A stretch of 64,000 bases of DNA from Gamsiella multidivaricata (Eukaryota > Mortierellomycota > Mortierellomycetes > Mortierellales > Mortierellaceae): assembly GCF_025024155.1 (NCBI RefSeq), contig NW_026251813.1, positions 1-64,000 of the forward strand. Reading direction: 5' to 3'. Positions 1-64,000 of this stretch are shown piece by piece (position 1 is the stretch's first letter; every line of letters starts with the position of its first letter). The position numbers were made by a program, and so were the translations under genes. Below the pieces are notes generated by a model. That model made no database searches. It had not been told where the DNA came from and saw only the letters and a program-made list of their open reading frames with translations.

Positions 1-699
1 ATCATTTTTTGCTGTCTCGCCTTAGGTTTCTTCCTAATGGCGGGAAACACGATCTCGGTCATATATTTTAGACGTTCAAGCAGTTCTTCCTCGTTCATAA
101 TTCTGCCTTCTTCATTGGTGTGATTATTGAAACCATTTGCTTTGCGCGCGAAGAATAACGAGAATGGAGATGAGTTGTGCAGAATAACCGTTCGCGGTAT
201 TTGCAGACAATTGTACAAAGGGAACATGTCGATCCCAATGACGATGATCTCCTTTGACTTCTTTGCGAATCATATTGCATGTTGTTTTAACATGATTTTC
301 TGCAACTCCATTTCCCCTTGGATGGTATGGCGTTACCAGACGATGGTCTATATACATCTGTGTGGTCATGATACGGGTAAGCTCGTTGACGAACTCCTTT
401 CCGTTATCAGATTGTAACACGCGAGGGAAGCCAATATCAGTAAAGCGTTTGAACAAAGTCTTTGCGACAGTGTACGAGGATTTATCAGGTAAGGTATCCA
501 ACAGAACAAATCGAGTGCACACATCGACTATAATCAACAAATAGACATTTTTGTCTTCAGACTCTTCAAAAGGGCCTGCAATGTCAATCGCAATGTGTTC
601 ACCAGGTAAATGTGCATGGATTGCCTTCATAGGATGATACCCTTTACGAGCAATGTTCATCCTTTGGCATTCTCGGCATCGCTTTACGAAATTAAGCAA
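1..699 (-). pseudogene. Integrase core and C-terminal part of the minus-strand gypsy element, frameshifted
   Basis: The zinc-finger cysteines (CRECQ), the catalytic-core motifs AIDIAGP and QSDNGKEF, and the glutamate region PRGNGVAENHVK are encoded at about 130-699. This frame differs from the upstream pol frame. Near 110-125 the frame changes again, and the next segment (MNEEELLERLKYMTEIVFPA) continues to position 1. The corresponding part of the plus-strand element has TKEELEKRSEYLTELVFPA, which supports reading it as the same protein. Two frame changes within 600 bp make this a non-functional integrase unless they are sequence errors. Confidence 0.75.
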
Positions 700-3428
700 T
701 CATTGGCCAGATGGGGCCAAGTTTTCCCTTGCTGATGGATTGAATTCACCGTAGCATTTGTACCAAGGTGACCCATGGCATGCGCTTTATACATGGTTTC
801 ATCCCTTTCTTTTTCGGGTACTACTGCTCTTTCTGTTTCCTCATTTTGAAGGGTGTGCATGTACGTAAGAGCTCTTTTCTGCTCCTCTGTGTGGAGTGGT
901 TGCTGTTTCCTCACCGGGAATAGACGCGACAAAGCGTCAGGAAGAATATTAATAATTCCCGGTCGGTAGTGGACGGTAAATGAATAGCTCAAAATGGTAT
1001 CTTGCCATGCTGTCATCATGGAATTAAGATTCTGTTGAGAATGCAAGAACATTAAGGCACGGTGGTCCGTGTACAAATCAAAATGTCTTCCCCACAAATA
1101 GTAATGGAATTTGTTCAGAGCAAACACAATTGCAAGTAATTCCTTTTTCGTGGCGCTGTATTTACGTTCTCTTTCTTGCAAAGAACGAGCCATGAAGGAG
1201 ACATAATTGATGTCTTTTGGATGCTCCTTTCCGCGTGGTAATTGGTGCAATACAGCACCGATACCAACATCTGAAGCATCTGTTGCAACATAGAATGGTT
1301 TGCTGAAGCCAGGGAATGCCAAGATTGGTGCATTCGTCAACATATTTTTTAGAGTATTGAATGATTGCATTTGTGCCTGATTCAGAGTGAATGGTTCGGT
1401 TCGACTACGGAGCGCATCCAAAGGTGCTGCGATGTCGCTGAACAAAGGAATATACTCTCGGAAGAAATTGAACGTGCCAAGATATGACTGAATCTGTTTC
1501 GCTGTTGTTGGCGGCTCCCATTCATTAATGTTTGCGAATTTAGTTGGATCAACACTTTTGCCGTGCAGTCCGATTATGAAGCCCAACAGTGAGATTTGTG
1601 TGCTGTAGAAGTTGCATTTCTCGCGATTGATTATTAATTTGGCTGCATTGAGCCGTTCAATTACAGCTTGCACATGCTCAGCATGTTCTTCTCTGTTCTT
1701 TGAGAATATCACAATGTCATCAATGAAATTACAGACGAATGGAAGATCACCGAGGATCCTCGACATTCCCCTCTGAAAAAGACTGGACAATGGCTTCAGT
1801 CCAAAAGGTGCTTTCTTGAACATGTATTGTTTGCCATTGCGCATAAATGCAGTTAAAGCTTGATCTTCTTCATGAATTGGAAGACGATGGTACGCCTGAG
1901 AGAGATCAATTGTAGTAAATATTGTATGTCCACCAAGACGAGTAATAATATCGTTGATTAATGGTAACGGATAATTGTCATCCGGCAGATGCTTATTCAG
2001 CGGCCTGGGGTCAAGACAGACTCGCCACAGCGTCTTTTTACCATACTCATCTTTTTTAGCAGCTAGTGTTAGCGTATTATTGTGCACGTTGCCAACTGGC
2101 GCCAGCGTGATAACATCATCACGTAGCCATTTTTGAATAGTGTCTTCGAAGATGCTCATTTGTTTTTCTGCAAACGGTCTGGGCCTTCGGAATAGTACAG
2201 TGCCCTCAGGGACAGGTAAATAAACCTTCATTTCAGGTACAGGACAGAAACTCGTTTTCGGTATTTCAGCATTTTGCTTCAGATACTCAGCAATGCGTTC
2301 GAGGAATTTTTGTTTTGCAGTTTGGAATGCCTTTGTCTTTTCTTCTGGAGGCTGCTCACCAGGGATTAATGAAGGTTTGGTGTCTTCCTCAGGTTCGGAG
2401 AGTAGCATCGCATCATCGCCAGGGTTGACGAAACCTGAAATGCTAAAGCCGAATTGATGAAAGAGATCCATTCCTATGATGAATGGGTATGATTGATTGA
2501 TGACCTCCATAGGTGCTGACACAATTCGGGTGCCGTATTGCAATTCTATGTTTTCAGTCTGGCCAATTCGAGGGATGGTTTGGCTCTCATCGGCAAGCGC
2601 GATGACACCCTCAACAGGATTAACTTTTATTCCGTGTTTGAGAGCAATGTCATGCCGAATACAAGTGTCCGTTGCACCTGTATCAAGCAAGGCCTCGTAT
2701 TTTTCATCCTCAAAAGTGACCGTGACAATGATTCTTCTGTCCGCGTGGTCTCTGTTAACATTCAGTTTGGTGAATTCGAATGTATCATCGTCGATTTTGT
2801 TCAACGACGAAATTCGAATTTGATGGTTTAGACATTCATAATCCTCGTTGCTGTTTTTATCAGTCTGTCGTTCTTTTTCGTACATCTCTTCGAGATCAAT
2901 TAATTCAGGGATGTCATTGACATATGGATTGTAAGCGCGATAAGGTGATATTGCAGAGCGTGGCAGTACATCAGGATTGGCTACAGACTGCGCTAAAGCA
3001 GGATTCATTGCGATGCGCGGTTGTTTGTCAAAAATAATTTCGTGCCACGCGGAAGCATTAGTCTGATCGCGTGTCATATGGTTGTTCGCCAACGTGGACA
3101 ACCTTATTTTCTGCATGGGCTCCTCTTTCGTAGCCTCACATTTTGTGCCATCTTTTTTACGGCTATTCCTTTTTCTTTGTTTATTGCCTGAATTGGCATT
3201 GTGTCCATTATCCATAACGGTTGAGATATGTTGCGCGTCAATTTTATTGTGTATTTTACTTGCTCCTAGTTCACTGTCTCCTTCACTTGCGCCCTTGGTT
3301 AGGCTTGTAGGGACCTGAGTCATTGAAGGTAGCAGAGGGCAAGGCTCATTAGATTGATTGCTTATTTGGACAACCGAGATTGTTTGGACAGTATGATTGT
3401 TATCATTCGTTGTGCTCTTACCGGACAA
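684..3428 (-). CDS. Ty3/gypsy Pol: protease, reverse transcriptase, RNase H, start of integrase
   Basis: This long frame of about 914 codons has no ATG at its 5' end and follows the Gag stop directly, so it is probably the second half of a Gag-Pol polyprotein. In order it shows a pepsin-type protease motif (LLDTGATDTC), a reverse transcriptase palm with FIDDIVIFS, the RNase H strand YVATDASDVGIGAVL, and the histidines of the integrase H2C2 zinc finger (HAMGHLG). The frame closes at 684 just before the two zinc-finger cysteines, which lie in another frame. The polymerase part is uninterrupted, so decay looks recent. Expression would need stop readthrough or a reverted stop. Confidence 0.85.
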   Translation of the reverse strand: MSGKSTTNDNNHTVQTISVVQISNQSNEPCPLLPSMTQVPTSLTKGASEGDSELGASKIHNKIDAQHISTVMDNGHNANSGNKQRKRNSRKKDGTKCEATKEEPMQKIRLSTLANNHMTRDQTNASAWHEIIFDKQPRIAMNPALAQSVANPDVLPRSAISPYRAYNPYVNDIPELIDLEEMYEKERQTDKNSNEDYECLNHQIRISSLNKIDDDTFEFTKLNVNRDHADRRIIVTVTFEDEKYEALLDTGATDTCIRHDIALKHGIKVNPVEGVIALADESQTIPRIGQTENIELQYGTRIVSAPMEVINQSYPFIIGMDLFHQFGFSISGFVNPGDDAMLLSEPEEDTKPSLIPGEQPPEEKTKAFQTAKQKFLERIAEYLKQNAEIPKTSFCPVPEMKVYLPVPEGTVLFRRPRPFAEKQMSIFEDTIQKWLRDDVITLAPVGNVHNNTLTLAAKKDEYGKKTLWRVCLDPRPLNKHLPDDNYPLPLINDIITRLGGHTIFTTIDLSQAYHRLPIHEEDQALTAFMRNGKQYMFKKAPFGLKPLSSLFQRGMSRILGDLPFVCNFIDDIVIFSKNREEHAEHVQAVIERLNAAKLIINREKCNFYSTQISLLGFIIGLHGKSVDPTKFANINEWEPPTTAKQIQSYLGTFNFFREYIPLFSDIAAPLDALRSRTEPFTLNQAQMQSFNTLKNMLTNAPILAFPGFSKPFYVATDASDVGIGAVLHQLPRGKEHPKDINYVSFMARSLQERERKYSATKKELLAIVFALNKFHYYLWGRHFDLYTDHRALMFLHSQQNLNSMMTAWQDTILSYSFTVHYRPGIINILPDALSRLFPVRKQQPLHTEEQKRALTYMHTLQNEETERAVVPEKERDETMYKAHAMGHLGTNATVNSIHQQGKTWPHLANDCLIS

Positions 3429-4628
3429 TCAAGGCATGTGCCTGTCTCCGCGGCATTCGGCATCGCTGTGGCCGCGTCGACCACATTTGGAGCACTGCTT
3501 GCGGCCTACAGTCTCATGGGTGGGGTTCATGCCACAGAGCTTGCAGTCAAGCAGCTGACCTGCTCGATTGTTGGGGCCACGGAATGCCTCTTTCGGTTCG
3601 GGCTTCTTGTTCATTGGGGAGAATCGATTCGATCCCCTGCTGCGCCTGTTGCGCGAAGCACCTGTCGAGATACCAGCAGAAGCACCGTTAGCGTCTCTAT
3701 TGATATGCGCTTGCGGGCCGACCAAACCACTAAGAACGCTTGTGAAGTCGTTGATAGAGGTAAAGTCAACTGCGGCTCCCTTCCTGACATGAAGGCGAGT
3801 GACCATGTTGTTGAGAGTATCAGGAGATACGGTGGCACTCAATAATGTGAGAACCATTTCATTGTCATCCTTGACACCATAGATGCGAATGTCTCGAGCA
3901 ATACGCATGGCAAACTGGCGGTAAGTCTCTCTGCTCTCTCGCCCAGTCGCCAACAGTTGTTTTATCTGTTCGATGCGCTCTTGCTCGGTCAATGCAATCT
4001 TAAGAAAGATCGCTTCGCACTCATCCCAGGTCAGCTTCGTCTTTGGTCTTTTTGCAAACTCTTCTTTGAGGGCTTGACTGTGGAAGGAGCTCACAGTGAG
4101 ATACGACAAGTAGCGGCTACATTGATCTTCAAACATGTCATCTCCCACATAGGCGCAGACAATGTGCTTCACCTGGTCCAAGAACGCCCTAGGATCGCTG
4201 TCGTTTTTAAAACGCGGCATATCCTTCGTCACTTTCAACGATTCTTCGAATTTTTTATTCTCTGAAAGGGGCGGAAGGTCATTACCTTGTCTTTTGGTCT
4301 TGGGACCCATCGCATCGTTCAGCGAAGCCCTGTCTTCCATGGACTCAATGAATAAGCGAATTCGCTTTTCAAGCACCGTTAGCTCGTGGATAACCCCTTC
4401 AAGGGCTTGCTCTTTTTCTGCCACACCGCTGTCATCAGGTGCGAGGGCAAGAGCGCGGCTAAGGTCAGCTTTCTTTTCTTTCAGCGACCGGCGGCGCTCG
4501 TTCATCTGAGCCAGGATTTCTTGGTCCGTCGGTGTCGCCTCAGGAGCATTGCCCGATGGCTGACTCTCATTATCGACATCCATCTGCTGGTCATCGAGGG
4601 AGAGGTTGTTGATACCGTCGGTGTTCAT
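3429..4628 (-). CDS. Ty3/gypsy Gag (capsid-nucleocapsid) polyprotein
   Basis: This open frame encodes about 399 residues from the ATG at 4628. The N-terminus is acidic and polar, followed by a probable coiled coil with ERRRSLKEKKADLSR and a central helical retrotransposon-gag-like part. The C-terminus has a zinc knuckle, CSKCGRRGHSDAEC, which fits CX2CX4HX4C exactly. In the family, Gag forms the cytoplasmic particle and the knuckle binds element RNA. The frame ends in TGA at 3429-3431, and pol continues in the same frame on the next codon. The open frame extends upstream to 4754, but the part above 4628 runs through a CA repeat and looks like leader, so the internal ATG is preferred. Confidence 0.8.
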   Translation of the reverse strand: MNTDGINNLSLDDQQMDVDNESQPSGNAPEATPTDQEILAQMNERRRSLKEKKADLSRALALAPDDSGVAEKEQALEGVIHELTVLEKRIRLFIESMEDRASLNDAMGPKTKRQGNDLPPLSENKKFEESLKVTKDMPRFKNDSDPRAFLDQVKHIVCAYVGDDMFEDQCSRYLSYLTVSSFHSQALKEEFAKRPKTKLTWDECEAIFLKIALTEQERIEQIKQLLATGRESRETYRQFAMRIARDIRIYGVKDDNEMVLTLLSATVSPDTLNNMVTRLHVRKGAAVDFTSINDFTSVLSGLVGPQAHINRDANGASAGISTGASRNRRSRGSNRFSPMNKKPEPKEAFRGPNNRAGQLLDCKLCGMNPTHETVGRKQCSKCGRRGHSDAECRGDRHMP

Positions 4629-4645
4629 GTTGTTGTTTTGGGAAT

Positions 4646-4646
<1 letters not shown>

Positions 4647-4672
<26 letters not shown>
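4647..4672. repeat. (GT)13 microsatellite
   Basis: Thirteen uninterrupted GT dinucleotides lie just upstream of the gag start of the minus-strand gypsy element, where they read as CA repeats in the leader. Confidence 0.95.
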
Positions 4673-4677
<5 letters not shown>

Positions 4678-4870
4678 GTATCTTCACTGAAAAAAATGAA
4701 ATATATGGTGGTTTTTGAAGTCAGTGAGAAAGAGATGTGTCTCCAAACACACATCTACACGATATTTATTAATCAGCTCTAGATTAAGTTTCAGAGGTGA
4801 TGGATTTATATAGTAATAGAGTACACTGGACTCGGCTGAATATGCAGCAAGCACCAAGGAGCGTCTCTTA

Positions 4871-5260
4871 GTGGCAACAGCACCCGCGGACAGCATCTAT
4901 GGAGACACCCACGTGGAGAGGCTGAATGAACTGAAGATGATCTTGCTCACGGACAGGATCAACTGCATCGATGGACCGGCTAGGGCCAAAGATCAAAATG
5001 AAGAGACGGCGTATCGCGTTGCAGTCGCTACACAAAAAGACATGGATTTGCTGTTGGATACGTGTAAGAGTAAAACATTGCATACAGAACAAGAGGTCGA
5101 ACTCAAATGAGGACCAAGGTCGTGAACGAGGTCAAAAGAAACGCAAGACAGATTCGAAATTCTGTACGTACTCCGAGAAGTGTAAGACGCTGAGGCTCAA
5201 GCACCCGCTGGGGAAGTGTTCTCATTGGCAGAACGACCAGAGGAAGAAAAAGGAGTCTTA
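4871..5260 (+). pseudogene. Gag remnant of the plus-strand gypsy element
   Basis: Two overlapping frames read as a gag-like segment (AYRVAVATQKDMDLLLDTCK) followed by a Cys/His-rich piece (CTYSEKCKTLRLKHPLGKC) that resembles a damaged zinc-binding region. No intact CX2CX4HX4C knuckle remains. The assignment rests mainly on its position immediately before the protease of the same element. Confidence 0.45.
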
Positions 5261-8200
5261 GACAAAGGCAACCAACCGGCAAGGGAGGGCTATAAGCCCA
5301 TGAAAACGGTTGGAGCATTTGCCAAGATTAATGAGGAAGCACAGCCAGGAGGAATTCAGCTGAATAAAGAATCTTATTTATCTTCTCCACAAGTCTATTT
5401 GAGGCATGTGTATGCATACAAAGGACCAGCACCAGGTGATAATCGCGTAGCAGTGCCAATAGGTACCATAGGTACGCAATGCACAGCGCTATTAGATCCT
5501 GGAGCGACAACATCTCTGCTTAGTAGAGAATTAGCGGATGACTTTGGCATTCGATATGGCAAAGAGGTCAGTCGAGTACATACCAACTCCATGTCATGGA
5601 CATTGATCACTACGATTTCATCGTATGAATGGATCTCTTTCCTAGATTTGGGTTTGCTATCACAGGTGTGGTTATGCCAGCACCAAGAGAAGAAGAATTT
5701 CTATGGGCGCCATCCGATGAGAAACCCCTCTGAAAGAACGCACGCCTGAATTCATCAAGAAAAAGATTTTATGAGAGCGCTCGAGCCCTCTCTCAAAGCT
5801 AATGAAACCATAGACCCAAAACCATATCTTGATGAAAGTTGCGTTGAAGGTTAAGCCTGACTGCGTAATCCAGGAAAGGTCTCGACCGTTTCACGCACAG
5901 GTCGAGAAAGAAGAAGTAGGAGTCATTGTGCTCGCACCGAAAGGCAACCCATACAACAATTCTCTGACAATGGCTGCTCGCAGAGACCTAGATGGCAACA
6001 TCATGAAGTACCGCCTGTGCCTTGATCCTCGCACGCTGAACAGACAGCTAGAGGATACAGATAATTTCCCTTTACCACTTATAACAGATGTTCAGCAAAA
6101 AGTGGCAGGACACAAGCACTCACAAGTACTTTTCGACGATCGGTCTCATTCAAGCATATCATCGAATCCCAGTGGACGAGGCGAGTCAACCATTGACAGC
6201 CTTCACCTACAGTGGCAAACAATACATGTTTGCAAGAGCTCCATTTGGGCTGAAACCTCTGGATGTCCCATTTGCTTGGTGATCTGCATTATGGTAGCAC
6301 ATATGCTGATGACATTGGCTCACATCACTGTGGTCGCCAATCGATTGACTGAAGCAAAGCTAATCGTCGATCGAGAGAAAAACAGGTTTCTAAGCACTGA
6401 GGTCCTTCTAAGATTTATTGTCAATGAAGAAGGACACAGTATCAATACGGAAAAGATTGTTAACGTTCAATCGTGGGTCCTTTCGACGATCAAAAAGATG
6501 ATCCCGAGATATCTCGGACTCTTTAATTATTTTAGGTAGTATATCCCACTCTACAGCACTATCACAGCACCGCTGGATCAGTTGCGCAATCAAAGGTACG
6601 TTTGGGTTGAATAACTTGCAAAGGTGCAATTAGAAATCTGATTGCCCAAGCATCTGTTTTGTCATTCCTAAACTTCAAAGAACCTTTTTATGTCGCCACT
6701 GACGTCTCTAATGTGGGCATCGGTGCAGTCTTGTACCAGTTACCAAACGGAAAAGGCGAAGAATCTAAAGTGAACTACGTTTCCTTTCAGGCACGTGCAC
6801 TACACAAGCACGAAAAGAATTATCCCACTCTCATGAGATTCCATCACTGTTTGTGGGGCAGAAGGTTCACGCTGTACAGTGATCGCAGACTCTTGACATA
6901 CATTCACGAACAGAAGGCGCTGCCTCCGATCATTACGAACTGGAAGGAGACATTGCTCAACTATGATCGTCCAGGGCTGCCAAATGTTATTCCAGACGCA
7001 TTATCCCGAGCATTTCCAGATGGACTATGGACGCCTGTTGAGAGTGCAAGCTCTAAAGGCAAATGGGAAGAGCATCGTGTTGCAGCAGTGGCTAGGTCAG
7101 GACTACGAAAGGCCACTCTTTCACCCACAAAAGAAAACATCACTATTCTTCAGTTGACATAGCAGATCGTCTCTCGATAGTACTTATTGATCATGAAGCA
7201 CCGTATACTCATATTGTGCAGACGAACAACATGGACAGAACTACCGTTCTAGACGTCGAAGAATGTAAACAAATACTCAAGCAAGCCCATGAGGTTGTTC
7301 GTTTCGGGGGTAATGCAGTAGTTAAGGCCATTTATGAGCAAGGCTACATATGGCCAAACCTCAGGGAAGATTGTCTCAGATAGGTTAGCCAGTGTGGACC
7401 CTGTCAGCACTTTAATATTGCACGCAAAGGATATCATCCACTGAAAGTCATTCATGCAGAATTACCTGGAGAGCATGTAACGATTGATATCGCCACATTT
7501 GACATTAGCAGGCAAGGCAACATGTTCGCCTTGGTAATGGTTGACATCTACACTAGATTCGTCTTTCTGGAACCATTGCCGAATAAAGAAGCCAAGACAG
7601 TTCAGGCGCCCTCTTCAAATTGTTTTGTACAATTGATTTCCCAATGATTATCCAAAGCGACAATGACACCGAATCCGTAAATAAAGTGGCCAACTCATGT
7701 CGCAGAAGCTGCAGATCGATCATAGGCTATTTACACCATACCATCCTCGATCCAACGGTGTTGCTGAGAGGCATGTTAGAGCCCTTAAAGAGAATATTCA
7801 GAAGCAACTTGAAGGTCGTCTTGATCTCTGGATGCCTATTTCCTTTGACCCAACTCCAATTAAACGTGCGTGCTGCGAGCCCTCACAAGTCTGCGCCTTC
7901 TCATTATTCTTCGGACGCTCTTTTGCAGGGCTAACCGATTTTACGTCAGCAGAATCACATCTCATGACAAAAGAAGAACTTGAGAAACGTTCGGAATATC
8001 TTACGGAACTAGTCTTTCCGGCAGTGTCAGGAGCCAGTGCAGAGACACAGCGCAAAATTATTGATAAGTTCAGCCGCACACACCGCATTCTGGTTTCCCT
8101 CCTGGCTGTTATGTCACGGCCAGAGAGCAACTCCCGGAAGGCAAGATTGCACCAAAGTACCAAAACCCTTACAAGGTCATGGAACGTACAGAGAATGGAG

Positions 8201-8447
8201 CTTACACTCTGTTGGATGCCACGAATCAGAAACTAGGACGCAACTACACCTCTGTTGAGCTTAAAATTATCACGCAAGACCTAGATGGTCGCAATGATGA
8301 GTCGCACGAAGCCGAAGCCATTCTTGGCCACGAACTCACGGCGGAGGGGGTGAGGTACACTGTCAAGTGGAAGGGATACGACTCTTCTCACAACTCGCAA
8401 CTAGAGTATGGCAATTTTGATTCAGATCTGATCATCAGACGGTATTG
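5261..8447 (+). pseudogene. Pol remnant: protease, RT, RNase H, integrase and chromodomain
   Basis: The protease core reads LLDPGATTSLLS, so the catalytic DTG/DSG has become DPG. RT pieces include PKGNPYNNSLTMAARRD, an IQAYHRIPVDEA segment in another frame, and LTEAKLIVDREK. The usual YxDD box is not recognisable. RNase H shows YVATDVSNVGIGAVLYQ. Integrase pieces include KGYHPLKVIHAELPGEHVTI, IIQSDNDTES and the NGVAERHVRALKE segment. At 8310-8447 a chromodomain-like tail reads GVRYTVKWKGYDSSHNSQLE, with Gln where chromodomains usually have Trp. Frame changes fall near 6110, 6290, 6540, 7600 and 7690. It cannot encode a working polyprotein. Confidence 0.75.
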
Positions 8448-8933
8448 AAAGCGTTTGAACCAACAGAACCCTCATATCATTGCAAAGCAAGCAGAGAAGG
8501 AAAAAAGAGTTCAGAAAAAAACGCTACGACAACAGACGGTACAGCAAAAACCAATCTCAAAAAATGCGAGTAAGGGAAAAAGAGGAAGGAAGAACTTCCC
8601 TCCCAGAAAGAAAGCAAAGTAGTGAGCATGACAATGCTTACTGAGGGCTTCCGCACTCCGAGTCTTCTCCAGAAAAGATCAGGGTCTGATCCAAAGGGGG
8701 GTTGTACATTTTTCCACACACTCATTATTTTAAGGTTACAACGCACAGACGTTGACGCACCAGCGAGTTTTAGATTTTTTCTCGTGTTCCTCAAACGGAT
8801 AACTAGGAGGTTTACTTTTTCCTCCATTACATTTCATATCACAGAGGTTTTTGATACCATTTTCCCTCACATATCAATGGATAACTCCATCTCAACAGTA
8901 GTTTTGTGGGATGGAAATTCGGGAGGGGGGAGT

Positions 8934-9162
8934 TGTTCCGTCCAGACCCCAAATTGGGATCGTACTGGGAGTGAATCTTCATATTTAGGCCACTTCCATT
9001 TTTATTCATGAGACTATCAAGCTATCTGATGTACCAAGCCCCAGGTCGGGGAATAAAAACCCCTACCGGGAGCATAATAAACATCAACACTCTTTTGTCT
9101 CCTTGAGTCATACTCATATACATAAAACATCACAGTTCCAGCTTCAGACCCAAGCCGTCCAA
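8934..9162 (+). repeat. Candidate 3' LTR of the plus-strand gypsy element
   Basis: The segment starts TGTTCCGTCC right after a purine-rich tract (GGGAGGGGGGA, 8921-8931) and ends GCCGTCCAACA, giving TGTT...AACA termini. It contains an AATAAA at about 9050 and an ATAATAAAC at about 9080, fitting a polyadenylation region. Boundaries are inferred from the terminal dinucleotides and the polypurine tract, since there is no second LTR in the window to compare. Confidence 0.5.
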
Positions 9163-10314
9163 CATTCAGGATCTCAAAGCTGGACGAGATAATCAATTAC
9201 AGGAAAAGTACCTGGAAAGATGATGCCACAGCAGCACTTGGCCAAGTTGTATGGTTGATGCGGAAAATGCATTCCGAGATACTCAAACGAGAGCTCAGGC
9301 ACAAGAGACAGAAGAGCTTCCATGGAGAGAGTATGAGCAAGATACGGTGTCTCAAGAGTACATTGGATTAAAGCCCGACACCTCACAATTTGTTTACTTT
9401 TGTAGCCATTGTAACCATTTGCAAAAAAAAAACTATTTACTTGAAGGGCGGATCGCTACTACTACTACCACTACTGCCAATACTATATCGCCTGACAACT
9501 CTTAGACCCTCACTCCCTCGAACAGGCCCTCTGAAAGATAGGTGCAAACTCGCGAAATAATAATAATAGTAATAACAATAATTCACCAGCACAATGAGTT
9601 GCGCTGACGCACATACTAAATTAGTCACTGACACTCTATGAACCTCCCAGCGTTTATTACACAACCACTTTTGTTTTGATTACAATATCGCATAGTAATG
9701 GATTAGTATAGAGAATGAGAAGAAAAATTGTAATAACGCACTGAAGACATATAAGGCGAGAAGATTCGCGTTATCAAAGTATGTGTCCTCACTCACAATC
9801 ACCCAACCTCTCACCAACAATTCAACAACTCTCTACTGACCAACCGCTCCTCTCACAACAATAAGTAACTCACAGTTCTGAAGCCGAAAAAAATCTTTTG
9901 CAGTGACAAAAAAATATATAAACAGCGTACTGACAAATATATAATGGCTTGCACTGACCAAAAAAAAAAAAAAAAAAAAAAAAAAGAATCTCACCAATGC
10001 CTACTAATGGCAGAGGTAATAAAAAATGCAGCAGCATGTAAATGCTTTCGGTGTAGTAGTGTGAAGCTGGAAAGAAAAAAGAACAATAGTCAATTAGGCT
10101 TCCTGTTCTTAAGAGTAAAAGTAAGTACTGTACAAGAGGTAAATGAAGCGAGAAAAAAGAGCATAAATGTTGTGTCGAGTTGCGTCGATATGAAAACGAG
10201 GGTCCTTGCTCAAAAATTTAGTCAATTCCACTGGAATTATCATACAAGAGTGACACAAAATCTTTTAAAGATCGCTCTCAAAAGAAAAACCAAACGATGT
10301 ACTGTACAATCCAC
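9163..10314. other. Intergenic stretch without a recognisable gene
   Basis: This is AT-rich sequence with scattered short frames and no recognisable protein. It includes TAATAATAATAG-like microsatellite sequence near 9560 and a 26-nt A run at 9960-9985. Because it follows an LTR it may be host DNA or further element debris; I cannot tell which. Confidence 0.6.
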
Positions 10315-10398
10315 GCTCGGATAGAGACCGAAAATCGGTCTTCAATTCAATGGCACGACTCAAGAAAAAATTTATGCATGGGATTCATGTCGACCTCA

Positions 10399-13104
<2,706 letters not shown>

Positions 13105-13355
13105 GACAACCATTCATGTTACCTGCATACTATCCCTTCGATTGTCAGGGTTTCTGATCGAGAAATCGACCACATTTTTCTGGGCATAAATCACGTGTAA
13201 CTCCATATGATAACTATGCAAAAAAGACAACCACTTTGGAAGAGTCCAGGTACCAAGGGACCAGGCCTGGGGTTCTTTTTTATCTATTTATTTATTCTTT
13301 TTATATATGGGTATATTGCATTGTGGTTGGAAAGGGGGATGGGATAAGAGGATAA

Positions 13356-15347
13356 TTATGGATGGTGAACCGGAATCTCATGGTATTCTCTGTAACAATT
13401 GCGTGTGAGAAGGCAAAGGGGCACATTACAGAACCCACACTTGAACGACGTCGACGTACGTTTCCTATATTCTGGGTCCTTTAGAACTGTGGCCTTGTGT
13501 CGACAAAGGATACAGTTGGGTTTTCTTTCTGCGCTGGTAGGGTAGTGTAGCCCTTTGTTGGTAAGGCGAATGGCGGGGAGTTCTGTTCGATTCTTGGTCA
13601 CATATACTACCTTTTGGGAGCAAGATCGATCCTGTTTTTTCTGGTGGTGTTGACGAGTTGCCTTGACGTTGGGAGTTTGGTTCCTGCTGCCTTCTAACGC
13701 TAGTGCCCATGCCAATTCGATTCGATACTCCCTGTGGGATAGAGTGCCTCCTTGAGCTTTGTAGATACGGTAGGAGTTCACAATGGTTGTATCCAGAATC
13801 CAAAAAAAGAGTGGCATCCATGTCCTGAAAACAGTCAGCTGGGTGTTGTAGTACGATCTGTATTGGTCGCTGAGATCGACACCATTCATTTTATGATTAT
13901 AGTCGTTGATGATGGCGGGGATCTCCAACATAGCGCTATGTTCACCTTTGAAAACCTCACGGACTTTGTTGTAGTTGGAGCTTGTGGTCCGAGGGCAGCG
14001 GCGGAGGCGATGAACACGGGCTTCGGAACCAGTAATCTTGTGAATGGTAGTGAGCATAGGAACAGGGGCATTGTCGACCCATACAACGGCGAGGACAGAG
14101 TTGTCAACAACCACTCCAGAGAGCGTGTCCTACTCATGCTTGGCCTTCTTGTCGACTTTGAGGGAGGCAGGAAACTGTTTGGAGTTGATACGAGCAGTAC
14201 CACAAGCGCCGATTTTGAGGTCGCGCAGATGCTTAAAGAGAGGAACATTGCTGAAAAAGTTGTCCATGTAAATGTTAAATGGGTAGGTTTTGTGAGGTAA
14301 AGACTGGGCAAGCTTGACAACTGCTGCTGAAGTGGCATTCAGACCATCGATGGAAGGCACACCAGTGATAGACATGACACGGGAGTAGTAGAGGAAGGAA
14401 AAAGTGCACCCAGACTCACAAAGAGCATAGATCTTGTAGCCTTCGGGGGTGGGCTTGCACTTCATCTTAACGGTGTGAGCACTACGACCAGAGAAACGGA
14501 CAATCATTTCATCGACGGAGACATCGGTGGAAGGAATGTAAAAGCGACTGAAGTCCTGGGAAAGCTTGGAGGAAAGGGGCTCGACCTTAGAGTACCAGTG
14601 CTCCTCTGGTTCATGGGGTGAAGATATGTGGAGGAAGCGTTTTAATTGCTGGAAGCGGGTAAGGGTCATGAAACAGCTAATGTCGTGCTTGGGAAAACGT
14701 GGTGATGTTGTCCAAAGTTCATGGACGGGGCTATTAGGACAGAAAATACCGAGGTAGATGATGATACTGATGAAGATACGGAACTCGCCAAATGTTGTAT
14801 CCTTCCACACGCGCGAACCCTCGTTCGACCCTGCTCCTTTCAGTGCAGCATAAGCATTGGTGTTGGTGGCAATTTGGTCGAGAACAGAGTCGGAAAAAAA
14901 GAGCGAGAAGATCTGCAGAGGAGGCAAGGCATCATTGAGGAGAAGCTCGGGTGGGAGTTTGGGATGTCCTCCATGAGGTGGTTTGGAGTGCAGAAAGGTG
15001 TTGTCGAAGACAGGTGGATCAGGGAGCCTGGGAGTAACCTTCTTGATAGTTCGGGCAGGGGCTTTCCTTTTGGCGCCTGTTGAGGGACCAACATCTGCAA
15101 CCTCCTCTACCTCCTCTTCCTCCTCCTCTTCCTCGTCCTCTAGACTCTCGGTCAACGTCGTGCGTGGGCGGTGAGTGATCGTGAAAACCATTTCCTCATC
15201 CTCCATCATATTGTTGGTGTCCACCTCGTTCTCTTCTACAGGTTTTGGAGCTTCTTCAACAGGTTCTGGAGCCTCCTCAACAGGTCCTGGAGCCTCTTCA
15301 ACAGGTTCTGGCACCTCCTCCATAATATGACGATGGGCACGGGGCAT
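13356..15347 (-). pseudogene. piggyBac-like transposase with one in-frame stop
   Basis: A single frame runs from the ATG at 15347 to the stop at 13356, about 663 codons, interrupted only by TAG at 14130-14132 (context KKAKHE-stop-DTLSG). After a low-complexity N-terminus of EEAPEPVEEAP repeats comes a DDE_Tnp_1_7-type core. Candidate catalytic aspartates are in TDVSVDEMIVRFSGR, NIYMDNFFSN and NHKMNGVDLSDQYRSYY. A C-terminal Cys-rich finger with CILCRH and CGFCNVPLC follows, as in piggyBac-family proteins. The frame is open to 15455, but the ATG at 15347 fits the family N-terminus better. The protein would act in DNA cut-and-paste at TTAA sites; this copy would be truncated before the last catalytic residue. 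Confidence 0.85.
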
Positions 15348-15649
15348 GGGGGGTTGGGAGGTTAGGCGAAGTAAAAAGTGGGGGACAGTGATTGAGTGAG
15401 TGACAGTTGAATGGATGAAGGGAATCAATGCAATCACTTTTGACGAAGAAAACAAACCGCGGTCGAGCAGTAAACCACCTTTTCCAACGTAATTTTGAGC
15501 GGCGAATCCATTTTTTATGTCACCGAAACAATCGAAGGGATAGGGTTATAGGGGACACCCAAAAGCGGAAAACCTCATGCCTTCCAAGTCCGTGTAAATT
15601 GAATTTTAATAAGAAAATGCAATTGTGTAAAATACTATTATGATTGCCA

Positions 15650-15667
15650 CCCCCCCCCCCCCCCCCC
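15650..15667. repeat. (C)18 homopolymer
   Basis: Eighteen consecutive C residues lie upstream of the piggyBac-like transposase. This is an unusual homopolymer for this AT-leaning intergenic DNA and a possible sequencing-length uncertainty. Confidence 0.9.
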
Positions 15668-15987
15668 TTTTCTAAGCACATATTGACACCTAGCCCCCAG
15701 TACATCTAGAAATGTAACTTGGTTGGCATTTACTTGGAGTTGGTTGACCAATGATGGTGCCGATGGTTACCCTTCTCATTACCAAGTCGACTGCTCCTTG
15801 TTGGGAGAGAGATGGGAAATTGAGCTCTTCCGAGGATATTATGAATCAGTTGTCGAGTACGAGTCAGTCATTACTGCCCCTCAAACAATAGAAGCTTATA
15901 TTAGATGGACAAGCGAGACGAGAGAGCCGTCAACCGTTACATGGAGATAGTCCGGGAAAAAATTTCAACTTGAAGGACCAGGAGGAT

Positions 15988-18693
<2,706 letters not shown>

Positions 18694-19361
18694 CGTACGA
18701 TGCACGGACCTCAGATACCCTTGCGCCAGGGAAGACGAGACTCGTCGGAATGCAAAGATTTTTAAAGATGCACGAAAGAGTTCATGCGTTGATTTCCTGC
18801 AGATTACCTCCACATGAGACAAGTACTCGTTCGTCATGGCCTGCGGATCAAAAAAAGAAAAAAAAAAGACTCCAGATGCATGCTACATAACACAGTATAT
18901 GGCAATAGCATGCGTGCATCTTGCAATACTGATCTGCTTCTTCCAAATCCTTGATAATTTTGAAATTGAACCCAACACTTGTCGCGACCGGTGCATTGTA
19001 GTCATTCTTGCTTACTATGCAGAAAAAGCTAAGTTGGGCCCTGGATAGACCAAGACACCGCAACACGTCCGCCCGGCTGTACACCAGAACTCGGTGTCTT
19101 AAGAGTGGCGTCGATGGAGTCATATCACAGTAGGTCACTATCGGTGGTGAGTACGATATCGTTGGGTCTGCAAGCTTGTGCGAACTCTAGGTCCGCTTCG
19201 CTAGGGCATTCGATGAAATGCCAACAATTTTGCTACATATGTAAAGCGAACCCGTGCCGTGATTCCAACGGCCAATAAAATGCAGATCGTATTTGCTTGG
19301 AGAGATTGAATAAATGTCTTCTTCAGTTGTTGGCTGTTCTGTACACGCTCCTCCATCTCTT
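18694..19361. other. Intergenic stretch without a recognisable gene
   Basis: Only short frames occur here, none recognisable, plus an A-rich tract near 18850. It begins immediately outside the inverted-duplication breakpoint. Confidence 0.6.
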
Positions 19362-19694
19362 TCATAGAGCTCGATTTAAAGCATGATTCCGCCTTGCCTC
19401 TCTGGCCTCGGTCGTCCTCGGCTTCTCTACTGGAGATAAGCCATCAAGATAAAAGAAAACGCCTTTGTTCATGCCGAAAAATTCCAAATGCTTCTCGAGC
19501 AGCTGGCGGGTCAAATGCAAAGGATGGACGGAATAGATACGACGAATGGTAGAGTAAAAGCACACCAACATGTCGACTCTGAGGTTGTGATTATGATGGT
19601 CTTCAGCTTGGTTTTGCGTGGCCTGTATGATGTCATGTACACTTTCTGTTGATACTTCGTGGGGGGAATGCGCTGAACATCTAGTCAATAGCAA
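19362..19694 (-). pseudogene. Possible FEN/XPG-like nuclease N-terminal fragment
   Basis: A 110-codon frame contains a segment reading VDMLVCFYSTIRRIYSVHP followed by LLEKHLEFFGMNKGVFFYLDG and a basic tail, EAREARRNHALNRA. The order of a short hydrophobic strand, a helix, a strand ending in LDG and a basic helix resembles the N-terminal part of XPG/FEN-type nucleases. This is a weak resemblance from memory of the family. No catalytic acidic cluster or C-terminal domain follows, so it would be a fragment; it could equally be an unrelated hypothetical protein. Confidence 0.3.
19583..19649. repeat. 67-bp direct repeat, copy 1
   Basis: It matches 19756-19822 in the same orientation at 64 of 67 positions (starts GGTTGTGATTATGATGGTCT, ends CACTTTCTGT). 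Copy 1 overlaps the 5' end of the possible nuclease fragment on the other strand, so the second copy may be a local duplication of that piece. Confidence 0.85.
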
Positions 19695-19755
19695 CCGGCC
19701 TCTTTAGCTCCAGCAGGTGCTCCAGAGTAATTTCGTGCCCTGCCGAGTGGGAGGT

Positions 19756-19822
19756 GGTTGTGATTATGATGGTCTTCAGATTGGCTTTGCATGGCCTGTA
19801 TGATGTCATGTACACTTTCTGT
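19756..19822. repeat. 67-bp direct repeat, copy 2
   Basis: This is the second copy of the repeat at 19583-19649, offset by 173 bp and differing at three positions. Confidence 0.85.
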
Positions 19823-20073
19823 CAATTGCGCTTCTGTGGCCTGGCAAAGAGCCATAATGATATCGTAGTATTCGTTAACTCTGACTCTATTATTCTCCAG
19901 CCTTTACTCTACCAGTCTCTCGATTCTCTTCAGCCGATTTAATATCGGTAAGGCGTCAGAGCTACATCTATGCTGCGACAAAGTCACTTAAACTAGCTAC
20001 AAGCAATATTAACATGGAAATACTTTGGTCGCTTCCTCATTAGCATTAACATCGTCCAAGCATATCAACAACT

Positions 20074-20601
20074 TTGTATCTAAACTGGGCATTAAATATT
20101 GAGCCGAAGAAGGAGCATGTCTCCTTTGTAAACTTCGTGAGAAAGTTCGACTTCACTGGCAAGGGGATCGCACATGAGGCGTACCTGTCGCTCATTGAAT
20201 CCCAAAACATTCGCCAATGTCGACAAAAGCGACTTCGTGAAGCGTACAACTCATTTCGAGCACGGAACGAGGCACATTTTTGGGCAGATCGCGCTTTCGA
20301 ATCTGCTAAGCGTGAACTGCTTGTTAACAGTGCCATTGTGGCCAAGAAGTCGGCGGTTATGATTCAGGAAGCGGATCTTCAGGAAGCGACCTCTGGGACC
20401 CAGAGATACCCATCCGACTTGGATTCAAACATTGCGCATTTAGAGGCGTTGGATAACTCAGATGACAGTAAGGCTGAGATAGAAGCGGAAGTCACCTCTG
20501 AGATTGCAGGTAAGGGCGCTCCATTCGAACAAATGATCGCGTCTAAATGCATGTTGCCCATAGAATTTCTGTACGCCGTCCCACGAGTAATCGGAATATG
20601 A
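20074..20601 (+). CDS. Hypothetical protein, unrecognised
   Basis: An open frame of 175 codons begins with an ATG and shows some composition bias: a basic helical segment (RQCRQKRLREAYNSFRARNE) and an acidic part (DNSDDSKAEIEAEVTSEIAG). I do not recognise the family. It lies between a possible nuclease fragment and a CRN-type fragment in a region rich in short repeats, so it may be part of a broken multi-exon gene. Its reality as a protein is uncertain. Confidence 0.3.
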   Translation: MYLNWALNIEPKKEHVSFVNFVRKFDFTGKGIAHEAYLSLIESQNIRQCRQKRLREAYNSFRARNEAHFWADRAFESAKRELLVNSAIVAKKSAVMIQEADLQEATSGTQRYPSDLDSNIAHLEALDNSDDSKAEIEAEVTSEIAGKGAPFEQMIASKCMLPIEFLYAVPRVIGI

Positions 20602-20627
20602 CTCTGATGGTGTACCCAACTCGAGTG

Positions 20628-21080
20628 TTAGATTGTTGAGATTCTTTTCAATGTACATCCAAAGAGTCGTGCGAAGTTGTTCATCGGAGCTGAGGATATC
20701 AGGTTCAGGATGAGAGGCTTTAGGTGGTGAATAGCGATCATGCTGGGTTCATCAACGAGATCAGGATAGACTAAAATAATGCGACTGAGTAGCTCCTGTA
20801 TCGTTGCAATATTAGCGTCTGTAGTCCAAGGAAAGTTTTCTGAGGCTCTCTTGAGGGACACCTTCAACGCAATGCTGCTTGACAATTTTGGAACTGATAC
20901 AAGGTATTTTTGAATTAGTGCTGTGCAACAATTTCGATACAACGTACAAAGTTTTGTCGCGAAAGGGCGTTTACCTTGCTGCGGTCGCTGTATGATGATA
21001 TGGATGGTGTCAGCATTGACATCTTCAGGAAACATTTTGGAGAGCCTGGTTGTGGCTAACCAGAAAAACTCTCGTCGATC
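20628..21080 (-). pseudogene. Crinkler (CRN)-type effector fragment
   Basis: The N-terminal end of this minus-strand frame reads TTRLSKMFPEDVNADTIHII followed by IQRP. That is the characteristic end of the ubiquitin-like CRN header (L-S-K-x-F-P-E-x...D-T-I-H-I-I-x-Q-R-P). The frame continues about 120 codons downstream to 20628 without a recognisable effector domain. The earlier half of the header, which should begin with a start codon and a short ubiquitin-like fold, was not found upstream. CRN proteins occur in oomycetes and in several fungal lineages, including Mortierella relatives (family knowledge). This copy looks truncated. Confidence 0.5.
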
Positions 21081-21640
21081 GGGCTCACTGTAGATGGAGG
21101 GGCATGGACAGGTTCAGTTGGCGCAACAGGGGGCTGATGATGTTTGAATCTCCTCATCGATGGGTGTCTCTGAATGCGGAGGGACAGGCCAAAAAAAAAA
21201 CTCATTGTAAAGCCGACCGATCGAAGATGATACTATATCTTGATGCATCCGCCTTTGGGCCGACAGAAGAGTATGAAGATAGGATATTTCCAGTCTCCAC
21301 GACATCCCCATTAAGTCCACCGACCGAAATGACAACAAGACGCGAAAATGCAATGCGATCAGCAACATGATGTGAAAGTGGACATGCATTACAAATATGA
21401 AAATGCAATCTTTACATTTCTGCTTAGGTAGGACATAAGCTCTTGGAAATAAATAAAAAAGAGTGCAACAGTAGCAATCAAGTCTCGGGGTTAAAATACA
21501 TGTGGCGTAGAGTGGTCGTTGTTGCGCTTGGAGATAGTTCTTTTACAGTTGTAAGGAGTAAGGAAACTCCCAATCTGAATGCTCGAATAATTTGTGTTCC
21601 ACACTGAATACAAGGGTCTAACGCACAACTACGCACACTG

Positions 21641-21846
21641 TAGCGAGTGATCAGCACAACGGTCTTCTTGTTCAACTGGAACCATAATTCATTATTGATA
21701 TATCTAAGCAAAAGGGTACCTGTAGCGAGTGATCAGCACAACGGTCTTCTTGTTCAACTGGAACCATAATTCATTATTGATATATCTAAGCAAAAGGGTA
21801 CCTGTAGCGAGTGATCAGCACAACGGTCTTCTTGTTCAACTGGAAC
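21641..21846. repeat. 82-bp tandem repeat, 2.5 copies
   Basis: Units at 21641-21722 and 21723-21804, plus a partial unit at 21805-21846, begin TAGCGAGTGATCAGCACAAC and appear identical by eye. They are non-coding and lie about 550 bp upstream of the carotenoid oxygenase start. Confidence 0.9.
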
Positions 21847-22397
21847 AAGGAACAAAAGACCGCTGGCTTCGATCCTCCTTTTATACAGGCACAACCCCAA
21901 AACCTAATATCAAATCCTGCGTACCCTCGGTGGTTGCTGGCCAACATCGTGTTTCCCCAGTCCTCCAGTGCGTAGACTGGGTCGTGTGGACCCAGTCACC
22001 GTAGAGACATAGGCAGAGCCCAAACTGCACTCGCCTCAAATAAGAAAGAAGATCGAAGACATCACAGGCTCATCCTATAAGCGAGTCGCTTCACAGACGA
22101 GCACGGTGGACGACTACGGTCGATAAAGATAGGGCTGGCTGCGAATACGTAGACTGAACCAGGAACAAAGAACCGGAAGAAAAGCCTCAGGTAGCCATTA
22201 ATTTGCAACGGATTGGATATTCGCTACAAAACGATGCACATTGCACAATGCGCATAAGGGGGAGAAAAGAAGTGCGTCGGTCCTTGTGTCCGCACTCCCT
22301 TCGTTCCCGCCCTCTCTTCTCCAAATTCCTGCAACTCCATTACTCCACTTCTCTTCATCGCTCGCACATCTCATTCATTTCGTTCTCTTTCCTCCTC

Positions 22398-24479
22398 ATG
22401 GCTCATCCTGCTTTTTCGACAGAACAGGCCGCTGCTGGCTGGAAGACACAGACAAGGGAGCAGCTCACCTATTGGGTGCCCGAGGTCGACATCAAGGGTC
22501 AGCTTCCCAAAGATCTTATTGGCACCTTTTTCCGTAATGGTAATGGTTCATTCATCTGCGCTACTTTGTTTACCATCACCTCTGGAGAAGAATGCTGCAA
22601 CTTTTCTCGCGTTTTAATACACGACAATCCTCGTGACACTGACAGTATGATTCTCTACCTCATCCCTGGCAAATATGAAAACGTGCATGTAGGCCCTGGC
22701 AACACCAGCGTTGGGAGCACCAAACTGACCCATCCAATCGATGGCGATGGTCTTGTCGTTGCCCTGTCTTTCACTGGTGATGGACACGTCCACTTCAACT
22801 CTCGCTTTATCCAGTCGCGGCACCGCGTTGAGGAGCAGACTGCGAAGAAGATGATCTACCGTGGTCAGATGGGGACGGATCCCAATAGCTTGAGGGCAAA
22901 CGTTGCAGCAGTGATAAAATCCAAGGTCGGCTGGGAAAAGAGCTCAACTGTGCTCACCTTCAGGAACCCCTCCAACACCAATGTCTACATGTGGGAGGTA
23001 ATACAGGAAGACGCCGGCCTAATCTCCTCACTCTTCTTTTGCACATGTCTCGTATTACCATATGTACTGCGTCCAATCCGCTGACCATCTTGTTCATGCG
23101 CGATTGTAGGGCAAGGTGCTCAGTGCACACGAGACAAGTATGGCGGATCATAAATGATACGCGACAAAGAATTATTGTTATTTCTCCCGTAGAAGATCTG
23201 TATGTAAAATGCGTTGTATTATACAAATTTCAATAGGTCTCCCTCACTGTTTGGATCCTACAACCCTCGAGACCATTGGCGAAGAGGACCTAGGCGGCAC
23301 ACTGCAGCTCAAGGCGCTAGGCGCCCATTTCCGCTATGATCCATTCCTCGATAGGCTGGTCACCATGTCTGCCAAGGCTGGTGTCAGCCGTCAACCGTCG
23401 CTCCAAATTAACGAGTATGGCCGTCAGTGGGCCGTCAAGAGCCTCCAAGTAATATTGATTATGCGCAACGCGCGCTATCTGTAATTATTTACCCAGTTTT
23501 AGTTCTCGCTCACAGCCTACTCTCCCCTACTCTCTGTGTCTTTTTCTTTTTTCTTATTCTATAGACGTTCCATATCCCAGGACTCAACTACGCTCACGAC
23601 CTCTTACTGAGTAAGAACTTTTACATCGTCCAGATCACGCCCTTCGTCAACGTTTCTAATGCGGACGTCTACAAGTTCTTACTCGGCATTTCCTCACCTG
23701 GGGATGCGATGCACTACTATGAGCATCTACCCTGTCGTCTTGTCATCATTGCGCGCACTCCGCAGGTAGCTGACCAAGTCCTTCGCGGTCGTCAATGGAT
23801 CGAAGCCGACATTCCGGAGCCTTGCCATATCTTCCACTTTGGCAATGTTCAGGAAATCTACGAGAGTGATCGTGTAGTCGGTTTGGATCTGACTGCAGTC
23901 TGCCTGGGTAAAAAATTCACGATGGAGTTTGAGAACAAAACCTGGCTCAGCAACGCTTCTAAAGCTCCTGGCCTTTTGACAGGATTCAAGGTTCGATTTG
24001 GAGACAGTGATATCCCATTGGTTCACCAGACTGTGCTCCATCCCGCCTCGGTCGAGTTCCCCATAGTGCATCCCTACCGTCATGGGCTGGATACTCGCTA
24101 CACATATATGATGGCCTCGAGTGATCTTAAGCGCCCACATTGTTTTACTGCAGTCCTGAAGCACGATCTTCATGGCAAGGGTACCAAGTTCTGGCAGAGC
24201 GAGGGTGTCACAGGCGAGCCATGTTTCATCCCTCGTGGCGGGTATGCTACAGTTGGAAAGGAGGATACACGCGCAGAGGACGATGGCTTCGTGGTTGTCC
24301 AGGTCTTTCACCCCAAGAAGCAGACAACGGACTTTGCAGTGCTGGATGCTCAAACCATGGAGCTGCTGGCGACGATCGGGCTCAAACATCATGTACCATT
24401 CGGCTTTCATGGCACGTTTACACCGGAGCTCTTTGTTCAGGGTCCTGCACCTCCAAGCCTGGTCAGAGCCAAGATCTAG
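22398..24479 (+). CDS. Carotenoid cleavage oxygenase (RPE65/CCD family)
   Basis: Five exons (22398-22539, 22693-22997, 23110-23137, 23237-23448, 23565-24479) join in phase to a 533-residue protein, normal for the family. It starts MAHPAFST after a pyrimidine-rich leader; the frame is open further upstream but without family similarity. Family signatures are PKDLIGTFFRNG, HPIDGDG and the four iron-binding histidines in GAHFRYDP, LNYAHDL, CHIFHFGN and FGFHGTF. The enzyme should use non-heme Fe(II) and O2 to cleave a carotenoid double bond. In Mucoromycota relatives such enzymes feed apocarotenoid or trisporoid signals (family knowledge); the substrate here is inferred. Exon 3 is only 28 nt. Confidence 0.92.
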
Positions 24480-26599
24480 GCACGCGAAGCAGTTCGCACA
24501 ATTTCAACAATGATTCCTGATGCAACTAAACATAGTAGTGGTCCGACTCAATTTCAGTTCCCATAGCCTTAAAAAAAGTGCATTAACCTTAATACCTTAA
24601 TTTTTAAAAACACTCTGAGTTCAGATGGCAGGGCTTTACAGCGCGTTTCCATCATTTATTTTGAAGGATGTACGTACATCGCTACAAAACTTTGTCATTT
24701 CTTCTTCATCACCCTTGGAGTATGCCGTTGTCTTCTCAAGCGCCAGTTTGTTTACACTAGCCACGAACGTTTTTCACAAAAACCAATTCTTCATCCCCAT
24801 CCAAAATTTTATTTCATTTTCATTTTCAGTTTCATCATCTCAAAACCTCAGCCCAGACACGACTTTCTAAAAAACGGAGCACGGCATCGGCTTCGCAGTT
24901 ACCGATTTACTTATACCAGCCTTGAGCGTTTCTTTATAAAGCGCGTTTTCAAAACCGCCATTGCCGGTCATCAATTTCAAATGACGCTCAAAAGTTACCA
25001 AGGTATGGCCAACCTTTGTCTGTCATGAACCATAACAAAAGACAAGACACTCGTCTACACCTCCCTTTCAGACCGCGACTGACGTATGAAGAAGGAGCGA
25101 CACGAGGAGAGAATCGATCAAAAAATTGCGAACGAGCTGGCCGTAGGTTGGGACGAAGTCTTGGATGCTTGTATGGTACGCGTTTCATCTTGACTGTGAT
25201 TCCCTATTCTCGCTCCCGAGCACTGGTCGCGTCGCAGCGTGGCTCCCAGGTCAGCTCCGTGATCCGCGTCTCAATAAAGCTGACAAACTTGTGGATGGCC
25301 TGGCGCGCAATCGAAGGTGGCGAGGTGAATAGGCTACCCCACTCCTTGATTAGGCTGATGGGTGTGATATCGCAGTACAAATCGCTAATTCGCCGGAAAG
25401 CGGTCGATAAAGTCGTCGCCTAGGACCAGCGACTGGGTTCCGGTGATGCAGGACAGACCTCGGATGTGGATCGATATCTTGGAATAAACACATAAGATGG
25501 GCTTGGCAAGGCCTTGTTGCTGCCAATGTCGATATTGCACTTAAAGATTTTTTATTTTTTTTTATTTTTATTTTTTTTTTATTTTTTTTTTTTTTTATTA
25601 ACATAAATCCCCATGAGCACAAGACGCATGGTCCGCAAAGGCCTTGAAGCCATAGATGCCTTCCATGCACGGCAGAGCCGCATCCCCTACCAACTATGTT
25701 GGCTTGAGGCGTCAAATTCATAACCCATGTCGCATAGCTAGCCTAACCTAACTCCTGCGTGACCTGTTGCGCGATACACGTCTCCTAATCCAGATCCAAT
25801 GTTAATAAAGTTGTTTTTAAACCGAATAACCCCTCCATTATGTCCAACTTCCCTCGCCCCAAGCAATGCTGTAGCACCCTATAATCCGCGGTCCGTCTAC
25901 CTTCCTGGATCTCCGTTGCAAGTAACCGTCTCCCTTTCAAATCAGAGAAATTCGCGCCAGATCGCCTTGTGGACAGTTGAAGATCGTGCAATTTTTTTTT
26001 TTTTTTTTTTATTCAACATGGCCTCCGAGAGAGAACAATCAGTGCTGGTTTCCTAGTGAATAGTCTCTGAGACTTGTGTCTATCTGGCCCTAAATCTTCT
26101 AGTGTGGCAGTCGCACCATCTCCAACAACTTCACTGTAACCTCCCTAAGCGTCCCGAGGTCTTTCTCCTGCGATCCGCTCGGCTAGCTGGCAGGCTCCTC
26201 ACCTGCTAATCTGCCAAGACCATCTCTCCAATTGTAACCTGTACATCTGGGAGATGGTCTTGGTTTCTTGAGAGCACGGAATCCGTTCTACTGGCTTGCG
26301 AGCCGAATCCTCTACTATTGTAACATTTCCTCCACCTCCTCGTCCCGTCTTTCCTCCACCTGAGGTCACTGGATGTGAGCTCAGATTAGCCTATTATAAA
26401 GTGGGCCTACTCACTTTTGAACTTATACCTGTAACCCCGGCAGGGGTAGCTAAGACGCATGCTGCCAGTGCAGTGGAATAACTTGTACACCCTGGTGTAT
26501 AGCTGGGAAGTTCTGAACCAGCGCCTCTCGAAGTCCGGAGGCTAGCGCAAGGGCGAAATTTATTCTGAGCATTTTGTCAAGCGTTAAGGAAGGGGAAAG
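24480..26599. other. Long intergenic region with homopolymer tracts, no gene recognised
   Basis: This contains AT-rich sequence, T-rich tracts at about 25546-25597 and 25990-26010, and short unrecognised frames. The T tracts could be reverse-strand poly(A) tails of retroposed elements, but no source sequence could be identified next to them. No conserved protein motif was seen on either strand. Confidence 0.55.
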
Positions 26600-26815
26600 G
26601 AAACCCACAACGAGTACATGGGGTAGTGCCACTCAATGTGGGGGTCGCCGGGGAAAGGAAACCCACATAACTGAAGTGGGGTAGTACGCCCAACTCATGC
26701 TCCAAATAAATTTCTATGCGTAGCACATATTACTGTGCTTTAACCAGGGCTCGAACCTGGTCCCTTCGCGTTACAAGGGAGGTGCCCTGACCAGTATGCT
26801 AACTGAGCCATCGGG
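26600..26815 (-). repeat. tRNA-derived SINE-like element
   Basis: On the minus strand a tRNA-like head (about 26815-26742) carries an A box (TGGCTCAGTTAG) and a B box (GGTTCGAGCCC), with a good T arm (CCAGG/CCTGG). The acceptor halves do not pair and the D loop is far too long, so it is not a functional tRNA. Downstream on that strand is a two-copy unit containing TGTGGGTTTCCTTTCCCC. A tRNA-like head with internal pol III boxes followed by a non-tRNA body is the usual SINE layout; the 3' boundary is a guess. Confidence 0.45.
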
Positions 26816-26915
26816 AAAATTGCACTTAAAGATCGTGCATTTAAAGAGTTTGTACTTAGAGGACGAATTATAGATAATGAAATATATAGTAATTTGGTGG
26901 CACGCTTCCCCGGAA

Positions 26916-26986
26916 GCGTGGTTGGTTTAGTGGTATAATTACCGCCTGCCACGCGGTAGACCCGGGTTCGATTCCCGGACCACGCA
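26916..26986 (+). tRNA. tRNA-Gly(GCC)
   Basis: A 71-nt cloverleaf folds without an intron. The acceptor GCGTGGT pairs with ACCACGC, with discriminator A at 26986. The anticodon arm is ACCGC-CTGCCAC-GCGGT, giving anticodon GCC. The T arm is CCCGG-GTTCGATTC-CCGG. Box A (TGGTTTAGTGG) and box B (GGTTCGATTCC) are consensus. A 9-bp hairpin (CACGCTTCC/GGAAGCGTG) overlaps its 5' end. Confidence 0.97.
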
Positions 26987-27505
26987 CTACGTTTTACTTC
27001 TTGTGACTGGACAAATCCCGGAAGAAGTGTTCCGGTTCCTGAGGTTTCATTTTGTCATTTTGCTGGATCAAAGAGGGAAAGAAGGAAGGAGTTCGACACT
27101 CCGAATGAAAAGAGTCGAAGGTACAGTAGAAAGAAGAGGGAAGGAAGAGGAGCAGAGTTGAAAAGTATCCAACATAAGTGCTGCCAACTATGTCTGTTTG
27201 TCTACATGTCTGTAGCACAGCCCATGGCTCATTTGGCATTTGGCATGGCTGTGTCGAGCTGGAGTAGGAAGAAGAATAGAAATACAGCCCACCCACTCCA
27301 CTTTTCCCCTTTTCTTCATCTTCCATTTGTCATCGATCCCGCTTCATTCCTCTCTTCTTTTTTTTTATTCCAAGTTGTTTGCAGTGTTCTTGTCACACAT
27401 CTCTCTTTCTCTTGGATTCGGCTTCCTTCTTGCTCTTCCGTCCCCACACCCCACACCTCATATCCCCATATATCATTCGTTCCCGTGCCAGCTTGCTTCC
27501 TCTGA

Positions 27506-30231
27506 ATGAACTACGGACAAGGATATCCTGGCCAGCAGAGCCCTTACGGCGGTGGCGGCTATGATCCCTCAGGCGCATATGACCCCTCGGGCGTGTATCC
27601 TCCTCCTCAGCAGCAGTTCGACCCCAATATGGCCAACCAAGCCTATGACCCCAATGGCTTCAACAGCGGCCCAGGTCTCCCTCCTTATTCAGCCTACCCT
27701 CCCACCCCAGCCATGGGCGCAAGCCCTGCGGTCCCTGGAGGCATGGCCAGCGGATACCCCTCGAGCCCTGCCTTCAACCCCATGCACGCCAACGGTGGCG
27801 GTAACAGCAACAGCAACAATAGCATGAACAACGGCATGGGCAATATGAACGGCGGTGTCAATAACTTCTCAGGGGGTCCTGTCAATATGGGTCCCGTGGG
27901 AGGCATGAGCGGTGTTGTCAATAGCAATGGCTACGACGGCAACAACATGAACATGAATAACAACATGAACAACAACATGAACAACATGAGCAACAACATG
28001 AACAGCATGAGCAGCGGTAGCATGAACAATGGCAGTATGAACAACGGCAACATGAACGGCGGCAGCAATAATAACAACTTTGGCCCTCCTCCCGCAAACC
28101 AGACGTATCAGGCAGGCGCACTTAACTACCAGCAGAGCATCTACAACTCTCCGTCCTCACAGCCTGCATCTGGAATGAGCCCTGTCTCGAATCCTCCCAC
28201 GCCTCTCCGCGCCCAGGCACCACAGCCCGAAATGGATTACCCAGTTGTGATGGCCATTGACTTTGGTACGTCGTTGCTGTAGTTGTTACTGCAGTCGTCA
28301 GAGTGTCTAACCTCTTTATCTATTTCTCGCCTCTTCTCTATGCCACGTCGCCACTCTTTTGTTTTTGAAGCATGATACTCATCCTATGACATTTGTTGCT
28401 ACCCCTGCCCTGCTCTTCTGTACCTATGTTTCGATGCTGTAGGAACGACATTCTCTGGGGTCGCTTATGCACTCAAGGCGGACGGTGAAGTCCACGATAT
28501 CACCAAATGGTACTCTATGCATTTTCTCGTTGATCAATATGTATCAGCTCTAAGGCTGGCTTTGAAGTCCCGCTCATCTAATAGTTTTATTCCATCATAG
28601 GCCTAGACATTTGGCACAGTACCCAAAGACGCCGACACTTAGTTTGTACAAAAAAGACTCGCAAAAGATCCTCGACTGGGGTCATGCTGCTCGTTTGGCC
28701 ATGCTCAAGCCCTCGGCAAAGGACTTTTGTTTGCTCCGAAAGTTTAAACTGCAGCTGGATGAAACTCTGCATAGCACCCCTCTTGAGAACGGCATCTCAG
28801 CTTTGGAGGCTGTGACCCATTATCTGAAAAAACTACATGGTCACGTCATGTCGGAGCTGATGAAGAGCTTCATCAAGAACTATGAGCCCAGCCAATTTCA
28901 GTACTGTCTGACGGTTCCTGCCATGTGGTCCGATGCTGCCAAGAATACCATGCGACGGGCAGCTATTGGCGCTGGTTTGATTCAGGAGGGCGACCCACCA
29001 AATCGCTTGATACTGATTTCTGAACCCGAAGCTGCAGCCATGTACTGCGAGCGAATGGTCGACAGATTCTCGCTCAAGCACGGAGACCGATTCATGATTT
29101 GCGATGCCGGTGGTGGAACTGTGGATCTGATTGTCTTTGAAGTAAGCGAGCCCCCAGGTCAGACCCGGCATCTGAAAGAGGTCACGCGTGGTCATGGTGC
29201 CTCTTGCGGATCAGTTTTCCTTGATGCGAATATGGAGCGACTGCTGGAGCGTAAGTTCAGGCGATATCGCAGGGGCATCAAGGCATGCGGGTGGGCGTCG
29301 CTCATGGACACGTTTGTGGATATGGTCAAGCCCATGTTTAATGGCCAGGAGGATGTGCTAATGCAAATTCCACAGGCCACCGGTCTCGAGGACTTGAACG
29401 ACCCTGACATTGGACTAGAGGACGGTGTACTTTGCGTCCCTGTCGAGGAAATGAAGGCTGAGGTCTTTGAGCCTGTCATTTCAGATGTATTGGACCTGAT
29501 CCAGAAACAGCTACATCAGAGCCAGTCCTGCAACGCCATCTTTATGGTCGGAGGATTTGGATCTTCTCGTTATTTGGAAGAGCGTGTCCGGCAAGAATTC
29601 TCGCATCTTGTTGGACTGATTGCGGTTCCACAGCGTCCCGAATTGGCTGTGGTCCGTGGAGCGGTCTACGCAGGGTTGAATACAAAGACGATCAACATGC
29701 GTGTGGCCCGTCGCTGGTACGGAGTTGATGCCAACATGCCATTCGAGGAGGGCGTCGACCCAGAGTCGAAGAAGATTATCTCGCACGACGGATATATTCG
29801 CTGCAAGGAGCGATTCTCGGTTTATGTGCGTCCTGGACAGCAGATCGGCGTGGATGAGTGTGTCTCGAAGGAATACGTGACCTGGTCGTACCCCAAGGGC
29901 CTGGACTCGCCCTTGTACGTGTGTAACTCACCCAATCAGCCTAAATATATCACGGACCCTGGCGTGCAAAAGATTGCAGACTTCCACATTCCTATGCCTG
30001 AAATCCCTGGCGCCCAACCCCGTACCCGTGTCGTCTTTAAGCTGAACATGTACTTTGGTAAGACTAGTTGCTTTCGTGACTTTATTGATACAGTGTTAAT
30101 GATGGACAAATGTCTAATACCTGTTTATTATGTGAATTCTAGGGTTGACCGAGGTGCGTGCGGAGGCAGTGATCAACGGAAACACCTACACGACTATTTG
30201 CTCGTTCGGAGGCGGAGGAAATAGCCGCTAA
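27506..30231 (+). CDS. HSPA12-type Hsp70-like ATPase with Asn/Met/Gly-rich N-terminal domain
   Basis: Four exons (27506-28265, 28443-28509, 28601-30057, 30143-30231) join in phase to 790 residues. Residues 1 to about 240 are low complexity: a Tyr/Gly/Pro/Gln-rich start with YDPSG repeats, then Asn/Met/Gly/Ser runs such as NNMNNNMNNMSNNMNSMSS. The actin/Hsp70 ATPase fold follows: VMAIDFGTTFSGVAYAL (phosphate 1), ICDAGGGTVDLIVFEV (phosphate 2) and FMVGGFGSSRYLEERV (adenosine). No canonical Hsp70 substrate-binding domain or EEVD tail is visible, as in HSPA12 proteins. It is likely cytosolic. The N-terminal domain resembles prion-like domains in composition. Confidence 0.88.
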
Positions 30232-30473
30232 GGAGAACCAGGATTTGGGTTGAAGACACCTCTCCCGTCCGAACATCTTTTGTTCAAACCACTCGTGTGC
30301 ATTTAGGCCTTTACAAAGAATACCCTGCGCGGGATAAAGCTCAATAAAGATGTGCGCAAACATTTATTTTAAGAAGTCTCTCCTTACATCGCCCAATCGA
30401 CAAACAGATCCCTTTCTACACAACACATCAAGGAGCGGATTAGTCGAGCAACACTGATTAGGAGCGTATAACA

Positions 30474-31663
30474 ATGTCTGATGAACTCGATGACTGGGAG
30501 CAAGCGGACGAGGCCGATGTGAGGATGCAAAAAAACTACTTGTCGTGCATAGTGCTTTGTCACGACATAGCCTTCTTGATTGATAAATGCGCGTAAGCTC
30601 ATCATATCCGGATCCCCTTCAATGCCACTTTCAATTAGATCCAAGCTCCTGCAGCTGTACCGAAACCAACCCAGGAGACAACAGCAAACGCGAGATCTTC
30701 CTTTCTCGGAAAAGAAACGGTTAGGGCAAAAAATACGACACCGAGGATACACAGGGATGATGATAGACTTATTGGTATGGATCGATATGGTCTCTCGCGG
30801 AACGATGATGAAAAGAATATGAAAGATAGTCGGTCGCTGCATGAGAAGAATCGAGCTCTCTGGGATAAAGCGTAGGTGGAAAAGTGGGCACTATCCGGAG
30901 GAAGTGTGAATGATTTGTATCCGATTATGGCGCCTAACCAAGGAATCTTATTCTTGCATAGGAACTCGTACGAGCAGCCGGTCATCTCCAGGAACGATAG
31001 TAACAACAGCATGCGGACAGAATATGTTCCTGAGGTCCGTATATTACATATTATTTGCGCGCATTCTGTTCCTTTCTCACCGAGAGGCACGATGCAATGG
31101 TTCTCACGCAGCCTTTTTTTTTTGCGGCTAACTTACACGCCCTTTAGATCAAAATCCTGAGGCGACCCAAGAGCCCCGTCCAGGCTATCAAGGTCGCCCA
31201 CATGGCCCCGAAACCTTTGGCCCAACGAGAGGCAGATTACATGGCAGCACGTGAAAAGATCTTTGGACCGACCACTACATCATCAAACACACCACCGACT
31301 ACTTCGCGGTCCTCACCTGTATCGCGATCTGGATCCTCATCGCCCATGGACCCTGCGTACTTGACAAACCAGCAGCAGCAACAACTATCGTCGTCTAGGC
31401 AAGGAGTTTGTGTTGGTTCAGGGGTGGATGTAAAGCCTATAGAATTTAGGGGCCCGCCCCCTACGATCAGATCCGTGCAAAGACCATCGGGGGGACAGAA
31501 CGATACCGCTATTCGACAGCCACAGGGACCGACTTACATCCCGGACGCATCAATCTCGACATCGTCGAAAGCAAGAGAAGGGTCGAGGCAGGAAGGCGGA
31601 TCAACAGGGTTTCGGAGGCCTTTTGGGGGGGCGCGACGTCCTCCTCATATACGTTCCGATTAA
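30474..31663 (+). CDS. SUZ-domain RNA-binding protein (SZRD1-like)
   Basis: Four exons (30474-30518, 30639-30871, 30962-31034, 31148-31663) join in phase to 288 residues. The start MSDELDDWEQADEAD is acidic with a Trp, as in SZRD1-like proteins. The SUZ signature spans the last intron: IKILRRP, then PLAQREADYMAAREKIFGP. The C-terminus is disordered, rich in Ser/Gln/Pro and Arg/Gly, ending FRRPFGGARRPPHIRSD. The SUZ domain binds RNA and is found in proteins of mRNA regulation and germline granules (family knowledge). The direct role here is unknown. The start is only 242 bp from the stop of the upstream Hsp70-like gene. Confidence 0.8.
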
Positions 31664-31810
31664 GCAAAGCGGATGGAGTGCTCACGCAAGCCCTTTGTTA
31701 ATTTAGGCGGTACTGTTTGGTCACTTTAATAATATATTAATGCGCATGACATGTATTTTAAAGAACACGGGTTGCAGTGCCGGCTTTATTGAAGTGAAGG
31801 ATGGTCATCT

Positions 31811-32321
31811 TCAGGCTACACTTGCTGCAGCATGAGGGAGTCTCGTTTGCTCTTGGGTAACGCTCCTTGGCCCTTCCTGGGGTAGGATATGACCCGTACC
31901 GCGATTTTCGACTAAAGGGAGCCAGGCAACCTGGGGTCGATACTCGAACGTCTTGGCAAATCCTCGCTGCTGTAACCATGTTGGTATATAGTTGAACATG
32001 ATATAGCGGATCAATCTCTCTGTCCAGGTCTATAACGCAGCAAGGTTTCCTTCGTTAGTTTAGATGCTTCAGCATTGTCTTTATTCCTGAGGGATAACGC
32101 GCACTCTTCATCCCATATCGTACCTGGCCTGAGGTGATCTTGGACATGGTATTGCTGCGAGCAAACTGGGCCTCTGCACGATGGTAGCGTTGGCTGAAGT
32201 ACTCTGTGAACGCAGCGATGATACTCTCAGAACTTGAATCAGGCATGCTGAAGATACACTTGGCCAGAACCACAGCGTCCTGCATCGCGTTCACCGCGCC
32301 TATCAAATGAAGATGTTGTAT

Positions 32322-32355
<34 letters not shown>

Positions 32356-33891
32356 ACTTAGTTATGGAGTCCCAGTGTCCAATGCAAAGCCTATAGCGAG
32401 AAAGATTCTCTTCCTAACCTTGGCCGGCTGCAGGAGTCATCTAAAAAAAATTGAAACGAAGCAGAAAAAAGGATAAGATCAGGAAACCGTGTCTTTGAAC
32501 AAGAGAGTTAATGTCGTCTGTCGGCAATTACCTTGTGGCAGACTATAATAAGTGACAAGCAGCATGGACAACACATATCAGGAATAGTTAGAGATATATC
32601 CGCGAGTAAGGTACGCTCCATATTACTAGAATAAAAGAAAAGAAAAGAAAAGAGTTCAAATTGTTACCATCGCCTAGGAGAACGGTGCGGGAGTGGTACC
32701 AAGTCTTGAACAACTCAAAAAAAATCTTGGAGATCGAGTGTTTCGGACTCGCCTCAATAAGCTCGCGCATAGTACCACCAAACGGGCGCGGCATATCCTG
32801 AAGATTCTTAATCATGCTATCGTGCGATTCTGGACCCCACTCCGAATTTCGAAATTGCTGCTGCTTGGCCTCAGACTTGGAGAGCTGGGTGCTGAGACCC
32901 CAACAGATCTGGTTGTTCGCGACACTGACAGAGCTCCACTAGTAGCATAATTATAAAAAGGAAGAGTAAGGGCACCAACCTGTAAGTCAGCGTATCAAAG
33001 TCGAAGCAGTCGGTCCATTCAATGACTTGCCCCAGAGCCATCCCCTCCGAGGACCTTCGAGAAGTGCGAAAAGTCATCCTGCAACTGCGGATACTTTTCC
33101 GGATTCGGTGGAGTCGCGACGCCGACCATGAGAACGTAGCCCACAGACAATCCTTCCTGATCCGCAATCGGTAAAAGTTTCTTCTCTTCCAGCTGTCGAT
33201 AAAGACTCTGACGCACGCCACTGTAGGCGCCACAAGGATCTCGCCCTCGTATTTGGTGTCGTCAGAGCAATAAATGATGACCCGATCGTCCTGTTCCTCT
33301 GTCCGGACAACTTTCTTGCCCATGGTGATCCTATGCGCAGGGACCTGTTTCTTCATAAGGTCGTAAAGCATGGGTCTTGCGAAAATGAAATTCCCATATC
33401 CAGTGCTGTTTATAAGAAAGAAAGGAAGGGCGTTCTAGCATCTATATTTGATTAGGTTATATAAAAATGAACGCGTCTCACTGAAGCGTATGGACTTACA
33501 CTTCCTCATGACCCTTTACGTCAATGGAACCAAGTTTCTTGAGCTCGGCATTTTAAATATCCAGAGAGCAGCAAGGAAGTGAGGCTTGCTTGATCTTCTC
33601 CAGAAGGCCGAGCTGCTCGGAGACTGGAAGGATGGACGCACCGAGTGTCATGGCGGACCTATTTTTTTATGAGCTGACTTAGTGGAGATACTACTCTTAA
33701 ATGCGATGCCCGATCTACTCGCAATGCGTGTAATTGCACTCATGCTCGTCTGCTTACCCCAGCGGCCGCACTTCGGTAGCACGCTTAAGGATATGATACG
33801 GGATATTGATGCGCTCCAACAGGGCTCCCAGCATGAGGCCGCCCAGTTCGGCGCCAACAATCGACACTGTTGGGGGTCTTTGTGTCGACAT
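31811..33891 (-). pseudogene. FAD-dependent monooxygenase paralogue 1, decayed
   Basis: The eight-exon plan of the family is retained: 33891-33758, 33658-33500, 33405-33031, 32938-32668, 32542-32532, 32440-32419, 32299-32124 and 32029-31811. Three separate lesions are visible. The dinucleotide-binding motif reads IVGAELGGLML, with Glu replacing a glycine of GxGxxG. A TAA at 33553-33555 interrupts exon 2. A 10-bp deletion near 33230, relative to the paralogues, removes the GADG part of the conserved DG motif and shifts the frame. The exon 3 donor is GC rather than GT, and the GD-motif exons read VCHK and MTPAAGQG instead of ACHK and MLPGAGQG. I call it a pseudogene. Confidence 0.85.
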
Positions 33892-34191
33892 ATCGTACTA
33901 CAGCCAAAAAGTAATGAGGACAAGGCCGAATGAGAATGAGATGAGGAATGAAAACAAGATGCAGATGGAGGAATAACCTGCACTCAGAGGATACAGGGTG
34001 TAGGCTACAAAGAGCGAAAGATGATGGGCATCGATGTGGACACAAAAAGGACCAACATGCATGGGCGCTGCACCCGCGTTCCCGAACGTGTTCCTGCATG
34101 GATGACTGCATGATATGTATTTACTTTATTCTCAACTCGCCATGACAAAGAGAACTGCTCCGTCTTACACCACCTTGGTCTACTGCTGCTG

Positions 34192-36234
34192 CTACTTCTC
34201 TATAACTCCCCTCTTTCCAGTCTGGGGCAGCACACGGATGGTGCCTCGGTCCTCCGCCAGGGGCAGCCAAGCAATCTGAGGACGATACGACAGCGTCTTT
34301 GCAAAGTTCTGTTGCTGAACCCAGTTCGACAAATAGTTGAGAATCATCTTGCGGAGGAGGCGTTCCGTCCACGTCTATCGTGTGCGATAAACGCCGTTAT
34401 TTCAGTTAATGGTGGATGAGCAAAAGCGTTTCAATGGCGTGTAGTTCCTTTTTTTTTTTTACCTGACCGAACATGGTTCTGCTCATGGCGCTGCTGTTCT
34501 TAAATTGGTCGTACGAGTAGTCGTAACGCTGGCTGTAAAATTCTTTGAAGGCTGCTTTGATGCCTTTATCGCCTAGATTGGTTATGTTGTAGATGCAGTT
34601 TGCAAGCACAACGGCATCGTGCATTGCATTGACAGCTCCTGCAACACAGAAAAAAAAAAAAAAAAAAAAAGAGGCCGTTAACAGCAGTTTGTCGTCGTAG
34701 TTTTTATCAGTTGCCGATAGAAAATTGATAATGTTCTTACCTAGACCTGCGCCAGGGAGCATCTGCAACACAGAGGAGCGAATAAAATACAAGGCGATGG
34801 ATAAAAAATAGTTAGCGCCTCGTAGCAATTGAACGCGAGTTAAATGAAGGGACAATGCTCTAGCTACTAACCTTATGACAGGCTGATGCCGTTGAGGAAA
34901 AGTGCGCATGGCAGTTGAGAATGCATAGAAGAAATACAGTTAATAATCGATTTGGCGCATGCTTGAGTCATTTTAAACCTAGCCCTGGTTATCAACTTAC
35001 CGTCGCCAATGAGAACTACCCTGCCATGGTACCAGGTTTTGAAGATTTTTTCCTCGAGGAACACCTTTGAGATCAAGTCCTTAGGTGTGGCCCTGATGAT
35101 TTCTCCCATGTTGCCGCCCCATGGTGTGGGCATATCCTGGAAGTCCTGGATCATCGTTTCATTCGCTTCAGGGCCCCATTCCGAGTTTCTAAACTGTTGA
35201 TCCTGTGCCTGTGCATCCGTGAGCTGGATCCCAAGACCCCAGCAGATCTGGTTGTTTGGAACGCTAACGACAGTCCACTGTATGAAAGATCCAGACAATC
35301 AGACATGTCCGACAGCAATAACCAGTACAAATACGCAGCACTGTTCAACACTATTTTCTTACACTGCGCATACTGTCTCCGAGCACTTGCGAGAAATGAG
35401 AGACCTTGTCCTTCAGCTGAGGATACTTTTCAGGGTTGGGAGGAGTGGCAACGCCAACCATGCTCACGTAACCAATCGCTAGACTTTCCAGATCGCCCTT
35501 AGGAAGGATGTTTTTGTCGTCCATCTGTTTATACAAACTCTGGCGAACTGCACTATAGGCACCGTCCGCTCCGATGAGGATATCCCCCTCGTAGGTGGTA
35601 CCGTCAGCGCATCGGATGGCCACTCGATCCCCTATGTCCTCAATAGCAAGGACTTTCTTGTTCAGGGTAATTTTAGAGGGTGGGACCTGCTTGCGCAGGA
35701 GCTCATAGAGCTGCGGTCGCGGAAACAGAAGATTCTCGTATCCGGTACTAAATACATGCGCAGGTAATGTTTATGAACTTTGCAACCAAAAGATTGAGTG
35801 GTACATGCAGAAATAGTTGCGCGCTATAACCATACCCTTCCTTTCCCATGAGAGTAATGGAGCCCAATTTTTGGACATTTGCATCATAAAAATCCAGGGA
35901 CGGGCAGGGCAGCGACACCTTCTCGATTTCCTCCAGCAAACCCAGTTGCTCGAAGACGGGCAGAATATTAGCGCCCAGGGTCATCGCTGCACTAGAAAGT
36001 TTACAGTTGCATCAAGACATATACTTTCGTCAGCTCAAGAAGTGAACATCTTGAACAAAAGAGTGACAAATAGATGTCTTCTTACCCAAGCGAACGCAGC
36101 TCCGTGGCACGTTCAAAGATATGGTAGGGAACATTGATGCGTTCAAAGAGAGTCCCTAGCATCAGACCGCCAATACCTCCGCCGACAATTAGCACATTAG
36201 GAAACGCCCGTTCTTCTGAGTTCTCTGAGGCCTT
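34192..36234 (-). CDS. FAD-dependent monooxygenase paralogue 2, start codon not evident
   Basis: Exons 36234-36086, 35991-35836, 35747-35363, 35277-35001, 34882-34872, 34762-34741, 34638-34463 and 34374-34192 join in phase to about 452 residues of a class A flavoprotein monooxygenase. Motifs are IVGGGIGGLMLG (FAD dinucleotide), ILIGADGAYSAVRQSL (DG motif), and GD-ACHK-MLPGAGLG-GAVNA spread over four exons (GD motif). Where the paralogues have ATG there is AAG next to a 12-A run at 36233-36244, and an upstream TAA closes the frame. An unseen 5' exon, a lost start or a homopolymer error could explain this. The substrate is unknown; the family hydroxylates or epoxidises small organic molecules with NAD(P)H. 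Confidence 0.75.
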
Positions 36235-36594
36235 TTTTTTTTTTCGCGTGTTTGCGTATTTTTAATCGACAAGGGTTTTGTAATGCAAAGAATGGGGATG
36301 AAGACAGAAATGAGAGATTGAGGAATCTGATTCTAAGATGAGGTGGTGTTTATTGTACACCTTTTTGCCCGTCGCGGGCTCAAAACCATTGTGCAAGGTA
36401 GCATAGCAATCGGCAAGCTAAAATTGATAATTATCCCGCACTGTAGCGTAAAGCACCACAACGTGGCCTTACTGTATCCGACATTATCCAGGGCAGTGAC
36501 ACAGGATGAGAGAGAACAGCCTGATCCGGTTTTAATACTTTTAATCATTTTCTATGTAGCGCACACCAAAAGGTTCCCATTAGATCGCTTTCGC

Positions 36595-38597
36595 CTACTG
36601 TCCGAAATCTTTCCTTTCTCCCTCCTGTGGGAGGACCTTTCCAGTGCCACGATTCTCGACCAAAGGCAGCCATGCAATCTGAGGTCGATACTCAAAGGCC
36701 TTGGCGAAGCCCTTTTGCTGGATCCAATCTGGAATGTAGTTAAGAATTATGTTGCGCGTCAATCGCTCGGTCCATGTCTAGTCGCAGATGTAGAATGAGA
36801 TACGTTAGATCGCTCGCTTTCATGTTCATTGTTATCCCAACGAGCAGAGTTTGGCTGCCTTCGCTTACCTGACCAGCCATTGTCTTCGACATGGCGCCAC
36901 TGCGCTGAAGCTGTTCATCCGCTCGATCGTAGCGCTGCCTGTAGTACTCTTGAAATGCGGCTGTAAAGCTTTTGGGACTTGCATCCTTCATGTTGTAGAT
37001 GCAGTTGGCAAGGACCACGGCGTCCTGCATGGCATTCACGGCCCCTGTTGAATAATTGCATATAAAACAGGCGTCTTATTAGCGGTCGTATATCAAGAGT
37101 ACACTCGGTTCTGTGGCTCATGGAAGAACAAGTTGTACGAACCTAAACCAGCGCCAGGAAGCATCTACAGATTGATACGATGCAGGGCATTAATAAAGAT
37201 TCGTTTGTGATTGTTGTACATTCATGCAAATCGTACTGTCCCGCCATTTACTTTATGACAAGCTACATGAGAAAAGTACATAAACGCGTAAAAAACTGGT
37301 TAGTAGTTGGCCTTGAATTAGAAATGGCAATCGCCTAGAAGCAGCAACATCATGGGTAGTTACCGTCGCCAATAAGGACTGTCCGCGAATGATACCAGGT
37401 CTTGAATAGCTTCTCCTCGAGAAAGACTTTCGAAGTCAACTCCTTAGGTGTAGCCTCAAAGATATCGCCCATCGTGCCTCCCCATGGAATAGGCAGGTTC
37501 TCAAATTCCTTGATCGTGCCTTCGTTCGATTCCGGGCCCCACTCAGAGTTACGGAAATGCTGGTCCTTGGCTTCGGATTCAGAGAGCTGGGTACTAAGAC
37601 CCCAGCAGATTTGGTTATCTGCGACGCTGAAAACGCCCCACTGGATTAACAGCCAGCATGGTCAGGTTGAGTACATGTGAGCATGTTGTGTGTATATTGG
37701 AACGACCAAGTGCGTATTCATGGCAACGAAAATGAACTTACGCTGCGCGCATCCTTCCCAAGCACCTGTGAAAAGTGTGAATAGTCGTCCTTGAGCTGAG
37801 GGTACTTTTCAGGGTTTGGCGGGGTGGCGACACCGACCATGCTAACATACGCAATCGAAAGACTTTCCAAGTCTGATTTTGGGAGAACTCCAGCTTCATC
37901 CAGTCGTTTGTAAAGGCTCTGTCGCACGCCGCTGTAAGCGCCGTCTGCTCCGATTAAGATATCGCCATGATAGCTGGTGTTGTCAGAGCAATGGATATGG
38001 ACCTTGTTATCTTTTTCCTCGGCGCGAAGGACTTTTTTGCCCAGAGTGATCTTCTCCGCGGGTACTTGTTTGCGAAGTAGCTCATAGAGCTTTGGTCTTG
38101 CGAATAGGAGGTTGTCATATCCTGAACTGAGCAACAAAAGGAGGAACTGGTTATTAAGTACGCAGAGTATCAATACAAACAAGAGAGGGGGCAATTGCAC
38201 CTACACTGTTTTGTGTCCACGCAGGTCGATGCCACCAGCCTGCTTCATGTTGCCATTGTAAAACTCCAGCCAAGGACAGGGCAACGACACCCTCTCGATC
38301 TCCTCCAGGAGTCCCAATTGCTCAAAGACGGGCAGAATGTTAGCTCCGAGAGTCATGGCGGCACTAAAAAGGAGTAGCAACCAGAATGTACGTGTCAATT
38401 AATCAGCTGGACATCTTCGACTGCGAAAAAATAAGCTGAAGATCATACCCTAGAGAGCGCATTTCAGTAGCACGTTCAAAAATATGGTAGGGCACATCGA
38501 TGCGCTCCAGGAGTGTTGCCAGTAAGAGGCCACCGAGGCCAGCTCCAACTATCAGGACTATTGGCACGGCCTTCGCTGGAGGATTTTGGTCTGACAT
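36595..38597 (-). CDS. FAD-dependent monooxygenase paralogue 3, apparently intact
   Basis: Exons 38597-38449, 38363-38205, 38126-37742, 37640-37364, 37262-37252, 37164-37143, 37044-36869 and 36777-36595 give 453 residues. The start MSDQNPPAKAVPIV is followed by LIVGAGLGGLLLATLLER (GxGxxG). The DG motif is ILIGADGAYSGVRQSLYKR and the GD motif is GD-ACHK-MLPGAGLG-GAVNAMQDAVVLAN. VGVATPPNPEKYPQLKDDYS is a family-specific block. There is no signal peptide, and the protein should be soluble with FAD and NAD(P)H. A second in-frame stop lies 15 nt after the first. A short (TGCAGATGAA)3 repeat lies just upstream at 38661-38690. The substrate cannot be inferred from sequence. Confidence 0.88.
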
Positions 38598-40551
38598 GAA
38601 AATCTTTGTGGTATGTTACAGAAGAGAGGAGAGGAGAGAAAGATGAATGAACACAAGAAATGCAGATGAATGCAGATGAATGCAGATGAGATGATGAGTA
38701 GCAGAGTACACAAGCCCTGGAAGGGCACCGGCAGAGCATACCGAGAGACATCCAAAGACACATGCGACCATTAGAGTCGATCGGTTGGACACAAAGTTGC
38801 ACACATATCGTTTTCGAGGGCTCTGAAGTGCATATTTACCCGTCGCACAAGATCAGGTCGAGGCAATAGAATGCCCGCTCCTGTATCCCGCACCTGCTGA
38901 CGGACATGATTAGTGTCGACCGGTTTGGTAGTAAGAAGCCTATGCCAGTAGTTGATGATACATCAAGAGAAACATAGATCGAACGGTATCAAGCAACAGA
39001 TCAACTGACGTGGCTTTATATACATTAAGAGTCCAGGAACAGGGGCGTATATATTTTGCTACAGTGAAAAAAAAAAAAGAAAAGAGCCAGTAGCATGCTG
39101 TTACATGAGGTTTCTCACCAACCCGGGGGAGAGAGTTTAGTATTCGCTCTCAAATGGATGGACAAGGGTTATCCCTGTTACCAACTCGCAAGAGACTGCT
39201 TCAAATTACCCAACAAGGGATCGACTTGAAGATGGTGCGTGTTGCCTCTCAGGTGGAATGAACAAAATAGAGATTAAAGTAATGAATTTGGCGTTTAAGA
39301 CTAGATCGATGCGGGAAGGCATTGCAGTATCTTCTTTAAGGCTCTTACTCGAAGGCCCAGAAAGAAAAAAAGCCATCTGGGTATGTGGAATAATGAGTGA
39401 GTAAGCGAAGTACTGATATGAAGTTGCAGTCGAGATCCGCGCTCCTAGGTATGTATCGCTGATATATCTCCTCTGCATACCTAGAGGTTGCCATCTTTGC
39501 GCACTAATAATGTTCATTCTTAATTCCAAAGGATACGGCGTAGAGCCAACGATAGTGTAGATGTCATTTTGAAGAAGCCGCTGTAAAGCAACAAGGAGCA
39601 ATCACAGCAGGTGCTGCTTCAGCTATAGTAGCTACAACAGAAACTAGGCAGCATGAAGGAACAAGAGGTGCCACCGCTGGATCGGTCTAGGTTTCAATTT
39701 GGTAAATTCGAAGTTGTACGTGATCAAGCAGGGGATATCAAATGCTCTTTCTCAGTAACCTGGAGAAACCATGTATCGACAATGTTAGCGCCTTCAAATG
39801 TCTAGAGAATCAACTTACTAAATGAACACACGTCCATTCCTCAAATGGATTCATGGATCGCATTATTTATATGCAGGATAGACTTCCTGGGCTGCCAGAG
39901 GATGTACAAAACGTATCGACAAATGTATGCACATGTCGATAAATGCTTTTACAGAGAATCAGAGTAATGGGGTTGATAATAAAATAATTTGTTCCGCCGC
40001 ACTTTTAGCTCCTAGAATAGCGGAACGGACATGTACGAATCGCGAGGTGTGTTTCATGGGAAGATCGGTTCACGATCTGATCGTCTCTTTCAAGGGCAGC
40101 GAATCATTTTTTTTAGTAGTTTGTGGTCCCTGGTTGAGGAAAAAAAGGGTGGCCCGCTTGGGTATTGTGTAAAATCGATACAAAGCGTGGATAATCGCGG
40201 TTTTCCTGATAATGCAATTGAGGACTGTGGCGCAGATCTGGTATCCATTTCGATGAGCGATTGTGGCTGTGCTATTCTGGGTGGCAGCCGGATCTGTCCT
40301 CATGAACAGAAAATACCGTTTTTAACATTCATTCGCGAAAGGATGATACTCCTGCCGCTGTGGTCCAAGTACTTTTCTCCCAGCCAATCCTGTTGCAGGG
40401 GGAAAAAACCGCTGCCTCCCACCGATCAACCTCCGTTTCTGCCGGTGATATCCCTTTTGGTCTGCTCTGTCGTCTCTTTCCTTTCTGTTTCAACGGAATC
40501 TCCCTCTCCGCCTCTTCCCTTCTCTTTCCCTCCCTCCACCAAGAAAAAAGC
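38598..40551. other. Intergenic region, no gene recognised
   Basis: This carries the upstream region of monooxygenase paralogue 3, including the 10-bp repeat at 38661-38690. An A-rich tract lies near 39067-39085, and the pyrimidine-rich leader of the lipid phosphatase occupies about 40370-40551. Open frames in between have no recognisable motif. Confidence 0.55.
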
Positions 40552-42228
40552 ATGTTCTCTGCACTCCGACTTGAGAGGCGTACGAGGGAGCTATGCAAGA
40601 GCTACGGCAAGGACTGGGGTCTGGTCCTACTCGTGCTCGCGGCATTTTCCCTCATTGACCAGGTCGAGCCATTCCATCGCCAATTCTCGGTCAAGGACAT
40701 CACCATTCAGCATCCCTTTGCCAAACAGGAGACCATTCCGGACTGGCTACTCCTTGTAAGAAAGAAACGTGCACGAGACCAGTTGCAAATACCTTCATGT
40801 TTCTCTCACCTTTTACACCTCCCATACTTTCGCGCTGCAATCTTCGCACCTCTAATCTAGTTGCTCTTTTTTTATATGTAGATCCTGGCATTCCTGCTGC
40901 CGCTGGGTATAATCGTTCTAATTGCCGTATTTCAGAGGAAGTCCTATACGGACTTGCACAATGGCTTCTTGGGCCTGTTCCTCACCCAGGCCTTGGTTCT
41001 CATTGTCACGGATAGTGTCAAGGTATGAAAGCAGAAACAATGCTTGCATCTATGTTGTACGTATTGGTATACAGATGTGGGACATCTGGACATGCAGGCA
41101 GCTCAATCGGGCATTGTCATTCCCATAACAAAAAAAAGAAAAAAAAAAAAGAGCGCGGGCAGAAACCCCTTGAAGGCGTGTGGTCCATCTGAAAGTAACT
41201 GTAACCTTACTCCCACGCAGTTGTGCCCAATTGCACCAATTGAACCAGAAAGATTCGTTCGTGAGAGACCTCTGTGTTGTAATAGTTGTCAAATCTCTCC
41301 CGCAGGCCTACCTTATCGCGGTTGTGCGGTTGTGCTTATCTCACCAATTCTTGCGGTCCTCTCGCGCTCTCTCTTTCCCCCCTCTCTGTTGTTTCTCTCC
41401 TCGGAAAAATTACAAAGGACCAAAGCTAATGAAGCGTACACAGTTGCTAAGCTCCACCCTCGTGTTCGTATTCTCTGGATGCTCAAATGATCATAGATCA
41501 CAGTCGGTAGACCGAGGCCAGACTTTCTCGACCGATGCCTATCCCTGTATGACAACACCTATGCTGGCACGCCATTGCATCTCCTTACGGACCCGCCTAA
41601 CCTCCTGTCCAACTCGAGCATCTGCACGCGGGCGGATCTCCTTCGGGATGGTTTTAAAGCTTTCCCCTCTGGCCACTCATCCTTCTCATTTGGAGGACTC
41701 GGATACGTGTCCATGTACTTAGCCGGCAAACTGCATCTGTTTGATGAGCGCGGCCATATTTACAAGTCGCTCGTAGTTCTAGCGCCATTGATATTGGCTG
41801 CGCTGATTGCGACCTCCAGAGTATCGGACTACAGACATCACTGGGAAGACGTGACGGCAGGCTCCTTTATCGGTGGAGTTTTCGCTGTCTTTGCCTACCG
41901 CCAGTACTACCCCTCCCTAGGCTCTGTGAAGTCCGATCGTCCATTCTCGCCAAGAGTCCAGGAGGAACTCTTGCCTGTGGGCAACCTCATAGGAGCTTTT
42001 CATAGTCGTCATAATCGCTATAGAGATGCCGATGACGATATGAATGGCTTGCTTGATGGTGATGATACTATCGCCCATGATTCACCAGAGAGTGGTGGAT
42101 CGGACTTAGGATTTTCACAGTTCTTCCGACGAGACCCCGATGATAACATGCCGACCGGAAATGGTCAACGAGGTCCAAACAAAAACCATGGGAACAGTGG
42201 CACAGACGGGCGCTCCGTTGCTGTTTGA
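40552..42228 (+). CDS. PAP2-family lipid phosphate phosphatase (DPP1/LPP-like)
   Basis: Three exons (40552-40755, 40882-41022, 41497-42228) join in phase to 358 residues. All three parts of the phosphatase signature are present: KITVGRPRP (KxxxxxxRP), FPSGHSSFS (PSGH) and SRVSDYRHHWED (SRxxxxxHxxxD). Several hydrophobic membrane segments lie between them, including LVLLVLAAFSLI, LAFLLPLGIIVLIAVF and SLVVLAPLILAALIA. The C-terminal 110 residues are hydrophilic and probably cytosolic. The enzyme should dephosphorylate diacylglycerol pyrophosphate or phosphatidic acid in an internal membrane. Intron 2, 474 nt, is much longer than the others in the window; the flanking exons still join perfectly at the catalytic motif. 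Confidence 0.92.
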
Positions 42229-42973
42229 GGAACCACGCGTTTTTGGTGGAAAGATACCCAACCTTCAACTCATGCCATTTATTACATGTAAATAAACCCT
42301 TTGATCGTCACGACTTGGCACCTTGAAAGTGTCTGATGCCACTAACGTTGATCCCCTTGCTACTTCAAAAGAAATGACATCAAACTCACGAGTGATCGAC
42401 GTTGGTATGAACCGCCATCGAAAGTCACTTTGGCAGATACCGTCATCGACTTCTACTTCAGGTCAAACGGTCTGCTTCGTGAGGGTAAAGGGCGAAATTC
42501 GACATCAAAACCAGTTTAGGATAAGACCGAATGATGGGCGACACGGCACCAAAAGGCCAAGGGCCAAGTTGGCCGTTGGCCAAGCCGTACAACCAATATC
42601 CAAATAGCCACCGGGGAATTGGGTCGCGTTCAAAAGGCGAGAGTTGATCGAGGGTCCCTCGTTTTGGTTTGGTTACTCTTGCCAATATTATTATTTTCCC
42701 TCCCCTCTTATATCTAAGGTATCCAGCGGCGGTATCCTCTGCCCTGCATTTCGGTTATCATAGTCCTCTTTTCACAACGACCCCCCATTTGCTACATTCA
42801 AGGCGCGTCTCTATTTCACCCATACCAAAACGAACGAGTAACACCAACGCTAAGGATAACACTCAGTGTTCGGCCATATTGTCAACCCTGCAGCCAAAAC
42901 ACTTGAAAAAAACTGGCTCGTTTTTTGCGCCTTGTGTTCACAGTGTCGTACGCCCGCAAAAGATCTATATGAG
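42229..42973. other. Intergenic region, no gene recognised
   Basis: A palindromic GGCCAA-rich patch (about 42555-42590, GGCCAAGTTGGCCGTTGGCC) is the only structure seen. The rest presumably contains the end of the lipid phosphatase transcript and the promoter of the aspartic protease. Confidence 0.55.
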
Positions 42974-44402
42974 ATGAAAATACCTAAGGCAACTCTGTGC
43001 ACACTAACAGCCTCAATCAGCTGCATAGTGGGAGTAGCAGAGGCAGGTGCTTTCAAGTACGTATCTTAAAAGAACGCAGTACTACTCTTGTAGGGGCTCC
43101 TACAGTTAATTAACAACTGACATCTCGCCGCAAATAAATATTATCGACTGCAGGGTCCCGATTCACAGAAACGAGCGCCATCGTCCGAACACCCGTGCGC
43201 ACGCGTTCAAGACACTGAAAAAATATGGACATCATCACCGGCTCAGTCCCCGGGCATTCGGTCGTCAGCCCGTAACGGATGTGGAAAATGATGTCGAGGT
43301 ATGTACTCCATATTTCTGTGCTTGATGCAATCGATCGACTTTTATTTTGACGTTTTCTTAACTTGCTGTCATTTTTGTGCACTTTCCTTAGTACTATGGC
43401 ATCGTAGGCATTGGGACACCACCGCAGATGTTCAAATTGGACATGGATACCGGCTCCTCCGATCTCTGGGTCCCTTCATTAAAATGCGACCGTCACAACA
43501 TCAAATGCGCGCGCCATACGCGCTTTAACCCATCGTTGTCGTCCACGATCGTTGAGCTCCAGACACCCTGGAAGATTGGTTATGGCGACGGATCTACTGT
43601 CAGCGGACACTTGGCTGTGGACCGGATCGAGTTTGCGGAAATCGCGATCGAGAACCAGTTGTTTGGCATGGCAGACCGGGAATCCAGCAGCTTCCTCGAC
43701 GACGTGGTCGATGGTGTCTTTGGACTAGGTTTTCCCTCGCTGTCGGCGCTAATCATCGAAAATCAAAAGGAAGCAGAGGCCAAGGCCAAGGGACCGATCA
43801 GCAATACTGTGTTGAGTAGTATTCTAAATCATGAGCTGGTCCCCGCACCAGTCTTTGGGGTGTGGTTAGGAAACGGAGATGGACCCACGACGGATCCTAA
43901 TGGTGGAGACGGTGAGTTCATATTTGGATCGATCGATACCAGTCGGTTTGAAGGTGAACTCACGTTTCTGCCGATCACGAACCGCAAGTACTGGCAGATC
44001 AAAGTGGACGGGGTCAAGCTGGACAGACAGATGGATATGTCGATCCACGGAGACACGATCATTGACACTGGCACGACGTTGCTGGTATTCCCGATTGCAC
44101 ATGCGAAGAAGATTAACAAGGCCATTGGGGCTGTGTCGGACCCGTGGGAGGGATGGGTTTTACCATGCGACTCGAACAGGGTGGGGTCACTTGATTTTGA
44201 GATGGGCGGTAGCCGGTTTTCGGTCCAGAGAAAGGATTTGGTACGGGAGCAGGTCAAGAACAAAGCGGGATGGTGCTACAGCGCCGTTACGGCAACCCCT
44301 GGCGACGTGATGATCTTTGGAGACGTATTTATCCGTAACAACTACTGCGTCTTCGACGTTGAGCATCTCTCGATCGGCCTTGCGCCCATTCGCAGACAAT
44401 AG
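42974..44402 (+). CDS. Secreted pepsin-like aspartic protease (family A1)
   Basis: Exons 42974-43056, 43154-43298 and 43392-44402 join in phase to 412 residues. The N-terminus MKIPKATLCTLTASISCIVG, ending in VAEAGA, is a signal peptide. A basic, His-rich propeptide (KTLKKYGHHHRLSPRAFGR) follows. The mature enzyme has the first active-site block DMDTGSSDLWVPS, a flap region with YGDGSTVSG, and the second block DTGTTLLVFP. A C-terminal Cys pair occurs in the second lobe. It should be a secreted or vacuolar acid protease. Length and both catalytic aspartates are normal, so it looks functional. The start was chosen for the signal peptide and correct splice phase. Confidence 0.93.
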
Positions 44403-44608
44403 TATCAATATAATTCTTCCTATAGTACATGCTTGCATGCAGGCCGACCAATCAACATGACATAGTGCAACACGGTTCCTCGCGTCAAATAACGCCACCA
44501 ATTCAACTGAGCCGAGAAGGAATTCCCACCTGCTTCTCATCCTCCCTATACTCATATTCATTCCCCATTCCGCTTCGACCTCCACTTGACATCCGATTCC
44601 TCATCGCC

Positions 44609-46084
44609 ATGTGCATTCTACTCTGGACGCTGCCCGACAGCAACCACCCTCGCTTCAAGTTGTAAAGACCTTTGCTTTTGCTTCTATCTCAGCTCCGTAC
44701 ACTTCCATTTGCATTCCTTCTTTTAGCCATTGCATAACATCTATCTCTTCCTCTTGCTTTCAACAGTGCATTCGCAAGTAACCGCGATGAATTCATGGCC
44801 CGTAAGGCCTCGCGTGCTGCGTTCTGGGACCTGAATTCTATTCTTAAGCGAGCCAGCTTGCCCTCAGAATCATTGGCTGGTTCTCCAGAGGCACCATCTT
44901 TCGGCTTACAGTCGAACGACACCGCAGTCGGCATCCTTTCTGGTCAGGATCTTCAGCCTTCGCAGGCAGAAAACTACACCATTAAAGAGACCGAGATGGA
45001 CGCTGTCACAGAAGAAGAAAGGATCACCATGACCCTCTTGACCAACGATGTACCTGGCACCTGGCTAGGTATTACAACCCACGGCGATTTGGTGGCATTG
45101 ACCAATTATCGAGAGACCATGGCATACATGGCTCAAACCCGGGGACCAAAGCTATCGAGAGGCAAAGTGTGTGGCGAGTACTTGATCACGATGGCGGCTG
45201 CGCACTTTGGCTCGAACTCGGATCTGTCCAAGAATGGCTCTCTAGCTGAGGATCGAGCCGAACAATGGATCAGGAAGCGGGGTGTGGGCTGGGAGGATGA
45301 ATTTGAAGGGTTGAACTTATTGGTGGTACAGAATTCTGGAGACCAGCAATGCGTTGGCGGCAACCGAGAGGGATCCGGTCTATCTATCTTCAAGAAGAAA
45401 CAGAACACTGCGAATGAAAATGAAGCGGCAGCGCGCAACAAGCGAGTGATTTCACCAGGATCTGTTGTCGGTGTGAGCAACTCTGTCTTTTCTCGACCAT
45501 GGACCAAGGTCGAAATTGGTGTGGGGGCTCTGGAGAAAGTCTTGAACGACAGTCTGACATTGTTCGGTACCGGACGCCATGCCTCGTTTCAATCTCAATC
45601 CCGAGTGGATTCACAGCCAACATCTCCAGCAACACCGGGGCCCATCGTGGACGGCCAACCCTTGGACGATGACACCAAGGAATTGGCATGGTTAGTAGTC
45701 GAGATGTTGACACTCCTGCGTGTTAATACCAAACCTTATCCAAAGGAAGGATTGGAGCTTCTGAGCGCCTTGATGGGTCTCCGAGAGCGCGTCTTCATTC
45801 CCAGGATTACAATGGGCAGTGAGTACGGTACGAGGTCCAGCACGGTGGTTCTGTTTGGACGTGATAGTCGGCTTGCGGTGTATGTGGAGAAGATATGGTA
45901 TGGTCCAATTGATGAGACTACGGGCGAGCGGGTCGAGTTTGCAGCCGACAGTGCTGAGGGATTGATATGGTGGCAGGGTTATGTGGGTCAGCCAAAGGAA
46001 GAATGGAAGTGCATCGAGGGGCAGGAACTCGAGAATTTAATCCGCATCGCCAAGGGCGTACAGCAGGTCAAAATGCACAGCTAA
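44609..46084 (+). CDS. TANGO2: TANGO2/NRDE-family protein
   Basis: Two exons (44609-44661, 44767-46084) join in phase to 456 residues. The N-terminus MCILLWTLPDSNHPRFK has the Cys2 typical of the family, and the name-giving NRDE motif lies in FAFASNRDEFMARK. The blocks GTWLGITTHGDLVALTNYRE, NSVFSRPWTKVEIG and SSTVVLFGRDSRLAVYVEK match the conserved core. Human TANGO2 loss disturbs lipid and heme metabolism and Golgi organisation; the biochemical activity is still debated (established knowledge). The central part (about 190-280) is expanded and low complexity compared with animal homologues. The stop lies 119 bp before a 13-bp direct repeat bordering the Fanzor/transposase block. Confidence 0.9.
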
Positions 46085-46327
46085 AATAAACAACTTGGAA
46101 CATTTTCTCTCGACAGAGCAGCGTTGTCCGCATGTCGAAAAGACCAGTGGATCAAAAGTTGTAGGCATTCATCAACAAGGCCCTTTACTATGAGGGACCT
46201 CGTTATTTGACAAAAATTCGGCGTTCTGATTGGCCAGAAGCTTGTGACTGCCGATTATATGTTCTGATTGGTGGCAAAAACTTACTAGGGATAAACGGCA
46301 CCGTAAAATGGGCTTCAAATCATGAAT
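46085..46327. other. Non-coding strip between TANGO2 and the Fanzor gene
   Basis: This holds TTATTTGACAAAA at 46203-46215, one copy of a direct repeat whose other copy is at 53144-53156. It also holds two copies of GTTCTGATTGG about 40 bp apart. On the Fanzor (minus) strand this is the sequence just 3' of the coding region, where guide RNA is encoded in studied Fanzor elements. I see no definite RNA structure by eye. Confidence 0.4.
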
Positions 46328-49300
46328 TTAAAGCGTCGTTATTGTTGATGTTGTTGTTTTGTCGACAAGCTTGGCCCTTTCATAGTCAAGAGGAGCGGGC
46401 CACTGCCCATTGCGGAGAAACTGCAACACAGCGTTGGACATATTCGTGGCAGCGTTGTGGTCCCGGTCGCGCTCCCACTTGCACTCGTCGCAGATTACCG
46501 ACCGGCCCCGGACTCCCATCCGAAAGTGGCACGAACAGCAAAAAATCGACGTCCGGAACTCTGGAATCTTGACCAACTCGATCACCATTGGTGTCTTCTT
46601 GTTCCTTGCCAAGTCCTTAACGAGATCCCGAGTCTAGTAATGCCAGGAGAAGCCAAAATATTAGAATCATTCAATTGCCACTCGCTTCTCTCAGAAAAGT
46701 CTTCAATGCTTGCCTGTCGTATTAAGTTCCTGGTAAACTTACTGCCGCCGTGGCTCTGACCTTTCCAACCACGGAAATCACCATCACCTAGCCCGATCAC
46801 GAGTGGCGACTGCAGAAAGGCATTACGCTTGTCGTCCGGCAGAGTATTCAAATTCAGAAATCCTCGTTCGAAGAGAGATCTGGCGATCTTCTTCCGACGC
46901 CTCGTCAACGACTTGGAATTTAGGAGCGTTTTGCGCTCAATCTCCGGTCGTTTATTTACCTCGTCCATGAGTCGCAGATATGGCGCCCAATCGTATTCTT
47001 TTACATTCGGCAATCCATCGAAAAATGCCATGGAACCCTTGATATCGTCATCAAGATGGTGGAGCACATCCGCGAGATCCTTATCTGATAGTTGCCGATC
47101 GGGGACATGCTTCCGCATCTGTAGGATCGCGGTTGTAGCCTTATCAAGGTCATGCCGCAGGGCCTCTCTATAGTCGTACTTGTCTTGCTTGAACCTAGCG
47201 CCGCCATAAAAGGATCGGAGAGTCGACGCCTTTTTTGCTACATTGACGAGATGGACCTTGACAGCAGACTCGTAGTCCTGTATCGCCTTTTCCACGGCCT
47301 TGGTAATCGGCGTTATTGTATCTTGGCTGCTGCTGGTGATCCCTGAATCACCTTCCATAATAACGTCCGAGTCACCAACAACCAACTTGGCTTCGACGGG
47401 CTTTTGTTGCACGAGCCTATCTTCGATTTCCGTTAACCCCGCATCGATCTTTATACGGCTCTGTTGTTTGCGGTATCTTCGGTCGATATCATCCCGTGGG
47501 CCGCGGGGGATGTTCAGGTTGATATTTTCCTTTTCATAGCTAGAGTGAATAAGGGTAGCAGTGGCGGTACTGGCAATCCCGGGGTCTACACAAAGACTCC
47601 GTATTCCAACCTCGTCGTTTGTATTTCGGAGGAGACTGTCGACCTTCTCTGGCTGTCAAATTTTTTGGATACATACGACCATCCTTGTATCATTGGCACG
47701 GTTGACCAGGGGAAGACTGTGTTGAAGACTGTGTTGGATGTTGGTACTGGGGGTGATATTGATGAAGCTGTTGTGGATTCAACGATTTCAGCATCCGTCA
47801 TCGTGGTTGGAGGCTTTGATCGCCTACCCACCGTCAATTTGTATGCCATGACTCGTAGGTCATGACCGTTGGTCGAAAGGTTGCCAGTAAGTACATACTT
47901 TTGTCGCGGTTGCCCCGGTTTAGATTTGTCGATCTGCTCTTGGTATTTTTCCGGACGTTGAAGACTTTGGCGAATAAGATCCTTGAATTCGAGTTTGCTG
48001 CTTGCGTACCGGGGATCTTTTGCCTCCATTTTCTCCAGAGCTGTTCTTGCTTCTTTGATTGTGCTCACGTCGTCGGACTTGAAGACAACCTTGGTCTTGA
48101 GGCACTTTTGCTGGAGTGCGGATGGTGGATTGGGAGATGAGGAGGAGGAGGCAGGGCCACAGCTGCCATTGGCCCACAGCATGTTGGCTCCTCTACGGTA
48201 GCTCGTATTCTTGCCATTAAGGAAAAGGAAGAAGGACAATCGACCGACCTCGTCCTGTGTGTTCTTTTCAGCAGATGTCTTGGATCCAAAGACATCATCA
48301 AGTATTTTTGCAAGCGAGCATTGCTTTTCCTGCTCGGCACTACTTAATCGGCGTATTTTTTTGGCGATTGGTGTGAGCCTGTTGTTCCTTTGGTCCATTC
48401 TGAAATCTTTCAAAAGGCAGCAGACAAGCTGACGCTCCGTGAAGGAAAAGAAACCGTCCTCATAACCGATTTGTGGTAAGATTTTGATTTGAGCCTTCGC
48501 TGGCAAAATCAGATTCAGGATAAGGTGAATACTGACACAATCGTGCTCCCGCGACCGCCCTGTCGTATCGTCGATAGAGTCCAAAATGGCCTTCCCGTTC
48601 TCAGAAGAGGCCCAAGAGGGATTGTGCATTAATGCCTATAATGAGTAGTCAGAGTAGTGAGGCCAGTGTCCGCGTGCATGATTGAAACGAGATGGCTCTT
48701 ATTAAGATGACTTACCCGCTTCTTAAGTTCCAATGAAAACTTGTAGAGATGGCCTCCTACCATATCGGACAGTGTTCTCGCACACTGGCTCATGAAGGAG
48801 CCTTCACAGAGGTCTCTATCCTTCAGTCGGAATGGTGGTGCCTGGCGTTGCAAGGTGATCTGTAAATACTCCTGAAAAATCTTGTCGGACGCCATTAATG
48901 CAGGTGAACTAGCCTTCTTGAGATCGGAATCGTCACTGTCCCATCTGATTAACCGATTCAAAAGCCGCTGAAAAAATGAATCTCGTTTACCCTTCAATAG
49001 GATATTGTTGAAGTGTTCCATTCTTTTGTCGCGATGCACTCGTCCTCGATCTTCGTCAATTGCTGGGAATGTTCCGAACGTTCTTGCTATGTAGAGATTG
49101 GTCACCAAAAGGCCCTCGCGTAGCAAATTAGTATGGACTCTTGCCATCGTCTGCATGGTCTCGAGGAGATGGTCCAATAAGAGGCTACGGTCCTGGTCAT
49201 TCATGCAAGGGAACGACTCTTTGAGACTGTGAATAAGACACGACTCAATCCGACCAGGCCTCATTGCGCGCATTGGATGCAAAGATGCAACAGCGTCGAC

Positions 49301-49704
49301 CATCAGGTTTGTTGGGTTGATCTTGCGGGGAACAGCGTTCTCGTTCAGTGGTACATCGGCATCACGAGCCTCCCTGGAGCTCTTGGTATATGTAATCTTC
49401 TTGAATGCCCTTTTCTTGGGACGTTCTGCATCGATAGGCTAGTCCTCAGCTTGTTGATCCCCTCGTAATCGCTTCCGTTACCAGAATTGTCGTCAGAGTT
49501 GTTGTCAGAGTTGTTGTCAGAGTTGTCGTCAGAGTTGTTGTCAGAGTTGTCTCCAGACTCATTTCCGTTCATTGTATTCTCTTCAGCTGAGACAGCAAGA
49601 GGAGCAAGGAGGTTCACCACTGCGGCATCATTCGAGATATCTGCATTGTCTGGGAATGTATCATGATCGTCGTCGTCGTCGTGATCTATGAGCACACTAG
49701 CCAT
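46328..49704 (-). pseudogene. Fanzor-type (eukaryotic TnpB homologue) RNA-guided nuclease gene, frameshifted
   Basis: The C-terminal part has the whole OrfB/TnpB signature. RuvC-I lies in LCVDPGIASTATA (Asp codon 47584-47586), RuvC-II in VIELVKIPEFRTS (Glu codon 46559-46561), a four-Cys ribbon in FCCSC and ICDEC, and RuvC-III in RDRDHNAATNM. VIGLGDGDFRGW is also typical. Two introns are supported by frame and conservation: 48636-48715 (GT-AG) and 46634-46713 (GC-AG), each 80 nt. The N-terminus is acidic with SDNNSDDN repeats. Frame changes near 49435 and at about 47600-47680 interrupt the gene. In the family these proteins are nuclear, RNA-guided DNA endonucleases borne on transposons. All catalytic residues remain, so decay is probably recent, or a splice site was missed. 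Confidence 0.8.
49487..49546. repeat. 12-bp coding minisatellite, 5 units
   Basis: Five units of TTGTYGTCAGAG occur in the N-terminal region of the Fanzor gene. On the coding strand they give the SDNNSDDN repeats, and the 12-bp period keeps the frame. A related one-codon-shifted tail continues to about 49560. Confidence 0.85.
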
Positions 49705-49737
49705 GGATCCGGGCCGACCGATGGTCCGATCTTTCAC

Positions 49738-50731
49738 GCTTACAGGCTGCGTGTTTTTGTCCTGACTTGTGAAGGCTGACGTGAAAGCCCTCGGACGGTA
49801 TTTGTGGCCAGTGGTGTATCTTTGAAATCTGTTTTCCGCAGACGAAAGAGAGAGAGAGAGAGAGAGAGATAGTGTGTGTGTGTGGGTGAGGAAAAGATGA
49901 GAAGGAAGAACAAACGTTTAAATTTTAACGGCTAGGGGTTGCTCCATGTTAGGCTTTCCCGCCCCTTTAATGTCGTTGCAGCGGCCTACGGGCCTACATA
50001 TGCCGCACACAGCCACATATCTCTAATTGCACAATCTCTAATTGCATACGCCCTTATTTGCACATGCCCTTTATTTGCACGCCCTCTTCACCTGCACGAC
50101 TGCTCCTTTTTACCACTGCACTATTTTTGTCCAGGCTGCGCCCAAACCCGGCCGGCTCCTGAACGCTCTCCATCTCATCTATACCCCGTTCGCGCTCTCC
50201 ATCTACATTTACCCCTAAGTATTAGTCAGCGCGGCACCGACCTAGGCCCCGCTTCTAGTATAAAAACGCGATGCCTACCATGAAGAATAAAGCGGTTCCG
50301 AACACCCAGAGAAAGACATACTACCTTTTGCGACTTGACTGAAGTTTATTTCACTTGCCCGTTTTCCCTCCTACCCTGACCTCTATCTACCTATCTAGCT
50401 ACCTTACACCCCGCCCATCTACCTTACCCACCTTGCACTTATCTTGCCTACCCCATCCACCCCTTGCCTTCCCTATAAGCCTACCCTATCTTGCCCCGAC
50501 TCCGATTACCCGTAACATCGTTGACAAAAATTAAAATGATTGTGTATCCAAAGCCCGTTGCATCGAAGACCGCCTGTTGCACTTGGCGATGTTCTCTCGT
50601 GTGCCACTCTATGATCTTAACCAGTGGGGGTACCCATCGTCCTTGATTCGGTCTACCCTGTTTTGAATCATTCGTGTCACCAAACACCGATACCCTGTAT
50701 TTATCTTGACTTCGTTGTTATGTAAATGGGC
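49738..50731. other. Non-coding interval between Fanzor and transposase genes
   Basis: It contains a GA microsatellite followed by GT (about 49849-49885). Repeated TAATTGCA/TTTGCACGCCC-like words occur at 50020-50090, and degenerate CTATCTACC/CTTACC pyrimidine repeats at 50370-50480. No protein motif was recognised. It would be internal to a composite Fanzor/transposase element if the two genes belong together. Confidence 0.5.
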
Positions 50732-53008
50732 TTATGATTCGAACATTTGATTTTCTGATATTCTACGGTGTGATTTGTACTGTTTCACTGCTCGCTCTGC
50801 AGCCTCCATTGGCAGTCCCTTCCTGTAAGTGTCTATATATCTAAATGCCTTCCAAGCATACCTTCGTATGGTTTCAATAGGCACCGAGTCCAGAGCCTCA
50901 GGGATGATTGACTGGAGACCTCGGAAGGAATAGTCGCAGTGCTTCCGGGTATAGCGCTTGCTTGCTCCCCAGTACATCTCTATGAAGTTGAGCTCACAAT
51001 GAAATTTGGGATAGAAGACAATACGCTGTCCTTCCTCCCTTGCAATCTCCTCCAGTATCGAGCCCTGAGCAACAAAATCGGGCTACAGTTCTAGAATTCG
51101 TTCTACGCAACAGTCCACTCGATCAGGGTGTTTATCGTCAGCCCTACATCTCGAGCATGTTCTAGGGAGTCCATCAATCCAGAGACCTCGGTCCTTGAGA
51201 ACCTCTTTCATTCCCTTGGGGTTTCCTCTTAACGCCTCGTTCGCGTAATTATCTGGAAAGACCATGGTGTAGTGGGTTCCATCTACAATGGTGTCCCGCA
51301 TGACCGCTTGCTTTCCACCAGACGAAAGGTTCATCCTATTCACCACCAGTGCATCTTTGGCAACACAGTTGTGGTTTGATGAATTATCGAACGCCCAAAG
51401 TCCAATCAGATTCGGGTGGTTCCTCTTGTGTATAGTGATCGCTTTCTTGAACTGCCGAGCCATGTCTTCAGCGGTCCAGTAGCCATCGTGAATTTTCCCT
51501 GGGTTGATGATCTCTCGAGCACGTATCACCTCGCCATTGTCATCGATCGTCTTCAAAGGTCCCTCAAGTTCGGAAAGAAACTCACTGACCATGATGATGG
51601 ACCGACCATGACCTTTCTTGCGCAACGGAAGTTGACCATCTGGATGCCAAAGCATAGAATTTCCTTCGTTCGAGTAGAAAATGCTCTCATCGTGAGTGTA
51701 AAACACTATCGCCTGTTCGCCTGCAGCCTAGAGCAAAGAGAAGTAATTTAGCGGTACGAATTAAATATCCATGAGTTACCTCCTAATCGCAACAAGCACT
51801 TACCAGAGTGGGCTCGATGATCTTTGTTTGATCGTTGGCGTCTACGGTTATCATCCTCTTCTCGTACTTCTCCATTCGTACAAGAAAAATCTCCCGATAC
51901 TCTTTCACGTCAGGTCGCTCATGGCCATCGAAATATAGGCCCTTTTTTGCCTCTGAGTATATCCAGCCCAGCGCATGTAGCCACCGACCTGCTGTTGACT
52001 CGCTGATTGAGAATTCGATGCCATTTGGTGGGAGGAAGACGTTATTGATGTGCCGCCGGAGTATCGATGGCGTGATAGTGTATTTATGGTTCAACAATAT
52101 CCAGGTTCTCAACTCGTTAAAGTTATCGCCCTCGGTTAGTTGGTTCCTGGTTTTGGCATGCTTCCCTCGACGCGACACAGTGATTTCCTCATTGTTCTCC
52201 CACTGAGTAGCCCATATCATGATCCTTCGTGAAAAGTGCACGCCTCTGCCAAAACCTTTCGCCGTAACCAGAGCTGCCTTAGTCTTGCTCACTCCTGGGA
52301 CCAAGCGGCGTAGGTACTGCTGGAGTGCTTGCAAATTAAAGGCCTCGTCACTGAGGGGCGGATATTTCTTGTACTTGTTATCCAAGTAACCTTGAATTTC
52401 CAATACCATCCCTGCATTGCGGCGCACATCTACATTCCCGAAAGGTGATATTACATATATGTTAGTATTAATATATTAATAATTTATATTATAGGCACAC
52501 AGTATCCAGTTATCATACCTGAAGGTTCAAATTCCTGGACAACTCTCTTCCGGCGAGGAGCTGTCAGTGTTGGCACAGTGAACCCAAATGTAGAGAGGGG
52601 AGGGGAGCTTACTGCTGCCCTTTTGAGGACCATCTTTCGGTGGTGCAAGTTTTGCCGAGTGGTTCCATCGTAAGGCTTTGTCGTCTTCACTGAAGCAGCT
52701 GCCAATCGCATACTCGTAAGGAGTTCATCCCATTCCTCGTTATTCCTGAGAGTTCTTCTGACTGCCTGCCAATCCTCGTCATCAGTGTCGTCTTCAGCAG
52801 GTCCATCACTGTCCGATTCCGCGAGAACAGCATTCCATTCCTCAATATCGCGACTTGACTCCTGTATCTCATAGCCCGCTTTCACAGGCACATAAATGAC
52901 GTTCTCCTCCTGCTGTCCTTGGTAGACTGGGTCAAGAATAGGCGGGGGTGGTTTGGGTTTTTGCGCTATTCTTCTTAAATGCTGCGTGAGTTTCTTCACT
53001 CGAGGCAT
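50732..53008 (-). pseudogene. Tc1/mariner-like DDE transposase with one in-frame stop
   Basis: Three exons (53008-52519, 52429-51804, 51727-50732) join in phase to about 703 codons with a single internal TAG at 51083-51085 (context RILEL-stop-PDFVAQ). After an acidic N-terminus come a helix-turn-helix-like DNA-binding segment (TPSILRRHINNVFLPPNGIE) and a DDE core. Asp lies in FYTHDESIFYSNE, Asp in LWAFDNSSNHN, and Glu in [13 protein letters not shown], the spacing expected of IS630/Tc1/mariner relatives (DDE_3-like). The stop removes the region with the last catalytic residue. CAG to TAG would be the simplest change, because the frame otherwise continues cleanly. Superfamily placement is moderately sure, subfamily unknown. 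Confidence 0.75.
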
Positions 53009-53226
53009 TCTAAACTTAGAGGAAAGGAATGCTGACGACGATGGAGTGATGATGAGAATCACGGAAAGGGTCGGTTGAATGGAAAATACACATGGACGCT
53101 CCAACATTAGGACTAAACGTCAATGGTGACTGCTGCGACCCAATTATTTGACAAAATCCAAAGACTGGCCTGTTGAGCCAGGCACGCGTTCTTCTCTTTT
53201 GCCTCACTCATTTCACGACCGATCCC

Positions 53227-56171
53227 ATGGAACCGTCCTCGACAACACGCGCCAGGGCAGGGCTGCGTCGACCAGATTATGGACCGATGCAGCATCGTGT
53301 GCTTCGGAGGGTCCCAGCATCACCCACTGCCAAGAAGCGGAGGACCATCGTCGACGAGAATCTACTTGACGCATTCCACCAGGCACACATTGGAATCCAG
53401 CAGACAACAATTATCAGTACCGGTCCTGGAGGGCCTGAGAAGCCTTTGACAGAGTACTCGGACGGAAACACGCTAAATGAGGTTCAGACTCGGACAAGCA
53501 TTGGTGGCGGTCGCCTATGGGCTGCCGAGGTACGTTCTCTGGCAACCTTGAGCAGACTCTGGACAGCGATACCACTTGATAAGGAGCCTTATTAACAGCA
53601 CTCTCATAAACATGGTCGCTGAATAGCAGAGCACACCGAGTCAGCCATACATACCACAGACACCGAAGCGCGAATCCCACACGTTTATGATTGCACCAGG
53701 TTCAGGACGGAGGACGCCAAGGCGACGATCCAGATCCAGTAACCAGAACTTGAGAACGACCCCTCTCAAGGCCCTCGCGGATGCTAATCAGGCGCGCGTC
53801 AATAGACTGATATTGGAGGCGAATAAACGAGGGCGAGTAGGGCGCGACCAGCACTCACCCATGGGCATCCTCAGGACGCTAAGTAGAAGTATGTTGCACG
53901 GTCAACAAGAATCCGCATCGATTATCGTTGTATAGAGTGCAACAGCTCTATTCACCATCCCTACTTTCGTCTATCTTTTGCATGCTTCCAGTTCCAGGCT
54001 TCAACCCTCCGCCACGGCCAGCGCCGGACCGACAGCCTATCCCCGGAAGCTCTGATTGGAGAAAGCTGACACCAAAATCGCAGCGGACAAATCACATCCA
54101 AATGCCTGATGACCCTAATAACCCATTCACAAACTCTGCAGAACTGGCCCGACAGCATTATTCACATCCAAGATCAACATCAGGGCCGGACCGCAGCGTC
54201 ATATCTTCGACTGAACGACGCGCGTACGAGAGATTCAGAGATCAGAACCCGTTTCTCGATTTGGACGACTTGAACAAGCTATGGGATGAGGAAATGAGAA
54301 GGCACGGCGACGTTGCCACAGGACGGAGCTCCTTCGGCATGGGATTTTCAGATCAACAGTTCGCGATGCTGGAGGATGAGGACACAAGGGATTTCAACGT
54401 CGTGCAAGGCGATCTTACAAACCCTTTCGACATCGGACCTGCGAAAATTATGGAACGGCCGCAGCATATCGATGACATTACAATTACATCGCAGCGTGGA
54501 CTTGCAGAGAATCAATATGCTTTAGGACAAGTTCAGGATCAGTCACAGTATGTACGGACACATGGCATGGATGATCAGGACGGTTATTTGAGCTCGTCGA
54601 TCGATCAAGCGTCATTATCATTGATGGCAGAGCAAAATCGTATCAGTTTAGCGTTATCTATGTCGCAACAAGTCAACATGGATGACGGCTGGGAGGACAT
54701 TCCAGATGATGAGAATGCAGAAAATGAAGATCAAGGCGACCTTGAGCGGCAGCAACAGTTGCAGGAGGAGAATGCTCATGCTGAGGTTCTCGAATTAGAT
54801 TTGACAAGGGAGGACCGAATACGCACGGACGAGTCTATGGAGGAAGGGATCCAAGCCCCTGAGGAGATAGAGGGGAATGAGGTCTCCATGGAAGCAGGAG
54901 AAGCAGAGGAGAATGAGAACGCTGACGACCTGACTTTGGCAGACGAGGGTTTAAGCACGTACGGCCCAGCTCTGGCAGAGACGAGTATGAACGTAGACGT
55001 CCTGAATTTGTTAGACGAGGACCTCAACCCAGATGACCTGGCTCTAGCAGAGACCGACGTGAATGCAGACGGCCTGAATTTGCTGGACGAGGAATCCAAC
55101 GCAGATGATATGGCTATGGCAGGAGAGCGCATGGACGAGGATGACGATGCCTTGGCAGAGGAGGGGCCAAACGCAGATGACCAAACATCGCCAGAGGAGA
55201 TTATGGACGAAGAGGGCCAATTAATAACGGAGAATGGCCGAAATGCAGGCGAAAATATAACCAGTGCAGACGGTGAGATTGCTATCGAGGATCCAAATGG
55301 GCGGGATACAGTCTGGGTTGATGAGGGCCAGCCAGAGTACGAAGACGGATACATGAACGTGAACGATGAGGAACACATCGAGCAGCTGGAACACGAGAGG
55401 CAACAGGGTCAGTCCAGCGTGCAGTACTTTGACGACTTCCCGAGCGAGCTAGGGATTATGTCGAACGGAAGCGTGCTCCCGACAAGCGCCCCAGCTCCCA
55501 AAAGGGTTCAAAGGTCAGTTCAGCACGGACCAATACGACTGTCTCTCCTTGCGATGATTTGGATGAAAAGAAATGCTGACGACGTTTTACCATCAAATGC
55601 GTAATAGGTTGTCTAAGGTGGGTGTTCCAGTACCCTCCCTCCCTGCCACTCTCCAAAAAAACCTCATCCATACATTTTCGAGATCGAGAATATCGCGTGA
55701 AGCTATGGAGGTCATCCAGGAAGGGTATGCCAACGCCTGTTTTTGCTGCTCAATATCGGGAGATCTTTTATGCAAGAGCAGTTTACTAACTTAACAACTC
55801 TCGTTTCTCATTTGACAATTTACATAGCTCGCACCAATTCTTGGAGCAGGTGGCGGGCGATCTAGCCGCCTATGCAGCGCATGCTGGCAGAAGGACGATC
55901 GACGGTTCTGATGTCGAGTGCTTAATGCAAAGGTACAAGAAGGGATCATGATGGTTTGGATATTCCGAGAAGTTCATATTGAACGATATTTGGTCAACTC
56001 ACACAAATTCGCTTCAATTGTTTCGTTCACTTTATTCACTCTTGCCTTGGCAGGTTAAGGATCACGAATAACAAGGTGTCGATTGAGTCGCTACTGCAGC
56101 GCTATCTCCCGCGCGAGCTCCGCGACAAAGTCCTTTACCCCGAAGACCTACAGCGATTCCGCAGGCAATGA
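53227..56171 (+). CDS. CENPT: CENP-T-like kinetochore protein with C-terminal histone fold
   Basis: Six exons (53227-53529, 53627-53888, 53992-55513, 55608-55724, 55828-55932, 56054-56171) join in phase to 808 residues. The last 110 residues form a CENP-T histone fold: VPVPSLPATLQKNLIHTFSR, SREAMEVIQEG, FLEQVAGDLAAYAAHAGRRT, IDGSDVECLMQRLRI and the extension QRYLPRELRDKVLYPEDLQR. The N-terminal 200 residues are basic and Thr/Pro-rich with TPKR and TPLK sites, as expected for the phosphoregulated outer-kinetochore-binding arm. Residues of roughly 330-460 are acidic repeats. CENP-T pairs with CENP-W at centromeric DNA and recruits the Ndc80 complex. The start lies 219 bp from the divergent transposase start. 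Confidence 0.85.
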
Positions 56172-56677
56172 TCTTTCATCCCCATGCTACCCTACCCTCA
56201 CCTACTACGCATGTGCTTTGTTTGCTGCTCATATGTTGCACTATATACCAATCTATTCTCTTTTGTAATTTTGGCGTTTCCAGCAGTTCGTATGCTATTG
56301 CTGTTGAGCTCAATGTATCATCATCCTTCACTAATAAAATGAAATTGCTGCTTTTTGCATACATGTCATGTTGTACTATATGAAAATGGTTGCGGAGACC
56401 CATAATTCTCACAGGGGCACACGCGGAAGCATTAGCGGCAACAAACAGTGCCAGCCATCGACAGGTTACTGGAGTGTGCGGAGCTAGTTGATCGGAAGGA
56501 GCGTGGGTAGGAGAAGATCTTCGATGGCCGTAACCACATCGAGGAGATAGAAATGGAGCATGCAAAACATGAGCAAATGCATTTGTTGCTATAGTAGATG
56601 CTTTATGCAGGATGGAGGAATGCAAAACAGTATGAAAAACAATGCGAGAGATATTGGACATGCCGATGCTGCACCGT
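56172..56677. other. Intergenic region between convergent genes
   Basis: This is the 3' flank of CENP-T and LTV1, with an AATAAA-like signal (CACTAATAAAATG) near 56332. No further gene was recognised. Confidence 0.6.
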
Positions 56678-58779
56678 TTAATCCAAATGCGTAACACCCT
56701 GTCCCTTCTTCAGGTTCTTCATGACCTTCTCCTGTCGTGTCTTTTCGTTCGCAAACGCGGCCTTGGTCGCCTTCTTAGTCTCACGCCGCTCCCGCTTCTC
56801 CTGCTTGATCGCCTCTTTCCTTGCCTTCTTTTCTTCCTTTGTCTCGGCCTTGTTGCGCTTCGTTCCCAGGTTCTCAGGCTCTTCCTCTTCTTCTTCCTCA
56901 GACTCCTCCTCGTCATCACTGTTCTGCTCGCCATTCTCCGCAGCACGAGCAGCGGCCTCTGCCTCTGCAACTTCTTTCCTGCGCTGGAGCGCCTTCTTTG
57001 AGAGCTTTTCTGTAACGATTGGCATGCCTGTCTTTGGGTCGATCTGTATCCTGCGGCGATGCTGCTCCTTGATCATGCCAGGGTGGTTCTCCAAATTGGA
57101 GTATGTACCTATTTAAAAATAAGGATAAAGTAAGAAAAAAACGCATTAGTAAGCTGTAAACTACGATGTCAATATTTGCTCGCCTTCAACTCGGAAGAGC
57201 AAGACGAGGCGACAACTTACTGAGAATGGTCTGAACATCCCAGTTGTCTCGCATCCTTTCAGCTCGACTCCGGAAATCCGTCTGTAGCTCTGTGGCCATA
57301 TCCTCGTCCAAGTTCTTCTTTGGCCGCCTCGTACCCCCGACTGTCGTTGCGACTGACTTCTCCTCCTCGCCCTCGTCAACCAAGAGTGCGTTACGGATAG
57401 TAGACAGCTTGTTCTCCGAAGTTGCGCCCTCTAACCGGGGAACCATCTTCGATCCCACGATCTCAAACTTGTCCAAAAAGTCATCTAGGATCGAATCAAA
57501 ATCCTTGCGCAACTCCTCCGCCTTGAAATCCCGTGGCTCATCCTCATCGTCCTCATCCGACGAATCCTCCTCGTATTCACGCTCGATCTTGTCGAATCGC
57601 TCGTCTAGAAGCGTCAGGTTCTCGTTACGGAACATGGCAGATGAAGACATGGAAAAGGTTGAAGCGGAGGCCCCAGCGGGACGACGTGAGGATCTGGAGG
57701 TTTGGCTATATCCGTCGTCGGATCCCTCAAATGACTCGTTGTCTGAGGCGTACTTTTGTGCCTTTTTAAATTTTTTGAAATCAGCCTCCCATCCATCAGC
57801 GCCCTCTTCTTCCTCATCCTCATCATTGTACTCGTCGCCCTCGCCATCACCAAAATCAAAATCATTGCCATCTTCGTCCAACTGGTCAAAGAACGACTCG
57901 TCCAGCTCTCCGTCCACAAACGCCTCGTCTTCCAAAGCCTCCAGTGTCTCTCGAATATCAAAGGGCATGTCCGGTTGCAAACCCATGGGCACAGCACTCT
58001 GATAAACATCCGCGAAATCCAGCTCCTCTCTCGAAGGAAGGACCTCTGATGGTAGATTCAAAGCCTTCTTATTGGCGGATTTGCTGGTTGAGGTTTGGGA
58101 TTGTTCCACGGTGGCCATCTCCTGTGCAGCGTCTACGTCTGTGAACTGGATTCCGCGTGACTGAGCAGCCTTCTTCTGTTGAGCGGCAACTTTGGGGGCG
58201 GCCATGAAGACGGCGTCCGAAGTCTTGCCGATTTCCCTCATGTGCTGTGTGTAGTCGTATGAGCCGTCGTTGAAATCGTCGCCGACAAGTCCCAACAATG
58301 CTGCTTCACCGATTTTTCTGCATAGTAAAAAGTTATGTGCATTAAATAAAAGAACATGTTAGTAGGCGGCCTTCGAGTACAGAGGTGTATGTTCCCTATT
58401 CATTGTCATCCCGGCAGGGAAACGGCGAGCATGACTCTCCTACTTACTCTTCATTCTTTCCAGTTGTGGACTTCTTTTTCTTAGCGGCTGTAAGGGTCGG
58501 CGCCTCAAGCAGCTCGACTTCCTCGTTCGCACGGTCGTAAGTGCCATAGTTGACACCATCATCGTCGCCTCGTCCACCAAAGATATCCTGATCATCATCC
58601 GAAAAGTCGTCGTGTTCCTCGCGAGGGATATTGACCTTGCCAATTAGGTTGGCAGGGATAACCTCCTTGAGCACTCGCTGGGGTGCAGACTCGTCGCGAG
58701 AAAGAGGGTCTCGCTGGGAGCGGTGGACTAGATGGAAGTGGCGGGCGTTCTTCCTGTCGATAAACTGTTTTTTACCCAT
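56678..58779 (-). CDS. LTV1: LTV1, 40S ribosomal subunit biogenesis/export factor
   Basis: Three exons (58779-58448, 58317-57221, 57108-56678) join in phase to 619 residues. The N-terminus MGKKQFIDRKNARHFHLVHR is the diagnostic LTV1 start, followed by SQRDPLSRDESAPQRVL. The middle is strongly acidic, with several Asp/Glu runs. The C-terminus is a charged helix, with KEEKKARKEAIKQEKRERRE, as in LTV1 proteins. The factor assembles on pre-40S particles with Enp1 and Rps3 in the nucleus and is released in the cytoplasm after phosphorylation by casein kinase 1 (established knowledge). The gene is convergent with CENP-T. No lesion was seen. Long Ser-rich frames on the opposite strand are shadows of its acidic codons. 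Confidence 0.93.
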
Positions 58780-59054
58780 GATGAAGGCGATATATGAAAG
58801 TGTTTTGCTGCTTTGTCTGCTGTTTCCTGTGCGGCTCTGTGTTGATGTCGATGAGGAAGGTTGTTGGTTGGTTGAAACGTCCGATGCAAAGATGGACGAG
58901 AATTGCCAGAGAAGGAGTGGAGACTGAACAGTGCCTGAACAAAGGTTGGCTTCGGTGGACGAACTTTTTTTTTTTTTTTGTGGCTTGAAATAACAACATT
59001 GGATGTTTGATAAAGTTGGTGGCGAAAGTAAGGTTTATTCGCGACGCGCACGTT

Positions 59055-61118
59055 TCACAACACCAGCGTCTGTTCTCCCACGACCTTTCTTGGACCCTCT
59101 TGTGGCAGTACAGGGGAGCTGCCTCGGTTCTCGACCAAGGGGAGCCATGCCATCTGAGGCCGATACCCCAGAGTCTTGGCATTGCTCCACTGTTGCACCC
59201 AGTCCGGGACATAGTTAAAAATGACATGTCGCAGGAGTCGCTCTGTCCATGTCTACAAAACGATAAAGAGACATTACTGTCAGGATTCCTTGGGCTTCGA
59301 ATCTGTATGTCCTCCCCGCAACCGGTTCTCATATGTTTGTTTATGGGTTTGCCTGATGTTTTACCTGGCCTGCTGTAATCTTGGACATTGCATTACTGCG
59401 CTCGATTTCCATAGCAGCGCGATGGAATCGTTGCTGGCAGTAGCTTTTAAAAGCGGAGTTAATGCTGTCCGGGGGTTTGTCAGGCATGCTGAACAAGCAA
59501 TTGGCAAGTACAACTACATCCTGCAATGCATTCACTGCGCCTATTGAGAGAAGAACAACGCGGTTAGAGAAGCTGTCCAATCACCCTCGATGTTCATAAA
59601 AGTACTTAGATCCATACCCACGCCGGCACCAGGAAGCATCTACAATGTGAAGAATAATAGCACACAGTGGTGCGAGCATGATGAGTATGCATGAACGACA
59701 CGAAAGTAAGAGTTCGACAGCCTCTACTTACCTTGTGGCATGCTATAGATGATTCATAATGAGGTGTCTCATAAAAGCCTATCAGTAAACAGCACTATAG
59801 GAGCATCGATAACTGTGCGCACACGAATACAGGCGCAGTTCATACGCACCATCACCGATAAATACCGTTCGACTATGGAACCACGTCTTGAACATCTTTT
59901 GTTCGAGAAAGACCTTCGAGATCATATCCTTGGGCGTCGCATCAAAGATTTCAGCCATATTGCTTCCCCATGGACATGGCTTGTCTCGATACAGGTCCAG
60001 CATGGTATCGTTTGCATGAGGACCCCATTCCGAGTTTCGGACCTGATGCTCTTCTGCCTCGGCCTCTGAGAGTTGGATGCTGACGAACCAGCAGACTTGA
60101 TTGTCCGCAATACTACCAACACCCCACTAGTGTTATGAAGAGAAAACGAGAGCCGAGAGGCTCATGAGATTCCTGGGAAGTTCGATAAACATTCTCACAA
60201 TATTGCGTGCAGTATCGCCCGGGATTTCACCTACGCTGCTACTGTCATTTCTCAGCATATGCGAAAAATGCGAAAACTCATCCTTCAACTGAGGATACTT
60301 GTCAGGACTCTGAGGGCCAGCGACCCCAACCATTGTGACATAGCCGATAGACATGCGCTCCGGGTCTTCCTTGGGCAGAAGTCCCATCTTGTCCAACTGA
60401 TCGTACAAACTGCGTCGCACACCGCTGTACGCACCATCAGCTCCAACGAGAATGTCGCCCTCGTATACCGTATCGTCCGAGCAATGGATGAACACCTTGC
60501 CGTCTTTTTCCTCCATACGATCGACCTTTTTGTTCAGGCTGTTCTTGTTCGCAGGAACCTGCTTTCGGAAGAGCTCATACAGTCTTGGCCTAGCGAAAAT
60601 CCGACTATCATATCCTGTACTATATATGAATATTGAAAGACGACACCATGCCCAATGGTTAAGGATCACCTCTTGAACTGAAAAGAAAGAGCAATGAACA
60701 TTCTGCAACATACACGGGTTTTCGGCTCTTGAGGTCCATGATCCCAAGTTTCTTCCTGTCGATTCTGTAGAAATCCACCCCTAGGCAAGGCAGCGATAGC
60801 TTTTCGAATTCCTCCAGCAAACCGAGCTGTTCAAACACCGGGATGATGTTCGCGCCCATAGTCATAACGGAGCTGTTTCAGAGCACAAAGTCAAGTTGTC
60901 AGTAGGAGTTCCCGTGGTAAACCGTGGCCCCAAGATTAGCATATGAAAGATTAAGCTGGTAGCGCTTACCCAAGAGCCCGCAGTTCCGACGCTCGCTCAT
61001 AGATATGATACGGGATATTGGTGCGTTCTAGAAGAATTGCTAGCAGAAGGCCTCCAAGACCAGCTCCAGCTATCAGTACCTTGGGCAGGGTTTCTTATTT
61101 TGCATCTTCGCCTGACAT
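59055..61118 (-). pseudogene. FAD-dependent monooxygenase paralogue 4, stop at codon 8
   Basis: All eight exons have exactly the lengths of paralogue 5 (149, 159, 385, 277, 11, 22, 176, 198): 61118-60970, 60872-60714, 60619-60235, 60126-59850, 59742-59732, 59639-59618, 59540-59365 and 59252-59055. After MSGEDAK the frame has TAA at 61095-61097 and then continues cleanly into VLIAGAGLGGLLLA (GxGxxG). The DG motif ILVGADGAYSGVRRSLYDQ and the GD region (ACHK, MLPGAGVG) are intact. No other ATG precedes the FAD motif, so a FAD-binding product needs readthrough, non-ATG initiation or a corrected base. Otherwise it would be an intact 458-residue enzyme. The single lesion implies recent loss. Confidence 0.8.
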
Positions 61119-61340
61119 ATCTTTGATATCGTGGAGAAATGGCTGAGGAAGACAGAGTAGTGAATGAGTTCGAATTAATGATGAAAGGTGAATGTCGATG
61201 ACATTCTGATGGAGCGAGGGCAACACGGCGGTTACACTCATGCATAATCGTTGGCCGCAAGAAGATATTGGATGCACTTTGTTTATTACATGACTGTACA
61301 AGCTGCACTATCAACGCACAGCAGCCCTTGTCTCGTGCAA

Positions 61341-63408
61341 CTAAACAATGTGCGCCTTCTTCTCAAGAGGCCGTCTTACACCCTCCTGTGGAAGCACCTT
61401 TCCAGTGCCACGGTTTTCCGCCAGGGGCAACCAGCTGATTTGAGGACGATACTCGAATGTCTTCATGAAGCTCAATTGCGTGAGATAATTGGGCATGTAA
61501 TTCAGCACCATATTGCGAAACATCCTGTCTGACCAGGACTATCCAATATATAAAAAAAGGGTACACAGTTGTCAGCTGTCGATACAAAGACCTCCAGCTC
61601 ATTTCTCCTCTGCGAGTTGCAATCCTGTCCGCTTACTTGGCCGCTGATGGTCTTGGTCATGTTGCTGCTGCGCTCAAACTGCAGCTCTGTGCGAATGAAG
61701 CGTTGCTTATAGTACTCTTGAAATGCGCCCGCGATACTGCTCGCGCTTGCATCGGGCATGTTGTATATGCAATTCGCAAGCACGACGGCATCAAACATTG
61801 CATTCACCGCTCCTACAAAGATATAAAGTATGTCGCGCCATCAGTATTTCTATTACACAGACAAGAGTAGGGCTTTTTTCCCTATTATCTCACCTTGACC
61901 GGCGCCCGGAAGCATCTGTTTCAGTAATCAATGAAAATAAAAGAATAAAAGGTGTTAGCGACAGCTTGATAGGGTCAAGGTATAGAAAATGTATCTGTCC
62001 TTCCCATTAGTATTTACCTTGTGGCAGGCTGAAGGGCATTCCCATGCGATGGAGATAGGAAATAGATTGTTTAGCCTTTGGCTGCATATCGTAGACATAG
62101 GGCAGCATAGACTCTCAAAACCACTTACCATCACCAATAAGAACCGTCCGTGAGTGGTACCACGTCTTGAAGAGCTTCTCCTCGAGGAACACCTTCGAAA
62201 TCAAGTCCTTGGGTGTCGCATCGAAGACGTCGCCCATCTTGCCCCCCCAGGGACAAGGTTCCTCATAGAACTCCTTGAGCATGGCATCGTTCGCTTCAGG
62301 ACCCCACTCGGAATTGCGGAATGCCTGGTCCTTGGCCTCTGCAGCCGATAGCTGGGAGCTGAGCACGAAGCAGATTTGATTGCCGGGCACACTGAATACA
62401 CCCCACTAAAGAAATAAAAGAACGCCATCAGTCCTCATGTCGATGCAGAAAAAGTTGGCCTACAAACATTTAACACTATCCAGCGATGTGATCCAGCCCA
62501 CTTACACTACGAGCATCAGGTCCGAGAACTTGTGAGTAGTGAGAAAAGTTGTCCTTCAGTTGCGGATACTTTTCTGGATTCGGCGGGTTAGCGACACCGA
62601 CCATGCTTACAAATCCAACCGAAAGGCTTTCAAGGTCACTCTTGGGAAGGATGCCCTTCTCATTCATCTTCTTGTACAGATTTTGGCGTACCCCGCTATA
62701 GGCACCGTCTGCTCCGACAAGGATATCTCCCTCATAACTGGTGTTGTCAGAGCAATGAATGATAACCCTGCCTTCCTTTTCTTCGAAGCGGAGTACCTTT
62801 TTGGCGATGCTGACCTTGTTGACAGGGATCCGCTTCAGCATGAGGTCGTAAAGCTGTGGCCTTGCAAACAGCAAGTTCTCGTTTCCGGAACTAGCATGTA
62901 GAAAATAAAACGAAACGAAACACGAGATACGATCAATGGGATGTTACAAAGCGAGCTAATGTTTGTGGCCGAGTCAGTGTATGTAGCCGAGACATTTTGT
63001 GGACGCTCTGAACTTACGCTGCTTTATGCGACGACAGATCGATTGCACCAATCTTCTTCATGTCGCTGCTATACATATCTAGGGACCAACAGGGCAGCGA
63101 GAACTTATTGATCTCCTCCATCAGACCCAGCTGCTCAAAGACAGGAATGATGTTCGGGCCAATAGTCATAACAGATCTTTTGATAAGAATGTAAATCGCG
63201 TGAGATTTCTCCTGTAAACAACCACCCACCAGACAAATACGAAAGAAATGTCTCGTTACCCAAGAGCGCGCAGCTTGGTGGCCCGTTCAAAGATATGGTA
63301 AGGAACACCGATTTGCTCCAGCAGGTTGCCCAGCATGAGGCCACCGAGGCCGCCTCCGACGATCAGCACGCTTGGGACAGGTTTTGGTCCAAGGCCTGTT
63401 GCTGACAT
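61341..63408 (-). CDS. FAD-dependent monooxygenase paralogue 5, apparently intact
   Basis: Exons 63408-63260, 63176-63018, 62890-62506, 62405-62129, 62028-62018, 61915-61894, 61812-61637 and 61538-61341 give 458 residues. Class A flavin monooxygenase motifs are complete: VLIVGGGLGGLMLGNLLEQ, ILVGADGAYSGVRQNLYKK, and GD-ACHK-MLPGAGQG-GAVNAMFDAVVLAN across the micro-exons. No signal peptide is seen, so a soluble enzyme using FAD and NAD(P)H is expected. The exon 2 acceptor is AAAAG. Its upstream region on this strand is a strong polypyrimidine tract (63435-63560). It is the most upstream member of the second monooxygenase group; the substrate is unknown. Confidence 0.88.
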
Positions 63409-64000
63409 TTAGCGATATGCGAACTATGGGATTGTTGAGAACAAAAGAGAGAGGAGGGGGGAAGGGGAGGAGGAAGGAGGAGGAGGAGAAAGACGGAAGG
63501 GATGGCGATCCTGAGATGCAGATGAGAGAAATGTTACAGATGAGAGAGGAGTTGCAATGAGGGCTATGGAGCCGATACGTGGCATATATCCCGACTGACT
63601 GCAGACAACCTATTCTTTCCTTCCCAAATGTCTACGAGGAATAGACTGCATGCAATGTATGCACGACTATCCCTCAGCTAGTGTCGGGAACACAACATAA
63701 AACGTGCCTCTGCAGATCGCATCCCGCTGTCGACAGCAGCACCCTCATTTGAGATGTCCTATTTTATGTTTATTTTTGCTGTTGTTTTCCTAACACATGC
63801 ATGTGTGGATGCATGCATGTTAATGAAAACTTCACGGCCAAAGCATGAGAGAACGATCAGTGTGTTCTTATGTTTGTGGAGATACACACCCCGAACTTCG
63901 GTTTTCCGTGAGTGTCATGGAAATCAGGGACCTGCGCTCGATACAGACTTTAATAGACGTAGAGTGTAGACCATGGACAGTACTTCAGGGTTCGTTATAT
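63409..64000. other. Upstream region of monooxygenase paralogue 5, right window edge
   Basis: Positions 63441-63560 are almost entirely purine (GGAGG and GAGAAAG words), which is a polypyrimidine leader on the gene strand. The remaining sequence to the edge shows only short unrecognised frames. Confidence 0.6.

Follow-up and report, generated by a model that had tools for sequence, protein, structure and literature searches.

The window, that is, the whole stretch of 64,000 nucleotides of Gamsiella multidivaricata DNA that was analysed, holds on its minus strand (46328-49828) a region that reads as a Fanzor-type protein, judged from its reading frames and from comparison with relatives. It is a Fanzor1-type nuclease gene, now a pseudogene, and it lies within a transposon copy. 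The features of the window are as follows.

687-4754, minus strand: retroelement with reverse transcriptase, RNase H and aspartyl protease (PF00078, PF17917, PF13975) in one 914-codon frame
13359-15545, minus strand: transposase in two frames (PF13843 DDE_Tnp_1_7, E 2.9e-47 and 5.7e-6)
44738-46084, plus strand: TANGO2 gene (PF05742), ending ~20 bp short of 46105, the nearer limit of the transposon copy
46105-53162, minus strand: Tc1/mariner-like transposon copy containing transposase and Fanzor but neither of the terminal inverted repeats (TIRs); limits set by homology to copies C134, C28, C170, C164 and C126
46105-46327, minus strand: 3' noncoding tail ending before the TIR, by its position the expected place of a Fanzor guide RNA
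46328-46633, minus strand: Fanzor exon 3, with alternative Glu, C4 zinc ribbon, RuvC-III Asp and stop (PF07282, 40.7 bits)
46634-46713, minus strand: predicted intron 2, GC-AG (GCAAGC..ACTAG), 80 nt, from a phase-matching donor for a strong acceptor
46714-48635, minus strand: Fanzor exon 2, with RuvC-I and the GDGDF motif, from frames, sister copies and relatives
48636-48715, minus strand: predicted intron 1 (GTAAGT..TATAG), 80 nt, across which the joined reading matches relatives P0004 and P0007
48716-49828, minus strand: Fanzor exon 1, with an acidic linker and the start of the recognition part, in frames 49917-49345 and 49438-48629; residues 395-477 of P0004 align
49840-49893, minus strand: (CA)n(CT)n tract, a likely deletion scar; C134, C28 and C170 hold ~2.1 kb more, including a FEN1/XPG-like region
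50732-53008, minus strand: DDE transposase gene in pieces, with ATG at 53008 and frames ending at 52484, 51783, 51083 and 50732

The frame upstream of the retroelement has no Pfam match and may be gag. The transposase at 13359-15545 is one that we take to be piggyBac-like.

The initial annotation had read three minus-strand frames as one Fanzor-type protein with all three RuvC acids. The frames do line up, the joined reading follows P0004, and each acid was located at the codon level: the Asp of the RuvC-I motif DPG (SLCVDPGIAS) at 47586-47584, the alternative RuvC-II Glu of KIPEFRTS at 46561-46559 and the RuvC-III Asp of DRDHNAATN at 46462-46460, all on the minus strand. The C4 zinc ribbon consists of two CxxC pairs (cysteines 46540-46481, minus strand), and the profile check proposed for it returned 40.7 bits against PF07282, the OrfB/Cas12f1-like zinc ribbon (cut-off 26.3; E 2.7e-10). 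Since the Glu is followed by FRTSIF and then by the first zinc Cys, it stands six residues ahead of the zinc motif; DPG and a Glu at this spacing are described as molecular fingerprints of Fanzors (PMC10711439). The order D ... [TS][TS]xx-C4 zinc finger ... RD is also present, residues included. The distance from D to TS is 317 residues, against 125-275 printed for the 2013 Fanzor set, because of an insertion that is missing in P0012 and P0013. This insertion lies in exon 2 between RuvC-I and RuvC-II, where it takes up roughly the 100 residues ahead of GLGDGDF (~736-837 in the numbering of the joined reading). PpFz1 carries an insertion in the same domain, the cyclophilin-binding FRI, which may or may not correspond to it.

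A predicted structure model of P0013 shows the Fanzor fold, and this fold, the DPG, the alternative Glu before the zinc ribbon and the RuvC-III Asp are shared with the Fanzor1 proteins SpuFz1, GtFz1 and PpFz1, two of which are fungal. Matching the window protein to solved Fanzors took a profile: phmmer gave three matches, none of them a Fanzor, and the zinc-ribbon exon alone reached E 0.21 or worse. Fanzor1 is favoured over Fanzor2, because the carrier is a TA-flanked TIR element with a DDE-type transposase and not IS607, although some Fanzor2s likewise ride non-IS607 eukaryotic elements (PMC10711439).

We infer both introns from phase and from agreement with the relatives; at the intron 2 junction the window reads RNLIRQ/TRDLVKDLAR and P0004 reads RNLIRQ/KRDLVKDLAR. 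A GTAAGT near 46741 was dropped as intron 2 donor, its phase being unfit for the acceptor. The earlier claim of introns stands for the two at 48715-48636 and 46713-46634, but neither of these lies at the frame changes where a splice had been suspected. The GC-AG intron 2 directly precedes the zinc ribbon, and many other zinc-ribbon matches in the genome contain TAG, perhaps the 3' end of a nearby intron. The 5' limit of exon 1 (49828) was set from an AG. An ATG at 49703 is unique to the window copy (C134, C28 and C170 differ there), and the frame homologous to the relatives extends upstream of it.

The frame changes near 49435 and at about 47600-47680, previously ascribed to decay or an undetected splice, both proved to be damage. 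The first lesion is a frameshift at ~49460 plus an in-frame stop (49441-49439) in exon 1, neither of which occurs in C134, C28 or C170. The second is a one-base frameshift at ~47650 in exon 2, common to the window and C134; here the frame is intact in C28 and C164, and the stretch is kept as protein in 8 of the 17 fetched relatives (P0001, P0002, P0003, P0004, P0006, P0007, P0008 and P0010). On these grounds a 41-nt intron at 47676-47636 was ruled out, and the segment reads as coding sequence that is frameshifted in the window and C134. The phmmer search, the relative search and the window-relative alignment used a query without 47676-47636.

Damage is not confined to the window. In C134 the Fanzor carries one stop besides the shared frameshift, and in C28 exons 1 and 2 are both frameshifted. 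Three pairs of long copies gave dN/dS values of 0.40, 0.20 and 0.34, with a synonymous excess (p 2.5e-3, 1.6e-6 and 9.9e-4, respectively), in counts that omit the 41 bases of 47676-47636 and use the correct frame on either side. The Fanzor coding frames were therefore under selection. The 13 shorter pairs giving a value ranged from 0.40 to 0.89, with few changes each. The copies are thus of an age that has sufficed for breakage and is recent enough for selection to be visible. Repeat-induced mutation was considered for the stops of the window copy and set aside: of its 41 private changes, 29 run from GC to AT, but without a clear CpA signature.

Whereas the gene had been regarded as a free-standing adapted eukaryotic gene, it is cargo of a ~7-kb Tc1/mariner-like transposon that has its own transposase and sister copies at ~97% identity. 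A DNA search of the same genome returned eight rows, namely the window and seven on five other contigs; C134 and C28 are nearly full copies of the Fanzor part, and C170, C164 and C126 are partial. The suggested search for intact relatives in this genome hence found copies on five other contigs, but the Fanzor frames of C134 and C28 are broken. Sister copies end in 26-bp inverted repeats adjoining TA (20 of 26 positions agree in C28), with TA flanks at both ends in C134 and C28, at the 5' end in C170 and at the 3' end in C43. C134 is without part of the 5' repeat, and the window copy ends before reaching either repeat. The window transposase has an in-frame TAG (51085-51083) that C134, C28, C170 and C164 are without. 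PF13358 (DDE_3) matches with E 0.011 in the window and 0.0018 in the C28 copy, both below the curated cut-off; the TA flanks, the repeats and this weak match place the element as Tc1/mariner-like. Over >2 kb beyond the 5' end C134 and C28 remain 98% identical, whereas they diverge past the 3' end, so they are not independent insertions; the common flank may reflect a segmental duplication or recombination between copies.

The combination as such is of a known kind. PGv-1, PUl-1 and PUl-4, Fanzor1s in Tc/mariner elements, have a transposase plus Fanzor, or a Fanzor with Mariner TIRs, and TA flanks, as found here (PMC3627910). What the window holds is a dead copy of a Tc/mariner-like element with a Fanzor1 in it.

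Residues 480-969 of the joined reading, used as query against proteins, retrieved 14 relatives. Those with names come from Entomortierella parvispora, Mortierella claussenii, Entomortierella lignicola, Podila horticola and Dissophora globulifera; E. parvispora and D. globulifera are Mortierellaceae. These fungal relatives bear out the view that the gene is eukaryotic and not bacterial contamination. For a viral origin, alignment A2 was scanned over viral contigs, where 15 stretches matched, none of them a relative.

Two relatives, P0004 (1506 aa) and P0013 (1168 aa), have ~400 or more additional N-terminal residues. With the N-terminus of P0004 as tblastn query, matches were found upstream of the Fanzor in C134, C28 and C170 (E 2.7e-102 to 4.7e-103), such that a FEN1/XPG-family region precedes the Fanzor in three of five sister copies. 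C164 gave no tblastn match to P0004 residues 1-480, and the window matches just the last part of this N-terminus, residues 395-477. The region is open over 464 codons in C170, and has two in-frame stops in C134 and C28. The 2.1 kb missing from the window sat between two CA/CT repeats, and the window probably lost the FEN1/XPG region by deletion between two CT repeats. The first reading of the locus passed over this N-terminal nuclease region, which is absent from the window and invisible there. A dead end, the window copy has no FEN1/XPG region and no element ends; its Fanzor has two frameshifts and a stop, and its transposase has a stop.

Family membership of the N-terminal region comes from a profile search against the PDB, in which 31 of 31 matches belong to the FEN1/EXO1/XPG family (best E 3.6e-6). 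Pfam FEN1/XPG models stay below cut-off and single-sequence scores are weak; structure alignments of the predicted fold with FEN1/XPG nucleases give ~11-18% identity, i.e. the region is very divergent. The profile and the N-terminal MGV/MGI, and less certainly the predicted fold and the acidic motifs, resemble those of the FEN1/EXO1/XPG (RAD2) 5' nucleases; unlike these, the domain of the relatives is very divergent and is fused to an RNA-guided nuclease.

The pairing recurs across the genome. At least 109 zinc-ribbon matches were detected, and three FEN1/XPG-like queries were merged into 102 places. A same-strand FEN1/XPG-like match lies upstream within 7 kb at 52 of the 109 detected Fanzor zinc-ribbon loci, at a distance of 2.4-3.4 kb in 42 of the 52; the pairs share descent and are not 52 independent events. 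Conversely, a zinc ribbon follows downstream at 53 of the 102 places. As controls, same-strand downstream matches numbered 5 and those on the opposite strand 3 and 2; under uniform placement ~1.0 would be expected in place of the 52. The first FEN1/XPG query by itself accounted for 47 of 109, and a query with the P0014 N-terminus gave just 12 matches. At the 57 loci without a match the domain may be absent, truncated or too divergent. At the divergent loci L037 and L038, too, the FEN1-like part comes first and the DPG second.

Taken together, the window holds a broken fungal DNA transposon with a Fanzor; three sister copies and relatives have a FEN1/XPG region ahead of it, which three relatives join to it in one predicted frame, and we judge it probable that the pair would act as an RNA-guided cutter with a 5'-end processor. 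As far as sequence and predicted fold can tell, this is likely a two-nuclease Fanzor variant in which RuvC cutting is combined with FEN1-like 5'-end processing. In the mechanism that we propose, a guide RNA would derive from the element's 3' end plus its flank, the transposase would move the element out, and the Fanzor would recognise the emptied site through the guide. RuvC would then cut this site and leave 5' ends, which the FEN1/XPG-like domain, held at the R-loop, might trim or resect, unless it cuts the R-loop flank; such end processing would bias repair towards copying the element back from the chromatid that still carries it. SpuFz1 leaves 5' overhangs (PMC11423790), and Fanzors may promote their transposons by cutting the sister chromosome (PMC10432273). 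The fullest form of the proposal, a natural RNA-guided cut-and-resect enzyme of Fanzor and FEN1/EXO1-type 5' nuclease, present in dozens of copies, whose resection would force repair to copy the transposon back, is put forward tentatively, and we would sooner bet against it than for it.

The 3' tails were folded in search of a guide RNA, but neither that of the window copy (226 nt) nor that of C134 (314 nt) folded better than shuffled sequence (z -0.97 and -0.67, respectively). The copies were too similar for covariation, and in an Rfam scan of the window the sole match at gathering score was a tRNA. Were the TIR required for the scaffold, the window copy would be unable to make a guide of its own.

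Instead of resecting DNA ends, the domain might mature the guide RNA or cleave the second DNA strand where it flanks the R-loop. R-loops are cut in vitro by XPG, at their 3' flank (PMC7286691), and one family member has a weak score to XRN 5'-3' exonucleases (E 0.012). SpuFz1, however, was solved without such a domain and its 5' overhangs mean that it cuts both strands alone (PMC11423790), and we hold this role to be rather unlikely, if the strongest of the alternatives.

A domain that is no longer a nuclease, serving as a structural or nucleic-acid-binding add-on, is somewhat less likely still. The acids considered are those that matter in FEN1. Besides the weak single-sequence Pfam scores, Gln stands in the window's family and in L037 where P0013, P0015, P0016 and P0017 have Glu, and in L038 an Asn replaces one Asp. 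Against this, the remaining acidic motifs (CDID, HYDG, DSD and NDY) are kept in C170, and DID, HFDG, GEAD, DSD and NDY are all present in P0013 and P0015. A 5'-end processor remains our preferred reading.

Whether the two nucleases form one protein was considered separately, as they could be neighbouring genes of one transposon, with fused models as exceptions or annotation errors. A gap of ~400 nt separates the open frames of the two regions in C134 and C170, P0004 is a predicted gene model, and P0012 is a 642-aa Fanzor without the domain. Yet P0014 (1211 aa), P0015 (796 aa) and P0016 (763 aa), from short environmental contigs, each hold both in a single predicted open frame, starting with MGV/MGI, followed by FEN1-like motifs and then the Fanzor; P0014 extends to DPG and occupies 3633 of the 4072 bases of its contig. 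P0013 is an annotated protein with both halves and agrees with P0004 across species, and the spacing in the genome is tight. Two separate genes are therefore improbable; in the window's own family a fusion would depend on splicing.

That the locus is an ordinary Fanzor1 relic without partner domain is the least probable reading: it holds for the window copy taken alone, where Fanzor and transposase remains are all there is and the setting is already known (PMC3627910), and it is refuted for the family, since the extra domain lies upstream in three of the sisters and at roughly half of the detected Fanzor loci.

Fanzors are eukaryotic cousins of CRISPR-Cas12. That divergent families carry a natural fusion with a FEN1/XPG-family nuclease suggests which step evolution has favoured coupling to the cut, namely the handling of 5' ends or of the flank of the R-loop. 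The cut-and-copy idea thereby becomes open to test, and engineered nuclease fusions meant to steer repair gain a counterpart in nature. Some known Fanzor1s have ~800 residues (PMC10711439), whereas the relatives with the FEN1/XPG-like N-terminal part have 1168 and 1506. PGv-1 has a separate GIY-YIG nuclease protein (PMC3627910), whereas the partner here is of the FEN1/XPG kind and fused in relatives; the main text of that paper makes no mention of XPG. Among the full texts of 5.39 million PMC papers there was no paper with both Fanzor and XPG and none with both Fanzor and Mortierella, and TnpB and XPG occurred together just in an R-loop paper. No many-copy fusion of Fanzor with a nuclease of the FEN1/XPG family came up in this literature; it may be on record elsewhere, in subscription papers, supplements or other preprints. 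XPG is also carried by Academ transposons.

Between the Fanzor and the transposase, ~540 bp at 49979-50517 are present in the window and C170 and not in C134 or C28. The junction shows an overlap of 6 bp, and the difference may have arisen by insertion or by deletion.
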